From contig NZ_JACYHB010000002.1 of NCBI RefSeq assembly GCF_014837295.1, positions 248,001 through 312,000 on the forward strand: a stretch of DNA of 64,000 bases, read 5' to 3'. This stretch comes from Cellulosimicrobium arenosum (GTDB lineage Bacteria; Actinomycetota; Actinomycetes; Actinomycetales; Cellulomonadaceae). The first letter of the stretch is position 1, and each line of letters opens with the position of its first letter. A model generated the notes under the pieces. The model saw only the letters and a program-made list of their open reading frames with translations. It was not told the origin of the DNA and did no database searches. The translations under genes were made by a program, and so were the position numbers. Below are positions 1 through 64,000 of the stretch, piece by piece.

Positions 1-279
1 GCCCCCGGCGACCGAGACCGTCGTCAGCCGCAGCTCGCCCGTCGAGTCGTACGTCTGCGCACCCGTGATCGAGATGAGCGGCGTCCCGTCCTCCTGGCCG
101 AGCGTGTCCTCGGTCGGCCCCGGCGACCGGATCGCGTAGGGCGCGGGGAGCACGGCCAGCCCTGCGAGCAGCAAGGTCGTCGCGAGCAGCGACACGCCGA
201 ACGTCACGGCGCGTCGCGTCACCGGCGGCGGGGCCTCGTCGTCGGTGATCAGGGAGTCGAAGGAGGTGGGGTCGCTCAC
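1..279 (-). CDS. YlbL/Lon-like PDZ-domain protein, N-terminal part
   Basis: Only the first 93 codons are inside the window; the gene runs off the left edge. Translation gives a short acidic cytosolic N-terminus, one hydrophobic segment (about residues 24-40, GVSLLATTLLLAGLAVLPAP) and then the YlbL-type motif SPGPTEDTLG followed by PLISITGAQTYDSTGELRLT. In this family the membrane anchor is followed by a PDZ domain and a Lon-type Ser-Lys peptidase domain, neither of which is visible here. GTG at 279 is the start; the ATG codons just upstream are out of frame and closed by a stop. The gene is divergent from the DUF2342 gene, a neighbour pairing I recall for mycobacterial Rv3194c/Rv3195. Confidence 0.8.
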   Translation of the reverse strand, partial: MSDPTSFDSLITDDEAPPPVTRRAVTFGVSLLATTLLLAGLAVLPAPYAIRSPGPTEDTLGQEDGTPLISITGAQTYDSTGELRLTTVSVAGG

Positions 280-427
280 CGGGACATCATCCCCGAGTTC
301 GGCGGACGTGTCCGCCGGCGGCCGCGCTGCGCCCTGAGCGAACCTCCGGCCCGGGACCGCCCGCACCCGCCTGCGCGACGGTGGAACCTGGTTACGGTGA
401 GTCCCGACGCAACCACGAGGAGTCGCC

Positions 428-1927
428 ATGAGCCCCCTTCCCCCTGACGACGGCGCGCCGGGCGCCGACGACGCCACCCCCTGGGACCAGGGCTTCGAGG
501 AGCTGCTGCGTCAGATGCTCGGAGCCGACGCGGACGCGGCCCTGCGCGAGCTCCGCGAGCGGGGCTTCGACCCCGGGGCGCTCGCGGGCCCTGGCGCCGC
601 GGGAGCAGACCCCCAGCTCGTGCAGCACGTCCTCGCCCAGGTGCAGCGGCTCCTGTCGACACCGAGCGACGGCCCGGTGAACACCGGCGTGGCGCACGAC
701 GTCGCCCGCCAGGTCGCCGTCGCCGAGGGGGACCCCTCGCTCACCGCCGCACAGGCCCGCGAGGCGACCCAGGCCCTGTCGGTCGCGGAGCTGTGGCTCG
801 ACGCCGTCACGGACCTCGCGCCGTCGGGCGGGCGAGCGCACGCGTGGAGCAGGTCGGAGTGGGTCGAGGCGACCCTGCCGGCCTGGGACGCGCTCGTGGC
901 GCCGGTCGCCGCGTCCGTCGCGGACGCCCTCGCGACCGTCCTGCGCGACCAGCTCCCCGACGGCCTCGGCGACCTGGGCGGCACCGGCAGCCCCGAGCTG
1001 CCCGGCGTCGGCTTCACCCTGCCCGGTCAGACGGCCGGGTCCCCCGGCCTGCCCGGCACCGACCCGACCGCGCTGATGCGACGGATGGGGTCCGCGGTCT
1101 TCGGCATGCAGGTGGGCCAGGCCGCCGGGACGATGTCGCGCGAGGTCTTCGGGGCGACCGACGTCGGGCTCCCGCTCCTGGACGAGCCCGCGACGGTCCT
1201 GCTGCCGACGAACGTCGCCGCCTTCGCCGACGGGCTCGACGCCCCGGCCGAGGAGGTGCGGCTCTTCCTGGCTCTGCGCGAGGCCGCGCACGCACGGCTG
1301 TTCACGCACGTCTCGTGGCTGCGCGGTCACCTGCGAGGCCTCGTCGACGCGTACGCCCGGGGCATCACCATCGACCTCGGCGAGCTCGAGTCCCAGCTGC
1401 GCGACGTGGACCTCACGGACACCGCCGCGCTGCAGGGCGCGCTCTCGTCCGGCGGCGTGTTCGGGCTGCAGAACACGCCGGAGCAGCAGGCGACGCTGCT
1501 GCGCCTCGAGACGACGCTCGCCCTCGTCGAGGGCTGGGTGGACGAGGTGACCGCGGCCGCGGCGCTGCCGCACCTGCCCCACGCGGTGCCGCTGCGCGAG
1601 ATGCTGCGCCGACGCCGGGCGGCGGGCGGCCCGGCCGAGCACACGTTCGCCTCGCTCGTCGGGCTCGAGCTGCGCCCACGTCGCTCGCGCGACGCGGCGG
1701 CGCTGTGGGCGCGCATCGCGGGCGAGTCCGGCGCCGCGGGACGCGAAGCGGTGTGGGCGCACCCCGACCTCCTGCCCGACGCGACCGACCTCGACGACCC
1801 CGCCGGGTACGCGACGCGGCGCGAGACGGCACGTGCCGAGGAGGCCGACGTCGACCGCGCGCTCGAGGAGATCTTCCGCACCGCAGGCGACGACTCCGAC
1901 GATCCACCCGCTCAGGGCACGCCTTGA
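428..1927 (+). CDS. DUF2342 zinc-dependent metalloprotease-like protein
   Basis: 499-residue protein of the actinobacterial DUF2342 family, often annotated as zinc-dependent metalloprotease or F420-associated hydrolase. The best landmark is the helix around residues 284-305 reading REAAHARLFTHVSWLR, which has the paired His of this family; the N-terminal half is Gly/Pro rich and low complexity. No signal peptide or membrane segment is seen, so it should be cytosolic. ATG at 428 is preceded by GAGGA at about 417-421, and a TACGGT hexamer at 393-398 could be its -10 box. The true substrate of the family is unknown to me. The N-terminal boundary is well supported; the enzymatic role is not. Confidence 0.8.
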   Translation: MSPLPPDDGAPGADDATPWDQGFEELLRQMLGADADAALRELRERGFDPGALAGPGAAGADPQLVQHVLAQVQRLLSTPSDGPVNTGVAHDVARQVAVAEGDPSLTAAQAREATQALSVAELWLDAVTDLAPSGGRAHAWSRSEWVEATLPAWDALVAPVAASVADALATVLRDQLPDGLGDLGGTGSPELPGVGFTLPGQTAGSPGLPGTDPTALMRRMGSAVFGMQVGQAAGTMSREVFGATDVGLPLLDEPATVLLPTNVAAFADGLDAPAEEVRLFLALREAAHARLFTHVSWLRGHLRGLVDAYARGITIDLGELESQLRDVDLTDTAALQGALSSGGVFGLQNTPEQQATLLRLETTLALVEGWVDEVTAAAALPHLPHAVPLREMLRRRRAAGGPAEHTFASLVGLELRPRRSRDAAALWARIAGESGAAGREAVWAHPDLLPDATDLDDPAGYATRRETARAEEADVDRALEEIFRTAGDDSDDPPAQGTP

Positions 1928-1934
1928 CGTCGGG

Positions 1935-2504
1935 TCAGTCGGCGGCGCGCCCGTCGCTCGCGGCGGAGCCGTCGTCGGCTGCGGGGTCCTCGTCGTCCTC
2001 GACCGGTTCGCCGGCGAAGGAGAACCCCTCGAGGAACCCGCGCGCCCGCTCGGTACGCGGGTAGCTCTCGAGCAGCTGCCAGAACGCCGGCCCGTGACCG
2101 GCGTGCAGCAGGTGCGCGAGCTCGTGCAGGAGCACGTAGTCCAGCACCCAGCCCGGCATGCCCCGAACCCGCGTCGAGATGCGGATCGTGCCGTCGATCA
2201 ACGTGCACGACCCCCAGCGACGACCCTGGTTCGTCGACCACCGCACCGAGGTGGGCCGCGCGCGCCCGTCGAGATACCGCTCCGACAGCTCTGCCGCGCG
2301 TCGCTCGAGCTCGGTGTCCGAGGGGCGACGTCTCCGCTCGGAGCTGGCGAGCCGCGCGAGCATGCGCGCCACCCACTCCTGCTCCTGCTCGCGGGTGAAC
2401 CGGGCCGGGATCGCGACCACCGTGCGGTCTCCGTCACGGTAGGCGCTGACGGTGCTCTTGCGCCGGCGACTTCGCCGGACCTCCACGACCGTCTCCCGGA
2501 CCAC
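1935..2504 (-). CDS. YgjP/SprT-type M48-like zinc metallopeptidase
   Basis: 189-residue protein with the zinc motif HELAH at about residues 127-131 followed by GHGPAFW, the pattern of the DUF45/YgjP family (M48-like). Upstream, the segment RWGSCTLIDGTIRIS is also typical of that family. It ends in an acidic low-complexity tail of about 25 residues. A cytosolic protein is predicted. The start is GTG 2504: a TACGGT box at 2516-2511 lies exactly 6 nt before it, matching the leaderless-promoter pattern seen repeatedly in this window. It is convergent with the DUF2342 gene, leaving a 7 bp gap. Its physiological substrate is unknown. Confidence 0.85.
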   Translation of the reverse strand: MVRETVVEVRRSRRRKSTVSAYRDGDRTVVAIPARFTREQEQEWVARMLARLASSERRRRPSDTELERRAAELSERYLDGRARPTSVRWSTNQGRRWGSCTLIDGTIRISTRVRGMPGWVLDYVLLHELAHLLHAGHGPAFWQLLESYPRTERARGFLEGFSFAGEPVEDDEDPAADDGSAASDGRAAD

Positions 2505-2510
2505 GCCACG

Positions 2511-2516
2511 ACCGTA
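2511..2516 (-). promoter_or_regulatory. -10 box of leaderless M48-like gene
   Basis: TACGGT on the minus strand, 6 nt before the GTG at 2504. It implies a transcript that starts at or next to the start codon. Confidence 0.5.
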
Positions 2517-2678
2517 CTGGTTCGGGGCGAGAATTGGCAGGCCCCACGCCGATCCGGTCGCACCCCGCCGGCCCTGTGGACGACGGCGGGAGCCGGGCCG
2601 GACCGTGCCACGCTGGCGTGCACGACGGGACCGGACGCACCGGCCCGCAGACGCCCGTGCACGTGCTCCGGAGGTCCC

Positions 2679-3794
2679 ATGCCCCACGCCCTCACCCTGC
2701 GCCCCGCCACCCGCGTGCTCCGACGCGCGCCGGGCGAGGTGCAGATCGGGACGGATCCACGGTGGGCCGTCCGCCTCGTCGGCCTCTCGGCGGCCGAGGA
2801 GCGGTGGCTGCAGTCGCTCGAGCCCCGGTTCGGCGCGGACGGCGCCCCGTGCGCCACGACGGCCGATCTGCGACCGCCGGCGCAGCGCCGCGGCACGCTG
2901 CTCCGCCTGCTCGAGGAGGCAGGCCTGCTCGTCCGGCGTCGTCCACGCCGCCGCGTCAGCACCGGCCCCGGCAACGGTGACGCCGAGCTCCCGGTCCTCG
3001 ACGCGGTCCGGCACGACGGCGCGGGGCATCGCGCGCTCGCAGGCCGGGCACGCGCCGTCGTCGGCGTCGTCGGCATCGGCAGGCTGGGCGCGACCCTGGC
3101 CACGACCCTGGCCACGGCGGGCGTCGGGACGATCGTGGCGCACGAGACCGCGCCGGTGCTCGCGACGGACGTCGGGCTCGGCGGGTTCCGGCTGCGGGAC
3201 GTGGGCGCACCTCGTGGGCTGGCGCTGGCCCGGATCCTGGGAGAGGTGGCGCCGGGAGTCACGACGGCGTCGGGGCGGGTCCCGGACGTGGTCGTGGTCG
3301 TCGAGCACGACGCGGCGGACCCGGACCGGGTCCGCGAGCTCGTGGGTGACGGGGTGGCGCACCTGTCGATCGTGGTGCGCGAGGCGGACGTCGTCGTCGG
3401 CCCGTTCGTCCGCCCGGGTCTCGACCCGTGCGTGCGCTGCGTCGATCTGCGCCGTCGCGACGTGGACCCCTGCTGGCCCCAGATGGCGCGCCAGCTCCGG
3501 GACGCGGTCGGGCCAGGGTACGAGGACGCGGTGCTGTCGTCCGTCGCCGCATCGGTGGCCTCGGGTCAGGTGCTCGCCGCGATCGACGGCGACGTGCCCC
3601 GCACAGCCACGGCATGCCTCGAGATCCTTGCTCCCGACGCGGTGCCGCGGCTGCGCGGGACCACCTCGCACCCGGAGTGCGGGTGCACCGAGCTGCGCGG
3701 GGCGCCGCCGGACGGCACACCCCTCGTCCGTGCCGGCCTCGCCCCCCGGGCGACGAGCACCCGCACGTCAGGCGACCGAACGCGCATCGGCTGA
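2679..3794 (+). CDS. RRE/ThiF-like protein (TOMM cyclodehydratase C-domain type)
   Basis: 371-residue E1-like protein. Residues 1-90 look like a small winged-helix leader-binding module; a dinucleotide-binding motif GIGRLG starts near residue 131. Four cysteines, C250/C253 (CVRC) and C334/C336 (CGC), fit the structural zinc site of ThiF/MoeB-like proteins. In the TOMM literature such proteins present a precursor peptide to a YcaO cyclodehydratase, but no YcaO gene, precursor or exporter is near. ATG 2679 is preceded by GGAGG at 2670-2674. The 3' end overlaps the whiB7 3' end by 27 bp on the opposite strand. The position next to DUF2342 and whiB7 suggests a conserved housekeeping-type role rather than a peptide-natural-product cluster; function unproven. 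Confidence 0.7.
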   Translation: MPHALTLRPATRVLRRAPGEVQIGTDPRWAVRLVGLSAAEERWLQSLEPRFGADGAPCATTADLRPPAQRRGTLLRLLEEAGLLVRRRPRRRVSTGPGNGDAELPVLDAVRHDGAGHRALAGRARAVVGVVGIGRLGATLATTLATAGVGTIVAHETAPVLATDVGLGGFRLRDVGAPRGLALARILGEVAPGVTTASGRVPDVVVVVEHDAADPDRVRELVGDGVAHLSIVVREADVVVGPFVRPGLDPCVRCVDLRRRDVDPCWPQMARQLRDAVGPGYEDAVLSSVAASVASGQVLAAIDGDVPRTATACLEILAPDAVPRLRGTTSHPECGCTELRGAPPDGTPLVRAGLAPRATSTRTSGDRTRIG

Positions 3795-4244
3795 GGCGTC
3801 GGCCTCCGACGCCTCGTCCTGCGCCCGGCGCGCGAGCACCTCGGCCTTGCTGGGTCGGCCGCGGCCACGCTTGCGCGCGACCACGTTCCCGTCGACGAAG
3901 ACCTCGCCACCCCAGACGCCCCAGGGCTCGCGGCGCTCGAGCGCACCCGCGAGACACCCGGCAGCGAGGGGGCAGGTCCGGCACAGCGCCTTGGCCCGCT
4001 CGACCTCGATCGTGCGCTCCGCGAACCACAGCTCGGGGTCGTTGCTGCGGCACGGGAGCAGGTCGAGGACGAGGCTGTCGAACTCGGTCGTGTCCTGGTC
4101 GCCTCGCAGAGAGCTCGACGACTGATGGGGGGGTTGTGGTTCCCAGGGGCCGGATCCGCCCTGGGTCGTGATGGTGTCGAGCAGCGCGGTGAGCCGCACG
4201 ATGTCCTCCAGTGGTGTCCTGTCGTGTGTGAACGTCGTCGTCAC
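3768..4244 (-). CDS. whiB7: WhiB7-type transcriptional regulator
   Basis: 158-residue WhiB-family iron-sulfur protein. Four cluster ligands are visible: C65, C88, C91, C97 (C-x22-CxxC-x5-C). EPWGVWGGE follows at 106-114, and the arginine/glycine AT-hook RGRGRP at about 126-131 is the WhiB7 hallmark. In mycobacteria and Streptomyces, WhiB7/WblC binds the primary sigma factor and activates intrinsic antibiotic-resistance genes and its own promoter at AT-rich DNA just upstream of the -35. The GTG 4244 start is preferred because LEDIVRLTALLDTI follows; the N-terminus is longer than the roughly 90 residues of the tuberculosis protein. The gene is preceded by a uORF, a strong hairpin and a WhiB7-style promoter (separate entries). 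Confidence 0.9.
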   Translation of the reverse strand: MTTTFTHDRTPLEDIVRLTALLDTITTQGGSGPWEPQPPHQSSSSLRGDQDTTEFDSLVLDLLPCRSNDPELWFAERTIEVERAKALCRTCPLAAGCLAGALERREPWGVWGGEVFVDGNVVARKRGRGRPSKAEVLARRAQDEASEADASADARSVA

Positions 4245-4326
4245 AGGACCCCCGGACAGCGGCCTCGTCCGACCTGGACGATGCCTCCGGTGATTCCTCA
4301 CCGGCCTCGTGCCTGGAGAAGCACGA

Positions 4327-4358
4327 AGGCCGCGGGTCCCAGTGGGACTCCGCGGCCT
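4327..4358 (-). terminator. Attenuator hairpin in whiB7 leader
   Basis: Arms AGGCCGCG (4327-4334) and CGCGGCCT (4351-4358) pair, and the stem continues through G4335-C4350 and GTCCC/GGGAC to a 3-base loop at 4341-4343, with one bulged T. Read on the minus strand it is followed by TCGTGCTTCTCC, which is moderately U-rich. It sits between the uORF stop and whiB7, where transcription attenuators are known for whiB7/wblC. A second small hairpin (GTGC/GCAC, 4310-4325) follows. Confidence 0.7.
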
Positions 4359-4377
4359 GGACCTGACGTGCGGTCGG

Positions 4378-4533
4378 TCAGACCGGACGTGTCCTGGGAG
4401 CGGAGTCGGGTGCGGTGCGGATGCCGAAGGCTCCGCCACGGTGCGTGCGCACGCGGGCAGAGTTCCCCCCTGGAATCGCTGCGTTCGTCGCAGGATCCAG
4501 CAGGCTCGCCATCAGGATCTGGTTGATCTTCAC
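4378..4533 (-). CDS. Upstream ORF (leader peptide) of whiB7
   Basis: 51-codon ORF starting GTG 4533 (peptide begins VKINQILMASLLD). A purine-rich GAGAGAGGGGG lies about 10 nt upstream, a good ribosome binding site; an in-frame GTG at 4542 is an alternative start. It ends at 4378, 20 bases before the attenuator hairpin. Known whiB7/wblC leaders carry a short uORF whose translation favours the terminator, and ribosome-targeting drugs relieve this. The match to that arrangement is by position and structure, not by peptide sequence. The second half of the peptide is Arg/Thr/Pro rich. Confidence 0.65.
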   Translation of the reverse strand: MKINQILMASLLDPATNAAIPGGNSARVRTHRGGAFGIRTAPDSAPRTRPV

Positions 4534-4598
4534 CGTGTGCACCCCCTCTCTCCGTTCGGGCCTGCCTCTCGGCACGCCCCTCCTCCAAGGACACTCTG

Positions 4599-4637
4599 AG
4601 AGTAGGTCGCGCCTCGCAGGAGGCGCAACGTATTTAC
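4599..4637 (-). promoter_or_regulatory. whiB7 promoter with AT-rich activator site
   Basis: Minus-strand -35 TTGCGC (4628-4623) and -10 TACTCT (4604-4599), 18 bp apart, with the AT-rich GGTAAATA immediately upstream of the -35 (4638-4631). WhiB7 AT-hooks bind AT-rich DNA at exactly that place, so autoregulation is likely. The predicted RNA start near 4592 leaves about 59 nt before the uORF. Confidence 0.65.
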
Positions 4638-4662
4638 CGAACTTCTTTCGACGAGTTGTCCG

Positions 4663-6735
4663 TCAGTGCGCGGAACCGGCCACGAGGCCGAGCAGGACCG
4701 CGCCGTACCGGTCGATCTTCGCCGGTCCCAGGCCGTTGATCCGCGCGAGCTGGGCGACCGTGCTGGGGCGGGTCTCCGCGATCGCGGCCAAGGTGTCGTC
4801 GACGAGGACGGTGAACGCCGGCTTGTCCGTCTCCAGCGCGACCTCGCGGCGCCACTCGCACAGCGCGTCGAACAGGGCGACGTCGTACTCGCCGGTCAGA
4901 CGCAGCCGTGCCTCGCCGGGACGGGGTCGGCGCCCGGCGACCCGGCCCTCCGCCTCGGCCGGCCACAGCCCGTCGAGGAACCGGGTGCGCTTGCGTGTCG
5001 CGCGACCTCCCGGGTTGCGGGAACGTGCGAAGGACAGCTCGAGGTGCTCGCGGGCACGGGTGATCCCGACGTAGAGCAGCCGGCGCTCCTCCGCGACCGC
5101 CTCGTCGGTCTCCGCGAGCGAGATGGGCATGAGTCCCTCGCTCGTCCCGGCGAGGAACACCGCGTCCCACTCCAGCCCCTTGGCCGCGTGCAGCGACGCG
5201 AGGGTGACTCCCTCGACCGTGGGCGCGTGCTGGGCCGCTGCGCGTTCCTGGAGCTCGGCGATGAAGGTCGCGACCGTCGTCGGGTCGCCCGACGACGCGG
5301 CGAGGGCCGCGACGTCGTCGGCCAGCGCGACCAGCGCCTGCATCGAGTCCCAGCGCTCACGTGCGGCGCCGCGCGCCGCGGGCGGCTCGGCGGACCACCC
5401 GGCGGAGACCAGCACGTCGCGCACGGTCTCGGGCATCGGCACGTCGGGGTCCGCGGACCGGGCCGCACCGCGCAGGAGCACGATCGCGTCGCGGACCTCC
5501 TTGCGCTGGAAGAAGCGTTCGCCGCCGCGCACGAGGTAGCCGATCCCCGCGTCGGCGAGGGCCGCCTCGAACGCCTCCGACTGACCGTTGGTGCGGTACA
5601 GCACCGCGATCTCCGACGGCCGGGTACCCGCCTCGACGAGCCGCCCGATCCGGGCGGCGATCCCCGTCGCCTCCGCCTCGTCGTCCTCGTACGCGGTGAA
5701 CGCGACCGGCGGGCCCGACGGTCGCTGCGCGACGAGCTCGAGCGCCGTGTGCCCGCCCCCGGCCCGCCCGGCGCGGGACAGGAGGCGGTTCGCGAGCGTG
5801 ACGACCTGTGGGGTCGAGCGGTAGTCCCGCACGAGCCGCACGACCCGTGCGCCCGGATGGGTGCGGGTGAAGGTCAGCAGGTGGTGGGGGGTCGCGCCGG
5901 TGAACGAGTAGATCGTCTGGGACGGGTCACCGACGACGCACAGCTCGTCGCGCCCGCCGAGCCACTGGTCGAGCAGGAACTGCTGCAGCGGGGAGACGTC
6001 CTGGTACTCGTCGACGACGAAGTGCCGGTACTGGCGACGCACCTGGTCCGCGACCGAACCCTGGTGGGCGAGCATGTCGCCGAGCATGAGCAGGACGTCC
6101 TCGAAGTCGATGACGGACCGCTCGGTCTTGACGTCCTCGTAGGCCGTGATGAGCCGGGCGACCGTCTGGTGGTCGTAGCCCGCCGGTGCGTCACGATCGA
6201 TCGCCGCGCAGGCACGGACGTAGTCGTCAGCGGTGACGAGCGAGACCTTGGACCACTCGACCTCCGACGACAGGTCCCGGACCGCGACCCGGTCGACGGA
6301 GACCCCGATGCGCCGGGCCGCCTCCGCCACCGCGGACGCCTTGTGCTCGAGGATGCGCGGAGGGGCACCGCCGACGACCTTGGGCCAGAAGTAGCCGAGC
6401 TGCCGCAGAGCGGCGGCGTGGAAGGTGCGCGCCTGGACGCCGTGCGCGCCCAGCTCGCGCAGCCGCGTGCGCATCTCCCCGGCGGCCCGGGCGGTGAAGG
6501 TCACGGCCAGGACCGACGTGGGCGGGTAGGACCCCGTACGCACGCCGTACGCGATGCGGTGCGTGATCGCGCGCGTCTTGCCCGTCCCGGCCCCGGCCAG
6601 CACGCACACCGGCCCGGACAGCGCGAGCGCGACGTCGCGCTGGTCCGGGTCGAGCGCGTCCAGGATCGCGTCGGCGGAGCGCAGGACAGGAGGCGTCGAG
6701 GCAGGAGCTGAGGGTGGGCCGGGTGGTGTCGACAT
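4663..6735 (-). CDS. uvrD2: UvrD2-type superfamily 1 DNA helicase with HRDC domain
   Basis: 690-residue 3'-5' SF1A helicase. Walker A AGAGTGKT lies near residue 50, the DEYQD motif II near 240, then GDPSQTIYSFTGA (motif III) and the VEGVTLASLHAAKGLEWD block (motif V). The C-terminus, about 620-690, is an HRDC domain (LFDALCEWRRE...GLGPAKIDRYG). Mycobacterial UvrD2 joins the motor and HRDC through a four-cysteine module; here that linker has no CxxC pair and the region holds only one Cys. The start is ATG 6735 (an adjacent GTG at 6738 is possible). It is divergent from mrx1, an order I recall as Rv3198c/Rv3198A. It acts in DNA repair, probably unwinding 3'-tailed duplexes. Confidence 0.92.
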   Translation of the reverse strand: MSTPPGPPSAPASTPPVLRSADAILDALDPDQRDVALALSGPVCVLAGAGTGKTRAITHRIAYGVRTGSYPPTSVLAVTFTARAAGEMRTRLRELGAHGVQARTFHAAALRQLGYFWPKVVGGAPPRILEHKASAVAEAARRIGVSVDRVAVRDLSSEVEWSKVSLVTADDYVRACAAIDRDAPAGYDHQTVARLITAYEDVKTERSVIDFEDVLLMLGDMLAHQGSVADQVRRQYRHFVVDEYQDVSPLQQFLLDQWLGGRDELCVVGDPSQTIYSFTGATPHHLLTFTRTHPGARVVRLVRDYRSTPQVVTLANRLLSRAGRAGGGHTALELVAQRPSGPPVAFTAYEDDEAEATGIAARIGRLVEAGTRPSEIAVLYRTNGQSEAFEAALADAGIGYLVRGGERFFQRKEVRDAIVLLRGAARSADPDVPMPETVRDVLVSAGWSAEPPAARGAARERWDSMQALVALADDVAALAASSGDPTTVATFIAELQERAAAQHAPTVEGVTLASLHAAKGLEWDAVFLAGTSEGLMPISLAETDEAVAEERRLLYVGITRAREHLELSFARSRNPGGRATRKRTRFLDGLWPAEAEGRVAGRRPRPGEARLRLTGEYDVALFDALCEWRREVALETDKPAFTVLVDDTLAAIAETRPSTVAQLARINGLGPAKIDRYGAVLLGLVAGSAH

Positions 6736-6832
6736 CACCGCTGATTCTCGCAGCCGACACCCACACGCGGCACCAGGTCCGGAACCTCCGAGGGCCGTCC
6801 CCGGGCGGTCCGACGGTGGTGCGCGGGCGACG

Positions 6833-6859
6833 GGAACAAGGACCCCGCACCCCGACGTT
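6833..6859 (+). promoter_or_regulatory. SigH/SigR-type promoter of mycoredoxin gene
   Basis: GGAAC at 6833-6837 and GTT at 6857-6859 with 19 bases between them match the thiol-oxidative-stress sigma factor consensus (GGAAY-N16..20-GTT). It lies about 85 nt before mrx1, whose homologues belong to SigH/SigR regulons. Confidence 0.6.
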
Positions 6860-6942
6860 CACGCAGGAGCGTGGCTGCAGCCGCACCCGCGCAGCGACCG
6901 AAGCGACCCGACGCCATGCCGTCGAACCGAGGAGATCTCCCG

Positions 6943-7209
6943 ATGCCCACCGCCCCCACCACGCCCGACGCCGGCACGATCACCATGTACTCGACCACGT
7001 GGTGCGGCTACTGCCGACGGCTCAAGACGCAGCTCGACTCGGTGGGCATCGGGTACACCGAGGTGAACATCGAGCAGGACCCCGACAGCGCGGCGTACGT
7101 GGAGCAGGTCAACGGCGGCAACCAGACGGTCCCGACCGTCGTCTTCCCGGACGGGACCGCCGCGACCAACCCGTCGCTCGCCGAGGTCCAGCAGCGCCTC
7201 GCCGCCTGA
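6943..7209 (+). CDS. mrx1: Mycoredoxin (glutaredoxin-like, WCGYC)
   Basis: 88-residue glutaredoxin-fold protein with redox motif WCGYC at residues 20-24 and the cis-proline loop TVPTVVF near 63-69. Mycoredoxin-1 resolves protein-mycothiol mixed disulfides in actinobacteria that use mycothiol. The ATG 6943 start is chosen because AGGAG at 6930-6934 precedes it; an in-frame upstream ATG (6871) would add 24 residues unlike the family. A SigH/SigR-type promoter lies upstream. It is divergent from uvrD2 and convergent with nudC. Confidence 0.93.
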   Translation: MPTAPTTPDAGTITMYSTTWCGYCRRLKTQLDSVGIGYTEVNIEQDPDSAAYVEQVNGGNQTVPTVVFPDGTAATNPSLAEVQQRLAA

Positions 7210-7302
7210 CGGCAAGCGTCGAGCGCAGTCGGGGGCAGTCGAGGACACGAGCGGGACACTCCTCCTGGGGCGCCCGCCGGCGCCGGACGACGTGAGCCGA
7301 CG

Positions 7303-8310
7303 TCAGTCGCCGGCGAGTCGGGCACCGTACCAGCCCTCGATGAGCGCCCGCGCGATCGAGGAACGGCCCGGGAGCAGGACGTCGCCCGCGTCGACCGCCG
7401 CGCCCAGCCCGGCGCGCGTGAACCAGCGCGCGTCGGTCAGCTCGACGCCGTCGACCTGGATCTCCTCGCTCGTGGCGCGAGCGTGGAAGCCGAGCATGAG
7501 GGACGCCGGGAACGGCCACGGCTGGCTCCCCCGGTAGTCCACCTCCCCCACGACGACCCCCGACTCCTCGAGGACCTCGCGTCGCACCGCCTGCTCGAGC
7601 GACTCGCCCGGCTCGACGTAGCCCGCGAGGGTCGAGAAGCGTCGGTCGGGCCAGTGCGCGGCGTGCCCGAGCAGGAGCTGCTCGTCCGCTCCGTCGCCGC
7701 GCACGACGCTCATGATGACCGCCGGGTCCGTGCGCGGGTAGAAGTCGATCCCCTCGTCGACGCAGCGACGGGTCCAGCCGGCGTTCTCGGCGACCGTCGG
7801 CTCGCCGCAGCGGGGGCACCGCGGGTGCGACGCGTGCCACGCCGCGAGCGCCACCGCCTCCGTGGCGAGAGCGGCACCCAGCCCGTCCGCGCCGCCCACG
7901 ATCTCGCGCAGCCCGCGCCAGGTGTGGTCGCGCACGAGCTCGGCGAGCGGGTCGCCGGGGTCGATCCCCTCGATGTCCATCCCCTGGGCGTCGGCGTCGT
8001 CGGGCAGGACGAGCGCGAGGTACGCCGCGCCACCGTCCTCGCCGAGGAACAACCACCGGGGTCGCTCGCCGTCGTCGGGCGCGGGCACGCGGACGAGGCG
8101 CTCGCCGCCGAGCACCACCACCTCCCCGCCCGGTGCGACGGCGAGACGTCCGCGGTGGACGAGGAGCACGCGCGTCGACCCGATCTCGCGCAGCGCGCCC
8201 ACGAGACCTGGCTCGGCGCGCCGGTGCGCCGCGCGGTCGACGAGGACGCCGTCCTGCGGCACCGGGACCGCGCGGACGGCCGGACGGGGGGACGGGATGC
8301 TCGCGGTCAT
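7303..8310 (-). CDS. nudC: NAD(+) diphosphatase (NADH pyrophosphatase)
   Basis: 335-residue NudC-type Nudix hydrolase, which cleaves NAD(H) to NMN(H) and AMP and in some bacteria decaps NAD-RNA. The Nudix box GYVEPGESLEQAVRREVLEESG lies at about 228-249 and is followed by the NudC signature SQPWPFP. The zinc ribbon before it has C165/C168 and C183, but the fourth position is Glu (RRCVDE) instead of Cys. The start is ATG 8310, with TACGGT at 8322-8317 exactly 6 nt upstream, indicating a leaderless mRNA. It is divergent from the phosphotransferase gene across 123 bp that contain a tandem repeat. Confidence 0.93.
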   Translation of the reverse strand: MTASIPSPRPAVRAVPVPQDGVLVDRAAHRRAEPGLVGALREIGSTRVLLVHRGRLAVAPGGEVVVLGGERLVRVPAPDDGERPRWLFLGEDGGAAYLALVLPDDADAQGMDIEGIDPGDPLAELVRDHTWRGLREIVGGADGLGAALATEAVALAAWHASHPRCPRCGEPTVAENAGWTRRCVDEGIDFYPRTDPAVIMSVVRGDGADEQLLLGHAAHWPDRRFSTLAGYVEPGESLEQAVRREVLEESGVVVGEVDYRGSQPWPFPASLMLGFHARATSEEIQVDGVELTDARWFTRAGLGAAVDAGDVLLPGRSSIARALIEGWYGARLAGD

Positions 8311-8316
8311 GCTCCG

Positions 8317-8322
8317 ACCGTA
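8317..8322 (-). promoter_or_regulatory. -10 box of leaderless nudC
   Basis: TACGGT on the minus strand, 6 nt before ATG 8310. Confidence 0.5.
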
Positions 8323-8361
8323 GGCCACCACGGCGGACGGGCGTCGGTCCGGGACGTCCTG

Positions 8362-8402
8362 GTCCGGCGTGGATCCGGCGTGGGTCCGGCGTGGATCCGG
8401 CG
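8362..8402. repeat. 11-bp tandem repeat between divergent genes
   Basis: The unit RTCCGGCGTGG (R alternating G, A, G, A) is repeated 3.7 times at 8362, 8373, 8384 and 8395. The period is close to one helical turn, so a protein binding each unit would sit on the same DNA face. It lies between the nudC and phosphotransferase promoters. Confidence 0.8.
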
Positions 8403-8421
8403 CCGCGGCGTCGGCACCGAC

Positions 8422-8427
8422 TACCGT
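8422..8427 (+). promoter_or_regulatory. -10 box of leaderless phosphotransferase gene
   Basis: TACCGT, 6 nt before GTG 8434. The end of the 11-bp tandem repeat is about 20 bp upstream, in the -35 region. Confidence 0.55.
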
Positions 8428-8433
8428 GAGCGG

Positions 8434-9351
8434 GTGCCTCGCTCTCCCCTCACGCTCGCCGCGCTCGCGACCGCCGCCGTCCCCGGTCTCGACGCGCGCA
8501 GCGCGCACCCGGTCGCGGACCCGGGCGACTACGACACCGCCGTGGTGACGGACGACGACGGCGCGCGGTGGACCGTCCGGGCCCCCCGCAGCCCGCAGGC
8601 CGGGGCGGCGCTCGAGGCCGAGACCGAGCTGCTCGCCTCGCTCCAGCTCTTCGCCGACTCCGGTGTGCTCTCGTTCGCCGTCCCGCGACTGGCCGGGTTC
8701 GCCCTCCTGCCGGAGGGCGGCCGCGCGGTCGTGCACCCCGCGCTCGAGGGGACGGCGCTCGACGTCGACTCGCTCCGTCCCGGGCCCGGGCTGGCCGCCG
8801 ACCTCGGCCGCGTCCTCGCGGCGATCCACGAGCTGCCCCGGTCGATCGTCGACGACGCCGGCCTGCCCGGCTACACCGCGACCGAGTACCGCGAGCGCCG
8901 CATGTCCGAGCTCGACGAGGCCGCCGCGACCGGCAGCGTTCCCACGCGGCTCCTGCGCCGCTGGGAGTCCGCGCTCGAGGACGTCTCGCTCTGGCGGTTC
9001 CAGCCCGTCGTCGTGCACGGAGACCTGAGCCCCGAGCAGGTGTTCGTCGCGCGCGGACGCGTCGTGGCGGTCACCGGGTGGTCCGACGCGCGCGTGGCCG
9101 ACCCGGCGGACGACCTCGCCTGGCTGCTCGCCTCGGCACCGCCCGAGGCGATCGACTCCATCACCGAGGCGTACCAGCTGCGTCGCACCGAGCTCACCGA
9201 CACGCGGCTGACGGACCGGGCGCTGCTCGTGAGCGAGCTCGCGCTGGCACGCTGGCTCATGCACGGCGTGCGCCACGACCTCGACGACGTGGTCGCCGAC
9301 GCGCTCGACATGCTCGCCGACCTCGACGAGGCCACGCGCGACGACGCGTGA
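8434..9351 (+). CDS. Aminoglycoside/macrolide phosphotransferase-fold protein
   Basis: 305-residue APH-fold protein. The Brenner-type catalytic motif HGDLSPEQVF starts at about residue 195, with the metal-binding segment SDARVADPADDLAWL some 20 residues later. The first residue of that second motif, usually Asp in DW, is Gly here (TGWSD). The N-terminal lobe ends with a plausible ATP-contact strand. Family members phosphorylate antibiotics or small metabolites; the location inside a housekeeping cluster next to nudC and adnAB argues against a dedicated acquired resistance gene. GTG 8434 is supported by the leaderless promoter spacing. It is convergent with adnB, 7 bp apart. Confidence 0.8.
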   Translation: MPRSPLTLAALATAAVPGLDARSAHPVADPGDYDTAVVTDDDGARWTVRAPRSPQAGAALEAETELLASLQLFADSGVLSFAVPRLAGFALLPEGGRAVVHPALEGTALDVDSLRPGPGLAADLGRVLAAIHELPRSIVDDAGLPGYTATEYRERRMSELDEAAATGSVPTRLLRRWESALEDVSLWRFQPVVVHGDLSPEQVFVARGRVVAVTGWSDARVADPADDLAWLLASAPPEAIDSITEAYQLRRTELTDTRLTDRALLVSELALARWLMHGVRHDLDDVVADALDMLADLDEATRDDA

Positions 9352-9358
9352 CGGCGCC

Positions 9359-12300
9359 TCACCCCCGGAGCAACGCCTCGATCTCGCCCTCGTCGAGCAG
9401 CCGTTCGGGGCGGACGGTCTCGTCCGAGGCGACGTAGTAGAACGCCGCCCCGACCTGCTCCAGCGGGAGCCCGGACCAACGCGACCACGCCAGCCGGTAG
9501 GCGGCGAGCTGGACCTCCCGCGTCGCGCGCGCCTGCCGGTCGTGCGGAGCCCGGCCCGTCTTCCAGTCGACGACGACGACGCCGCCCCGCTCTGCTCCGG
9601 CAGCGGTCGTCCCCTCCCGCTCGTCCCGGTCGTCGAGCGGGTGCTCGGGGAACACCGCGTCGATGCGCGACCTCAGCACCGTGTCACCGACCGTGGTCTC
9701 GACGTCGACCTCGACCGCGCTCGGTGTCCGGCCCGCCCACGGCGAGGCGAGGAACGTCTCCTGCAGCGCGGCGAGGTCCAGGTCGTGGTCGGTGTCCTCG
9801 TCGTCGGCGCCGGGCAGGTCCTCGACGCCGAGCAGCGAGGAGCGGGTGAAGTACCGCTCGGCCCACAGGTGGAACTGCGTCCCGCGCCGCGCGTGCACCG
9901 TCGGCTGCGACGGGACGGGGCGTCGCAGGTGCAGCGCGAACTCGTCCCGGTCCGCCGCGAGCCGCACGAGGGCTGACGCCGACACGTGCGCCGGCATCTC
10001 GATGGTCGGGCCCGTGGCCTCTTCCCGCTCACCGAGCAGCACGCGCGCGAGCTCGACGAGGTCGCGCCCGTCCTCGTCGACCAGCACGCCCGCGGCGGTG
10101 GTCAGCGCGTCCGGCAGAGGTCCGCCGGCGGAGCCGGGTGGTCGGTGTGCGCGTTCGTCCTGCTCCGCGGCCGTACGGAGGGTTCGGGTGGAGGCAGCAC
10201 GCCCGACCCGTTCGGCGGTCGCGCGCAGCACGGCACGGGCGGACGTCGGGGCGTGGCGCTCCGGCGCCGGCCAGACCCCCGTCACCTCCACGTCCTCCAG
10301 GGGGTTCGCGTCCTGCGGCCCGGGCGGCGCCGACCACCCGTCGTCGGCGACCACGCCCGCGTCGACGAGCTCGACCAGGAAGGGCGACAACGACCGGGGT
10401 CGTGTGCCCGCGCGCCACCAGGACGCCGCGAGGAACAGCTCGCGGCGCGCGCGGGTGAAGGCGACGTACGCGAGGCGACGCTCCTCGGCGAGCTGGTGCT
10501 CTCCGGCCGCGGCGCGGAACTCGTCGCGTCGCGTGACGAGGTCCTTCGTGTCGGTCGCGAGGTCGAAGCGGAACTCGGGAAGGTCGTCCGCGTCCCCGCG
10601 CAACGGGTACGGGAGCTGTGAGACGTCCGAGAGCCAGCCGCTGTCCGCGCGTACCCCCGAGGAGGACGCTGCCGTCGTCGGGAACCCTCCGTCGACGAGA
10701 CCGGGGACCGCGACGACGTCCCACTCCAGGCCCTTCGCCGCGTGCACGGTGATGACCTGGACCGCGTCCGGGTCGGGCTCGCGCACCGGCAGGTCCAGCC
10801 CGTCCTCGCGGCTCGCGGCGACCCCCAGCCACGCGAGGAAGGCCCCGAGCGTCACGACGTCCGCCTTCTGCGCGAAGGTGGCCGCGACGTCTCTCAGGGC
10901 GTCCAGGTGCTCGCGCGCGCGGTCGCTCACCGCGTCGGGGTCGGACAGCCGTCCGGTCGAGAGCAGAGCCTGGTTCGTCACGGCCTCGACGTCGAGCCCG
11001 AGGGCGCGCTCGGCCTCGACGACGAGCTCGGGCAACGACAGGTACGTCAACGACCGCAAGGACCGCAACGCGTGCGCCAACGTGCTCAGCCGCTCGTGCG
11101 CGGCGGACGTGAGGACCCGCCCGTCACCCGAGGCCTCCCCGGGCGACGGCAGGTCGTCGAGGGCGTCCACGATGGAACGGTGGTCCACGACGTCGCCCTC
11201 GACGACCACCGGACCGGTCCCCGCGGCGTCGGCGGGGTCCGGTCCTCCGGCGAGGGCGGCGGGTCCGCCGGCGCTGCCCCGCCCGCCTCGCCGGGCGGCA
11301 CCGAGAGCGTCACGCCGTGCGAGGTCCGCGGCGCGACCGGCGAGGGCGTGCAGGTCGGCGGCGCCCAGGTTGACGCGCGGGCCCGTGAGCAGCCGCACGA
11401 GCGCGTCGCCGCGCGACGGGTCGTGCACCACCTCCAGGAGCGAGGTGACGTCCACGACCTCGGGCGTCGTCAGCAGCCCGCCGAGCCCGACGACCTCCAC
11501 CGGCAGGCCGAGCCGGCGCAGCGCGACCTCGACGGGCGCGAACTGGCTGCGCTTGCGGCACAGGACCGCTGCCGTGACACGCCCGGCCGGGGCGCTGCCC
11601 GGCCGCCACCGCGACGCGACGACCTCGGCGACCGCCGCGGCCTCCTCCTCGAGCGTCGCCGCGACGTGCGCGCTCACCCGCCCGGGGCCCGCCCCCGGGC
11701 GCAGTGCAAGCGGGGGGACGGCGACGTCCGCGGACCGCGGGCCGCCTGCCCGCAGCGGGGCGGAGGCGACGTTCGCCGCCGCGAGGACGGCACCGTCGTT
11801 GCGCCACGAGGTCGAGAGGTAGTGGACCGCGGCCGGCCGGCCGTCGCGTGCGAACCGCTGGGGGAAGCGGGCGAGCCCGCCGGCGCTCGCGCCGCGCCAC
11901 CCGTAGATCGACTGGTGCGGGTCACCGACCGCCGTGACGGCATGACCGTCCCCGAACAGTCCCGCGAGCAGCTCCACCTGGGCGTGGGACGTGTCCTGGT
12001 ACTCGTCGAGGAGCACGACGCGGAAGCGCGACCGCTCGGTCGCGCCCACGACCGGCACCTCGAGCGCCAGCCGGGCCGCGAGCGCCACCTGGTCGCCGAA
12101 GTCGAGCGTGTCCGCCGTGCGCTTGCGCTCCCGGTACGCGCCGACGAGGTCGAGGATCCGCGCTCGCTCCGCCACGTCGCCGATCAGCTTCTCGACCTCC
12201 TTGGTGCGCGCACGCTGCCGCGGGCCGAGGGGCAGCACGTCCAGCGCCGCCGCGATGTCCTCGACCCGGGAGCGGGCGTCGGGCACGTCGAGCAGGTGTT

Positions 12301-12952
12301 CCGAGACCGCACCGGACAGGCCGAGGACGGCGGCGACGACGGTGCTCACCGCGCGATCTGTCCCGAGATCGTCGGCCCAGCTCTCGACGATCTGGGACGC
12401 GAGCTGCCACTGCTCGGCCTCGCCGAGGAGCCGGGACCCCGGCTCGACCCCGACCCGCAGGCCGTGGTCCGCGACGATCGTCGCCGCGTAGGCGTTGTAG
12501 GTCGCGATCGTGGGGCGGTCGAGCAGCGAGAGACCCGACGCGGCGTCGCTCCGGGCCCGCGTCAGCTGGGCGAGCCGCGCGCGGACGCGCTCGGCCAGCT
12601 CTCCGGCGGCCTTGCGCGTGAACGTCAGCCCCAGGACCTCGTCGGGCCGGACGTGGTCGTTGGCGATGAGCCAGACGACCCGGGCCGCCATCGTCTCCGT
12701 CTTCCCCGAGCCGGCGCCGGCGACCACGAGCATCGGCTCGAGCGGTGCCTCGATCACCGCGACCTGCTCGGCGGTCGGCTCCGGCCGCCCGAGCAGGCGC
12801 GCGATCGCGGCGGCGGAGAGCGCCGGGGCGCTGCCCTCCGGGAGGGCTCCGCGGTGTCGTCCGACCGGATCGACGTCCGCACGCACGCCGCCCGTCCGCA
12901 TCTCGTCCAGGTCGAACAGCCCGTCCTGCGACCTCGCTGCCGTCCCGCTCAT
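9359..12952 (-). CDS. adnB: AdnB-type helicase-nuclease subunit
   Basis: 1197-residue subunit of the actinobacterial AdnAB motor-nuclease that resects double-strand breaks. The N-terminal UvrD-like motor has Walker A AGAGSGKTET near residue 78, LLDEYQDTSHAQ motif II, GDPHQSIYGWRG and VITVHAAKGLEWD. The C-terminal RecB-like nuclease has HLWAERYF, SRIDAVF, VVVDWKTGRAP (catalytic D-x-K) and REVQLAAYRLAW, all intact. The ATG at 12952 overlaps the adnA stop in an ATGA, so translation is coupled. It is slightly longer than mycobacterial AdnB (about 1100 residues); the extra length is in Gly/Ala-rich linkers. In mycobacteria the AdnB motor drives translocation. Confidence 0.93.
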   Translation of the reverse strand: MSGTAARSQDGLFDLDEMRTGGVRADVDPVGRHRGALPEGSAPALSAAAIARLLGRPEPTAEQVAVIEAPLEPMLVVAGAGSGKTETMAARVVWLIANDHVRPDEVLGLTFTRKAAGELAERVRARLAQLTRARSDAASGLSLLDRPTIATYNAYAATIVADHGLRVGVEPGSRLLGEAEQWQLASQIVESWADDLGTDRAVSTVVAAVLGLSGAVSEHLLDVPDARSRVEDIAAALDVLPLGPRQRARTKEVEKLIGDVAERARILDLVGAYRERKRTADTLDFGDQVALAARLALEVPVVGATERSRFRVVLLDEYQDTSHAQVELLAGLFGDGHAVTAVGDPHQSIYGWRGASAGGLARFPQRFARDGRPAAVHYLSTSWRNDGAVLAAANVASAPLRAGGPRSADVAVPPLALRPGAGPGRVSAHVAATLEEEAAAVAEVVASRWRPGSAPAGRVTAAVLCRKRSQFAPVEVALRRLGLPVEVVGLGGLLTTPEVVDVTSLLEVVHDPSRGDALVRLLTGPRVNLGAADLHALAGRAADLARRDALGAARRGGRGSAGGPAALAGGPDPADAAGTGPVVVEGDVVDHRSIVDALDDLPSPGEASGDGRVLTSAAHERLSTLAHALRSLRSLTYLSLPELVVEAERALGLDVEAVTNQALLSTGRLSDPDAVSDRAREHLDALRDVAATFAQKADVVTLGAFLAWLGVAASREDGLDLPVREPDPDAVQVITVHAAKGLEWDVVAVPGLVDGGFPTTAASSSGVRADSGWLSDVSQLPYPLRGDADDLPEFRFDLATDTKDLVTRRDEFRAAAGEHQLAEERRLAYVAFTRARRELFLAASWWRAGTRPRSLSPFLVELVDAGVVADDGWSAPPGPQDANPLEDVEVTGVWPAPERHAPTSARAVLRATAERVGRAASTRTLRTAAEQDERAHRPPGSAGGPLPDALTTAAGVLVDEDGRDLVELARVLLGEREEATGPTIEMPAHVSASALVRLAADRDEFALHLRRPVPSQPTVHARRGTQFHLWAERYFTRSSLLGVEDLPGADDEDTDHDLDLAALQETFLASPWAGRTPSAVEVDVETTVGDTVLRSRIDAVFPEHPLDDRDEREGTTAAGAERGGVVVVDWKTGRAPHDRQARATREVQLAAYRLAWSRWSGLPLEQVGAAFYYVASDETVRPERLLDEGEIEALLRG

Positions 12953-15900
12953 GCCACGACCCTGCGACCCTCGGGCTGCACGGGGCACGCCCGGCGGACC
13001 GGGCACATCTCGCACAGCGGGTTCACCCGTGCCGTGAACGTCGCGGCAGACATCGTCCCCGCAGCGTCCTCGACGACCGTCCTGGCCCAGCTCGACCCGT
13101 CGGGCTCCGGCGCGAGGGCGGGCTGCCCGACGACGGCGGGTCCCACGTGGGTGCTGCCGACGTACACGAGCTGGGCACCTGCGCTGCGCGTACCGTCCGG
13201 GAGGTCGAGCGCCCCCTCCTCGACGGCGAGCTGGTACGCACCGAGCTGGGGGTGCCGTCCGGCATCGGCCTTGGTCACCGTGCTGCGGCCCGTCTTGAGA
13301 TCGACGACGCGGACCGCTCCGTCGCCGGCGTCCTCGACCCGGTCGAGCGTGCCCCGTAGCCGGGCACGACCCACGTCGACGGCGAACTGCGGCTCGACGA
13401 GGAGCGGGCTCCCCGCACCGGCGAGGTAGTCGGCGAGCTTGGCGATCATCCGCTCGGCGCGCCGGCGCAGCTGGACCGACGGCCATCCAGCGGGCAGCGC
13501 GAGCTCCGGCCAGCGACGGTCCAGCTCGGCGCGCAGCTCGGACAGCGACCCGGCCGGAAGGGCCTCCGCGATCGAGTGGACGAGCGTGCCGAGGCTCTGG
13601 TGCGACGCGTCGGGCGCCGTCCCGCCCGCGGCCTCGAGGGTCCAGCGCAGGGGACAGGTCGTGACGGTCTCGACCTTCGAGGGCGAGACCGTCACGAGCT
13701 CGTCGGGGTCCCGCAGGGGCGCGGTCGAGGTGAGGTGCGGGACCCCGTACCACGTGCGGGGGTCTGCTTCCGGGACCCCGGCGGCCGTCAGGTCCGCCAG
13801 GAGCGTCGCCGCCGCGTCGCCGCGGCCGTCGCGCGGCTCCGCTCGTGCGGAGTCGGTGACGAGGACGGCGCGTGCGGCCGCGACGACTCCCCGCAGGTCC
13901 AGCGGAGCGCCGACCCGCACGTGTCGGCGCTCGTACCCCGACGCCGCGCCGCCGTCGGTCCCGCCGCCCTCCGGTGGGCGGTGCGCGTCCGTGGGGTCGG
14001 TGCCGTCCCCGTCCGGTCCGGGCGGCGGCGCGACGAGGTCGCAGAACACCGAGGGTGCCTCCTCCGCGTCCTCGACGGCGGTGACCACGAGTCGCCTCGT
14101 CGCGCGCGACGAGGCGACGGTGAACGCCCGCAGCTCGTCCGCGAGCACCTGGGCACGGGCCTGGGAGCCGACGCCGTGCCCGTCGTCCTGCCGGCCCGCG
14201 ACGAGCTCGACGAGGGCCTGCGAGCCCAGCAGCGAGTCGCGCAGCCTCAGGTCCGGCCAGACGCCGTCCTGGACACCGGCGACGAACACGACGTCCCACT
14301 CGCGCCCGGCCGCGCCCGCGGGGGTCAGTGCCGCCACGGCGTCGACCCCGCTCGTGCCCGCGGCCAGCGAGTCCGCGGGCAGGTCCTGCGACGCGAGGTA
14401 CTCGACGAACGCCGAGACGGCGGCACCCGGCATGCGGTCGACGAACGTCTCCGCGGCACGGAACAGCGCGAGCACGGCGTCCAGGTCGCGGTCGGCGCGC
14501 GCACCGGCGGGACCACCCGCGAGCGCGGCGTCCCGCCACCGCTGAGCGAGCCCGGTCGCGTCCCACACGGCCCACAGGACCGTCTGCGCGCTCGCGCCCG
14601 GCTCGTGCGCCGCGGCCCGGCCCGCCTGCAGCGCACGGGCCAGCGCGACCGGGCCACGGCGCAGCGGGGCCGGGAGCGTCGCGGCCCGGTCCGGGTCCTG
14701 GAGCAGGTCCACGAGCAGCGCGTCGGAGGAACGGCCCCCGCCCCCGGCGAGCTCCTCCCCGCGCAGCGCGCGGCGCAGCCGTCGCAGTCCCACCACGTCC
14801 AGCCCCCCCAACGGGGACGTGAGGAGAGTCGCCGCCACCAGCGGGTCGAGCACGGTCGCGCCGGACGGCACGTCCGGCCGCGGGTCGTCGGCCGCGACGC
14901 TCGCGAGCACCGCGGCGAGCAGCGGGGAGACGGCCGGCTCGTCCCGCAGGGGGACGTCGGATCCCTGGAGCTCGACGGGCACCGACGCCGCCACCAGCTC
15001 GCGCCGGAGTGCGGCGAGCTGGGTGCCCGACCGGGCGATCACCGCCATCCGACGCCACGGCGTCCCGTGCAGGAGATGCTCCGCGCGCAGCTCGCGCGCG
15101 ACGAACGCCGCCTGCTGCGCCGTGCCGGCGAGGACCGCGACCTGGACCGGCGCGACGTCGTCCCCCGCCGCGGCCCCGCCGGGCGCGGCTCCTCGGTGCA
15201 CCGCGCCCGCGACCACCCCGACGTGCGACGTGACACGGCGGGTGAGCTCGCGCAGGGGTGCCGGTTGCCGCCACGCCGTACCGAGCACGACGACGCGTGC
15301 GTCGAACTCGCCCGCGCCTCCCTTGTCGGGCGCCCCTGCCCGGGCGACGAGGCCCGGGCTCGCACCGCGGAAGCCCTGGACGGCCGAGTCCGGGTCGGCG
15401 AGGAGCACGAGGCGCGCGCCGTCCCCGACGAGGGTCCGGAGCAGCCGCGCGGTGGCGACCGTCGCCTCCTGGTAGTCGTCGACTACGACGAGGTCCCACG
15501 TCGGGCGTGGGACCTCCGGCACCTCCTCGTCCCAGGCGCGCAGCGCCTGCGCGGCCTCGTCGACGACGACCGCCGGGTCGAGCCGGGCGCCGGAGCCCGG
15601 CAGGCCCGCGCGCAGGGCGGTGACGTCGAGGTACTCCTCGTACAGGTGCGCACCGAGCACCCACTCCGGCCGGTCGTACCGTCGTCCCAGCGTCGCGAGG
15701 TCGGCGGGGGTCAGCCCGCGCTCGGCCGCACGCATGAGCAGGTCGCGCAGCTCCTGGCGCAGTCCCCGCAGCCCGAGCGCCTCGACCGGCAGGCCCGGGG
15801 GGAGGTCGAGGGGCCGTGCCTCTCCCGCCAGGTGCCCGGCGAGGAGCTCGGCGAGCGCGAGGTCCTGCTCCGGGCCGGAGACGAGGGTCGGCGGGGGCTC

Positions 15901-16287
15901 TGCGAGGGCGGCCGCCCGTTCGCGCAGCATCGCGAACGCCGCCGCGGAGGCCGTGCGCACCATCGGTGCCCCCACGGTCCGCCGGGCCCGGGCGGAGAGC
16001 CGGTCGCGCAGCGTCGCGGCGCCGCGTCGCGTCGCGGCGAGGAGCAGCACACGCTCGGGCGGCGCCCCGCGGTCGAGCGCCGCCAGGACGGCCTCGACCG
16101 CGACGAGCGTCTTGCCGGTCCCGGGAGCGCCGACGACGAGGGTCGTGCCGGGACGCGACGCGGCGTCGAGGGCTGCGCGCTGCGCAGGGTCCGGTCGGAA
16201 CGCGGCCCGCTCGGGCGCACGGGCGACGAGCAGAGGCGGACGGCGACGCACGAGAGACGAGGGACGGCCGGGCGCGGAGATGGGCAC
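12949..16287 (-). CDS. adnA: AdnA-type helicase-nuclease subunit with Fe-S nuclease
   Basis: 1112-residue partner of AdnB. The UvrD-like motor has Walker A GAPGTGKT near residue 50, LVVVDDYQEATVATA as motif II (DDYQ rather than DEYQ) and PAGAAGREWDVVFVAG near motif V. The C-terminal nuclease has LGTLVHSIAEAL, RGTLDRVED, VVDLKTGRST and PQLGAYQLAVE. Four cysteines frame it: TTCPLRW before, and CEMCPVRRAC at the end, the C...CxxC-x5-C pattern of AddB/Cas4-type 4Fe-4S nucleases. GTG 16287 is the most family-like start (PISAPGRPSS...). The gene forms an operon with adnB. Confidence 0.93.
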   Translation of the reverse strand: MPISAPGRPSSLVRRRPPLLVARAPERAAFRPDPAQRAALDAASRPGTTLVVGAPGTGKTLVAVEAVLAALDRGAPPERVLLLAATRRGAATLRDRLSARARRTVGAPMVRTASAAAFAMLRERAAALAEPPPTLVSGPEQDLALAELLAGHLAGEARPLDLPPGLPVEALGLRGLRQELRDLLMRAAERGLTPADLATLGRRYDRPEWVLGAHLYEEYLDVTALRAGLPGSGARLDPAVVVDEAAQALRAWDEEVPEVPRPTWDLVVVDDYQEATVATARLLRTLVGDGARLVLLADPDSAVQGFRGASPGLVARAGAPDKGGAGEFDARVVVLGTAWRQPAPLRELTRRVTSHVGVVAGAVHRGAAPGGAAAGDDVAPVQVAVLAGTAQQAAFVARELRAEHLLHGTPWRRMAVIARSGTQLAALRRELVAASVPVELQGSDVPLRDEPAVSPLLAAVLASVAADDPRPDVPSGATVLDPLVAATLLTSPLGGLDVVGLRRLRRALRGEELAGGGGRSSDALLVDLLQDPDRAATLPAPLRRGPVALARALQAGRAAAHEPGASAQTVLWAVWDATGLAQRWRDAALAGGPAGARADRDLDAVLALFRAAETFVDRMPGAAVSAFVEYLASQDLPADSLAAGTSGVDAVAALTPAGAAGREWDVVFVAGVQDGVWPDLRLRDSLLGSQALVELVAGRQDDGHGVGSQARAQVLADELRAFTVASSRATRRLVVTAVEDAEEAPSVFCDLVAPPPGPDGDGTDPTDAHRPPEGGGTDGGAASGYERRHVRVGAPLDLRGVVAAARAVLVTDSARAEPRDGRGDAAATLLADLTAAGVPEADPRTWYGVPHLTSTAPLRDPDELVTVSPSKVETVTTCPLRWTLEAAGGTAPDASHQSLGTLVHSIAEALPAGSLSELRAELDRRWPELALPAGWPSVQLRRRAERMIAKLADYLAGAGSPLLVEPQFAVDVGRARLRGTLDRVEDAGDGAVRVVDLKTGRSTVTKADAGRHPQLGAYQLAVEEGALDLPDGTRSAGAQLVYVGSTHVGPAVVGQPALAPEPDGSSWARTVVEDAAGTMSAATFTARVNPLCEMCPVRRACPVQPEGRRVVA

Positions 16288-16331
16288 GCAGCGATGCAAC
16301 CACGCGCCGCCCACACCCGCGGTCCGACGAC

Positions 16332-17345
16332 CTACGGCGAGGGCCACCCGTTGGGCAGGCACCCCTCGGTCGAGATCGACTGCTGCACCATGACGGGAGC
16401 GACCTCGCCCTCGCCGGGGCACGACTCGTGCGAGTGCCCGAGCACGTGGCCGACCTCGTGGTTGACGAGGTACTGGCGGTACGTCGCGACGTCGTCGCCG
16501 AAGTCCGGCGCCCCGACGACCCAGCGCTCGAAGTTCAGCACGGCGACGCCGTCGACCGCGTTCCCGCACGAGTACGTGCCCTCGGTCTCCAGCGGCGCGC
16601 ACAGCCGGTCGACGGTGGCCGGGCTGGCGAGGACCACGCGGATCGACGGGTCCGCACCAGCCGTGCGCGAGAAGGTCACCCCGTCGCCCGACGACCAGCC
16701 GCGCGGGTCGTTCAGGGTGGCGAGGACCGCGTCCGCGAAGACGTCGCCGTCGACCGGGAGACCGTCCTCGACCTCGACACGGACGGATCGCGTCGCAGCG
16801 TCCCCGGGAGCGTCCGCCGCCGCCCCGACGACCACGAGCTCGCCGCCGAGGTCCTCGACGACGTCGGTCCCCAGCAGGCCCGAGCCCGGCTCCGGGGTGG
16901 GTGCCGCCGGCTCGACCGGGGACGGCGTCGGGTCGGGCGCCGGGGTCGGGGTGACGGGCGCGCGCGGGGCGGGCACGGGCTCGACGGGTTCCGGGTCGTC
17001 GGTCGGGACGACGAGGCCGGTCGGGGCGTCCGGGTCCACGTGGACCGGGCGCTGCGCCGCGGAGCGGCTCGCTGCACCGGCCTGCGGCTCGGGAGCAGCT
17101 TGCGTGGGCGGTGCCGGGACGTCGTGCGTCGCAGCCGCCTCACCCGCGACCGTCGAGACCGACGGTTCGGGCTCGGGCGCGTCCCACACCATCGCCGTCG
17201 CCACACCCGACGTGGAACCGACGACGAGGCACGTGACCAGGGCCGCGACGTGCCACGGACCGCCCCTGCGAGCGGTCCTCGTGCGGTCGCTCGGCGAAGA
17301 CGTCACGGGGTCGGGCACGAGGACATCGTCCCACTCCTCGTACAC
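16332..17345 (-). CDS. DUF3152 secreted or anchored metzincin-like protease
   Basis: 337-residue protein with one hydrophobic segment near residues 26-48 (HVAALVTCLVVGSTSGVATA), a Pro/Ala/Val-rich linker of about 120 residues and a C-terminal domain containing HEVGHVLGHSHESC near residue 294, a metzincin-style HExxHxxGxxH zinc motif. It also has paired cysteines (RLCAPL...YSCGNA). It probably works outside the membrane; substrates are unknown. GTG 17345 has AGGAGG 9 nt upstream. It is divergent from a TetR gene 39 bp away, the order I recall as Rv3207c/Rv3208. Confidence 0.88.
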   Translation of the reverse strand: MYEEWDDVLVPDPVTSSPSDRTRTARRGGPWHVAALVTCLVVGSTSGVATAMVWDAPEPEPSVSTVAGEAAATHDVPAPPTQAAPEPQAGAASRSAAQRPVHVDPDAPTGLVVPTDDPEPVEPVPAPRAPVTPTPAPDPTPSPVEPAAPTPEPGSGLLGTDVVEDLGGELVVVGAAADAPGDAATRSVRVEVEDGLPVDGDVFADAVLATLNDPRGWSSGDGVTFSRTAGADPSIRVVLASPATVDRLCAPLETEGTYSCGNAVDGVAVLNFERWVVGAPDFGDDVATYRQYLVNHEVGHVLGHSHESCPGEGEVAPVMVQQSISTEGCLPNGWPSP

Positions 17346-17371
17346 CCCGGTCGACCTCCTCGTGCCGGTCG

Positions 17372-17377
17372 TATCCT
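17372..17377 (+). promoter_or_regulatory. -10 box of leaderless tetR gene
   Basis: TATCCT, 7 nt before ATG 17385. Confidence 0.5.
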
Positions 17378-17384
17378 CGGCGTC

Positions 17385-18074
17385 ATGGCGACAGGCACGC
17401 AAGCACCGCCGGCCGCGCGTGCAGACGTGGCGCGCCCGGCCCGCCGCCGCATGCCCCGGTCCGAGCGGCGCGACCAGATCCTGCACATCGCCGAAGACCT
17501 GTTCGCCGTCCACGGCTACCACCACATCTCGATGGACGACATCGCCGACCGCGCCGGCGTGGGCAAGCCGGTCCTCTACCGGCACTTCCCCTCGAAGCTC
17601 GATCTCTACCTCGCGATCGTCGACGCGCAGGGCGAGCGGCTCGTGCGGTCGGTCCAGGAGACGCTCGACCCCTTCCGTGAGGCACCCCCGGGCACGGAGC
17701 CGGGCGACCTGGACGCTCTCGCGGTCGACGGGCTCGCCGTCATCGAGGGGATCCTCCACGCCTACGTCGCCTACGCCCACGCCGCCGGACGCTCGGCCGC
17801 GCTGCTGTTCGAGTCCGACGTCATGCGCGACCCCCTGGTCCGCGCACGGGTCCTCGCGCCCGACGCCGCCATCGCGGCAGCCTTCGCGGACGTCCTCGTC
17901 CGCATCACGGACCTGGACGGCCCGGCCGCGCTCGTCGTCGCACGGACCTGCACGGCGGTGGGTCGCGCGGCCGCGGCCGAGGCCGTCCGGCCGGAGAACG
18001 GGCCCGACGACGTCACCCGGATCCTCCCCCAGCTCGTCTGGCGGGGCGTGCACGGCATGCTCCGACGCCAGTAG
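17385..18074 (+). CDS. TetR-family transcriptional regulator
   Basis: 229-residue regulator. The helix-turn-helix is in the first 65 residues (RRDQILHIAEDLFAVHGYHHISMDDIADRAGVGKPVLYRHFPSK, of which VGKPVLYRHF is the recognition helix). The C-terminal ligand domain is alpha-helical and Ala rich. The family represses nearby or distant genes until it binds a small ligand. Because it is divergent from the DUF3152 gene and followed by DUF3107, either may be a target; no clear palindrome was found in the 39 bp gap. The ATG at 17385 is set by the promoter spacing. Confidence 0.92.
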   Translation: MATGTQAPPAARADVARPARRRMPRSERRDQILHIAEDLFAVHGYHHISMDDIADRAGVGKPVLYRHFPSKLDLYLAIVDAQGERLVRSVQETLDPFREAPPGTEPGDLDALAVDGLAVIEGILHAYVAYAHAAGRSAALLFESDVMRDPLVRARVLAPDAAIAAAFADVLVRITDLDGPAALVVARTCTAVGRAAAAEAVRPENGPDDVTRILPQLVWRGVHGMLRRQ

Positions 18075-18179
18075 GCCCGGTTCGGACTACGATCGTGGCG
18101 TCGCCGCGGGTGGACGCCACCGGCCGGCGACGGGACGACGTCGAACGCTGCGTCCGCGCAGCCGCTGTGAGGAGAACCT

Positions 18180-18404
18180 GTGGAAGTCACCATCGGTGTG
18201 CAGAACCTGGCCCGCGAGATCGTCGTCGAGACCGACGAGACCGCCGAGTCCGTGGCGAAGGCGGTCACCGCCGCGCTCGGGGGCGCGCCCGCGCTCGAGC
18301 TCACCGACGCCAAGGGGCGTCGGGTCATCATCCCGACCGCGACGCTGGGCTACGTCGAGATCGGCACGGAGGAGCAGCGCAAGGTCGGTTTCGGCTCGCT
18401 CTGA
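18180..18404 (+). CDS. DUF3107 small protein
   Basis: 74-residue conserved actinobacterial protein (the tuberculosis homologue I recall is TB9.4, Rv3208A). It is compact, acidic and has no signal or membrane segment; the middle reads DAKGRRVIIPTATLGYVEIG. GTG 18180 is preceded by GAGGAG at 18169-18174. A TACGAT box at about 18087-18092 gives it its own promoter between tetR and this gene, with a leader of roughly 80 nt. Function unknown. Confidence 0.88.
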   Translation: MEVTIGVQNLAREIVVETDETAESVAKAVTAALGGAPALELTDAKGRRVIIPTATLGYVEIGTEEQRKVGFGSL

Positions 18405-18407
18405 GGA

Positions 18408-19145
18408 TCAGGCCGCGAGGCCCAGACGGTCCATCCGCCGGGCGTGCTCGGCGGTGAGCCGGGCGAAGACCCAGGCCTGGGTCGAGGGGCCGTCGCCCGG
18501 CTCGCCCTCGGCCGCGCGCATCGCGTCGGCCACCAGCCGCGCGAGCGCCGGCCGTTCGGCGAGCACCGACCCGACGACGCCCAGGGCCTCGCCGACCACC
18601 CGTCGACCCCACAGGGCGAGGCGTGAGGCCAGCACGGGATCGTCGGCCGCGGCCACACCGATCACCGGCGCAGAGCGGTCCGCGGCGGTCTCGACGGTCA
18701 GCGCGTCGACGACCACGCCCCGCGAGCGCTCGTCGAGACCCTGCGCGGCCAGCAGGCAGAAGTCGTCGGCGACTCCCTGTCCGACGTAGCCCTTGAGGAT
18801 CCCCTCCCACCAGGTGCTCGGTCGGGTGCGGCCGTCGAAGTCGTCGTACATCCCCTCGTACGCGGCCATGCACGTCTCGGGGTGCCCGCCGAGCTCGGTG
18901 GCGCGGTCCAGCACGGCGTGCTGGCGCTCGAGCATCGTCGCCGCCATCCGGGACAGCGAGAGCCGCTGCCCCAGCGTCGGGGCGTGCGCGGCGTCGCCCG
19001 CGAGCCGACCGAAGCTCGCGAGCTCGGTGTACGCGACGAGGCCGAGCAGGTCCACCGCGTCACCCGTGCCGCGGTCGTCGTCGGCCTGCGAGGTCAGGGT
19101 CGCGGTCGAGACCGCGTGTGGGCTGGTGCCGTCGCCGTCGCTCAT
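18408..19145 (-). CDS. Ferritin-like-fold domain protein (Rv3210c-like)
   Basis: 245-residue, almost entirely helical protein of the actinobacterial ferritin-like family that sits beside the RNA helicase. Helices include LLGLVAYTELASFGRLAGDA, MLERQHAVLDRATELGGHP and a C-terminal FARLTAEHARRMDRLGLAA. The E...ExxH pattern of a diiron site is only partly visible, so metal binding is uncertain. ATG 19145 lies 6 nt after a TATCCT box (a GTG at 19148 is an alternative). It is convergent with DUF3107 (3 bp gap) and divergent from rhlE. Confidence 0.82.
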   Translation of the reverse strand: MSDGDGTSPHAVSTATLTSQADDDRGTGDAVDLLGLVAYTELASFGRLAGDAAHAPTLGQRLSLSRMAATMLERQHAVLDRATELGGHPETCMAAYEGMYDDFDGRTRPSTWWEGILKGYVGQGVADDFCLLAAQGLDERSRGVVVDALTVETAADRSAPVIGVAAADDPVLASRLALWGRRVVGEALGVVGSVLAERPALARLVADAMRAAEGEPGDGPSTQAWVFARLTAEHARRMDRLGLAA

Positions 19146-19151
19146 CACGCC

Positions 19152-19157
19152 AGGATA
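19152..19157 (-). promoter_or_regulatory. -10 box of leaderless ferritin-like gene
   Basis: TATCCT on the minus strand, 6 nt before ATG 19145. Confidence 0.55.
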
Positions 19158-19191
19158 GTGGCCCGGATACCGTGCCGGCGCTCGCGTCCGA

Positions 19192-19454
19192 TACCATGGC
19201 CGGGTACATCGGTTGCCCGGTCGTCCCGACAGCAGACGCCCTCACCGGCCCTCATCAGCCCTGGACCGGTGCGAGGAACAGTTTCGTCCTCGCGCGAGAC
19301 GACGCGCGACGGTCCGTACGGACCTCGCCACGCAAACCACGATCGGCTGCCGGCCACGAGGCGCGTACGACGACGGCCCGGGCCCCGGGCGGCACGGACT
19401 TCCGGTGCCAGGGGCAAGGTCGCGGCGTGCGCTCTCCACGAGACAGAGGCACCA
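19192..19454 (+). promoter_or_regulatory. Promoter and long 5' leader of rhlE
   Basis: The 309 bp between the ferritin-like gene and rhlE hold no gene. A TACCAT hexamer at 19192-19197 is a possible -10, giving a leader of about 250 nt. Inside are a hairpin (CACCGG near 19243 with CCGGTG near 19266), a perfect 14-bp palindrome GGTCCGTACGGACC at 19311-19324 and GC-rich inverted segments near 19378-19392. Long leaders with autocontrol are known for some DEAD-box helicase genes; that this one acts so is inference. Confidence 0.45.
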
Positions 19455-21128
19455 GTGACCACCACAGACGCCACCCCCGACGTCAGCGCCGACGCGCACG
19501 CCGTCGCCGCGAGCGTGCACGCCGACAACACCTCGTTCGCCGACTTCGGCGTGCGGACGGAGATCGTCGCCGCGCTCGCCGACGCGGGCATCACCCACCC
19601 GTTCCCCATCCAGGCCATGACCCTGCCCGTCGCGATGTCGGCCCACGACATCATCGGCCAGGCCAAGACCGGTACCGGCAAGACGCTCGGTTTCGGCGTC
19701 CCGCTGCTGCACCGCGTGGTCGCACCCGGCGAGGACGGCTTCGACGACCTCCCCGCCCCCGGCAAGCCGCAGGCGCTCGTCGTCGTGCCGACCCGCGAGC
19801 TCGCGGTCCAGGTCGCCAAGGACCTCGAGACTGCGTCGCGCCGACGCAGCGTGCGTGTCCTGCAGGTCTACGGCGGGCGCGCGTACGAGCCGCAGGTCGA
19901 CGCGCTCCAGCGCGGTGTCGAGGTCGTCGTCGGCACCCCCGGCCGGATGATCGACCTGATGAACCAGGGTCACCTCAACCTCACGCGCGCGAACACGGTC
20001 GTGCTGGACGAGGCCGACGAGATGCTCGACCTCGGGTTCCTGCCCGACGTCGAGAAGCTCCTCGCGCGCACCCCCGCGCAGCGGCACACGATGCTGTTCT
20101 CCGCGACCATGCCGGGCGCGGTCGTGTCCATGGCCCGCCGGTACATGAAGCAGCCGACGCACATCCGGGCGGTCGACCCCGACGACGACGGCCGCCAGAC
20201 CGTCAAGAACATCGCCCAGGTCGTCTACCGCGCGCACGCCCTCGACAAGGTCGAGGTGCTCGCCCGCATCCTGCAGGCCGACGGCCGCGGGCGGACCATC
20301 GTGTTCGCGCGCACCAAGCGCACGGCCGCCAAGGTCGCCGACGAGCTCGTCGACCGCGGGTTCGCCGCAGGCTCGATCCACGGGGACCTGGGCCAGGGCG
20401 CCCGCGAGCAGGCGCTGCGCGCGTTCCGCAACGGCAAGATCGACGTGCTCGTCGCGACCGACGTCGCCGCACGAGGCATCGACGTCGACGACGTCACGCA
20501 CGTCGTGAACTACCAGTGCCCCGAGGACGAGAAGACCTACCTGCACCGCACCGGCCGCACCGGCCGCGCGGGCAACACCGGCACCGCGGTGACGTTCGTC
20601 GACTGGGACGACCTGCCCCGCTGGTCGCTCATCGACAAGGCGCTCGGCCTCGGGATCCCCGAGCCGGTCGAGACCTACTCGACGTCCCCCCATCTGTACA
20701 CGGGCCTCGGCATCCCCGAGGGCACCAAGGGCCGCCTCCCGAAGAGCCGGCGCACGCTCGCGGGTCTGGACGCCGAGGTGCTCGAGGACCTCGGCGAGAC
20801 CGGCAAGCGCCACACGCAGGCGCGCCCGAGCGGCGAGCGGTCGGGGGGCCGCGGCGGCGAGCGCTCCGGCGGGCGGACGAGCGGTCGTGGCGGCGAGCGC
20901 TCCGGCGGACGCGGCCGGGACGACCGTCGCGAGGGCGGCGATGCGCGGCAGCAGGCTCCGCGGCCCGACGTCGCCGGCCAGGACGGCGAGGGCGGCGCAG
21001 CGCCGAGCCCGAGCGGGTCGGGCGAGGGCGGCGAGCGCCGACGTCGGTCGCGCAACCGCCGCCGCACGCGCGGCGGCAGGCCCGTGACGCCTCCGGACCA
21101 GGGTGGCGCGCCGCCCGCGGCGGAGTAG
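19455..21128 (+). CDS. rhlE: DEAD-box ATP-dependent RNA helicase
   Basis: 557-residue RNA helicase. Motifs in order: FADFGVRTEIVAAL Q-motif region, AKTGTGKT (Walker A), PTRELAVQV, GTPGRMIDL, DEADEMLDLGF, SATMP, IVFARTKRTA, VATDVAARGID and HRTGRTGRAG. After about residue 450 comes a basic, Arg/Gly-rich tail with repeated GERSGGRGG units and a final RRRSRNRRRTRGGR, a likely non-specific RNA-binding region. GTG 19455 is preceded by AGAGGC; upstream in-frame codons are not conserved-looking. Role: RNA unwinding in ribosome assembly or mRNA decay. The long leader suggests regulated expression. Confidence 0.93.
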   Translation: MTTTDATPDVSADAHAVAASVHADNTSFADFGVRTEIVAALADAGITHPFPIQAMTLPVAMSAHDIIGQAKTGTGKTLGFGVPLLHRVVAPGEDGFDDLPAPGKPQALVVVPTRELAVQVAKDLETASRRRSVRVLQVYGGRAYEPQVDALQRGVEVVVGTPGRMIDLMNQGHLNLTRANTVVLDEADEMLDLGFLPDVEKLLARTPAQRHTMLFSATMPGAVVSMARRYMKQPTHIRAVDPDDDGRQTVKNIAQVVYRAHALDKVEVLARILQADGRGRTIVFARTKRTAAKVADELVDRGFAAGSIHGDLGQGAREQALRAFRNGKIDVLVATDVAARGIDVDDVTHVVNYQCPEDEKTYLHRTGRTGRAGNTGTAVTFVDWDDLPRWSLIDKALGLGIPEPVETYSTSPHLYTGLGIPEGTKGRLPKSRRTLAGLDAEVLEDLGETGKRHTQARPSGERSGGRGGERSGGRTSGRGGERSGGRGRDDRREGGDARQQAPRPDVAGQDGEGGAAPSPSGSGEGGERRRRSRNRRRTRGGRPVTPPDQGGAPPAAE

Positions 21129-21142
21129 CTCCTCCCGGACCC

Positions 21143-21182
21143 GGGACCGTCCGCCCGACCACGGTGTCGCGCGGACGGTCCC
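21143..21182. terminator. Terminator hairpin after rhlE
   Basis: GGGACCGTCCGC (21143-21154) pairs perfectly with GCGGACGGTCCC (21171-21182); the 16-base loop holds a further CGAC/GTCG pair. No U-tract follows. It can serve both rhlE and the convergent MFS gene. Confidence 0.75.
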
Positions 21183-21208
21183 AGGGCTCGCGTACCTCCG
21201 GTCCGGAT

Positions 21209-22414
21209 TCAGCGCACGTGCGCGTCGCGTCCGGCGAACCAGGCCGCCACGCCCTGGACGACGGCGGCCCCCACGAGCAGCAGCAGGGCCGTGGACCACG
21301 TGCCGGTCATGTCGTGCACGAGCCCGACGCCGATCGGCCCGCACGCCGCGAGCGTGTAGCCCGCGCTCTGGGCCATGCCGGACAGCTCGGAGGTCCGGGC
21401 CGCGTCCGGCGCGCGCAACGCCATGAGGGTCAGCGCGAGACTGATCCCGCCACCCTGCCCGAGCCCGAGGAGCACGACCCACAGCACCCCGGCGCCGGGG
21501 ACGAGGGCGAGCCCGGCGAGTCCCGCGCCGATACATCCTGCCAGCAGGATCCCGATCGCTCGCTGACGGCGCATCCGCCCGGCGACGAGGGGCGTGACGA
21601 AGGACCCCACGATGCCGCACAGGTTGCACAGCGCGAGGAGCCAGCCGCCGGCCTCGGCCGTGCTGCCCGCGCTGACGAAGATCTCCGGCAGCCACGCGTT
21701 GACCACGTAGAACGACAGCGACTGCACGCCCATGAAGACCGTGACCGCCCACGCGAGCGGGCTGCGCCACACGGACCGTGCCGACCCGGACCCTCCGACC
21801 GTGCCTGCGGCGATGCCCGCCGGAAGCGGGTTCGGCAGCGCCGGGTCGGCGCGCACCGCGCGCGGCGCCCAGACGAGCGCTCCCACGACGGCGAGCAGCC
21901 CCCACGTCGCGAGCGCACCCCGCCACTCGAGGCCGGCAGCCTCGGCGACCGGCAGCGTCAGACCGGCGGCGAGCGCAGCGCCACCGGCCAGCGCCATGGA
22001 GTAGAGGCTCGTCATGAGGCCGACGCGGTCGGCGAAGTCCCGCTTGACGAGCGCGGGCAGCAGCACGTTCCCGAGCCCGATGGCGCAGCCGACGACGACG
22101 GTCCCGACGAACAGCGCCGTGGTGGTCGGGGCGAGCCGCACGGCGAAGCCGACGCAGAGCAGCACGAGCGCGCCGAAGAGCGTGCGCTCGAGGCCGAGCC
22201 TGCGTGAGAGTGCGGGTGCGACGGGGGCGAGCGCCCCGAAGCACAGGACGGGCAGGGTCGTGAGCAGACCGGCCGCTGCGGCGCTGAGCCCCTCGGCGGC
22301 ACGGATCTCTCCGATCAGGGGAGACACGGCCACGACCGCGGGTCGCAGGTTGAGCGCGGCCAGGACGATCGCGACGGCGGCCCCCACGCTCAGGGGGCGG
22401 CGCAGCGTGGTCAT
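21209..22414 (-). CDS. CynX/NimT-family MFS transporter
   Basis: 401-residue membrane protein with about 12 hydrophobic segments. It starts MTTLRRPLSVGAAVAIVLAA and has NLRPAVVAVSPLIGEIR in the first helix-loop, a signature of the CynX/NimT (cyanate/nitroimidazole transporter-like) branch; the LSGMAQSAGYTLAACGPIGVG segment in helix 10-11 also fits. Substrate unknown. ATG 22414 overlaps the stop of the GntR regulator by 4 bases (ATGA), so the two are one operon and the regulator probably controls the transporter. Confidence 0.88.
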   Translation of the reverse strand: MTTLRRPLSVGAAVAIVLAALNLRPAVVAVSPLIGEIRAAEGLSAAAAGLLTTLPVLCFGALAPVAPALSRRLGLERTLFGALVLLCVGFAVRLAPTTTALFVGTVVVGCAIGLGNVLLPALVKRDFADRVGLMTSLYSMALAGGAALAAGLTLPVAEAAGLEWRGALATWGLLAVVGALVWAPRAVRADPALPNPLPAGIAAGTVGGSGSARSVWRSPLAWAVTVFMGVQSLSFYVVNAWLPEIFVSAGSTAEAGGWLLALCNLCGIVGSFVTPLVAGRMRRQRAIGILLAGCIGAGLAGLALVPGAGVLWVVLLGLGQGGGISLALTLMALRAPDAARTSELSGMAQSAGYTLAACGPIGVGLVHDMTGTWSTALLLLVGAAVVQGVAAWFAGRDAHVR

Positions 22415-23130
22415 CGTCCGGACGGTCCGGGGGTACCGGCCTCGGTCGCTCCGAGGAGCTGTGCCCGCACGGTGGCGATGGTCCGGGCGACCGCACGCTC
22501 GGCCCCGTCCGGATCACCCGCCGCGACGGCGTCGACGACCTCCTCGTGCCCGGGGACCTCGCGGTCGTGACGACGCGCGTCGCCGGCGGCGGTCGAACGC
22601 ACGAGCGCGTGGTCGAGCCCGTCGTAGAGCTCGGCGAGGAGGGGGTTGCCCGCGGCACGCACGACCTCCGAGTGAAAGGCGACGTCCGCCCGCTCGAACG
22701 CGGCGTCGGACCCCGGCCCGGTGCCCGAGCGCGCGCGCACCTGGTCGTCCAGAGCAGCCCGGAGCCGGGCGAGCGCTCCCGCGTCGTCCCGCGCGGCCGC
22801 CAGCCTGGCTGCCCCGCGCTCGAGGACGCCCCGGACCTCGAGCACGTCGAGAGCGCGTGCCGTCCGCGCACGCCGCCCGAGCGCGGCGTCGAGCCCGCTG
22901 GACGCGCGCACGTAGGTCCCGTCGCCCCGCCGGGGCTCGAGGATGCCGGCGTGCTCGAGCGCGCGGACCGCCTCGCGCACCGTGTTGCGCCCGACGCCGA
23001 GCTCGGCGACGAGCTCCGGCTCGGACGGGATCCGCGAACCCACCGGCCACTGCCCCTGCTCCACGCGCTCCGTGAGCCGCTCGACGACGAGCTCGGAGAC
23101 CTTGCGGGGCGGGGTGATCGGCTGTGACAT
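22411..23130 (-). CDS. GntR/FadR-family regulator (FCD domain)
   Basis: 239-residue regulator: winged HTH at residues 10-75 (GSRIPSEPELVAELGVGRNTVREAVRALEHAGILEPRRGDGTYV) and a helical FCD ligand domain with D...H motifs (DVAFHSEVVRAAGNPLLAELY and PGHEEVVDAVAAGD) that usually bind a metal and a carboxylate effector. It is the first gene of an operon with the MFS transporter. ATG 23130 is 6 nt after TAGGCT, and a perfect inverted repeat overlaps that -10 box, indicating autorepression. Confidence 0.92.
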   Translation of the reverse strand: MSQPITPPRKVSELVVERLTERVEQGQWPVGSRIPSEPELVAELGVGRNTVREAVRALEHAGILEPRRGDGTYVRASSGLDAALGRRARTARALDVLEVRGVLERGAARLAAARDDAGALARLRAALDDQVRARSGTGPGSDAAFERADVAFHSEVVRAAGNPLLAELYDGLDHALVRSTAAGDARRHDREVPGHEEVVDAVAAGDPDGAERAVARTIATVRAQLLGATEAGTPGPSGR

Positions 23131-23136
23131 CGAAAG

Positions 23137-23154
23137 AGCCTAACATCCCATGTT
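23137..23154 (-). promoter_or_regulatory. -10 box and operator of gntR-MFS operon
   Basis: TAGGCT (23142-23137) is 6 nt before ATG 23130. The perfect inverted repeat AACAT-CCC-ATGTT (23142-23154) touches the upstream edge of that -10 box, a classic repressor position. FadR-type operators are short inverted repeats like this, so the gene's own product is the likely binder. Confidence 0.65.
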
Positions 23155-23208
23155 TGACGGTCGAACGAGGGCGTCCGACCGTACGACGACGGGCGCGACG
23201 ACGGGCGA

Positions 23209-23841
23209 CTACGCGGTCCGGATGAACTCCGTGACCGCGTCCGCGATGAGCTGGACCGCGATCGCGGCCAGCAGGAGCCCCGCGATGCGGGTCACGAGGA
23301 TCGTGCCCGAGTCGCCCAGCACCCGGTGGATGACGTTCGCGAACCGCATCGCGAGGAACAGGCACACGTGCACCGCGACGACCCCGGCGACGATCGCGAC
23401 CCACTCGGGGAGACCGCCGCCCTGGCCTTGCGCGCGCTGCACGAACACCATGGTCGCGACGATCGCCCCCGGCCCGGCCAGCAGCGGCGTGCCGAGCGGC
23501 ACGAGCGCGACGTTGACCCCCTTGTTCCCCGAGGGCTGCGGGTCCTCCATCTTGCCGGTCAGCAGCTCCATCGCCACGAGGAGGAGCAGGAGCCCGCCCG
23601 CCGTCTGCAGCGCGGGCAGCGAGATGTGCATGTAGCTGAGGATCTGCTGCCCGAACACGGCGAACACGACGATCACGCCGAAGGCGACGAGGATCGCGGT
23701 CCGCGCCGCCTGGTTGCGCTGCTTGGCCCCCATCGCGCTCGTGAGCCCGAGGAACACCGGCACCGTGCCCGGCGGGTCCATGATGACGAACAGCGTGACG
23801 AACACCTCGGTGAAGAGACGGACGTCGATCACGTCGCTCAT
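23209..23841 (-). CDS. MarC-family integral membrane protein
   Basis: 210-residue protein with six hydrophobic segments. Family landmarks are DPPGTVPVFLGLT in the first loop and LLAGPGAIVATMVF near residue 120. MarC proteins were once linked to multiple antibiotic resistance in E. coli, a link later withdrawn; the transported substrate is unknown. It lies 34 bp downstream of the PHP gene on the same strand and is probably co-transcribed with it. Confidence 0.92.
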   Translation of the reverse strand: MSDVIDVRLFTEVFVTLFVIMDPPGTVPVFLGLTSAMGAKQRNQAARTAILVAFGVIVVFAVFGQQILSYMHISLPALQTAGGLLLLLVAMELLTGKMEDPQPSGNKGVNVALVPLGTPLLAGPGAIVATMVFVQRAQGQGGGLPEWVAIVAGVVAVHVCLFLAMRFANVIHRVLGDSGTILVTRIAGLLLAAIAVQLIADAVTEFIRTA

Positions 23842-23875
23842 CGGCCCGCCCGCCCGTCCACCCGGTCCGCCGCAC

Positions 23876-24715
23876 TCACCGGATCACGTCCAGCCGGCCC
23901 AGGTCCACGATCTGCTCCAGCACCGCGGGGGCCGTCGTGTTCTCCCCGAGGCGGTTGGGCTTGCCGGCACCGTGATAGTCGCTCGACCCGGTCACGAACA
24001 GGCCCAGGTCCTGCGCGAGCCCCTGGAGACGCTCGCGCTGCTGCGCGTCGTGGTCGCGGTGGAAGACCTCGAGCCCCGCCAGGCCTGCGCCCGCCATCTC
24101 CTCGATCACCTCGTCGCCCACCACGCGACCGCGCATCCGGGCGCCGGGGTGCGCGAGGACGGGCACCCCGCCGGCGGCACGCACGAGCGCGACCGCGGTC
24201 GCGGCGTCGGGCGCGTAGTGCGGCACGTAGTAGGCGGTCCCGGCCGCCAGGACCGTGGCGAACGCGGCCGAGCGGTCCGCCACGACGCCCGCGGCCACGA
24301 GCGCGTCCGCGATGTGCGGCCGGCCGATCGTCGTGCCCTCGGCCGTCTGCGCGAGCACGTCCTCCCAGGTCACCGGGAAGTCCTGACCGACGAGCTCGAC
24401 CATCCGACGTGCCCGCGTCGTGCGCGCGTCGCGCGTGCGGTCCAGCTCGTCGAGCAGCGGGACGTGCGCAGGGTCGTGCAGGTAGGACAGGACGTGGACG
24501 CTGACGCCGCCCGCGCGCGCCGAGATCTCCGCCCCGCGCACGAGAGCGACGCGGTGCCGCAGCGCCGCGTCGGCGGCCCGGGCCCATCCCGCCGTCGTGT
24601 CGTGGTCGGTGAGCGCGACGACGTCGAGCCCCGCGGCCGCCGCGGCCCGCACGACCTCGCCCGGTTCTTGCGTCCCGTCGGACACGGTCGAGTGGGTGTG
24701 GAGGTCGATGCGCAC
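23876..24715 (-). CDS. PHP-domain phosphoesterase
   Basis: 279-residue PHP protein of the YciV/RNase AM-like class. Metal ligands follow the canonical order: DLHTHSTVSDG (residues 4-14), ALTDHDT near 34-40, GAEIS near 62, the HAD of IGRPHIADAL, VPVLAHPG near 184 and the final SDYHGAGKPN near 250. Relatives hydrolyse 3',5'-bisphosphonucleotides or trim the 5' ends of rRNA; which applies here is unknown. GTG 24715 lies 6 nt after a TATCCT box, giving a leaderless mRNA that probably includes marC. Confidence 0.9.
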   Translation of the reverse strand: MRIDLHTHSTVSDGTQEPGEVVRAAAAAGLDVVALTDHDTTAGWARAADAALRHRVALVRGAEISARAGGVSVHVLSYLHDPAHVPLLDELDRTRDARTTRARRMVELVGQDFPVTWEDVLAQTAEGTTIGRPHIADALVAAGVVADRSAAFATVLAAGTAYYVPHYAPDAATAVALVRAAGGVPVLAHPGARMRGRVVGDEVIEEMAGAGLAGLEVFHRDHDAQQRERLQGLAQDLGLFVTGSSDYHGAGKPNRLGENTTAPAVLEQIVDLGRLDVIR

Positions 24716-24721
24716 CAGCCC

Positions 24722-24727
24722 AGGATA
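24722..24727 (-). promoter_or_regulatory. -10 box of leaderless PHP-marC transcript
   Basis: TATCCT on the minus strand, 6 nt before GTG 24715. Confidence 0.55.
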
Positions 24728-24815
24728 GTGAGGTACGGGACCCGCACACGATGTTCACACCGGGCACGGACCGCCCCCATGCGAGTCCCAGGTCCGGGTG
24801 CGACCGTCGAGAGCA

Positions 24816-25652
24816 ATGACCACCATCACCGCGCCCCGCCCGCACCAGCCCCCCGCCATCGTGTTCGTGCACGGCATGCGCACCTCGAGCAGGATCTGGG
24901 AGCGCCAGGTCGCGCACGTGCGCGCGCTCGGTCACGACGCCGTCGCCGTCGACCTGCCGGCGCACGGCACCCGGCACGGGGAGCGGTTCTCGCTCGCACG
25001 GTCCTTCGAGGTCCTCGACGACGCCGTGGCGTCCTTCGGCCCGGACCGGCCCGTCGTGCTCGTGGGCCTCTCGCTCGGCGGCTACACCTGTCTCGCGTGG
25101 GCCGCACGGCGACCCGCGAACCTCGCCGGTGTGGTCGTCGCGGGCTGCACCTCGGACCCCAAGGGCAAGCCGGTCGCGCTCTTCCGCGACGTGGCCCGTC
25201 TCGTCGTCGCCGGCGGCGGCACGCTCGCCCGTGCCGCGCGCTGGAGCGCCCGCACCAGCGTCGCGGCCTGGGGCACGTTCGCGCGCGGCGCAGGGTCCGT
25301 GCCGGGCGGCGCCGACACGGCCTCGGTGCTGCCGGGCGGGACGGTCACGGCCACCACCGCGCACCGGCCGGGCTGGGGGATCGTCACCGACGCCCTGTCC
25401 CAGCTCGCCGGCCGGTCGTGGCTCCCCCACGTGCGCGCCCTCGACGTCCCGCTGTGGCTCGTCAACGGTGCGCGGGACCGCATGCGGCTCGACGAGCAGC
25501 GCTACCTCGCGGCCGCGGCGGACGCCGCGCTCGTCGTCGTCCCCGGCGCGGGCCACGACGTGAACAGCGAGGCACCGGACGCGTTCAACCGCGTGCTCGG
25601 CCGCGCGCTCGCCGACTTCGGGCGCGGGCGCGGTGCGACACTGGGAGCATGA
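24816..25652 (+). CDS. Alpha/beta-fold hydrolase
   Basis: 278-residue hydrolase: oxyanion HGMRTSSRIW near residue 20, nucleophile elbow GLSLGG (Ser about residue 84), acid in LWLVNGARDRMRLDE near 222 and catalytic His in VPGAGHDVNSEAP near 250. No signal peptide. The cap region (FRDVARLVVAGGGTLARAARWSARTS) is helical. It could be an esterase or lipase-like enzyme; no substrate can be read from the sequence. Its stop overlaps the start of the aminopeptidase P gene (ATGA). Confidence 0.87.
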   Translation: MTTITAPRPHQPPAIVFVHGMRTSSRIWERQVAHVRALGHDAVAVDLPAHGTRHGERFSLARSFEVLDDAVASFGPDRPVVLVGLSLGGYTCLAWAARRPANLAGVVVAGCTSDPKGKPVALFRDVARLVVAGGGTLARAARWSARTSVAAWGTFARGAGSVPGGADTASVLPGGTVTATTAHRPGWGIVTDALSQLAGRSWLPHVRALDVPLWLVNGARDRMRLDEQRYLAAAADAALVVVPGAGHDVNSEAPDAFNRVLGRALADFGRGRGATLGA

Positions 25653-27304
25653 CCGACGCCACCCCCGTCACCCCCGAGACCACCGAGCCACCCGTCGACC
25701 AGGACGTGAGCGAGCGCGGGAGCAACAGGTCCCAGCGCCCCGAGTCCGACGCGTTCAAGGCGTTCGTCACGAGCAGCTGGGCACCGCGCGCCGCGCTCGA
25801 CGTCGAGCCCGCGCGTGCCGCGCCGTTCGCCGCGGCACGGCGGGCGATGCTGTCGGAACGCTTCCCCGGCGCCCGCCTCGTCATCCCGGCGGGCCCGCTG
25901 CGGGTGCGCTCCAACGACACCGACTACCGCTTCCGCCCGCACTCGGCCTTCGCGCACCTCACCGGGACCGGCTGGGACACCGACCCGGACACGGTGCTCG
26001 TCCTGCACCCGGTGGAACCCGGCACGGGCGACAGCGGCGGTCGTGGTGGCGAGGACGGCTCAGGCCGCAGCGCCCATCGCGCGGTGCTGTACGTGCGGCC
26101 GCTCGCCGCGCGCGACACGGAGGAGTTCTACGCCGACGCCCGGTACGGCGAGTTCTGGGTCGGGGCCCGGCCGTCGCTCGACGACGTCGCGACGCGCACG
26201 GGCATCGACGCCCGCCACGTCGACGGCCTGCGCGACGCGCTCGCGAAGGACGTCGGCGCCGACGGCGTGGCGCTGCTCGTCGTCACCGGTGCGGACGAGG
26301 CGGTCGAGGACCTCGTGGACGCGATCCGCGCCGAGTCCGGCCTCGACGGCACGACGCAGGACGCGGGGGCCCGGGTCGAGGACGAGCAGGTCACCGAGGC
26401 GCAGTGGCTCGAACGTGCACGGATCGCGTACCAGCGCACCGACGCGGCACTCGTCGAGGCGGTCTCGGAGCTGCGGCTCGTCAAGGACGCCCACGAGGTC
26501 GAGCAGATGCGCGACGCCGTCGCCGCGACGATCGCGGGCTTCTCGGAGGTCGTGCGGAACCTGCCGCGCGCGCTCGGGCACCGACGCGGCGAGCGTGTCG
26601 TCGAGACGACGTTCGACGCGCACGCGCGCCTCGAGGGCAACGCCGTCGGCTACGAGACCATCGCCGCGGCCGGCGACCACGCCACGACGCTGCACTGGAT
26701 CCGCAACGACGGGGCCGTGCGTCCGGGCGAGCTCGTGCTGCTCGACGCCGGGGTGGAGGTCGACTCGCTCTACACGGCCGACGTGACCCGGACGCTGCCC
26801 GTGGACGGCGAGTACACCGACGTGCAGCGGCGCGTGTACCAGGCGGTGCTCGACGCCGCCGACGCGGCCTTCGCCGCCGCCGTGCCCGGGGCCCGGTTCC
26901 GCGACGTGCACGCCGCCGCGATGGAGGTGGTCGCGGCCCGCCTCGAGGAGTGGGGCCTGCTCCCGGTGAGCGCCGAGGAGTCGCTGTCGCCCGACGGGCA
27001 GCAGCACCGCCGCTGGATGGTCCACGGCACGAGCCACCACCTGGGCCTCGACGTGCACGACTGCGCGCAGGCCCGTCGTGATCTCTACGTCGACGGCGTG
27101 ATCGAGCCCGGCATGGTCTTCACCATCGAGCCCGGGCTGTACTTCAAGGCCGACGACCTCGCTGTCCCTGCCGAGTACCGCGGCATCGGCGTGCGCATCG
27201 AGGACGACGTGCTCGTGACGGCGGACGGGAACGAGAACCTGTCCGCCGCGCTCCCGCGACGGCCCGAGGACGTCGAGGCCTGGATGGCGTCGCTGCGCGA
27301 CTGA
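25649..27304 (+). CDS. pepP: Xaa-Pro aminopeptidase (aminopeptidase P)
   Basis: 551-residue M24 metallopeptidase. An N-terminal creatinase-like domain (FRPHSAFAHLTG, residues about 90-110) is followed by the pita-bread catalytic domain. Ligands: LLDAGVEVDSLYTADVTR (two Asp), HGTSHHLGLDVHD (His), MVFTIEPGLYF (Glu) and IGVRIEDDVLV (Glu). It removes an N-terminal residue preceding proline and acts in the cytosol. The first 45 residues are low-complexity and acidic. ATG 25649 overlaps the preceding hydrolase stop by 4 bases, so the two are translationally coupled. Confidence 0.93.
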   Translation: MTDATPVTPETTEPPVDQDVSERGSNRSQRPESDAFKAFVTSSWAPRAALDVEPARAAPFAAARRAMLSERFPGARLVIPAGPLRVRSNDTDYRFRPHSAFAHLTGTGWDTDPDTVLVLHPVEPGTGDSGGRGGEDGSGRSAHRAVLYVRPLAARDTEEFYADARYGEFWVGARPSLDDVATRTGIDARHVDGLRDALAKDVGADGVALLVVTGADEAVEDLVDAIRAESGLDGTTQDAGARVEDEQVTEAQWLERARIAYQRTDAALVEAVSELRLVKDAHEVEQMRDAVAATIAGFSEVVRNLPRALGHRRGERVVETTFDAHARLEGNAVGYETIAAAGDHATTLHWIRNDGAVRPGELVLLDAGVEVDSLYTADVTRTLPVDGEYTDVQRRVYQAVLDAADAAFAAAVPGARFRDVHAAAMEVVAARLEEWGLLPVSAEESLSPDGQQHRRWMVHGTSHHLGLDVHDCAQARRDLYVDGVIEPGMVFTIEPGLYFKADDLAVPAEYRGIGVRIEDDVLVTADGNENLSAALPRRPEDVEAWMASLRD

Positions 27305-27367
27305 CCGGCGTCACCGGCACGAACCGGCGTCACCGACCTGCGGCCGGTCCCGCGCAGCCGGTCCGCG

Positions 27368-27413
27368 CGCCCCCGCCTCCCGCCTCGTACCCAGCGTCAG
27401 GCGGGCGGGGGCG
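27368..27413. terminator. Possible bidirectional terminator between pepP and stress-protein gene
   Basis: CGCCCCCGCC (27368-27377) pairs with GGCGGGGGCG (27404-27413); a GCCT/AGGC pair lies inside. It overlaps the 3' end of the general-stress gene. GC richness of the region lowers confidence. Confidence 0.45.
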
Positions 27414-28164
27414 TGCGGCCCGGCTCGTCCTCGGCCGGCGGCGCGTCCGACGTCGGCCGCATGGCGCCGTAGCGCGGCTCGCCGCTCGGGGTGGTCCAGC
27501 GCGGGTCGGGCGTCCGCTCGGGCCCGGGCTGGTCCGACGCGGTGGTCTGCGGCGGCTGGGCGGACGGCTGCTGGGCGGAGGGCTGCTGGGCGGAGGGCTG
27601 CGGCGGCGGTGCGCCCCACGTGGGGTTCGCCGGCGGCTGCGCGGACGCGCCCGGGGTCGCGGCTCCCGTGACGCGGACGCCGCTCGCGGCGTCGGGCAGC
27701 TGGGACAGGAGCTGGCGCGCCTCGCCGGCCCGCTCCGACGCGCACAGGATCGCGTACGACGACGCGACGATCTGGCTCGAGGACGTGAAGTCGCGCCGAC
27801 CCTGCGTGAGCGCGTAGGACAGCACGGAGAACAGCAGACCGAAGCCCGCACCGATCGCGATCGCAGTCAGCACGACGGCTCCGCCCGCGGAGAAGATGTA
27901 GAGCAGCAGTCCGACGAACAGGCCGAACCATGCGCCGGAGAGCGCGCCCGCGAGCGCGACCCGGCCGTAGGTGAGGCGGCCCATGACCCGCTCGACCATC
28001 TTGAGGTCGGCCCCGACGATCGTGACGAGCTCGACCGCGAACTTGCTGTCGGACAGGTAGTCGACCGCCTTCTGCGCCTCGAGGTAGGTCGCGTACGACG
28101 CGATCTCCTCGCCACGTGGCGGGGTCGGGACACGAGGGGCGGCGTTCTGGCGAGACATGCTCAT
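27397..28164 (-). CDS. General-stress (YflT/DUF1269-like) membrane protein
   Basis: 255-residue protein. Residues 1-75 match the general-stress ferredoxin-like module (ASYATYLEAQKAVDYLSDSKFAVELVTIVGADLKMVERV); two membrane segments at about 75-125 form a Gly-rich hairpin (GALSGAWFGLFVGLLLYIF and AIAIGAGFGLLFSVLSY); the C-terminal third is a Pro/Gln-rich tail with a QPSAQ repeat encoded by three 15-bp tandem units. ATG 28164 is preceded at 6 nt by GACACT, a weaker version of the leaderless -10 pattern. It is divergent from the MgtE-like gene, as I recall for Rv1234/Rv1232c. Function unknown. Confidence 0.8.
   Translation of the reverse strand: MSMSRQNAAPRVPTPPRGEEIASYATYLEAQKAVDYLSDSKFAVELVTIVGADLKMVERVMGRLTYGRVALAGALSGAWFGLFVGLLLYIFSAGGAVVLTAIAIGAGFGLLFSVLSYALTQGRRDFTSSSQIVASSYAILCASERAGEARQLLSQLPDAASGVRVTGAATPGASAQPPANPTWGAPPPQPSAQQPSAQQPSAQPPQTTASDQPGPERTPDPRWTTPSGEPRYGAMRPTSDAPPAEDEPGRTPPPA
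27556..27600. repeat. 15-bp coding minisatellite in stress-protein gene
   Basis: Three head-to-tail copies of CTGGGCGGASGGCTG at 27556, 27571 and 27586. They encode the repeating QPSAQ block of the tail and could vary in copy number between strains. Confidence 0.85.
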
Positions 28165-28240
28165 GCGCACAGTGTCCCCCACCGGACCCTGCGACGCGAG
28201 GACGACGGGCGAGCCATCGGCGCCGCGTGCGCCGGGTGCG

Positions 28241-28246
28241 TAGGCT
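28241..28246 (+). promoter_or_regulatory. -10 box of leaderless MgtE-like gene
   Basis: TAGGCT, 6 nt before GTG 28253. Confidence 0.55.
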
Positions 28247-28252
28247 GGCGCC

Positions 28253-29566
28253 GTGAGCGCATCCACCACCGTCTTCGTCGCGCGCCTCGCCGGGACCAGC
28301 GTGTTCGACCCCATCGGGGACCAGGTCGGGCGCGTGCGCGACGTCGTCGTGCTCGTGCGCCCCAAGGGCGCCCCCCGCGCGGTCGGGCTCGTCGTCGAGG
28401 TCGCTGGTCGCAAACGGGTGTTCCTCCCGCTCACCCGCGTGACGAGCATCGACGCCGGGCAGGTGATCTCGACCGGGGTGGTGAACATGCGCCGGTTCGA
28501 GCAGCGTGCGCTGGAGACGCTCGCCGTCGGCGAGCTGCTGGAACGCCGCGTCGAGCTCGTCGACGGGTCCGGCGGCGCCACCGTGGAGGACCTCGCGATG
28601 GAGCGCCAGCGCACCGGGGACTGGCTCGTCACGCAGCTCTACGTGCGCCGTCAGACCCAGCACAAGGGCACGTTGCGGCTGCGTCGTCGCGGGGACACCT
28701 TCGTGGTGCCCGTCGACGCGGTGACCGGGCTCGCGGCCACCGACGGCGCCCAGGGCGCCGCGATGCTGCTCGCCGCGTACGACGACATGAAGCCCGCCGA
28801 CCTCGCCGACGTCATCCACGACCTCGCCGACGCGCGCCGCCTCGAGGTCGCGGTCGCGCTCGACGACGAACGCCTCGCGGACGTCCTCGAGGAGCTCCCG
28901 GAGGACGACCAGGTCGCGATCCTCTCGGGCCTCGACAACGACCGTGCCGCGGACGTGCTGGAGGCCATGCAGCCCGACGACGCGGCCGACCTGCTGCACG
29001 AGCTGCCCGAGGCCCAGGCGTCCGAGCTCCTCGAGCTCATGGAGCCGTCGGAGGCGCGCGACGTGCGGCGGCTGCTCGCCTACGACGAGGACACCGCGGG
29101 CGGTCTGATGACGTCCGAGCCGGTGGTCCTCGGCCCGGAGACGACGATCGCGACCGCGCTCGCGCAGATCCGCCGCAAGGATCTCGCGCCCGCGCTCGCC
29201 TCGATGGTCTTCGTCGCCCGGCCGCCGCTGGAGACGCCGACGGGGCGGTTCCTCGGCGTCGCGCACTTCCAGCGCCTGCTGCGCGAGCCCCCGCACGCCG
29301 CCGTGGGCTCCGTGCTCGACTCCGACGTCGAAGGAGTGTCCCCCGACGCGCCACTCGGTCGCGTGACCAGGATCCTCGCGACGTACGACCTGCTCTGCGT
29401 CCCCGTGCTCGACTCCCAGAAGCGGCTCCTGGGCGCGATCAGCGTCGACGACGTGCTCGACCACATGCTGCCCGACGACTGGCGCGAGAGCGACGAGGAC
29501 CCTGCGGTCGAGTCGTCGCGCGACGAGACGGTCCTGCGGTCGAGGGCGGAGCGTGCACGTGGCTGA
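28253..29566 (+). CDS. Soluble MgtE N-terminal/CBS-domain protein with PRC-barrel
   Basis: 437-residue protein without any membrane helix. Residues 1-170 resemble a PRC-barrel-like region (GTSVFDPIGDQVGRVRDVVVL). Residues about 175-280 are the MgtE N-terminal superhelix (repeats such as DLADVIHDLADARRLEVAVALDDERLADVLEELPEDDQ), and 290-415 hold a CBS pair (GGLMTSEPVVL..., LLGAISVDDVLDHML). In MgtE these two domains sense cytosolic Mg2+ and gate a membrane pore; the pore is missing here. The next gene, a DUF1003 membrane protein, overlaps its end. Together they may form a split sensor-membrane unit. Confidence 0.88.
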   Translation: MSASTTVFVARLAGTSVFDPIGDQVGRVRDVVVLVRPKGAPRAVGLVVEVAGRKRVFLPLTRVTSIDAGQVISTGVVNMRRFEQRALETLAVGELLERRVELVDGSGGATVEDLAMERQRTGDWLVTQLYVRRQTQHKGTLRLRRRGDTFVVPVDAVTGLAATDGAQGAAMLLAAYDDMKPADLADVIHDLADARRLEVAVALDDERLADVLEELPEDDQVAILSGLDNDRAADVLEAMQPDDAADLLHELPEAQASELLELMEPSEARDVRRLLAYDEDTAGGLMTSEPVVLGPETTIATALAQIRRKDLAPALASMVFVARPPLETPTGRFLGVAHFQRLLREPPHAAVGSVLDSDVEGVSPDAPLGRVTRILATYDLLCVPVLDSQKRLLGAISVDDVLDHMLPDDWRESDEDPAVESSRDETVLRSRAERARG

Positions 29567-30074
29567 CCGTCTGGACACGCCGCGCTCGTCGCGGCGCTCG
29601 CTGCTTCCCCGCGTCCGCGTCGACCAGGACGCCGTCGGCAGGATCACCGAGGGTGTCGCGCGATTCCTCGGCACGCCCCGCTTCCTCGTGTACCTCACCG
29701 TGTTCTGCGCCGCCTGGCTCGTGTGGAACGCGTGGGGTCCCGAGGAGCTGCGGTTCGACAACGCGGCCAACGGCTTCACCGCGCTCACCCTGATGCTGTC
29801 GCTGCAGGCCTCCTACGCGGCGCCTCTCATCCTGCTCGCCCAGAACCGGCAGGACGACCGCGACCGCGTCACCGCGGAGCAGGACCGCCAGCGTGCCGAG
29901 CGCAACCTCGCCGACACGGAGTACCTCGCGCGCGAGATGGCGGCGCTGCGCATCGCGCTGAGCGAGGTCGCGACGCGCGACTTCGTGCGGTCCGAGATCC
30001 GCAACCTGCTCGAGGAGCTCGAGGAGAAGTCGGCGAGACCGGCCCGGAACGACGAGGCCGCGCCGCGGGAGTGA
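29559..30074 (+). CDS. DUF1003 membrane protein
   Basis: 171-residue protein: basic N-terminus, two membrane segments at about 37-58 (FLVYLTVFCAAWLVWNAW) and 70-90 (GFTALTLMLSLQASYAAPLILLAQNRQDDRD), then a charged helix likely to form a coiled coil (ERNLADTEYLAREMAALRIALSEVATRDFVRSEI). LMLSLQASYAAPLILLAQNRQ is the DUF1003 signature. GTG 29559 is chosen over 29553 because AGGGCGGAG lies 7-8 nt before it. It overlaps the MgtE-like gene by 8 bases. Function unknown; a role beside Mg2+ sensing is inferred only from context. Confidence 0.88.
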   Translation: MADRLDTPRSSRRSLLPRVRVDQDAVGRITEGVARFLGTPRFLVYLTVFCAAWLVWNAWGPEELRFDNAANGFTALTLMLSLQASYAAPLILLAQNRQDDRDRVTAEQDRQRAERNLADTEYLAREMAALRIALSEVATRDFVRSEIRNLLEELEEKSARPARNDEAAPRE

Positions 30075-30142
30075 CGGACGGAGCGGTTCGCGGCGAGCGC
30101 CCTGCGTCTGGCCCCGGGCTCCGCGTCGGCCCGGTGCCGACC

Positions 30143-30148
30143 TACGAT
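30143..30148 (+). promoter_or_regulatory. -10 box of leaderless mrp
   Basis: TACGAT, 6 nt before ATG 30155. Confidence 0.55.
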
Positions 30149-30154
30149 GGAGCC

Positions 30155-31315
30155 ATGCCCGACGCCCGCACCGCCCAGCTCGAGGACGCGGTCCGCGCCG
30201 CCCTCGCGACCGTCCTCGACCCGGAGATCCGCCGCCCCGTCACGGAGCTCGGGATGGTGCGCTCGGTCGACCTGGAGGAGCGCGGGGGGGCCGCCGCCGT
30301 CACGGTGGGGGTCGACCTCACCGTCACGACGTGCCCGATGCGCGACACGCTCGTGCGCGACGTCACGGCGGCGGTGCGCGCGGTCGAGGGTGTCGCGGAC
30401 GTGCAGGTCGAGCTGGGCGTCATGACCGCCGAGCAACGGGCCGACCTGCGCACGATGCTGCGTGGCGGCGTCGGTGAGCCGGAGATCCCGTTCGCCAAGC
30501 CGGACTCGCTGACGAAGGTCTACGCGGTCGCGTCGGGCAAGGGCGGGGTCGGCAAGTCGTCCGTGACGGCGAACCTCGCGGTCGCGCTCGCGCAGGACGG
30601 GCTGTCCGTCGGTGTGGTCGACGCCGACATCTACGGGTTCTCCATCCCGCGCATGCTCGGGGTGGACCGGCAGCCGACGCGCGTGGACAACATGCTCCTC
30701 CCCCCGATCGCGCACGGGGTCAAGGTCGTGTCCATCGGCATGTTCGTGCCGCCGGGCCAGCCGGTGGTCTGGCGCGGGCCCATGCTGCACCGTGCCCTCC
30801 AGCAGTTCCTCGCCGACGTCTACTGGGGCGACCTCGACGTCCTCCTGCTCGATCTGCCGCCCGGGACCGGGGACATCGCGATCTCCGTCGCCCAGCTCCT
30901 GCCGGGCAGCGAGATCGTCGTCGTGACCACTCCCCAGGTCGCCGCGGCCGAGGTCGCCGAGCGGGCAGGCTCGGTCGCGATGCAGACGCAGCAGGGCGTC
31001 GTCGGCGTGGTGGAGAACATGTCGTGGCTCACCCAGCCCGACGGGTCCCGCCTCGAGCTGTTCGGCTCGGGCGGGGGCGAGCGGGTCGCGACGAACCTCT
31101 CGCACGCGATCGGGACCGACGTCCCCCTCCTGGGTCAGGTGCCCCTCGACGTGACGCTGCGCGAGGCCGGCGACGGCGGCACGCCCGTGGTGCTCGCCGC
31201 TCCCGGGTCGCCGGCCGCCGTCGCGCTGCGCGACATCGCCGGCGGGCTCTCGCGCCGACCGCGCGGGCTCGCGGGCCGCTCGCTCGGCGTCACGGTGGTC
31301 GGGTCCGGGAGCTGA
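30155..31315 (+). CDS. mrp: Mrp/ApbC/NBP35-family Fe-S carrier ATPase
   Basis: 386-residue P-loop protein. Residues 1-95 form a MIP18/DUF59 domain with its conserved TTCPMRD. The deviant Walker A SGKGGVGKSS starts near residue 126, VDADIYGFSIPRMLG follows, then LLDLPPGTGD and VTTPQVAAAEVAERAGSM-like blocks. The usual CxxC of eukaryotic NBP35 is not seen near the C-terminus (the segment reads VENMSWLTQPDGSRLELFGSGGG), as in other actinobacterial forms. It is proposed to carry or insert Fe-S clusters. Downstream of the DUF1003 gene, an order I recall from mycobacteria. Confidence 0.92.
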   Translation: MPDARTAQLEDAVRAALATVLDPEIRRPVTELGMVRSVDLEERGGAAAVTVGVDLTVTTCPMRDTLVRDVTAAVRAVEGVADVQVELGVMTAEQRADLRTMLRGGVGEPEIPFAKPDSLTKVYAVASGKGGVGKSSVTANLAVALAQDGLSVGVVDADIYGFSIPRMLGVDRQPTRVDNMLLPPIAHGVKVVSIGMFVPPGQPVVWRGPMLHRALQQFLADVYWGDLDVLLLDLPPGTGDIAISVAQLLPGSEIVVVTTPQVAAAEVAERAGSVAMQTQQGVVGVVENMSWLTQPDGSRLELFGSGGGERVATNLSHAIGTDVPLLGQVPLDVTLREAGDGGTPVVLAAPGSPAAVALRDIAGGLSRRPRGLAGRSLGVTVVGSGS

Positions 31316-31362
31316 GCGCACCGACGTCGCGGGTGGTGCGCCGGCGTCGACGGACTTCCCAG

Positions 31363-31416
31363 GTGTTCGGTCGTGTTCGATCGTGTTGGAATTATCGGCG
31401 ATCTGGACAATACTGT
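31363..31416 (+). promoter_or_regulatory. Promoter and direct-repeat operator of deoR-galTK
   Basis: Three direct repeats 10 bp apart: GTGTTCGGTC (31363), GTGTTCGATC (31373) and GTGTTGGAAT (31383). The third covers a TTGGAA -35 (31386-31391); TACTGT at 31411-31416 is the -10, 5 nt before ATG 31422. DeoR-family repressors often bind direct repeats, so autorepression by the next gene is likely. Confidence 0.6.
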
Positions 31417-31421
31417 GCACC

Positions 31422-32195
31422 ATGCTCGCATCGCAGCGTCAGGAACGGATCCTCGCCGAGGTACGTGACCAGGGGGCCGTGCGCATCGCCGACCTCACCC
31501 GAGAGCTCGAGGTCTCCGACATGACGGTCCGCCGGGACCTCATGGAGCTCGCCGACCAAGGCCTGGTCCGCAAGGTGCACGGGGGCGCAGTCTCCCCGCA
31601 CACCACCGCGCACGAGCCGGGGTTCGCCGCGAAGAGCGGCCGCGAGGCCGGCGAGAAGCGCGTGATCGCGGAGGCCGCGGCGCGGCTCATCGCCCCCAGC
31701 TCGTCGATCGCGCTCAGCGCAGGCACGACGACGCACCTCCTGGCCGCGCAGATCGTCGCGTCGCCCGACCTTCGCCCCCTCACCGTCGTCACCAACTCCC
31801 TCCCCGTGGCCGAGACGCTCTACCGCGCCAACGACCCGCGACTCGAGGTGATCCTCACCGGCGGCTCCCGGACGCCCTCGGACGCGCTCGTCGGACCGCT
31901 CGCCGAGGCTGCTCTGGTGGGCCTGCGGGTCGACCAGACGTTCCTCGGTGCGCACGGCGTCGACCCCGACGTCGGGCTCACCACGCCGAACCTCGACGAG
32001 GCGGCGACCAACCGGGCGCTCATCCACTGCGCTGGGCGCACCGTCGTCCTGGCCGACCACACCAAGTGGCACACGACCGGGTTGCGGGTGTTCGCCACCT
32101 TCGCGGACGTCGACGTGCTGGTGACCGACTCCGGGCTGCCCACCGACGCACGCACCCGGGTCGACGACCTGGTCGAGCAGCTCGTGGTCGCCTGA
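31422..32195 (+). CDS. DeoR-family repressor, probably of galactose genes
   Basis: 257-residue regulator: DeoR HTH in residues 5-60 (RQERILAEVRDQGAVRIADLTRELEVSDMTVRRDLMELADQGLVRKVHGGA) and a sugar-phosphate-sensing DeoRC domain with SAGTTTHLLA, NSLPVAETLY, LTGGSRTPSDALVGPLAE, TFLGAHGVD and the final VLADHTKWHTTG. It is 49 bp upstream of the galT-galK fusion and is probably its repressor, released by a galactose-derived phosphate. Direct repeats in its own promoter are the likely operator. Confidence 0.92.
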   Translation: MLASQRQERILAEVRDQGAVRIADLTRELEVSDMTVRRDLMELADQGLVRKVHGGAVSPHTTAHEPGFAAKSGREAGEKRVIAEAAARLIAPSSSIALSAGTTTHLLAAQIVASPDLRPLTVVTNSLPVAETLYRANDPRLEVILTGGSRTPSDALVGPLAEAALVGLRVDQTFLGAHGVDPDVGLTTPNLDEAATNRALIHCAGRTVVLADHTKWHTTGLRVFATFADVDVLVTDSGLPTDARTRVDDLVEQLVVA

Positions 32196-32244
32196 CCGCC
32201 CGCGCGAACCGACCCCTCCCGCACGAGAACGCGAACGGAACCGC

Positions 32245-34710
<2,466 letters not shown>

Positions 34711-34732
34711 GCCGACCAGCAGGCCGCTCCCG

Positions 34733-35542
34733 TCAGAGGTCGTACGTGACGAGGAGCGGCGCGTGGTCGCTCCACCGCTCGGCGTGCGACGGCGCCCGGT
34801 CCACCTCGACCTTGACGGTACGGTCCGCGAGCGCGGGCGTCGCGAGCTGGTAGTCGATCCGCCAGCCCGCGTCGTTGTCGAACGCCCGGCCTCGCCACGA
34901 CCACCACGTGAAGGGTCCGGGCCCCTCGCCGCCGTGGACACGACCGAGGTCGACGAGGCCGACGTCGTCGAGCCACCTGTCGACGTACGCGCGCTCCTCG
35001 GGCAGGAACCCGGCGTTCTTCAGGTTGCCCTTCCAGTTCTTGATGTCCGCGTTGCGGTGCGCGATGTTGAGGTCGCCCGCCAGGACGGCGCGCCCGCCGC
35101 CCGCGGCGATCTCGCGCAGCCGCGCCGTGACCCGCTCGAGGTACGCGTACTTGCGCGTCATGGTCTCGGGGCGGCTCACGGTGCCGGAGTGGATGTAGGC
35201 CGAGACGACCGTCAGCGAGGTCCCGTCCGCGAGCTCGACGTCGGCCTCGATCCAGCGCCCGGAGTCGACCGGGTCCGCCTCCGACCCAGGACCGAGACCC
35301 ACGCGGACCGCGCGCAACGGCAGTCGCGACGCGACGGCGACGCCCGCGCGGCCCTTGACGTCGCTCGCCTGGTGCGCGACGTGCCAGCCCGCGAGCAGGT
35401 CGTGCACGACGGCGTCCGGCGCGCGCACCTCCTGCAGGAGCAGGACGTCGGGCGTCCGGGAGTCGATCCAGGCGGGCATCCCACGCCGGGCGGCGGCACG
35501 GATCCCGTTCACGTTGGCGGTAGCGATCGTCAGCACCGGCAC
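34733..35542 (-). CDS. xthA: Exodeoxyribonuclease III / AP endonuclease
   Basis: 269-residue EEP-fold nuclease. Landmarks: TANVNGIRAA (Asn), LLQEVRAPD (catalytic Glu, about residue 38), SAYIHSGT, AGDLNIAHRNADIKNWKGNLKNAGF (Asp-Asn), WRIDYQLAT and WSDHAPLLVTYDL (Asp-His). It cleaves at abasic sites and removes 3' blocks in base-excision repair. GTG 35542 or GTG 35536 could be the start; the longer is given. Convergent with galTK with a 22 bp gap. Confidence 0.92.
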   Translation of the reverse strand: MPVLTIATANVNGIRAAARRGMPAWIDSRTPDVLLLQEVRAPDAVVHDLLAGWHVAHQASDVKGRAGVAVASRLPLRAVRVGLGPGSEADPVDSGRWIEADVELADGTSLTVVSAYIHSGTVSRPETMTRKYAYLERVTARLREIAAGGGRAVLAGDLNIAHRNADIKNWKGNLKNAGFLPEERAYVDRWLDDVGLVDLGRVHGGEGPGPFTWWSWRGRAFDNDAGWRIDYQLATPALADRTVKVEVDRAPSHAERWSDHAPLLVTYDL

Positions 35543-35580
35543 ATCCCATCACACGCCACCGACGCGCGCGGCGTCGAGGA

Positions 35581-36939
35581 TCACCGTGCGTCTGTGCCCC
35601 CGCTCACGTCCAGGTCGGCACCCACGTCCGGGACCTCGCCGTCGACGACGGCGTCCTCGCCGAGCCACGCGGCGTCCGGGCGCACCGCCCGGAACCGCCC
35701 GGCGAGGACGGCCGAGACCGCCGCGAGCGCCGCGAGGACGACGAAACCCACGCGAAGGTGCTGGGCCGTCGCGAAGACCCCGGTGAGCACGCCACCCAGC
35801 ACCGCGCCGACGTACGTGAAGACGTTGAGCCGTGCTACCGCACGGTCGGTGACCGTCTCGACGAGCCCGTCCTGGTCGACGCCCGCCCTGCCGGTCCGTG
35901 CCGCGGCCACGACCTCGCGCGCCCGGTCGCCGGCCGCGGAGAACGCGAGCGGGGCGACGACGCCGAGCCCGAGCCCGGTCAGGGCGAGCCCGACGACGGC
36001 GACGGGCCACCCCGGCGCGAGCGCGACGACGGCGAACCCGACCACCCCCAGCAGCCCACCGAGGCGCACGACCCGCACGCGTCCGAGCCGCTCGACCAGT
36101 CCGTCGCCCGCGAGACGGGACACGATGAGCGCCGCCTGGTAGGCCGCGTACCCGAGCGGTGCCGCGGCCGCGGACGCGGCCAGCACGTCACGCAGGAACG
36201 TGGCGCTCCAGCTCGAGACGGCGGAGTCCGCGACCGGGAAGGCCACCATCGCGAGCCCGAGGAGCGCGACCGTCCCGGCCGCGACCCGTACCGCGGCGGC
36301 ACCGGGTTGGGCGGGCGACCGGTCGACCGACCGCCCGTGCCCGGCCCCGGGGTCGGTCGGCGGGTCGACCGCCCGCGCGTCGTCGGGCACGCCGCGCACG
36401 GGTACGAGCCGGGGGCCCAGGACGAGAGCTGCGATCGCGACCAGGACCGCGACGAGCGGCAGCGCGACCGCCTGCCCGAGCCCGACGAGCGCGGCGCCGG
36501 AGACCACGAGCGCACCGAGCACTCCCCCGGCGGCGTTCCCGGCGTAGAACGAGGCGAGCAGGCTGCGCCCGTACGCGCGCTCGACGTCGATGCCCTGCAT
36601 GTTCATCGCGGCGTCGACGGAACCGAGCGCGAGCCCGTACGCCCCGAGCGCGGCGAAGAAGAGCGGCCAGGTCGGCGCGGCGCCCGCCCCGGCGATCCCG
36701 ATCGCCGCGAGGAGCAGTCCGCCGACCACGACGGCGCGCGATCCGCGGCGCGCGGACACCGCCCCGGACAGGGCGCTGCCGAGCCCCGCGCACACGCACA
36801 CGCCGAGCACGACGAGCGTGACGACGTCGTCCCCCATGCCGAGCCGGTCCTTGTAGCCGGGGATGCTCGTCAGGACGACGGCGAACCCCGTGCCCTGGAC
36901 GGCGTAGGCCGCCGTCGTCGCCGTGCGCGCGATGGTCAC
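35581..36939 (-). CDS. MFS transporter
   Basis: 452-residue protein with 12 predicted membrane segments and a central loop of about 45 residues between the halves (DDARAVDPPTDPGAGHGRSVDRSP). It has the GxLxDRxGRxxVxxxG-like motif in weak form (VERLGRVRVVRLGGLL) and a family-like start MTIARTATTAAYAVQGTGFAVV. It resembles the fucose permease/FHS-like or YfcJ-type uncharacterised MFS proteins; substrate not assignable. GTG 36939 is 6 nt after TACCCT, giving a leaderless mRNA. It lies 38 bp upstream of xthA, with which it may be co-transcribed. Confidence 0.82.
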   Translation of the reverse strand: MTIARTATTAAYAVQGTGFAVVLTSIPGYKDRLGMGDDVVTLVVLGVCVCAGLGSALSGAVSARRGSRAVVVGGLLLAAIGIAGAGAAPTWPLFFAALGAYGLALGSVDAAMNMQGIDVERAYGRSLLASFYAGNAAGGVLGALVVSGAALVGLGQAVALPLVAVLVAIAALVLGPRLVPVRGVPDDARAVDPPTDPGAGHGRSVDRSPAQPGAAAVRVAAGTVALLGLAMVAFPVADSAVSSWSATFLRDVLAASAAAAPLGYAAYQAALIVSRLAGDGLVERLGRVRVVRLGGLLGVVGFAVVALAPGWPVAVVGLALTGLGLGVVAPLAFSAAGDRAREVVAAARTGRAGVDQDGLVETVTDRAVARLNVFTYVGAVLGGVLTGVFATAQHLRVGFVVLAALAAVSAVLAGRFRAVRPDAAWLGEDAVVDGEVPDVGADLDVSGGTDAR

Positions 36940-36945
36940 CTGCGC

Positions 36946-36951
36946 AGGGTA
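36946..36951 (-). promoter_or_regulatory. -10 box of leaderless MFS gene
   Basis: TACCCT on the minus strand, 6 nt before GTG 36939. Confidence 0.5.
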
Positions 36952-37077
36952 GCGCCCGGTCCGGCGCGGCGGGCGTGGTCTCTCCGTGCGGGGCGGGAGC
37001 GCAGGGGGTCTCGTCGCGTGCCCGTCCGCCGGGCGGTCGGCGGCGGAGGCAGTCAGGAGGCGGTCAGGTGGTGGCGG

Positions 37078-37959
37078 TCAGGAGAGGGTGCGCTCCGCGG
37101 TGTCGACGACGTTCGCGAGGAGCATCGCGCGCGTCATGGGGCCGACGCCGCCCGGGTTGGGCGAGAGCCAGCCGGCGACGTCGGCGACGGCCGGGTCGAC
37201 GTCGCCGCGCAGCCGGGCCTTGCCCGTCTCGGGCTCGACGACGCGGCTCACGCCGACGTCGAGCACGACGGCACCGGGCTTGACGTGCTCGGCCTGCACG
37301 AAGCCCGCGACACCGGCCGCCGCGACGACCACGTCGGCGTCGCGCAGGTGCGCGACGACGTCGCGCGTCCCCGTGTGGGTGAGCGTGACGGTCGCGTTGA
37401 TCTCGCGGCGCGTGAGCAGGAGCCCGATGGAACGGCCGACGGTCGTCCCGCGGCCGACGACGACGACGTCCTTGCCCGCGAGGTCGATCCCGTGCCGCTG
37501 CACGAGCTCGACGATGCCGGCGGGCGTGCACGGCAGCGGCGACGTGATCGGCTCGTTGACGCGCAGGACGAGGCGACCGAGGTTGGTCGGGTGCAGGCCG
37601 TCGGCGTCCTTGTCGGGGTCGATGCGCTCGAGCACCGCGTTGGTGTCGACGCCCTTCGGCAGCGGCAGCTGCACGATGTAGCCCGTGCAGGCAGGGTCGG
37701 CGTTGAGGCGGTCGACCGCCGCCTCGACGTCCGCCTGCGACGCGTCGGCGGGCAGGTCCTCGCGGATCGAGGCGATCCCGACCTCGGCGCAGTCCCGGTG
37801 CTTGCCCGCCACGTAGGACATGGACCCCGGGTCCGCACCGACGAGCACGGTCCCGAGACCGGGGACGACGCCGCGCTCGCGCAGGGCGTCGACCCGGGTA
37901 CGCAGCTCGGACTTGATGGCGGCGGCGGTGGCCTTGCCGTCGAGGATCTGTGCGGTCAT
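37078..37959 (-). CDS. folD: Methylenetetrahydrofolate dehydrogenase / cyclohydrolase
   Basis: 293-residue bifunctional enzyme that converts 5,10-methylene-THF to 10-formyl-THF with NADP. Landmarks: [14 protein letters not shown] (catalytic Lys near 55), [50 protein letters not shown] (NADP loop; family consensus GRSxxVGxP, here with a Thr) and [20 protein letters not shown] 37959 is preceded by GGAGG 9 nt upstream. The reading frame stays open upstream through the structured region, but the RBS strongly favours this start. It lies downstream of glyA on the same strand. Confidence 0.95.
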
Positions 37960-37982
37960 GAACGGACCTCCGAAGGTCGGTC

Positions 37983-38058
37983 GAGCATGCGGACGCTGCT
38001 GGCCGAACATGTGGTTGCTGCCCGTCCGCGTGGCGATACGGGCCACAACAACATGCTC
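37983..38058 (-). ncRNA. Structured RNA element between glyA and folD (unidentified)
   Basis: On the minus strand, three helices can form a three-way junction: P1 GAGCAT/ATGCTC (38058-38053 with 37988-37983), P2 GTGGC/GCCAC closing a 7-nt loop (38046-38042 with 38034-38030), and P3 GCGGACG/CGTCCGC (38029-38023 with 37995-37989) closing a 27-nt internal region. It begins 11 nt after the glyA stop and ends 13-15 nt before the folD ribosome binding site, so it would be in the folD leader. It matches no RNA family I can name. Could be a regulatory leader or chance pairing in GC-rich DNA. Confidence 0.4.
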
Positions 38059-38069
38059 AGCGGGGGGTT

Positions 38070-39362
38070 TTACTGGTGCAGGCCCGGGTAGAGCGGATAG
38101 GTCGCCGTCAGGCGCGCCACGCGGGTGCGCAGCGACTCCGCGTCGGTGGCCGTGCCCTCGCGCAGCGCCGTCGCGATGATCTCCGCGACCTCGGCGAACT
38201 CCGTGTCCCCGAAACCGCGGGTCGCGAGCGCCGGCGTCCCGATGCGCAGGCCGGACGTGACGCGCGGCGGACGCGGGTCGAACGGCACCGCGTTGCGGTT
38301 CACCGTGATGCCGACCTCGTGCAGGAGGTCCTCGGCCTGCTGGCCGTCCAGCTCGCTGTGGCGCAGGTCGACGAGCACGAGGTGGACGTCGGTCCCGCCG
38401 GTGAGGACGGACACGCCGGCCGCCGCGACGTCGGGCTGGGCGAGACGGTCGGCGATGATGCTCGCGCCGCGCATGGTGCGCTCCTGGCGGTCGCGGAAGT
38501 CGTCGGAGGCGGCGATCCTGAACGACACTGCCTTGGCCGCGACGACGTGCATGAGCGGGCCGCCCTGCTGACCCGGGAACACCGCGGAGTCGATCTTCTT
38601 CGCGTACTGCTCCTTGCTCAGGATGAACCCGGAGCGCGGGCCGCCGATCGTCTTGTGCACGGTCGAGGACACGACGTCGGCGTCCGGCACAGGGGACGGG
38701 TGCAGCCCGGCCGCGACGAGGCCCGCGAAGTGCGCCATGTCGACCCAGAGCTTGGCCCCGACCTCGTCCGCGATGGAACGGAACGCGGCGAAGTCGAGGT
38801 GGCGCGGGTAGGCGGACCAGCCGCCGATGATGACGTCGGGGCGCTCGGCGAGGGCCTTCTCGCGCACCTGGTCCATGTCGATGCGGTAGGTCTCGGGGTC
38901 GACTCCGTACGCCGCGACGTCGTACAGCCTGCCGGAGAAGTTGATCTTCATGCCGTGCGTGAGGTGGCCGCCGTGAGCGAGCTCGAGGCCGAGGATCTTG
39001 TCGCCCTTGTTGATGAGGGCGTGCAGGACCGCGGCGTTGGCCGTGGCACCGGAGTGCGGCTGGACGTTCGCGTGCTCGGCGCCGAACAGGTCCTTGGCGC
39101 GCGCGATCGCGAGGTTCTCGGCGATGTCGACCTGCTCGCAGCCACCGTAGTAGCGGCGGCCGGGGTAGCCCTCGGCGTACTTGTTGGTCAGGACCGAGCC
39201 CTGGGCCTGCAGGACGGCGCGGGGCACGAAGTTCTCGGACGCGATCATCTCGAGCGTGTCGCGCTGGCGGGCGAGCTCGCCGTCGAGGACGGCGGCGATC
39301 TCGGGGTCGAGCTCGGCGAGCGGGGTGTCGAGGACGGTGCGGTCGGCTGGCTGGGCGCTCAT
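38070..39362 (-). CDS. glyA: Serine hydroxymethyltransferase
   Basis: 430-residue PLP enzyme converting serine and THF to glycine and 5,10-methylene-THF. Landmarks: [73 protein letters not shown], and the PLP lysine in [14 protein letters not shown] near residue 235. Start ATG 39362 with GAGGGAGA about 5-12 nt upstream. Expression is probably switched on by ZTP through the riboswitch in its leader. Downstream lies folD, so glyA-folD form a one-carbon unit. Confidence 0.96.
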
Positions 39363-39415
39363 GGCGTCTCCCTCGCGTTCTGGGCAGTTGTCGTCGGCGG
39401 GGTGCGGGCTCGTGT

Positions 39416-39443
39416 CCGGGTACGCCCCACCAGGGTGACCCGG
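39416..39443 (-). promoter_or_regulatory. Possible expression-platform hairpin of glyA leader
   Basis: CCGGGT (39416-39421) pairs with ACCCGG (39438-39443), with CACC/GGTG nested inside. It directly follows the riboswitch core and could compete with the core's GCCTGGGC strand, but there is no U-tract, so control might instead be translational. Confidence 0.4.
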
Positions 39444-39444
39444 G

Positions 39445-39560
39445 GCCCAGGCGAACGACCCGTCGTCTGCACAGCAGTCGCTCCCCGGTGGTGATCCACC
39501 CTGCCCGGTGTCGGCGTCGGTATGAGGTGACGGACGAACCGGGCCGCGCCAGTCGCGACG
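39445..39560 (-). ncRNA. ZTP riboswitch (pfl motif) upstream of glyA
   Basis: The minus strand carries the conserved pfl blocks in order: CGCGACTGGCG (39557-39547), then GTGGATCACCACCGGGGAGCG, then CGCCTGGGC (39453-39445) after a variable loop. These are the ZTP/ZMP-riboswitch signatures, and glyA/folD are its classic targets. A TAGGAT -10 box at 39572-39567 places the RNA start at about 39560, right at the motif's 5' end. ZTP builds up when 10-formyl-THF is short, and binding turns genes on. Confidence 0.9.
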
Positions 39561-39566
39561 CGCACG

Positions 39567-39572
39567 ATCCTA
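39567..39572 (-). promoter_or_regulatory. -10 box of riboswitch-glyA transcript
   Basis: TAGGAT on the minus strand, about 7 nt before the first conserved base of the ZTP riboswitch. Confidence 0.55.
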
Positions 39573-39598
39573 ACGCATGGGTCGGGCCACGCGCCGGG

Positions 39599-40129
39599 TC
39601 ACTCCTGCGGCGCCGCAGCGGCGCCGGTGTCCTCGGCGTTGCGCGCCTCGGCCTCGCCGAGGATGCGGCGCAGGTAGGTGTACGTCAGGTCGCCGGCCGC
39701 CTTGTCGTACTGCTGCTCGTACCCGTGCTTGGTGTACATCGCGAGGTTCTGCTTGGAGTCCTTGCCCGTGAAGACCCAGATCTCCGACGTCTGCTCCGGC
39801 AGGTACGGCAGGACGTCGAACAGCATCTGCGTGCCGATCCCCCGGCCCTGCATGTCCGGCGCGACGGCGAGCCGTCCCAGCGTCGCCCGGGTGCCCTCGA
39901 TCTCCACGCGCACCGAACCCACCAGCCGGTGACCGAGCCACGCGCTGATCGTCACGACGTCCTCGCGCGCCAGGTCGTCGCGCAACTCGTGCAAAGTCTG
40001 GGTCAGCGGGGGGATGTTGGGGTCGCCGTAGAGCTGTGCCTCGGTGACGAAGGCCGCCCGGCGGAGCGTGAGGAGCTCGCCGGCCTCGTCGTCCGTGACC
40101 AGACGGGTGGTGATCTGCGCGTCGCTCAT
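39599..40129 (-). CDS. GNAT-family N-acetyltransferase
   Basis: 176-residue acetyltransferase with the acetyl-CoA loop [15 protein letters not shown] near residue 90-105, LGRLAV before it, and a C-terminal strand with [22 protein letters not shown]. The Q/RxxGxG/A motif appears as QGRGIG. The substrate cannot be read from sequence. ATG 40129 is the best start; upstream in-frame codons add only two residues. The 236 bp between it and glyA contain the riboswitch and its promoter, so its mRNA may run into them unless a terminator exists; none was seen. Confidence 0.87.
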
Positions 40130-40213
40130 GGGCACATGTTCTCAGAGATGCGCCGCGCGCGACGGGGCACGTCCGGGTGAAGGACGAGCGCGTTCCACCG
40201 GACGCGACGCGGC

Positions 40214-40219
40214 TACGCT
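40214..40219 (+). promoter_or_regulatory. -10 box of leaderless purU
   Basis: TACGCT, 6 nt before GTG 40226. Confidence 0.55.
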
Positions 40220-40225
40220 CTCAGG

Positions 40226-41119
40226 GTGTCCACGACGACCCCCCCGACCGCCTCCGCCCCGACCACCGCCCCCGTCTCCCAGCAGTGGGTGCTGACGCTC
40301 TCCTGCCCCGACGGGCCGGGGATCGTGCACGCCGTCGCCGGTGCGCTCGCCGGGCTCGGCGGCAACATCACGGAGTCGCAGCAGTTCGGCGACCCGCTGT
40401 CGGGCCTGTTCTTCATGCGTGTCCAGGTGGAGGCCGCGACGTCGCGGGAGGACCTGGAGGCTGCTCTGCAGCCCGTCGCCGAGCACTTCGCGATGAGCTG
40501 GGTCCTCGACGTCGTCGGGCGTCGTGTGCGGAGCCTGCTGATGGTGTCCAAGGCGCCCCACTGCCTCGTCGACCTGCTGTACCGCGAGCGGTCGCAGGCG
40601 ATGCCGATCGACGTCGTGGGCGTCGTCGGGAACCATCCCGACCTCGAGGACATCGCGACGTTCTACGGCAAGCCGTTCCACCACGTCCCGGTGACCCGCG
40701 GGACGAAGGCGGGCGCCGAGGCGCGGCTGCGCGAGCTGGTCGCCGAGCTGGACGTCGAGCTCGTGGTCCTCGCGCGGTACATGCAGATCCTGTCCGACGA
40801 CCTGTGCCGCGAGATGCCGGGGCAGATCATCAACATCCACCACTCGTTCCTGCCGAGCTTCAAGGGCGCGCGCCCGTACGCGCAGGCCCACGACCGCGGC
40901 GTCAAGCTCATCGGCGCGACGTCGCACTACGTGACCGGCGACCTCGACGAGGGCCCGATCATCGAGCAGGACGTCGCGCGCGTCGACCACTCGCGCCGCG
41001 TCGAGGACCTCGTCGCGATCGGCGAGGACGTCGAGCGCCAGACGCTCGCGCGAGCCGTGCGGTGGCACGCCGAGCACCGTGTGCTGCTCGACGGCCACCG
41101 GACCGTCGTCTTCCGCTGA
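40226..41119 (+). CDS. purU: Formyltetrahydrofolate deformylase
   Basis: 297-residue enzyme that hydrolyses 10-formyl-THF to THF and formate, balancing one-carbon units. N-terminal ACT domain (WVLTLSCPDGPGIVHAVAGALAGLGGNITESQQF, residues 21-54) and a C-terminal formyltransferase-fold domain with VLARYMQILSDDLC, INIHHSFLPSFKGARPYAQA (catalytic His) and GATSHYVTGDLDEGPIIEQDV (catalytic Asp). GTG 40226 is set by the 6-nt spacing to a TACGCT box. It lies beside glyA-folD, so three one-carbon enzymes are clustered. Followed by a strong terminator. Confidence 0.96.
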   Translation: MSTTTPPTASAPTTAPVSQQWVLTLSCPDGPGIVHAVAGALAGLGGNITESQQFGDPLSGLFFMRVQVEAATSREDLEAALQPVAEHFAMSWVLDVVGRRVRSLLMVSKAPHCLVDLLYRERSQAMPIDVVGVVGNHPDLEDIATFYGKPFHHVPVTRGTKAGAEARLRELVAELDVELVVLARYMQILSDDLCREMPGQIINIHHSFLPSFKGARPYAQAHDRGVKLIGATSHYVTGDLDEGPIIEQDVARVDHSRRVEDLVAIGEDVERQTLARAVRWHAEHRVLLDGHRTVVFR

Positions 41120-41146
41120 GAGGGCACACACCCGGGCCCACGACGA

Positions 41147-41181
41147 CGAGACCCCGCCACGTCGGACGTGGCGGGGTCTCG
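41147..41181. terminator. Strong bidirectional terminator between purU and chvE
   Basis: Perfect 16-bp stem (CGAGACCCCGCCACGT at 41147-41162 with its complement at 41166-41181) and a 3-base loop. No U-tract, as is usual in such GC-rich genomes. It serves convergent purU and the mmsA-mmsB-chvE operon. Confidence 0.9.
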
Positions 41182-41210
41182 CGGTGGGTCAGGGGATCAG
41201 GCCCCGGACG

Positions 41211-42323
41211 TCACTGCTCGGTGAGGGGGGCGAGCGTGTCGTCGTCCGCGTAGACCTCGGCGGCGTTCTCCTGGGTGACGATCTTCGGCTCGAGCAGGAA
41301 GGCCGGGACGACCTTCACGCCGTTGTCGTACGACTCCTCGTCGTTGACCTCGAAGTCCTCGCCCTGCTGCGCGAGGTTGATCTCGTTGATGGTCTCGGCG
41401 ACGAGCTCGCGCGTGTCCTTGTAGATCGTCGAGTACTGCTCGCCCGCGACGATCGACTTGACGGACTCGACCTCGGAGTCCTGGCCGGTGATGACCGGGG
41501 TGTCCTTGCCGGCCTGCTTGACGGACGTGAGCGCGGCACGCGCCAGGGTGTCGTTCGGGGACAGGATGCCGTGCAGCTCCTCGTCCTCGTAGTTGCCCGC
41601 GAGGATCGTGTCCATGCGGTTCTGCGCGTTCTCGGCCTCCCAGCCCTGGGTGGAGGTCTCCTGCTGCGTGACCTGGCCGGAGACGACCGTGAGCGTCCCG
41701 TCGTCGATCTTGGGCTGGAGCACGCTCATGGCGCCCTCGAAGAACGGCTTCGAGTTCGCGTCGTCGGGCGAGCCGGAGATGAGCTCGATGTTGTACGGGC
41801 CCTCACCCTTGCGCTCGGCGAGACCGTCCAGGAGCGCCTGGCCCTGCAGCTCGCCGACCTTGAAGTTGTCGAACGCGACGTACAGGTCCACGGCCTCGGT
41901 GTTCTTCACGAGCCGGTCGTACGCGATGACCTTGACGCCCTGGTCCGCCGCGGCCTCGAGCTGGCTGCCCAGCTGCGAGCCGTCGATCGCACCGACGACG
42001 ATGACCTTGGCGCCCTGCTGGACCATGGCCTGGATCTGGTTCTGCTGCTCGGAGACGCCGCCGTTGGCGAACTGCACGATCGGCTCGTAGCCGGCGTCGG
42101 TCAGACCGTCGTTGAACAGCTGCTCGGCGAGGACCCAGTTCTCGGAGGTCTTCTGCGGGAGCGCGACGCCGATCGTCGAGCCCTCCTCGAAGCCTGCGGG
42201 CGCCTCGGAGCCGCCGGTCTCCGCGTCGGAGCCGCCGCGCCCGTTGTCGTCGGACGAGCAGCCGGACAGGACGAGCGCGCTCGCGGCGCTCAGCGCCAGG
42301 AGCGCTGTGGTGAGCTTCTTCAT
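41211..42323 (-). CDS. chvE: Multiple-sugar ABC transporter, substrate-binding lipoprotein
   Basis: 370-residue periplasmic-binding-type protein of the ChvE/XylF class. Signal peptide with lipobox LSGC (Cys at residue 22) followed by a Gly/Asp/Ser linker. The ligand domain starts GFEEGSTIGVALPQKTSENWVLAEQLF and has VIVVGAIDGSQLGSQLE, IAYDRLV, DNFKVGELQGQALLDGL and VITGQDSEVESVKSIVAGEQYSTIYKDTREL. It is anchored outside the membrane and feeds xylose, glucose, galactose or similar monosaccharides to MmsAB. Last gene of the operon. Confidence 0.92.
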   Translation of the reverse strand: MKKLTTALLALSAASALVLSGCSSDDNGRGGSDAETGGSEAPAGFEEGSTIGVALPQKTSENWVLAEQLFNDGLTDAGYEPIVQFANGGVSEQQNQIQAMVQQGAKVIVVGAIDGSQLGSQLEAAADQGVKVIAYDRLVKNTEAVDLYVAFDNFKVGELQGQALLDGLAERKGEGPYNIELISGSPDDANSKPFFEGAMSVLQPKIDDGTLTVVSGQVTQQETSTQGWEAENAQNRMDTILAGNYEDEELHGILSPNDTLARAALTSVKQAGKDTPVITGQDSEVESVKSIVAGEQYSTIYKDTRELVAETINEINLAQQGEDFEVNDEESYDNGVKVVPAFLLEPKIVTQENAAEVYADDDTLAPLTEQ

Positions 42324-42342
42324 GTTGCCACTTTCTGGTCGG

Positions 42343-42360
42343 GCACCCGTCGTCGGGTGC
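42343..42360 (-). promoter_or_regulatory. Intercistronic hairpin before chvE
   Basis: GCACCCG (42343-42349) and CGGGTGC (42354-42360) form a perfect 7-bp hairpin with a tetraloop. It lies between permease and binding-protein genes, a place where processing or stability hairpins raise the amount of binding protein. Confidence 0.5.
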
Positions 42361-42401
42361 TTCGGGTTGTGGAGCTGTGGGGAGTAAGGAATGGGTCGGG
42401 C

Positions 42402-43742
42402 TCAGCCCTTGGCTGCGGTGGCGCCGTCGGCCACGGGGACCTCCGGCCGCGGGTCGTCCGCACCGGGGACGGCGCCCGTGCCCTTGTCGCGTCTGCCCGG
42501 GAAAATGAGCGCGATGATCGACGGGCGTCCCTGGACCTTGTTGTAGACGTCGAACGCGACGGCGGCGAGCAGCACGAGCCCCTTGATGATCTGCGTCATG
42601 TCGGACCCGACGCCCATGAGCTGCAGCCCGTTGTTCAGGACCGCCATCACGAGGCCACCGATGACGGAGCCGACGACCGTCCCGACGCCGCCGGAGACCG
42701 CCGCCCCACCGATGAAGACGGCGGCGATCGCGTCGAGCTCCCACATGTTGCCGTCCGACGGGCCGGAGGCCGTCGCACGACCGATGAAGATCATGCCGGC
42801 GACCGCCGCGAGGATCGACATGTTCATCATGACGAAGAAGTTCGTCCGCCGGATGTTGACACCGGAGAGCGCCGCTGCGGCACGATTGCCGCCCACCGCG
42901 TAGACGTGCCGGCCGGTGATGGTCCGTGCCGCCACGAAGTGGTAGATGATGACGAGCGCCGCGAGGATGACACCGGCGACCGGGAAGGACGTCCCGTACC
43001 GACCGCTGCCGAAGAGGTACGTCAGGTAACCGATCACCACGACGGCGACGACCAGGCGGATGACGACGACGGGGACGGACACGGTCTCGAGCCCGAGGCG
43101 CCGGGCGCTCGCGCGACGACGGTACTCGGACCAGACGACGGACGCGATCGCGAGGATCCCGAGGACCAGCGTCCAGTTGTTCATGCCCGTGTTCGGACCC
43201 CACTCGGGCAGGTACCCCGCGCCCATCGTCCGGAACTGCTCGGGCACCGGGACCGAGTTCGAGTGACCGATGAGCTGGTTCAGACCGCGGAAGAGCATCA
43301 TGCCCGCGAGCGTCGTGATGAACCCCGGGATGCCGACGAAGGCGACCCAGAAGCCCTGCCAGGCTCCGATGACGGCGCCCACCGCGAGGCCGAGCAGGAT
43401 GCCGGCCCACCAGGGCAGACCCCCGTCCCGCATCGCCAGCGCGACGATGATCCCGGTCACGGCGGCGACGGACCCCACGGAGAGGTCGATGTGCCCCGCG
43501 ATGATCACGAGGACCATGCCGATCGCCAGCACGAGGATGTACGAGTTCCCGATGATGACGTTCTGCGCGTTGGTGGGGGTCAGGACGTTCCCGCCCGTCC
43601 GCCACTGGAAGAAGAAGATCAGCACGACGAGCGCGATGACCATGCTGTACTGCCGTAGGCCGCCGCCCGCCAGCTGCTTGAATGACGACATCGTCGGTGC
43701 TTCCTTCTGTGTCTGCGTCGGTCTGGTCGTGGTGGTGGTCAC
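42402..43742 (-). CDS. mmsB: Multiple-sugar ABC transporter permease
   Basis: 446-residue BPD_transp_2-type permease with about 10 membrane segments. Characteristic blocks: GHIDLSVGSVAAVTGIIVA, GIPGFITTLAGMMLFRGL, VYAVGGNRAAAALSGVNI and AAVSGGVGTVVGSVIGGLVMAVLNNGLQLMG. GTG 43742 is preferred: AGGAG lies about 9 nt upstream and the codon overlaps the mmsA stop (GTGA). An internal ATG at 43691 with AAGGAAG also has a good RBS and would remove 17 residues. Partner of MmsA and ChvE. Confidence 0.92.
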   Translation of the reverse strand: MTTTTTRPTQTQKEAPTMSSFKQLAGGGLRQYSMVIALVVLIFFFQWRTGGNVLTPTNAQNVIIGNSYILVLAIGMVLVIIAGHIDLSVGSVAAVTGIIVALAMRDGGLPWWAGILLGLAVGAVIGAWQGFWVAFVGIPGFITTLAGMMLFRGLNQLIGHSNSVPVPEQFRTMGAGYLPEWGPNTGMNNWTLVLGILAIASVVWSEYRRRASARRLGLETVSVPVVVIRLVVAVVVIGYLTYLFGSGRYGTSFPVAGVILAALVIIYHFVAARTITGRHVYAVGGNRAAAALSGVNIRRTNFFVMMNMSILAAVAGMIFIGRATASGPSDGNMWELDAIAAVFIGGAAVSGGVGTVVGSVIGGLVMAVLNNGLQLMGVGSDMTQIIKGLVLLAAVAFDVYNKVQGRPSIIALIFPGRRDKGTGAVPGADDPRPEVPVADGATAAKG

Positions 43743-45274
43743 GCTGCGGCTCCTGTCATCAGGCGCATGAGGCCTTCCTGCGTGGCGTCCGCACCCGGTA
43801 CGTCGCCGGTCACCCGGCCCTCGGTGACCGTGTAGATGCGGTCGCAGATCCCGAGCAGCTCGGGGAGCTCGGAGGAGATCACGACGACTCCCTTGCCCTG
43901 GTCGGCGAGCTGCTGGATCAGGCCGTAGATCTCGTACTTCGCGCCGACGTCGATCCCTCGCGTCGGCTCGTCGAGGATGAGGAGCTCGGGCTCGGTGAAC
44001 ATCCACTTCGCGAGGAGGACCTTCTGCTGGTTCCCCCCCGAGAGCTTGACGACGCCCTCCTTGACGGTCGGGGCCTTCACGCCCAGCGACTTGCGGTAGC
44101 TCTCGGCGGCCAGGTACGCCTCGTCGTCGTTGATGCTCCCGCGGCGCGTCACGCGTGGCAGGTTGGCCGCGATCACCGTGTCCTGGATCGTGTCGAGGAG
44201 GTTCAGGCCCAGGGACTTGCGGTCCTCGGGGACGTAGGCGATGCCGTGCTTCACGGCCGCCAGGACGCTGGGCAGCGACACGGTCTCGCCGTCGATACGG
44301 ACCGACCCCGAGAGGAAGCGGCCGTAGGAACGGCCGAAGATCGAGCGCGCCAGCTCGGTGCGCCCGGCACCCATGATCCCCGCGAAGCCGACGATCTCAC
44401 CGCGGCGCACGTGGAAGTTCGAGCGGTTGCACACGAGCCGGCCCGGGACCTCCGGGTGCTCGACGGTCCAGTCCTCGACCTCGAAAAAGATCTCCCCGAT
44501 CTTCGGGGTGCGCTCGGGGAAGCGGGAGTCCAGCGATCGCCCGACCATGCCGCGGATGATGCGGTTCTCGTCGACCCCGTCGCCCTTGACGTCGAGCGTC
44601 TCGACCGAGCGTCCGTCACGGATGATCGTGATGGAGTCCGCGATCTCCTCGATCTCGTTGAGCTTGTGGGAGATCATGATGCTGGTGATCCCGTGGTCGC
44701 GCAGACCGCGCAGCAGGTCCAGCAGGTGCTCGGAGTCGTCCTCGTTGAGGGCCGAGGTCGGCTCGTCGAGGATGAGCAGGCGGACGTCCTTGGCGAGCGC
44801 TCGCGCGATCTCGACGAGCTGCTGGTGACCCACACCGATGTTCTTGATCAGGGTGTCGGGCGACTCGCGCAGTCCCACGCGGGCGAGCAGCTCCTGCGAG
44901 CGGCGGCGTGCCTCTCCCCAGTCGAGACCCAGCCTGCCCCGCACCTCGTTGCCGAGGAAGATGTTCTCCGTGATCGACAGCTCGGGGATGAGCGCGAGCT
45001 CCTGGTGGATGATGACGATGCCGTCGCTCTCGCTGGAACGGATGTCCTTGAACCGGACCTCCTCACCGCGGTAGACGATCTCGCCGCTGTAGGTCCCGTG
45101 CGGGTACACGCCCGACAGCACCTTCATGAGCGTCGACTTCCCCGCGCCGTTCTCGCCGCAGATCGCATGGATCTCGCCGGAACGCACGGTGAGCGTCACC
45201 TCGTCGAGCGCCTTGACGCCCGGGAACTCCTTGGTGATGGACCTCATCTCGAGGATCACGTCGCCGTCCGTCAT
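43739..45274 (-). CDS. mmsA: Multiple-sugar ABC transporter ATPase (two NBDs)
   Basis: 511-residue protein with two ATP-binding cassettes. NBD1: GENGAGKST near residue 40, VGHQQLVEIARALA signature region, LLILDEPTSAL. NBD2: Walker A degenerate (GIMGAGRTEL), signature LSGGNQQKVLLAKWM, LILDEPTRGIDVG. This is the usual pattern for monosaccharide importers. ATG 45274 has a strong GGGAGGAG upstream. First gene of the operon mmsA-mmsB-chvE; its promoter region has several operator-like sites. Confidence 0.95.
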   Translation of the reverse strand: MTDGDVILEMRSITKEFPGVKALDEVTLTVRSGEIHAICGENGAGKSTLMKVLSGVYPHGTYSGEIVYRGEEVRFKDIRSSESDGIVIIHQELALIPELSITENIFLGNEVRGRLGLDWGEARRRSQELLARVGLRESPDTLIKNIGVGHQQLVEIARALAKDVRLLILDEPTSALNEDDSEHLLDLLRGLRDHGITSIMISHKLNEIEEIADSITIIRDGRSVETLDVKGDGVDENRIIRGMVGRSLDSRFPERTPKIGEIFFEVEDWTVEHPEVPGRLVCNRSNFHVRRGEIVGFAGIMGAGRTELARSIFGRSYGRFLSGSVRIDGETVSLPSVLAAVKHGIAYVPEDRKSLGLNLLDTIQDTVIAANLPRVTRRGSINDDEAYLAAESYRKSLGVKAPTVKEGVVKLSGGNQQKVLLAKWMFTEPELLILDEPTRGIDVGAKYEIYGLIQQLADQGKGVVVISSELPELLGICDRIYTVTEGRVTGDVPGADATQEGLMRLMTGAAA

Positions 45275-45352
45275 CGGACTCCTCCCGCCAGTCGTCGCGG
45301 CGCTCCTGCGCCCCGCGGGCCCGGACGTCCTGTGCTTGTCCGAGCCGCTGCG

Positions 45353-45401
45353 ACGTTAGGCCCGTCCGATCCTTGGCGTCAACTCCTGAACCCAAGGATC
45401 G
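45353..45401 (-). promoter_or_regulatory. mmsA promoter flanked by a 10-bp inverted repeat
   Basis: -35 TTGACG (45382-45377) and -10 TAACGT (45358-45353), 18 bp apart. CGATCCTTGG (45367-45376) and its exact complement CCAAGGATCG (45392-45401) bracket the -35 with a 15-bp gap. A dimeric repressor or a ROK/LacI-type regulator bound here would block polymerase. Leader of about 70 nt. Confidence 0.65.
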
Positions 45402-45448
45402 GGGAACTGTGACCAAACAGCGATGTTGGCCGCCACGACCGCCACCGA

Positions 45449-45478
45449 TGTGAGCGATAACACGGCGGGAACGCTCCC
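45449..45478. promoter_or_regulatory. Two LacI-family-like operator sites upstream of mmsA
   Basis: TGTGAGCGATAACA (45449-45462) and GGGAACGCTCCC (45467-45478) are imperfect palindromes with a central CG, the general form of LacI-family operators (the second resembles CebR-type sites). They lie 50-75 bp beyond the mmsA -35. No LacI gene is in the window. Confidence 0.5.
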
Positions 45479-45571
45479 ACGCGATCACAACCTGAACGCG
45501 TGAGAGCGCAATCCGAACCTGGCCAGACAAGCATGAAACGCCCGAAACGCCGTCGGCCCGGTAGCCGTGCG

Positions 45572-48500
45572 TCACGAGCAGCTGCGCGGCTCGAAGGCGG
45601 CGGCCACGGTGGTGGTGACGTCCGCACCGGTCAGCGGATCGACCTGCGTGACGGCCACCGTCGCCTCGCCCGCCTCGACCGACGCCGCACGGACCGCGAA
45701 CGACTGATAGGCGTTCTTCCCCGGCGCCACGTCCGCGAACGACCTCGTCCCGAACGGCGTCGAGAGCGCGATGCCGAGCGGCACAGGACCGTCGTTCGTG
45801 GCACGGACCGCGACGTACGCCTTGCCTGCGAGGCAGCGCGAGACGGCCTCGACGGTGACGGGGGCCTCGGCACCGGCCTGCGGCTCGACGAGCACCGCCA
45901 CGGTCCGTGCCGGAACGGTCACGGTCCCGGACCCCGCGTCCCACGTCGTGTCCTTGACGACGTCGTCGCTCCCCTCTGCCTGGACCGGGGAGAGTGCGTA
46001 GTCCCGGCCCGCGAGCGCCTCGATCGTCTGCGTGACCGGGTCCGGGGACGCGTTGAGCACCGCGAGGACCCCGTCGAGCGCTGGATCGACATCGTCCGCG
46101 CCCGCCGTGTCGTCGACCGACATGACGATCACGCTGGGCGCCTGGTCGGCGCCCGCGTCGGGGAACGTGACCTTCTGCTGGATGGCTCCTGCGTCGCCGA
46201 GACGGAACAGCTCGGTCGAGTGTCGCAGCCGCAGGAGGTCGTCGGCCTGCGCCGACGCTGTCGCGATGTCCGCGGGTGCCGGCTCGAGCGCGGCATCGGC
46301 CAGGAGCGGTGCCATGAGCGGCCACCTGTCCTCGTTGTCGGCCGCCATCGGCAGCCCCTTGCCGAACCCGTTGTCCTGACCGCTCCAGTCGATCGCGTTG
46401 AACCAGTCACCCGAGTCGTAGCTGTTGCGGTCGAGCGACTTCGAGCGCAGCAGGTCCGTGCCCGCGTGCCAGAACGACGGGGACTGCGAGAGCGCCGTCG
46501 TCGCGAGCGACACCGTGTTCATCCGCACCCGCTCGTCCATGGGTGTGTCCGCCGGAAGCTTGAGCGCGAGCAGGTCGAACAGTGTCTCGTTGTCGTGCGC
46601 GTCGACGTACGTGACGACCTCCTCCGGTGAGTCCGCGTACCCCGCCGGTGCGCCCCGGTAGTCGATCTCGTCCCCCCGCTGCTCCTGGCCGGTCGACGTG
46701 ACGAACGTGAAGTCGCGCAGGTTGCCCGCGAGACCGAGCCGCACGAGGTCGGTCTGGTGACCGAGGTCGGCGAGCTCGTCGTCGGACCCGTCGTTGACGC
46801 TGCCGGGGTCATCGGCCGTTGCTTCGCGCCCGTTCGGGTCGGTCCCGAGGCCGGTGCCGAAACCTTGGGTGAACGTGGACGCACCGTCGACGGGAGAACC
46901 GCCGTGCACCGCGTCGCGGAGCCGGTCGGAGAACGTCCCGACGCCGGTCCCGCCGAGGTTGCCCTGGGTGGCCTGCTCGAACAGCGTGTCGTCGGCGACC
47001 TCGCCGAAGTTCCAGCCCTCGCCGTAGAGGTAGACGCTCTTCCCGTCGACCCCGTCCTCGGCGAGCGTCAGCTCGTCCAGCGCGGCCCGCACGTCGAGCA
47101 TGTTCTGCCGCGAGTGGTGACCCATGAGGTCGAACCGGAACCCGTCGACGTGGTAGTCCTTCGCCCACGTGACGACCGAGTCGACCATGAGCCGACCCGC
47201 CATCGCGTGCTCGGTGGCCACGTTCTGGCAGCACGTGCTCGTCTCGACGGAGCCGGTGGTGGGGTTCTGCCGGTGGTAGTAGCCGGGCACGACCTTGTCG
47301 AGCACCGACTTCTCGTCCTGGCCGCTCGCGGCAGTGTGGTTGAACACCTGGTCGAGCACGACCTGCAGGCCCGTGTCGTGCAGGGCGCCCACCATGGTGC
47401 GGAACTCCGCGACGCGCGCGCCGCCGTCGGCGTCGGTCGCGTACGAGCCCTCCGGTGTGCTGAAGTGCCACGGGTCGTAGCCCCAGTTGAAGCCGTCGCC
47501 GGCCTGGATCCCCGCCACCGCTGCCTGCTGCTCGGTCGAGTCCGGGGCGAAGCCGCTCAGGTCACCCGTGGTCGCCTGGTCCGCCCGGTCCTCCGGGATG
47601 CTCGCGATGTCGAACGTCGGCAGCAGGTGGACGGTCGTCATCCCGGCGTCGGCGAGCTCGCGCAGGTGCGTCATGCCGTCCGACCCCTCCTCCGCGAACG
47701 CGAGGTAGGTCCCGCGCTCGGCGGCGGGGACCGTCTCGTCCGCGATCGAGAAGTCGCGCACGTGCAGCTCGTAGATCGTCTGGTCGACGGAGCGCTCGAC
47801 GACGGGTGCGGCGGTGTCCTCCCACAGCGGCGGGCGGAACGCGGGGTCGTCGAGGTCGACGGCGACCGAGTGCGTCGAGTCGAGCGTGAGCCCGACCGAG
47901 TAGGGGTCGGTGACGACGTTCGTCTCGACCTTCCCCGTGCTCGGGACGTACACGGTCACCTCGTAGAGATACCGGGTGCCCTCCCACCCGGCGCGCTCCC
48001 CCGCCGACGGCTCGTCCGACGCAGCGCCGTCGAGCGTCCACGTGCCGTCGGACTGACGCGTGGCCTCGAACCGGGTCGGGTCGTCCGCCAGGGGCGTCCC
48101 CGCGGGCCAGGCCAGCAGCGCCACGTCCTGCGCGGTCGGTGCCCAGAGCGCGAACGACGGCTGATCGCCCTCGTCGTCCAGCCCGTGCCAGGTGACACCG
48201 AGCTCACGCGCCGCGGCGTCCTGCGCGAACAGGTCGTCGACGACGCCCGGGACCTGGACCCCGGTCGCGGCCGAGAGCGTCGTGCCGTCGGTCCGCGTCA
48301 CGAGGAGCTGACCGGTGAGCGCGGCCTCGACGTCGGCGCGGGCGAGAGGCTGCCCGTCCGCGCCCACCGGGCGCAGCGCGGTGTGCTCCGCGAGCGCCGG
48401 GAAGTCGGCCACGACGTCGTCGGGCAGACCGCCCGGGTCGACCTCGAGCGGGTACGACTGCGCACCGTCCGGCGCGTCCACGGCACCGTCGGCCGCGAAG

Positions 48501-51500
48501 AGCCCGCCCTCGGGGGCGGTCCACAGCGTGTAGGTGTCGCCTGCGCCGAGAGATCCCGGCCAGGCGAGCAGCCCGTCGCGCACCCAGTGCGCCGCCTGCA
48601 GCCCGGCGCCGGGCAGCGGCGGGTTCTCGACGCCGATCTCGAGCACGTGCGTCTCGATGTCGTACGTGAACGTCACGGTCTCGCCGTCGCCGACGGAGAA
48701 CTGGTAGTTGGCTCCGTCCGGCGCGCCCCCGACCCCGTAGTTCTCGGCCCAGCTCGTCCCGTGCGCGACCTTGCCCTCGTACGCCCCGGCCGACAGGGCG
48801 TCCGTGGACCAGGTGTACGTGCCGTCACCGTCCGGGTCCTTGAGCCACGACGCGAGGCAGTCCGGCGCCCAGGTCCCCGGGCAGCCGACCTGGTCCTGGA
48901 ACGAGCCTGCGACGGTGACGATCGGCCCCTGCGCCGTGCTGGAGAAGTCCTTGCCGACCGGGTCCCAGTAGAACGTGACCGGACCGCCATCGGTCGTGTA
49001 CGTCGCGTTGTCACCGTCCTGTACGCCACCGACGCCGTAGTTCACGGTCCACGACCCGTTGAGCGCGACCTTGTACTCGTACGTGCCGGCAGGCAGGTCG
49101 AACGTGCCGGCGTAGACGCCGTCGGCGCGCTTCGTGAGCTTCGCCGCCTCGCAGCCCGGTGCCCAGTCGCCCGCGCAGCCCATCTCGGAGTTGTGGCTCC
49201 CGGCGACGGTCACGAGGTCGATCTCGGGCTCGGGCTCCTCGCCCACCGTGCCGCTCACGTCGACCCCGACGCTCGCGAAGCTCGACGCGGCCGCGCGGTC
49301 GCCGTCCGCGTCCGTGGTGACCGCGCGGTACTCGACGAGCGTGCCCTCGGGCAGCGAGGTGACGTCGTGGAAGACCCGCGGCGTGGTGTCCTCGGCGGTC
49401 CCGAGCGCGTGCCACCCGGAGGCACCCACCTCGCGCCACGCGATCGAGGTCTCGGACCACGCGTCGTCGTCCACGGTCGCGCCGACCGGGGCGACCCCGC
49501 TCGTCGCGGCACCCGCGGCCGGGACGGTCACGGCGATCTCGCCGGACGAGTCCGCACCGACCTCACGGTCCGCGACCAGCACGACGGCAGACGTCGCGGG
49601 GACGGTGAGCGTGACCGACCCGTCCGCGGAGGCCGTGGCGGGCTCGCCGTCCCCGTACAGCACGTCGTAGCGCGCGCCCGGCGTGAGCGTCGTGAACGTG
49701 GCCTCGCGCGGCTCGGCCGCGTTGTTGAGCGCGACCAGGTGCTCGACCCTCTCCGTACGGTCCACCCGGCTGAAGGCGTACACCCCCGCACCGTTCTCGA
49801 CGTAGCGCTCGACCTGTGCGCCCGTCGCGAGCGCCGGGTGCGCGGCGCGCAGCGCGGCGAGGTCGGCGATGCGCTCGTACAGCGGCGCGTCGGTGTCGTA
49901 CCGGTCGACGCTCCCCGCCTGCTCACCGGTGACGAGCGGCTGGTCCGCGTACTCGTCGACCTGGGTCGCGAAGAGCGTCTGGCGCGCGTCCTTGTCACCG
50001 CCCCTGCCCGCGAAGCCCTGCTCGTCGCCGTAGTAGACGACGGGCTGGCCGCGCGTGAGGTACATGAGGTCGTGCGCGAGCTCGTCGCGCGCGAGCGGGT
50101 CGTCGGTCGACGCGAGCAGGTAGCCGACACGGCCCATGTCGTGGTTGCCGAGGAACGTGGGCAGCGCGCTCGCCGAGGTGTCCGGCGTCGTGTACATGTC
50201 GTCGCTCGCGAAGAGCGACGCGAGCCCCTTGGCGCTGTTGCCGCTCGCGAAGCTGGTGGCGGCGGACTGGAACGTGAAGTCGAGCGTCGAGCTCATGTCG
50301 GTGCGGCGCACGTAGGGGGACAGCTTCGCGGCGTCGGCGTCGTAGACCTCGCCGAACATGAAGAAGTCGTCCTTGCCCTGGGCGTGCGCGTAGTCGAGGA
50401 CCTCGGTGGTCCACGTCTCCCAGAACTCGACGTTCACGTGCTTGACCGTGTCGATGCGGAAGCCGTCGATCCCGAGGTCGATCCAGTCCTCGTAGACGTC
50501 GACGAACCCGTCGACGACCCTCGGGTCCTCGGTCATGAGGTCGTCGAGGCCGTCGAAGTCGCCGTACGTGACCGACTCGCCCGTCCAGGTCGAGTTGCCG
50601 CGGTTGTGGTAGACCGTCGGGTCGTTGAGCCACGACGGGACCTTGAGGTCCTCCTTGCCCGGCGGGACGAAGGGCGTGTACGGGAACGACGTCGCGGCGT
50701 CGAGCTGCGGGAAGTCGCCCGTGCCCGCGACTGCTGCGGGGTCGAAGACGTCGCCCGCCGCGTCTCGGTAGGGCGACGTGGCCTGGTCGACGTAGGAGTA
50801 CTCGTCCTCCTCGTAGTCGACGACGTCCGCCGTATGGTTCGTGATGATGTCGAAGTAGACCTTGATGCCCTTCGCGTGGGCCTCGTCGACGAGGCCCTCG
50901 AGCTCCGCGTTCGCCCCGAGGTGCGGGTCGATCTGCGTGAAGTCGGTGATCCAGTACCCGTGGTAGCCGGCCGACACGTCGGCGCCGCTCCCCTGCACGG
51001 GCTGGTTCGTGAACGAGGGCGTGAGCCAGATCGCCGTCGTGCCGAGCCCTTCGACGTAGTCGAGGTTCTCGCGCAGGCCCGCGATGTCGCCGCCCTGGTA
51101 GAACCCCTTGTCCGTCGGGTCGAACCCGGACTCGAGCCGGTCGTCGCCGAGCCCCGCCGTGTCGTTCGACGTGTCGCCGTTGGCGAACCGGTCGGTCATG
51201 ACGAAGTAGAAGCGCTCGTCCGATCCGGGTTGCCGCACGGGCGGGGCGACGAGCGCGGCGTCGGCGGCCTCGTCCTCCCCCGCCAGGTCGAGCGGGGTGA
51301 GCGCGATGCGCCCGGTCGACTCGTCGAACGTGACGCGCACGCGCGTGTCTCCGCCGAGGACGAGGGGGACGTTCTCGTCCCGCCCGTCCCGGCCGTACGC
51401 CTCGTCCCACGCGTCGTCCATCGCGACCTTGTACTCCCAGCTCCCGGCGGGGACCTCGAACTCGGCCGACCAGACCCCCGGGACGTCCGACGGCGCGAGG

Positions 51501-51751
51501 TCCGTGGCAGCACAGGCGGGATCCCAGTCCGCGGCGCAGCCGAGCTCGGACTGCAGGTCGCCCACGAGCGCGGCGGAGCGCTCGTCGGCCCCCGCCGCCG
51601 GGGCTGCCATCGCGGCGACCGTGAGCCCGGCGAGCGTCGAGCTCGCGAGCGCGAGCGCCGCGACCGACGCGGCCGCGCGCGAAGCGCGCGGTGGGGATGG
51701 CTGGCCGGGCGCGATCGGCGACGACCGGCGTCGACGCGGCATGGAGGTCAT
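45572..51751 (-). CDS. Secreted amylopullulanase (two GH13 domains, X25 modules)
   Basis: 2059 residues. Signal peptide residues 1-55 (basic start, hydrophobic Ala-rich stretch, AGADERS cleavage zone). First X25-like starch module about 57-110. GH13 alpha-amylase about 160-700: DIITNHTADV, GIDGFRIDTVKH (nucleophile Asp), FMFGEVYD (acid Glu), FLGNHDMGR. Two more X25-like modules at about 846-935 and 944-1040 (each VTVAGS...GC...W.P.C). GH13 type I pullulanase about 1130-1900: FNWGYDPWHF near 1419, HVDGFRFDLMGHHS near 1534, YGEGWNFG near 1574, AHDNETLFD near 1710. C-terminal Cys-bounded module about 1965-2059 shared with the GH76 neighbour. Cleaves alpha-1,4 and alpha-1,6 links in starch or pullulan. 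ATG 51751 has GAGGGAG 8 nt upstream. Confidence 0.93.
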   Translation of the reverse strand: MTSMPRRRRSSPIAPGQPSPPRASRAAASVAALALASSTLAGLTVAAMAAPAAGADERSAALVGDLQSELGCAADWDPACAATDLAPSDVPGVWSAEFEVPAGSWEYKVAMDDAWDEAYGRDGRDENVPLVLGGDTRVRVTFDESTGRIALTPLDLAGEDEAADAALVAPPVRQPGSDERFYFVMTDRFANGDTSNDTAGLGDDRLESGFDPTDKGFYQGGDIAGLRENLDYVEGLGTTAIWLTPSFTNQPVQGSGADVSAGYHGYWITDFTQIDPHLGANAELEGLVDEAHAKGIKVYFDIITNHTADVVDYEEDEYSYVDQATSPYRDAAGDVFDPAAVAGTGDFPQLDAATSFPYTPFVPPGKEDLKVPSWLNDPTVYHNRGNSTWTGESVTYGDFDGLDDLMTEDPRVVDGFVDVYEDWIDLGIDGFRIDTVKHVNVEFWETWTTEVLDYAHAQGKDDFFMFGEVYDADAAKLSPYVRRTDMSSTLDFTFQSAATSFASGNSAKGLASLFASDDMYTTPDTSASALPTFLGNHDMGRVGYLLASTDDPLARDELAHDLMYLTRGQPVVYYGDEQGFAGRGGDKDARQTLFATQVDEYADQPLVTGEQAGSVDRYDTDAPLYERIADLAALRAAHPALATGAQVERYVENGAGVYAFSRVDRTERVEHLVALNNAAEPREATFTTLTPGARYDVLYGDGEPATASADGSVTLTVPATSAVVLVADREVGADSSGEIAVTVPAAGAATSGVAPVGATVDDDAWSETSIAWREVGASGWHALGTAEDTTPRVFHDVTSLPEGTLVEYRAVTTDADGDRAAASSFASVGVDVSGTVGEEPEPEIDLVTVAGSHNSEMGCAGDWAPGCEAAKLTKRADGVYAGTFDLPAGTYEYKVALNGSWTVNYGVGGVQDGDNATYTTDGGPVTFYWDPVGKDFSSTAQGPIVTVAGSFQDQVGCPGTWAPDCLASWLKDPDGDGTYTWSTDALSAGAYEGKVAHGTSWAENYGVGGAPDGANYQFSVGDGETVTFTYDIETHVLEIGVENPPLPGAGLQAAHWVRDGLLAWPGSLGAGDTYTLWTAPEGGLFAADGAVDAPDGAQSYPLEVDPGGLPDDVVADFPALAEHTALRPVGADGQPLARADVEAALTGQLLVTRTDGTTLSAATGVQVPGVVDDLFAQDAAARELGVTWHGLDDEGDQPSFALWAPTAQDVALLAWPAGTPLADDPTRFEATRQSDGTWTLDGAASDEPSAGERAGWEGTRYLYEVTVYVPSTGKVETNVVTDPYSVGLTLDSTHSVAVDLDDPAFRPPLWEDTAAPVVERSVDQTIYELHVRDFSIADETVPAAERGTYLAFAEEGSDGMTHLRELADAGMTTVHLLPTFDIASIPEDRADQATTGDLSGFAPDSTEQQAAVAGIQAGDGFNWGYDPWHFSTPEGSYATDADGGARVAEFRTMVGALHDTGLQVVLDQVFNHTAASGQDEKSVLDKVVPGYYHRQNPTTGSVETSTCCQNVATEHAMAGRLMVDSVVTWAKDYHVDGFRFDLMGHHSRQNMLDVRAALDELTLAEDGVDGKSVYLYGEGWNFGEVADDTLFEQATQGNLGGTGVGTFSDRLRDAVHGGSPVDGASTFTQGFGTGLGTDPNGREATADDPGSVNDGSDDELADLGHQTDLVRLGLAGNLRDFTFVTSTGQEQRGDEIDYRGAPAGYADSPEEVVTYVDAHDNETLFDLLALKLPADTPMDERVRMNTVSLATTALSQSPSFWHAGTDLLRSKSLDRNSYDSGDWFNAIDWSGQDNGFGKGLPMAADNEDRWPLMAPLLADAALEPAPADIATASAQADDLLRLRHSTELFRLGDAGAIQQKVTFPDAGADQAPSVIVMSVDDTAGADDVDPALDGVLAVLNASPDPVTQTIEALAGRDYALSPVQAEGSDDVVKDTTWDAGSGTVTVPARTVAVLVEPQAGAEAPVTVEAVSRCLAGKAYVAVRATNDGPVPLGIALSTPFGTRSFADVAPGKNAYQSFAVRAASVEAGEATVAVTQVDPLTGADVTTTVAAAFEPRSCS

Positions 51752-51872
51752 GGGGGACTCCCTCGTCCGAAGAGGTGTGCGGATGCCACGCGAGGAGCAG
51801 CGGGGTCGGACGACGGACCAGCAGCGGACGACGTCGGCCGGGCCAGGCGCTTCGCAGCGTACGGCTGAGCCG

Positions 51873-51902
51873 ACTGTAGCGCTTTGCAGCAACTTGCAGC
51901 AA
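51873..51902 (-). promoter_or_regulatory. Amylopullulanase promoter with duplicated TTGCTGCAA operator
   Basis: -35 TTGCTG (51902-51897) and -10 TACAGT (51878-51873), 18 bp apart. TTGCAGCAA occurs twice, 10 bp apart (51884-51892 and 51894-51902 on the plus strand), over the -35 and spacer. The repeats resemble TTGCA-type sites of MalR-like LacI repressors reported upstream of Streptomyces amylase genes. Confidence 0.65.
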
Positions 51903-51928
51903 GAGTCTGTACGGACGTCGGTTCGCGG

Positions 51929-51997
51929 TCGGCCCGCGAGGTGCCCCGAGCGCGGCGCGAGATCACGCCACGGCCCGACGTCGGCGACCCGGCCGTC
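51929..51997 (-). pseudogene. Remnant of the ABC exporter gene's 3' end
   Basis: 63 of 69 bases match 53616-53684, the end of the fused ABC exporter gene. The minus-strand reading still gives GRVADVGPWRDLAPRSGHLAG, but the stop has mutated (TGA to CGA) and upstream of it similarity soon breaks at an indel. It lies between the GH76 gene and the amylopullulanase promoter. It marks a past duplication or insertion at this spot. Confidence 0.85.
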
Positions 51998-52022
51998 CTG
52001 CCCCGGTCGGCCGAGCACGACG

Positions 52023-53459
52023 TCAGGAGCAGGAGAGCTCGTCGTAGGTCACGGTGAAGGTGACTTCCTCGCCATCGGCCACCGCAGTGGCGGTGACCAC
52101 GGCGTCGCCGGCCTCGATGCTCGTCCCCCGGGAGGCGAACGACTGGTAGGCGCTCCTCCCCCCGGCGACCTCGGCGAACGCTCTCTTCCCGAACGGGGTC
52201 GAGAGCGTCACGTCGACGGGCTCGGTGCCGTCGTTCGTCGCGCGGACCGCGACGTAGGCGTCGCCCGCCAGGCACCGAGACACGGTCTGGACGGAGACCG
52301 GCATGTCCCTGGTACCGCTCGGCCGGGCCAGCGCGGCGTAGATCTGCACCATCGCCGCCTGCCCGAGGAGCTCCGTTGTCTCGCCGTCGACGGGGAACAG
52401 GCCGGTCTCGGGGTCGCGCACGTCGCGCCACTGCGCGTCCGCGTAGTCCGCCATCGCGTCGCGGTAGGTCTCGCCGCCCGTCACGGACTCCAGCAGCAGG
52501 AGGTTCTTGAACCAGATGGAGTTGAAGAACATGGGCTGGTGCTGCAGCCGGCCCTCGGTGACGTAGAAGCGGTACGAGTCGCTCGCGATCGCCTTCGCCT
52601 TGTGCAGGTACTGCTCGTCGCCCGTGGCCTGATAGAGCAGCGTGTAGGTGCCCACGGGCACGCCCTGGTTGTACGACCACTGCGCCCGGTCGATCGAGCC
52701 GTCCAGCGCGACGTTGTCCCAGTACAGCCCGTTCGGCGCCAGCAGGTACCGGTCCGTCCACGCCGTCATCCGCTCGGCCCAGTCCAGGTACTCGTCCTCC
52801 CCCGTGACCATGTAGAGCCGGGTCGCGAGCTGGGCGGCAGGCATCGTCGAGACGGTGTTGCGGTCGGTGCTCCAGGTCGCCTGGGTCCAGAAGACGCCCC
52901 CCGGTGCGGGATGGGTGGGATCGGTGTCCCAGCCGGTGACGACCAGGTCGAAGATCTCCTCCGCCCGCTCGAGCGCGTCGTCGTCGCCGCGCTCGAGGTA
53001 CTGCTGCACCTTCGCGAGCGCCACCCACTCGTTGTCGTCGTAGAAGATGTCGCCGCCGTCACCGTACGGCGACCGCGGGTAGGAGTCGTAACCGGGCAGC
53101 CCCGTCGCACCGCCGTCCGCGTTCCAGAAGTGCTCCTGGCCCCGTCCACGGTCGGCCAGGTCGTCCGCAAAGGTGCTGCCGACGGGCTCGGGCAGCACGG
53201 CGAGGTCGAGAGTCGCGACGTGGGCCTGCGAGAACGGCCACTCGTAGGAGTAGGGCCGGTCCTGCGCCGTGCGCGGGTACTGCTCCAGGTAGAGCGAGGA
53301 ACCGTCGTCGACGTACAGGTAGTCCTGCATCGCCTCGTAGCTGGCGACCGCGCGCTCCAGCTGAGTGCTGTCCGCGGCAGGGGCAGCGGCTGCGGGCACG
53401 GCGGCGCCGAGCACGCAGGCCAGCGCGGCGACCGCACCGGCGCTCGTGGAAGACTTCAT
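52023..53459 (-). CDS. Secreted GH76 alpha-1,6-mannanase-like enzyme
   Basis: 478 residues. Signal peptide 1-30 (STSAGAVAALACVLGAAVPAAAA). GH76 (alpha/alpha)6 domain about 35-380 with the family's Asp pair in IFYDDNEWVALAKVQQYL and helices WTDRYLLAPNGLYWDNV and QWSYNQGVPVGTYTLLYQATG. Last 90 residues are a Cys-bounded module (SRCLAG...SCS) nearly the same as the amylopullulanase C-terminus. GH76 enzymes cut alpha-1,6-mannan of yeast cell walls or actinobacterial glycans. ATG 53459 has AAGGAG 9 nt upstream. Sits between the ABC exporter gene and a remnant of that gene's 3' end. Confidence 0.93.
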   Translation of the reverse strand: MKSSTSAGAVAALACVLGAAVPAAAAPAADSTQLERAVASYEAMQDYLYVDDGSSLYLEQYPRTAQDRPYSYEWPFSQAHVATLDLAVLPEPVGSTFADDLADRGRGQEHFWNADGGATGLPGYDSYPRSPYGDGGDIFYDDNEWVALAKVQQYLERGDDDALERAEEIFDLVVTGWDTDPTHPAPGGVFWTQATWSTDRNTVSTMPAAQLATRLYMVTGEDEYLDWAERMTAWTDRYLLAPNGLYWDNVALDGSIDRAQWSYNQGVPVGTYTLLYQATGDEQYLHKAKAIASDSYRFYVTEGRLQHQPMFFNSIWFKNLLLLESVTGGETYRDAMADYADAQWRDVRDPETGLFPVDGETTELLGQAAMVQIYAALARPSGTRDMPVSVQTVSRCLAGDAYVAVRATNDGTEPVDVTLSTPFGKRAFAEVAGGRSAYQSFASRGTSIEAGDAVVTATAVADGEEVTFTVTYDELSCS

Positions 53460-53615
53460 CGTTCTCTCCTTCACTCGGCCGAAGACGCCCATGCGCAGCA
53501 GACTCGTGCCCCGGCGCACCATCGTCGTCCTCCGCTCGGACGGTCGGTCCGGACACACCGTATCCGGTGGCCGCAGACTCCGAGCCGCCCGCGCCCCGGC
53601 GCGACCAGGGGGAGC

Positions 53616-56600
53616 TCAGCCCGCGAGGTGTCCCCACCGCGGCGCGAGATCACGCCACGGTCCGACGTCGGCGACCCGCCCGTCGTCGAGCACCACGACC
53701 CGGTCGGCACGGGCGAGCGCCGCCCGCTTCGACGTCGCCCCGATGACGGTGGTACCGCGCTCGCGCAGGGACGACCACAGCTCGATCTCGGTCGCGGCGT
53801 CCAGAGCGCTCGAGACGTCGTCCGCCAGGAGGAGCTCGGTGTCGGTCGCGAGCGCCCGCGCGAGCGCGAGCCGCTGCACCTGCCCGCCCGACAGCCGGAC
53901 ACCGCGGTGCCCCACGAGAGCCTCGTGCCCGCCGGCCTCGACGACGTCCTGCTCCAGGCGGGCGGAGGCGACCGGGCCGTGCACCTCGCGCTCGTGACCG
54001 AGCCGCACGTTGTCGGCGAACGTGCCCGAGAGCACACGCGGCACCTGCGCGACGTGCGCGACCTGGCCGGGTCGCAAGAACGTCTGGGCGTCGACGACGT
54101 CCGTGCCGTTCCACCGGATCGCACCGGTGTGCTCCATGAGACCCGCGAGCGCCGAGAGCAGGCTCGACTTGCCCGCCCCGACCTGACCGAGCAGGAGCAC
54201 CAGCTCACCGCGCCGCACCGACAGGTCCACACCGTGGACGCCGATCGTGCCGTCGTCGTGCAGCGCCGTCAGGTCGGCCAGGTCGAGCCGTTCCAACGCC
54301 CGCCGCGGGACCGGGACGGGCGTCGGCGCGGCTCCCGTGACCAGGTCGACCCCGGCGGGGACGTCCATGAGGTCGGCGCCCGCGGCGAACCGGCTGGTCG
54401 CCTGCTGCCACGAGCGCGTCCCCGGCGCCTCGGTCACGACGGCGCCCGCGACGACGCCGAACCAGCCGAAGCCGTTCACCGCGTTGGCGACCAGCAGCGC
54501 CGTGGCCAGATCCCACGTCCCCATGAGGAGACCTGCCCACGCGGCGACCACGCCGAGCTGGATCATGACCAGCGGCACGCCGTCGAGCGCCGCCTGGACC
54601 CGGTGCTCGAAGACCGCGGCCCGCACGCGGCCCCGGTCGACCTCACGCAGGTGGGAGTGCACCTGCGTCGTACGGGCGGCGAGCTTGACCGTGCGCGCGG
54701 AGTCGAGGGCGGAGACGAGAGCCCGGCCGAACCGCGCCCGCGCCGCCGACGACCGTGTCGCCGACCGGCCGGCGATCGGGCGCCCGATCGCCGACGCACC
54801 CGCGGAGACCACCATCACGGCCAGCAGGACCGCCCCGGCGAGCCACGAGCCGCTGATCAGGGCCGTGACACCCGCGATCGCCAGTCCGTTGACGAAGTCG
54901 ACCCAGCGGTCCGCGTACCGGGCGAACCGGTCGGCGTCCATGGCACGAGCCACGACCTCGCCCGGCGGCGACGCCGGGAGCCGGTGCTGACGTGTCTGCC
55001 CGGCCATGACGGCCATGCGCACCCGCAGCAGCACCTCGATCCACCAGCGCGGATACAGGTACACGGCGCGCGCGAGACACACCGGTGCGGCGACGAGCAG
55101 CACCGTGAACAGCCCGAGCAGCACGACCGGGAAGCCCTCGTCCAGACTCTGGACGGCGTGGCCCCACAGGTAGCCGGTGATCGCGCCCTGTGCCGAGAAC
55201 AGGCTCGCCACCAGGAACAGCACCGCGGCGAACGCTCCCCACGCCGGCCGCACGCGCAGCGCGTGCAGGATCCCGCGGGCCAGGCTCGGCCCGTCCCCGG
55301 GATCGGTCAGCTCCGGCCGGGCGCCGCGACGTCGGCGCCCCCCGACGGCCCCGGCTGCGTCCTCGGGCCGGCTCGCGTCCGAGGACGCGTGCTCGGCGAC
55401 GCTCGCCTCCAGCAGAGCCCGGTACGGGCCGTCGGCGGCTGCGAGCTCCGCCCGCGGACCCTGCTGCACGATGCGCCCGTGGTCGAGCACGGCAACGAGG
55501 CCGGCGCGCTCGATGGTCGAGAGCCGGTGCGCGACGAGGACGCCGGTGCGCCCGGTGAGCAGCCGCTCCGACGCGGCGACCACGCGCGCCTCGGTCAGCG
55601 GGTCCATCCGGGCCGTCGCCTCGTCGAGCACGACCACCTGCACGTCGCGCACCAGCAGGCGCGCGAACGCGACGAGCTGCTCCTCGCCCGCGGACAGCGA
55701 CGTCCCGCCCGGTCCCAGCAGCGTGTCGAGCCCGTCGGGCAGGCCGAGGACCCAGTCGTCGAGCCGGAGCTCTCGGACCGCCGCCTCGACGTCCGCACGC
55801 GACACGTCCGCGAAGAGCGCGACGTTCTCCGCGAGCGTGCCCGCGAGGATCTCCGTGCGCTGCGTCACGACGCCGACGGCAGCTCGCAGCGCGTGCAGGT
55901 CGAGCTCGCGGACGTCCGCTCCCCCGACGAGCACCGAGCCGGTCGGCGGCTCGACGGCCCGGGAGAGCAGCGACGCCAGCGTCGACTTGCCCGAGCCGGT
56001 CCGCCCGACGAGGGCGACGGTCGCGCCGGCGGGAACCCGCAGGCTCACGCCGTCCAGGGCGAAGGTGCCCTCGGCGTAGGCGAAGCGCAGGTCGCGCAGC
56101 TCGATCCCGACCGGGCCCTCGGGCACCGCGCGGCCGCCTGTCGGCTCGGGCGCCACGGACAGCATCTGCCGGATCCGCGTGAGCGCGCCCAGACCTTCCT
56201 GGATGTCGGGAAGGTGGTGGACGAGGCTGTCCGTCTGCCCCACGAACATGGCCGTGACGAGGAACAGGGTGACCAGCCGGTCGACCGGCAGGTCGCCGTC
56301 CGTGGCGAGCGCTGCGCCCGCCACGGCCGTCCCCGCGAGCAACGCCGCCAGCACCAGACCCGCACGACGGACCATGCGCGACTCGACCGACAGCACCGCC
56401 TCGAACCGGGCGTGCACCCGCGCCGAGAGGACGGCGAGCCGACGGATCGCGAACGACTGCCCGAGGCTGGTGCGCAGGTCGTCGCGCGCCGCGACCGCCT
56501 CCTCGAAACCGGCGGCGTGGTCCGTCCAGGCCGCCTCCTCGACGACCTTGCGGCGCGAGATCTCGCCCAGCATCGGCCGGACGAGCAGCCACGCGACCAG

Positions 56601-57143
56601 GCCGAGGACCGGGAAGAGGAACCAGGCCGGCCACCACGTCAGCCCGGCCACGACCCACATGGGGACCACGCCGACGAGCGTGCGCCCCGCGCCCCAGAGC
56701 TGGCGCCGCACGAGCGTGCCGACGGCGTGCGTGTCGTCGTCGACCCGGTCCAGCACCTCGCCGACCGCCTGCTCCGTCAGGGTGGCCAGCGGCTGGTGCA
56801 GGGCAGCCGTGAGCAGGTCTCCCCGCAGCCTTCCTTCGGCACGGTCGACCACGCCTGCCCACACGATCTGCCCGGCCGTGTCGAACAGCGCAGCGCCCAC
56901 GATGCAGACCGCGAGCAGCCGGAGGCTCGCGGTGGTCGGGTCGTCGGCGATCCACCCGGCGACGACGGTGCCCAGAGCGGCCCCGACCGCGCCGACGGTG
57001 AGGCCGACCAGCGCGACGAGGGCCTGCGGCCGCCGCAGGCGCCGCCAGTCCAGCCGCCGGGAGGGGTCCACGGTGGCGGGGGCGGTCGCGCCCGGGCCGT
57101 CCGGGCCGGACGGGTGGGAGGTCGGTGCGGGTGCGTCGATCAT
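53616..57143 (-). CDS. Fused ABC exporter (TMD-NBD-TMD-NBD)
   Basis: 1175 residues holding two complete half-transporters. NBD1: Walker A GRTGSGKST near residue 377, signature LSAGEEQ near 479, Walker B VVVLDEATARMD near 501, H-loop AHRLS; all functional-looking. NBD2: Walker A GQVGAGKSS near 981, signature LSGGQVQR near 1083, but Walker B ends LLADD (Asp for the catalytic Glu, about 1103) and the H-loop His is lost (GATSKRA, about 1133). Such one-good/one-degenerate pairs are usual in heterodimeric exporters. Two six-helix membrane domains precede the NBDs. Start ATG 57143; TAGGGT at 57158-57153 leaves a leader of only 2-3 nt. Substrate unknown. Confidence 0.92.
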   Translation of the reverse strand: MIDAPAPTSHPSGPDGPGATAPATVDPSRRLDWRRLRRPQALVALVGLTVGAVGAALGTVVAGWIADDPTTASLRLLAVCIVGAALFDTAGQIVWAGVVDRAEGRLRGDLLTAALHQPLATLTEQAVGEVLDRVDDDTHAVGTLVRRQLWGAGRTLVGVVPMWVVAGLTWWPAWFLFPVLGLVAWLLVRPMLGEISRRKVVEEAAWTDHAAGFEEAVAARDDLRTSLGQSFAIRRLAVLSARVHARFEAVLSVESRMVRRAGLVLAALLAGTAVAGAALATDGDLPVDRLVTLFLVTAMFVGQTDSLVHHLPDIQEGLGALTRIRQMLSVAPEPTGGRAVPEGPVGIELRDLRFAYAEGTFALDGVSLRVPAGATVALVGRTGSGKSTLASLLSRAVEPPTGSVLVGGADVRELDLHALRAAVGVVTQRTEILAGTLAENVALFADVSRADVEAAVRELRLDDWVLGLPDGLDTLLGPGGTSLSAGEEQLVAFARLLVRDVQVVVLDEATARMDPLTEARVVAASERLLTGRTGVLVAHRLSTIERAGLVAVLDHGRIVQQGPRAELAAADGPYRALLEASVAEHASSDASRPEDAAGAVGGRRRRGARPELTDPGDGPSLARGILHALRVRPAWGAFAAVLFLVASLFSAQGAITGYLWGHAVQSLDEGFPVVLLGLFTVLLVAAPVCLARAVYLYPRWWIEVLLRVRMAVMAGQTRQHRLPASPPGEVVARAMDADRFARYADRWVDFVNGLAIAGVTALISGSWLAGAVLLAVMVVSAGASAIGRPIAGRSATRSSAARARFGRALVSALDSARTVKLAARTTQVHSHLREVDRGRVRAAVFEHRVQAALDGVPLVMIQLGVVAAWAGLLMGTWDLATALLVANAVNGFGWFGVVAGAVVTEAPGTRSWQQATSRFAAGADLMDVPAGVDLVTGAAPTPVPVPRRALERLDLADLTALHDDGTIGVHGVDLSVRRGELVLLLGQVGAGKSSLLSALAGLMEHTGAIRWNGTDVVDAQTFLRPGQVAHVAQVPRVLSGTFADNVRLGHEREVHGPVASARLEQDVVEAGGHEALVGHRGVRLSGGQVQRLALARALATDTELLLADDVSSALDAATEIELWSSLRERGTTVIGATSKRAALARADRVVVLDDGRVADVGPWRDLAPRWGHLAG

Positions 57144-57284
57144 GGCGAGTCGACCCTATGTCCCGTGCCCGACACCCACGCAGGCAATTTCCGTGCCGCA
57201 CGACGAGGTCCGCCTCGAGATGCCGGCGCACCCGCCCGGTGTGACCGTGGAGCGGGCCAGCAGCGCACGACGAGGACGGAGCAC

Positions 57285-58010
57285 ATGACGGAGCAGGCGG
57301 CGGCACCGGCACCGGCGTTCCCCGGCGCGCTGTCGGCGCTCGCGACCGTCTCGCTCGTCGTGGCGGGGCTCTGCGCGCTCTGGGTCGCCGTCGACGTCGT
57401 CCGGCGCCCGCCCCGTATGCGGGTCATGGCGGTCGTCTGGCCGCTCACGATGCTGTTCGGCAGCGTCGTCTGGTTGTGGTTCTACCTCCGCTGGGCGCGG
57501 ACGGGCCGAGCGGACGACGACGCAGACCGCCCCCACTGGGTCTCCGTCGTGACCAGCACCAGCCACTGCGGCGCGGGGTGCACGCTCGGCGACGTGGTCG
57601 GCGAGGGGCTCGTCCTGGCGGTACCCGGGCTCGCGACCGTCGCCGGGTACGGCTGGCTCTTCGCCGACGAGATGTACGCGCGGTGGGTCGTGGACCTCGT
57701 GCTCGCGTTCGGCTTCGGCATCGTGCTGCAGTACCTCGCGATCGCGCCGATGCGGGGGCTCTCGTTGCGCCGTGGGCTGGCCGAGGCGGTCACGGCGGAC
57801 ACCGTCTCCATCCTGTCCTGGCAGCTCGGGATGTACGCGGCGATGGCGCTCGCCCAGCTCGTCGTCCTCCCCGCTGCGTTCGGCGGACCGGCGCCCGTGC
57901 TCAGCGTCGAGTTCTGGTGGATCATGCAGCTGGCGATGCTCACCGGTTTCGCCACCAGCTACCCGGCGAACGTCTGGCTGGTGCGGCGCGGCGTCAAGGA
58001 GGCGATGTGA
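57285..58010 (+). CDS. DUF4396 membrane protein
   Basis: 241 residues with an N-terminal hydrophobic helix (residues 15-35), further helices at about 50-65, 105-125, 135-155, 175-195 and 205-225, and the family motif SHCGAGCTLGD near 90-100, whose His and two Cys could bind a metal. Function unknown. ATG 57285 follows GAGGACGGAG. Its stop overlaps the start of the DUF2254 gene (ATGTGA: stop TGA, start GTG), so the two membrane proteins are coupled. Confidence 0.85.
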   Translation: MTEQAAAPAPAFPGALSALATVSLVVAGLCALWVAVDVVRRPPRMRVMAVVWPLTMLFGSVVWLWFYLRWARTGRADDDADRPHWVSVVTSTSHCGAGCTLGDVVGEGLVLAVPGLATVAGYGWLFADEMYARWVVDLVLAFGFGIVLQYLAIAPMRGLSLRRGLAEAVTADTVSILSWQLGMYAAMALAQLVVLPAAFGGPAPVLSVEFWWIMQLAMLTGFATSYPANVWLVRRGVKEAM

Positions 58011-59311
58011 GGATCGCCTGGCGTCGCGCCCTCGACTCGTTCTGGTTCTACCCGGCCGTCCTGTCGACGGTGGCGGTCGTCGTCGCCGAGGTCCTCATCG
58101 GCGTCGACCGTGCCCTCGCCGAGGACTCCTTCGAGGACGTGACCCTGTTGTCCTCGTTGAGCGCCGGCGGCAGCCGGGCGCTGCTCAGCGCCATCGCCAC
58201 GTCCGTGCTCACCGTGACCGGGACGACGTTCTCCATCACGATCTCGGTGCTCGCGACCACCACGTCGTCGTACGGGCCGCGGCTGGTGCGCAACTTCATG
58301 AGCGACCGTGGGAACCAGCTCGTGCTCGGCGTCTTCACCGCCTCGTTCCTGTACTCGCTCGTCGTGCTGCGCGCCGTGCGCAGCGAGACGGACGACGGCG
58401 ATGCGTTCGTCCCGACGCTGGCGGTGAACGGCGCGATGCTCCTCGCCGTCCTCAGCGTCGCCGTGCTCGTCTACTTCATCCACCACATCGCCGACTCCGT
58501 GCAGGTCTCGACCCTGCAGCGCCGTCTACGGGACGACCTCGGCGCCGTCGTCGAGCTGCTCGCGCCCGCGCAGGCAGGCCCCGCCGACGTCGGACCGCAG
58601 CACACAGGACCGCAGGACCTGCCGCCCGTGCGCGACGTGGTCGCCGCCGACAGGTCCGGCTACGTCCAGCGGGTCGACGTCGACCGGCTCCTGCGGCTCG
58701 CCGAGGCGTCGGACGGCCTGGTCGAGTGCGTCGTGAGGTCCGGCGACCATGTGGCCGTGGGCGAGCCGGTCGTCCGCCTCCGTGCACACGGCACCTTCGC
58801 GGACGACGGTGCCCGTGGCGTGCGCGCCGCCGTCACGCTCGGTGACGAGCGCACCCCGCACCAGGACCTCGAGTACGCCGTCCAGCAGCTCACCGACATG
58901 GCGGTGCGTGCCCTGTCCCCGGGCACCAACGACCCGTACACCGCCGCGAGCGCGTTCGACGCGCTCGGCGACGGCCTCGCCCGGCTCGCCGGACGTCCGC
59001 CCGTCCCACCGGGACGGGCGGACGCGGGCGGCACGCTGCGTGTCGTCGTCCCGTGGCCACAGGCCGAGGAGCTCATCGCCCAGGTCCTGGTAGCCGTGCG
59101 CTGCTACGCGGTCGACGCGCCCGTCGCGCTCGGCGCGGCACTGCGGCTCGTGGAGCGGATCGCCCGCGTGGCGGAAGGCCCCACCACCCGCAGCCTCGTG
59201 CGCGACGAGGTGCGCGCGCTGCACGAGGCCGTCGCCCGCTCCTCGCTCCAGGAGCGTGACCGGCTCGGCATCGAGCGGCGGGTCGACGAGGTCCTCACGA
59301 CGCTCGCCTGA
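58007..59311 (+). CDS. DUF2254 membrane protein
   Basis: 434 residues. Four membrane segments in the first 170 residues (FYPAVLSTVAVVVAEVLIG, SVLTVTGTTFSITISVLAT, LVLGVFTASFLYSLVVL, AMLLAVLSVAVLVYFIHHIADSVQ), then a soluble C-terminal domain with DRSGYVQRVDVDRLLRLA and LEYAVQQLTDMAVRALSPGTNDPYTA, the DUF2254 signature. Function unknown. GTG 58007 has AAGGAGG 6 nt upstream and overlaps the DUF4396 stop. Convergent with mdh with an 8 bp gap. Confidence 0.88.
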   Translation: MRIAWRRALDSFWFYPAVLSTVAVVVAEVLIGVDRALAEDSFEDVTLLSSLSAGGSRALLSAIATSVLTVTGTTFSITISVLATTTSSYGPRLVRNFMSDRGNQLVLGVFTASFLYSLVVLRAVRSETDDGDAFVPTLAVNGAMLLAVLSVAVLVYFIHHIADSVQVSTLQRRLRDDLGAVVELLAPAQAGPADVGPQHTGPQDLPPVRDVVAADRSGYVQRVDVDRLLRLAEASDGLVECVVRSGDHVAVGEPVVRLRAHGTFADDGARGVRAAVTLGDERTPHQDLEYAVQQLTDMAVRALSPGTNDPYTAASAFDALGDGLARLAGRPPVPPGRADAGGTLRVVVPWPQAEELIAQVLVAVRCYAVDAPVALGAALRLVERIARVAEGPTTRSLVRDEVRALHEAVARSSLQERDRLGIERRVDEVLTTLA

Positions 59312-59319
59312 TCTCGCGG

Positions 59320-62971
<3,652 letters not shown>

Positions 62972-63024
62972 CACGTCGCCGGTGGGGCCTCGTCCGCGGG
63001 CTGCGTCGTCGGCGGGCCGAGCCG

Positions 63025-63447
63025 TCAGCCCTGAGGGACGACGCCCGGGGTCGTGAGGGCCAGGAACGCGATGGCGACGGCGGGGGCGAGGAAGAAGAAG
63101 GTGTCCAGCCCCCGGGACCGCACCGAGATGCCGACGGGGCCCGGTCCGGGCAGGAAGGCCCGCGCGAGACCCGCGGCGACGAGCACCCCGGCAAGGACGA
63201 GGCACCCTGCGCGCGCGTCCACGAGCACGGCGACCACGGTGGCGAGGAGGACGCCCGCGAGCACGATCCACATCGCGGGCCGACGCGACGCCGACCGCGA
63301 CGAACCGGGGCCGGGTCCCGCGTCGTCGGTCACGTGGTGCCACACGGGGACGGGGACCGGTCGCCGACCGGGAGGAGCAGCGGGTGCGGACCCCGCGCTC
63401 CCGCCCTCGGCCTCACGGGTACGGCCGGTGTCGCCCGTGCCGCTCAT
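63025..63447 (-). CDS. DUF3017 small membrane protein
   Basis: 140 residues: a Gly/Pro-rich cytosolic N-terminus of about 60 residues, then three hydrophobic segments (MWIVLAGVLLATVVAVLVDA, CLVLAGVLVAAGLARAFL, TFFFLAPAVAIAFLALTTPG) with VGISVRSRGLDTFF between the second and third, the DUF3017 signature. Function unknown; relatives often sit downstream of folD, but here it is near the TCA genes. ATG 63447 is the first good start after the divergent promoter. Confidence 0.78.
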   Translation of the reverse strand: MSGTGDTGRTREAEGGSAGSAPAAPPGRRPVPVPVWHHVTDDAGPGPGSSRSASRRPAMWIVLAGVLLATVVAVLVDARAGCLVLAGVLVAAGLARAFLPGPGPVGISVRSRGLDTFFFLAPAVAIAFLALTTPGVVPQG

Positions 63448-63506
63448 CCGCGTCCTCGCCCGTCTCGTCGCCGTCCCCGCACACGCACGATCGTAGCGCC
63501 GTGGCC

Positions 63507-63512
63507 TACCGT
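63507..63512 (+). promoter_or_regulatory. -10 box of leaderless FAD-reductase gene
   Basis: TACCGT, 7 nt before ATG 63520. Confidence 0.5.
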
Positions 63513-63519
63513 GACGATC

Positions 63520-64000
63520 ATGGCACCTCCGGACCGTGGACCCGCTCCCACCGCCGACCCGCCGTCGTCCGTGGTCGTCGTCGGCGCGGGCCTGGCCGGC
63601 GCGCAGACCGTCGCCGCGCTGCGTACCCACGGGTTCACGGGGGCGATCACCGTCCTGGGCGCCGAGGGCGTCCCGCCGTACGACAGACCACCGTTGTCCA
63701 AGGAGCTGTTGAGCCGGGCCGAGCCCGCCTGGCTCGCCGGCGAGCTCGGGGTGGACGTCACGGCCCTCGCGGACGACGTCCGCCTCGCCGACCCGGCCGC
63801 ACGGCTGGTGACGGCGACGGGACCGACCGAGCAGCACGTCGTGGTCACACGGTCGGGCGAACGGTTGCGCGCGGACGCCGTCGTGCTCGCGGTGGGGTCC
63901 GCACCGGTGCGCCCGGCGGCGTGGGAGTCCGCCCTGGTGCTGCACACCGCGGCCGAGGCCGCGACCCTGCGGGCCGTCGTGCACCCGGGCCAGCGGCTCG
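63520..64000 (+). CDS. FAD-dependent ferredoxin-reductase-like oxidoreductase, N-terminal part
   Basis: The first 160 codons are inside the window; the gene runs off the right edge. FAD-binding Rossmann motif VVVVGAGLAGAQTVAALR (residues about 19-36), then VPPYDRPPLSKELL near 56, the signature of rhodocoxin/putidaredoxin-reductase-like enzymes, and AVVLAVGSAPVRP near 128. These reductases pass electrons from NAD(P)H to a ferredoxin for cytochrome P450 or ring-hydroxylating oxygenases. Partner genes are outside the window. Confidence 0.88.
   Translation, partial: MAPPDRGPAPTADPPSSVVVVGAGLAGAQTVAALRTHGFTGAITVLGAEGVPPYDRPPLSKELLSRAEPAWLAGELGVDVTALADDVRLADPAARLVTATGPTEQHVVVTRSGERLRADAVVLAVGSAPVRPAAWESALVLHTAAEAATLRAVVHPGQRL

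Follow-up and report, generated by a model that had tools for sequence, protein, structure and literature searches.

Known leaders of this kind

In actinobacteria, intrinsic resistance to ribosome-targeting antibiotics is governed by whiB7 (wblC), and an attenuator in front of this gene is known from mycobacteria and Streptomyces (credited by citing papers to Lee 2022 and to Burian and Thompson 2018). As described in PMC4128351 and PMC10727445, its leader of about 350 nt contains, in this order, an AT-rich autoregulated promoter, a uORF and a terminator part of whose sequence also serves in an antiterminator formed with the uORF; the same layout appears in the excerpts of the published model (PMC10727445, PMC11550727, PMC9618640), and the accessible text of PMC3905903 describes an AT-rich motif adjoining the -35 of a SigA-type promoter as a requirement of whiB7 leaders. 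Ribosome stalling within the whiB7 uORF is stated as untested in the available text of a 2025 paper (PMC12121999).

Two other groups of leaders bear comparison. The attenuators of vmlR, lmrC and are5sc, as far as the excerpted text of PMC12421871 describes them, also combine a uORF with a terminator/antiterminator pair and are opened by antibiotic-held ribosomes, but they precede an ABC-F gene and not a regulator gene, and the are5sc and tiaA uORFs have only 3–9 codons with stalling at the start codon, whereas the uORF described here has 51 or more. ErmDL and other macrolide leader peptides share with our leader an Arg-x-Arg in a short antibiotic-response leader peptide (available part of PMC8298421); ErmDL controls an erm gene, whereas here the downstream switch would be a transcription terminator and stalling is putative.

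We analyzed a window of 64,000 nucleotides from Cellulosimicrobium arenosum (NZ_JACYHB010000002.1, positions 248,001 to 312,000), whose numbering is used below; our literature search joining Cellulosimicrobium and whiB7 found no paper. The leader in this window has the same order of elements as those of Streptomyces and mycobacteria. It is a published-type whiB7/wblC uORF attenuator, ordinary and strongly conserved, i.e. of a kind already known, and very probably acts as the autoregulated, ribosome-sensing leader of whiB7.

Organization of the locus

On the minus strand, the order is uvrD2, a WhiB7-type promoter, the uORF, a hairpin and whiB7. The uvrD2-type helicase gene (4663–6738; Pfam UvrD-helicase, UvrD_C and HRDC) is separated by 418 bp (4662–4245) from whiB7 (3768–4244), which starts with GTG at 4244, ends at 3768 and is preceded by the Shine-Dalgarno sequence GGGGG (4253–4249). 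A first-pass annotation had described a complete whiB7 control cassette in this region, and every part of it, including the WhiB7-type promoter and the attenuator hairpin, could be located on the minus strand, most of them recurring in relatives. The whole 3.95-Mb genome holds a single match to the strict promoter pattern and a single match to that of the terminator, and the reversed-pattern control gave 0.

The identity of the downstream gene as whiB7, which the annotation had also proposed, is supported by a score of 95 bits against the solved WhiB7, as compared with 36 bits for the next other Wbl protein, WhiB3. This alignment spans residues 60–135 and includes LCRTCPLAAGC, GVWGG and RGRPSK. 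The protein possesses the WhiB domain (Pfam Whib, 57.7 bits), the CxxC...C cysteines, the GVWGG turn and a C-terminal AT-hook (RGRP) of WhiB7 proteins; NCBIfam returned 0 families for it, the presence of a WhiB7 model in that library being unconfirmed.

Promoter

The promoter reads GTAAATACG TTGCGC-18-TACTCT on the minus strand. It is composed of an AT-rich box, GTAAATAC (4630–4637), predicted from the sequence and its relatives to be the WhiB7 AT-hook site, followed by the SigA-type -35 TTGCGC (4628–4623), an 18-nt spacer and the -10 TACTCT (4604–4599), and transcription would be expected to start near 4592. Neither hexamer closely resembles the E. coli consensus, and a generic sigma-70 scan of 4200–4700 made no call. 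The element was detected in 30 of the 34 related loci scanned. Within the genus, AAATAAG-TTGTGC-18-TATGGT was present in 13 of 16 scanned loci, with the remaining three, including the window, slightly altered; the Streptomyces GAAAWY form fits the window box with one mismatch (GTAAAT). A WhiB7 regulon was also sought through the promoter pattern, the strict form of which matched only whiB7 in the whole genome; the relaxed form gained a single further match, upstream of a deaminase-like ORF, which is probably due to chance.

The uORF

The uORF (4378–4533, minus strand) has 51 codons, from GTG 4533 to TGA 4380–4378, and lies between promoter and terminator; its frame, stop place and C-terminal codons are kept in relatives. 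Two alternative in-frame starts occur upstream, GTG 4542 and GTG 4575, the latter with a better Shine-Dalgarno sequence (GGAGGAGG), and near relatives carry ATG where the window has GTG 4533. For uORF statistics, we used an alignment of 82 leaders which omitted L072–L128, near-duplicates, and L069, L071, L132, L139 and L140 (doubtful or other hairpins); 13 of its 82 rows came from named contigs (L049–L068) with family not confirmed one by one. The word of antiterminator strand A (see below) was in frame in 62 of these leaders, 61 of which had a start. The other 20 leaders, with divergent uORFs, were counted separately: the word was absent where expected in 18, and 2 more had no in-frame stop codon before the hairpin.

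The uORF had been considered unusually long, a view that the relatives do not bear out: with starts chosen by script (GTG 4575 in the window), related uORFs measured 28–85 aa with a median of 58 (n=61), and Streptomyces-type candidates 88–118 aa (n=28). We rejected the uORF as a conserved small protein. A Pfam search of the peptide gave no match, and dN/dS (0.5–2.0 over 28 pairs, near 1 for close relatives) shows no protein-level conservation of the whole peptide.

Terminator hairpin

The predicted terminator (4327–4358, minus strand), AGGCCGCGGAGTCCC-ACT-GGGACCCGCGGCCT, starts 19 nt past the uORF stop codon and forms a G+C-rich stem of 14 bp with the loop ACT and a bulged A4349. Its folding energy is -29.0 kcal/mol (z -5.7), and 0 of 200 shuffles were as stable. 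To a search covering 146 loci (L005–L020, L035–L078, 12 of L079–L128, L129–L142 and L151–L210; omitting the split gene L021–L022, paralogues L023–L034, most Streptomyces loci and weak hits L143–L150), L151 contributed no match, and the terminator was found in 132 of the 145 loci analyzed. In the 82-row alignment, whose rows were pre-chosen for such a hairpin, the 120-nt row of the window has 14 invariant positions, all of them inside the hairpin, and A4349 is identical in 82/82 rows. The stem pairs in 91.6% of cells, with two-sided changes at 4 pairs (shuffles 1.6, reached by 2/500).

The U-tract is weak: the tail TCGTGCTTCTCC, running to 4315, has just 5 T in 12, and a generic U-tract terminator scan of 4200–4700 made no call. 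Such features would suit a hairpin serving only as a processing or pausing site, with control by the promoter alone. We consider this very improbable, as conservation in the aligned leaders peaks at the hairpin, long U runs follow it in some relatives (e.g. L058, CATTTTTTG; L074, CCTTTTTTTG) and the alternative pairing described below is conserved. A plus-strand match at 4308–4372 to Rfam b55 (E 0.0086) would point to a small trans-acting RNA instead of a leader; however, its 30.2 bits fall short of the gathering score (70), it runs antisense to the conserved hairpin, and whiB7 lies directly downstream. It was rejected as a sub-threshold antisense hairpin, and the chance of such an RNA here is practically negligible.

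Antiterminator

The 5' arm of the terminator contains strand B, GCGGAGTC (4346–4353), which can pair (4353–4346) with strand A, GACTCCGC (4400–4407), formed by uORF codons Asp43-Ser44-Ala45. The predicted antiterminator continues in an inner stem (4359–4394; GGACACGU/ACGU+GUCC and CGGUC/GACCG) with the uORF stop UGA in its loop, and the fold of 4410–4345 has an energy of -36.3 kcal/mol (z -4.1). The Streptomyces loci included in the terminator search carry GCGGAACC as arm letters in place of the GCGGAGTC of the window, and complementary words for an antiterminator were seen there at single loci only.

Across the 82 leaders, A and B pair in 91.5% of 656 cells, as compared with 32–48% for six slid versions. 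Much of this agreement is plain sequence conservation, because pairing persists in 90.7% of cells when the partners are shuffled; 75 of 500 shuffles match the number of pair types, and at single loci the best A:B score beats shuffles at p <= 0.05 in just 18 of 132. Some covariation is present nonetheless: two-sided changes affect 3 of the 8 pairs and 6 cells. Shuffles give 0.8 for either count, with 9 and 0 of 500, respectively, attaining the observed values. The antiterminator partner of A4349, the base bulged in the terminator, is U in 69/82 leaders. In the 82-row alignment, built without reference to pairing, the third base is C in 79/82 rows for the Asp codon and in 73/82 for the Ser codon, a constancy that selection on the RNA would predict. 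The A:B pairing and terminator counts support a predicted antiterminator, built from uORF and terminator sequence and mutually exclusive with the terminator.

In the window, GGCGGAG (HRGG codons) is able to pair with CTCCGCT, which would allow a four-segment, trp-type attenuator sequestering A without translation. This arrangement is very improbable: over 64 leaders, the best upstream pairing of A averages 14.02 as compared with 13.94 in shuffled sequences, the window sequence folds no better than its shuffled versions (z -0.83, -0.24), and neither comparison revealed a conserved 1:2 pairing able to sequester strand A.

For the two-state A:B switch, modeling gave an antiterminator probability, with the 5' arm emerging alone, of 0.65 without a ribosome or with one at Arg-Val-Arg (see below). 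A ribosome at the start lowered this value to 0.55, and one at codon 41 to 0. For the complete transcript at equilibrium, the terminator was favored in 7/7 ribosome states (probability 0.99–1.0), and the switch would therefore have to be kinetic. A ribosome at the stop codon, with a 15-nt upstream footprint, leaves A uncovered (model antiterminator 0.99), so that exclusion by a terminating ribosome would have to be steric or earlier. Equilibrium folding with ribosome footprints did not on its own separate stalled from terminating ribosomes.

Proposed mechanism

RNA polymerase with WhiB7 would initiate near 4592, and ribosomes trailing closely through the uORF would block the pairing of A (4407–4400), permitting the hairpin at 4358–4327 to form and transcription to end ahead of whiB7. 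A translation inhibitor or amino-acid shortage may halt a ribosome at an earlier point of the uORF; Arg-Val-Arg (codons 27–29) would suit well, with a stalled footprint there ending about 29 nt before A. A could then pair with B once B is made; the antiterminator would fold around the uORF stop codon, polymerase would read through, and WhiB7 would boost its own promoter.

Arg-x-Arg motif

The annotation had remarked on an Arg/Thr/Pro-rich second half of the uORF and supposed that its stalling behavior could differ. This half consists of two things. The arginine part is a family-wide Arg-x-Arg and not a peculiarity of the strain; the end (PDSA...PV-stop) falls on the antiterminator strand and on the stem that encloses the stop codon. 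What stands of the supposed difference in stalling is a candidate Arg-x-Arg, the length being ordinary and the conserved tail being antiterminator. The comparison of uORF peptides which it had proposed yielded this shared candidate stall motif, represented in the window by Arg27-Val28-Arg29 (CGC GTG CGC, 4447–4455, minus strand).

In 57 of 61 related uORFs, an Arg-x-Arg lies ahead of the antiterminator (shuffled mean 16.5, maximum 25 in 500 shuffles); with the divergent uORFs included, the count is 68/81 (shuffled mean 23.7). Clustering at <50% identity leaves 35 groups, 32 of them with the motif (shuffled mean 9.9), and the baseline is 22% among 687 45-aa windows from the window's coding-like ORFs. 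Its first Arg is mostly 11–18 codons ahead of the Asp. Variation at the central residue and at the wobble base of the Arg codons shows that the motif is not merely one fixed RNA word. In ErmDL, Arg-Leu-Arg is the telithromycin arrest motif and stalls with Leu in the P site (accessible part of PMC8298421); the Arg-Val-Arg at codons 27–29 conforms to the Arg/Lys-x-Arg/Lys sequence of such +X+ macrolide arrest peptides, and our literature searches found no report of an Arg-Leu-Arg arrest motif in whiB7 leaders.

These observations would fit a tuned arrest peptide, in which Arg-x-Arg stalls drug-bound ribosomes as in ErmDL and adds fixed-place macrolide/ketolide sensing to general attenuation. Against it stand the dN/dS values given above and the weaker signal in divergent uORFs, of which 11/20 contain the motif (shuffled mean 7.4, maximum 14); allowing Lys reduces the contrast (74/81 vs 36.2). 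Among 39 candidates from other families, some in doubtful frames, 20 contain it (shuffled mean 12.2, maximum 21), and the long Streptomyces-type candidates, unlike the window, have it in just 11 of 28. CGT is over-used inside the motif (52/134 vs 87/901), and a role for the RNA or codons is therefore possible. We regard a tuned arrest peptide as conceivable, with the balance somewhat against it.

With the same reserve, we tentatively suggest that relatives of Cellulosimicrobium, Cellulomonas and Promicromonospora may have selectively kept this site as a positioned macrolide/ketolide sensor beyond general slow-ribosome detection. The comparative map supplies the exact terminator and antiterminator strands together with a concrete, falsifiable candidate stall site. 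If the suggestion is true, lineages would alter the sensed signal through the peptide and leave the RNA switch unchanged, the uORF candidate of Mycobacterium palustre (L081) being Ala-rich whereas that of the window carries Arg-x-Arg.

The whiB7 locus and its promoter

The leader in the window belongs to the known whiB7/wblC kind of attenuator, with well-resolved switch strands. The control cassette claimed in the first-pass annotation was confirmed, as promoter, uORF, hairpin and whiB7 are all present on the minus strand, where 418 bp separate uvrD2 (6738–4663, with UvrD and HRDC domains) from whiB7 (start GTG 4244, end 3768). The same layout, including an antiterminator built from uORF and terminator sequence, is described for Streptomyces and mycobacteria in passages of earlier reports (PMC10727445, PMC11550727, PMC9618640, PMC4128351, PMC13393426).

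The deduced WhiB7 protein matches Pfam Whib (57.7 bits), one of four Whib matches in the source genome, and solved WhiB7 (95 bits; the next other Wbl protein, WhiB3, scores 36), with no match among NCBIfam models. Assignment to Cellulosimicrobium follows from named contigs (L049 and L051) whose leader peptide is identical to that of genus members. Matches to the protein were found in 17 of 17 Cellulosimicrobium genomes and in all 200 family genomes, which were drawn from a larger group. In eight of the latter (G091, G110, G116, G121, G131, G138, G144 and G175) the best match (E 3e-9 to 4.2e-7) only reaches the level of other Whib proteins; since some of these are incomplete assemblies, whiB7 loss or assembly gaps may be responsible.

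The WhiB7-type promoter, GTAAATACG-TTGCGC-18 bp-TACTCT (4637–4599, minus strand), has the layout described for WhiB7 autoregulation, in which, according to a passage of PMC3905903, an AT-rich motif adjoining the -35 element is read by the AT-hook; for Streptomyces, a passage of PMC7157823 places a GAAAWY motif 3 nt upstream of the -35. AAATAAG-TTGTGC-18-TATGGT occupies the equivalent place at 13 of 16 genus loci, and 30 of 34 related loci scanned have a promoter of such form, the pattern scan finding none at L059, L062, L064 and L066. The strict pattern occurs once in the 3.95-Mb genome, at whiB7 (reversed-pattern control, 0), where a generic sigma-70 scan made no call. An inverted repeat, GCGCCTC-CTGC-GAGGCGC, lies in the spacer region (4625–4608, minus strand) and is overlapped by the hexamer in which most genus relatives have TTGTGC in place of TTGCGC. 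A second, relaxed promoter-like site in the genome, 5' of a deaminase-like ORF (L213 1516–1551; G000:C12:212434–212469), is probably due to chance.

Terminator and antiterminator pairing

The terminator hairpin (4358–4327, minus strand; fold -29.0 kcal/mol, z -5.7) is the single occurrence of the strict terminator pattern in the source genome. It was not called by a generic terminator scan, and its U-tract is poor; long U runs follow the hairpin in several relatives. Its 5' arm contains strand B, GCGGAGTC (4353–4346, minus strand), the reverse complement of strand A, GACTCCGC (4407–4400, minus strand), which forms Asp-Ser-Ala codons of the uORF. The resulting antiterminator (4410–4345, minus strand; fold -36.3 kcal/mol, z -4.1) encloses the uORF stop codon within an inner loop.

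In an alignment of 82 distinct leaders, all with such a terminator hairpin, A:B pairing is intact in 91.5% of 656 cells (one base pair in one leader each), versus 32–48% when the pairing is offset. Two-sided changes occur at 3 of 8 pairs and in 6 cells, versus 0.8 and 0.8 in shuffles, these values being reached by 9 and 0 of 500. Shuffled partners, too, pair in 90.7% of cells, and the observed number of pair types is matched by 75 of 500, so most of the agreement is carried by sequence conservation. At single loci the best A:B score exceeds shuffles (p ≤ 0.05) in only 18 of 132 cases; support for the pairing comes from its constant place, the offset controls and the few two-sided changes. Terminator pairing is intact in 91.6% of cells, with two-sided change at 4 pairs versus 1.6 in shuffles. 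Every one of the 82 rows has A at position A4349, which is bulged from the window's terminator, and 69 have U as its antiterminator partner; the equivalent base is also paired within the terminator in some relatives. The third base is C in the Asp codon of 79 rows and the Ser codon of 73, as expected if selection acts on the RNA and not on the peptide alone.

In a clade near Cellulomonas terrae the antiterminator seems to be shifted: CGGACTCC or CGGACTTC is matched to GGAGTCCG at L165, L176 and L184, and L063 has the word GGACTCC. The shifted word (GGACTCC or CGGACTCC) lies about 33–36 nt 5' of the hairpin and would replace GACTCCGC. A second small hairpin, UCGUGCUUCUCCAGGCACGA (4326–4307, minus strand), lies directly 3' of the terminator and overlaps its tail; akin CGTG..CACG letters are found in several aligned genus rows.

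In the folding model, the complete terminator wins at equilibrium in every ribosome state tried, which implies that antitermination must be kinetic. By footprint arithmetic, a ribosome at the uORF stop codon would leave strand A uncovered. A trp-like first segment sequestering A was rejected, the best upstream pairing scoring 14.02 versus 13.94 when shuffled (64 leaders).

The uORF and its Arg-x-Arg motif

The uORF has 51 codons from GTG 4533, where near relatives have ATG; further in-frame starts are GTG 4542 and GTG 4575, the latter with the stronger Shine-Dalgarno sequence. Related uORFs encode 28–85 aa (median 58, n=61) and Streptomyces-type candidates 88–118 aa (n=28), so that, contrary to the first impression, the uORF does not stand out as long among its kind. 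Its frame, stop position and final codons recur among relatives. Over 28 pairs drawn from 8 sequences dN/dS spans 0.5–2.0 and lies near 1 among close pairs, indicating that the body of the peptide is not conserved at the protein level. Comparison of the peptides across relatives for a conserved stall site did, however, yield a candidate, Arg-x-Arg (Arg27-Val28-Arg29; 4455–4447, minus strand).

This motif was found 5' of the antiterminator in 57 of 61 related uORFs (shuffled mean 16.5, max 25; 500 shuffles) and in 32 of 35 clusters at <50% identity (shuffled 9.9); the background is 22% of 687 45-aa windows taken across 18 coding-like ORFs in the window. Adding 20 divergent related uORFs gives 68 of 81 (shuffled 23.7, max 36), or 74 versus 36.2 with Lys also allowed. 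Of those 20 taken alone, 11 have the motif, with no clear excess over chance (7.4, max 14). Other families have it in 20 of 39 candidates, some with doubtful frames (12.2, max 21), and long Streptomyces-type candidates in 11 of 28. The motif thus marks the related group of the window rather than whiB7 uORFs generally. The first Arg is mostly 11–18 codons 5' of the antiterminator Asp; Ala, Leu, Val or Pro usually separates the two Arg residues, whose codons vary.

The recurring motif is a testable candidate stall site and the sole feature that may be new. Among the whiB7/wblC leader papers listed, titles, abstract openings and passages of some gave no report of it; the main paper (doi 10.1111/mmi.14834) could show the motif or wide alignments. 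A passage of PMC12121999 states that stalling within the whiB7 uORF was untested as of 2025. According to passages of PMC8298421, telithromycin-bound ribosomes stall on the Arg-Leu-Arg of ErmDL when Leu occupies the P site, and the motif matters less with erythromycin. In the window's uORF, a ribosome held with Val28 at its P site would have its edge about 29 nt short of strand A, which would stay free.

CGT is over-used in the Arg codons of the motif in related uORFs (52/134 versus 87/901 Arg codons of window genes), the Fisher value being a guide only because the rows are related. Cellulomonas-type uORFs (L052, L063, L167, L170, L178, L189 and L192) have another recurring N-terminal motif, like APxxGxxQG, and the candidate uORF of Mycobacterium palustre (L081) is Ala-rich, in contrast to the Arg-x-Arg type found among relatives of the window.
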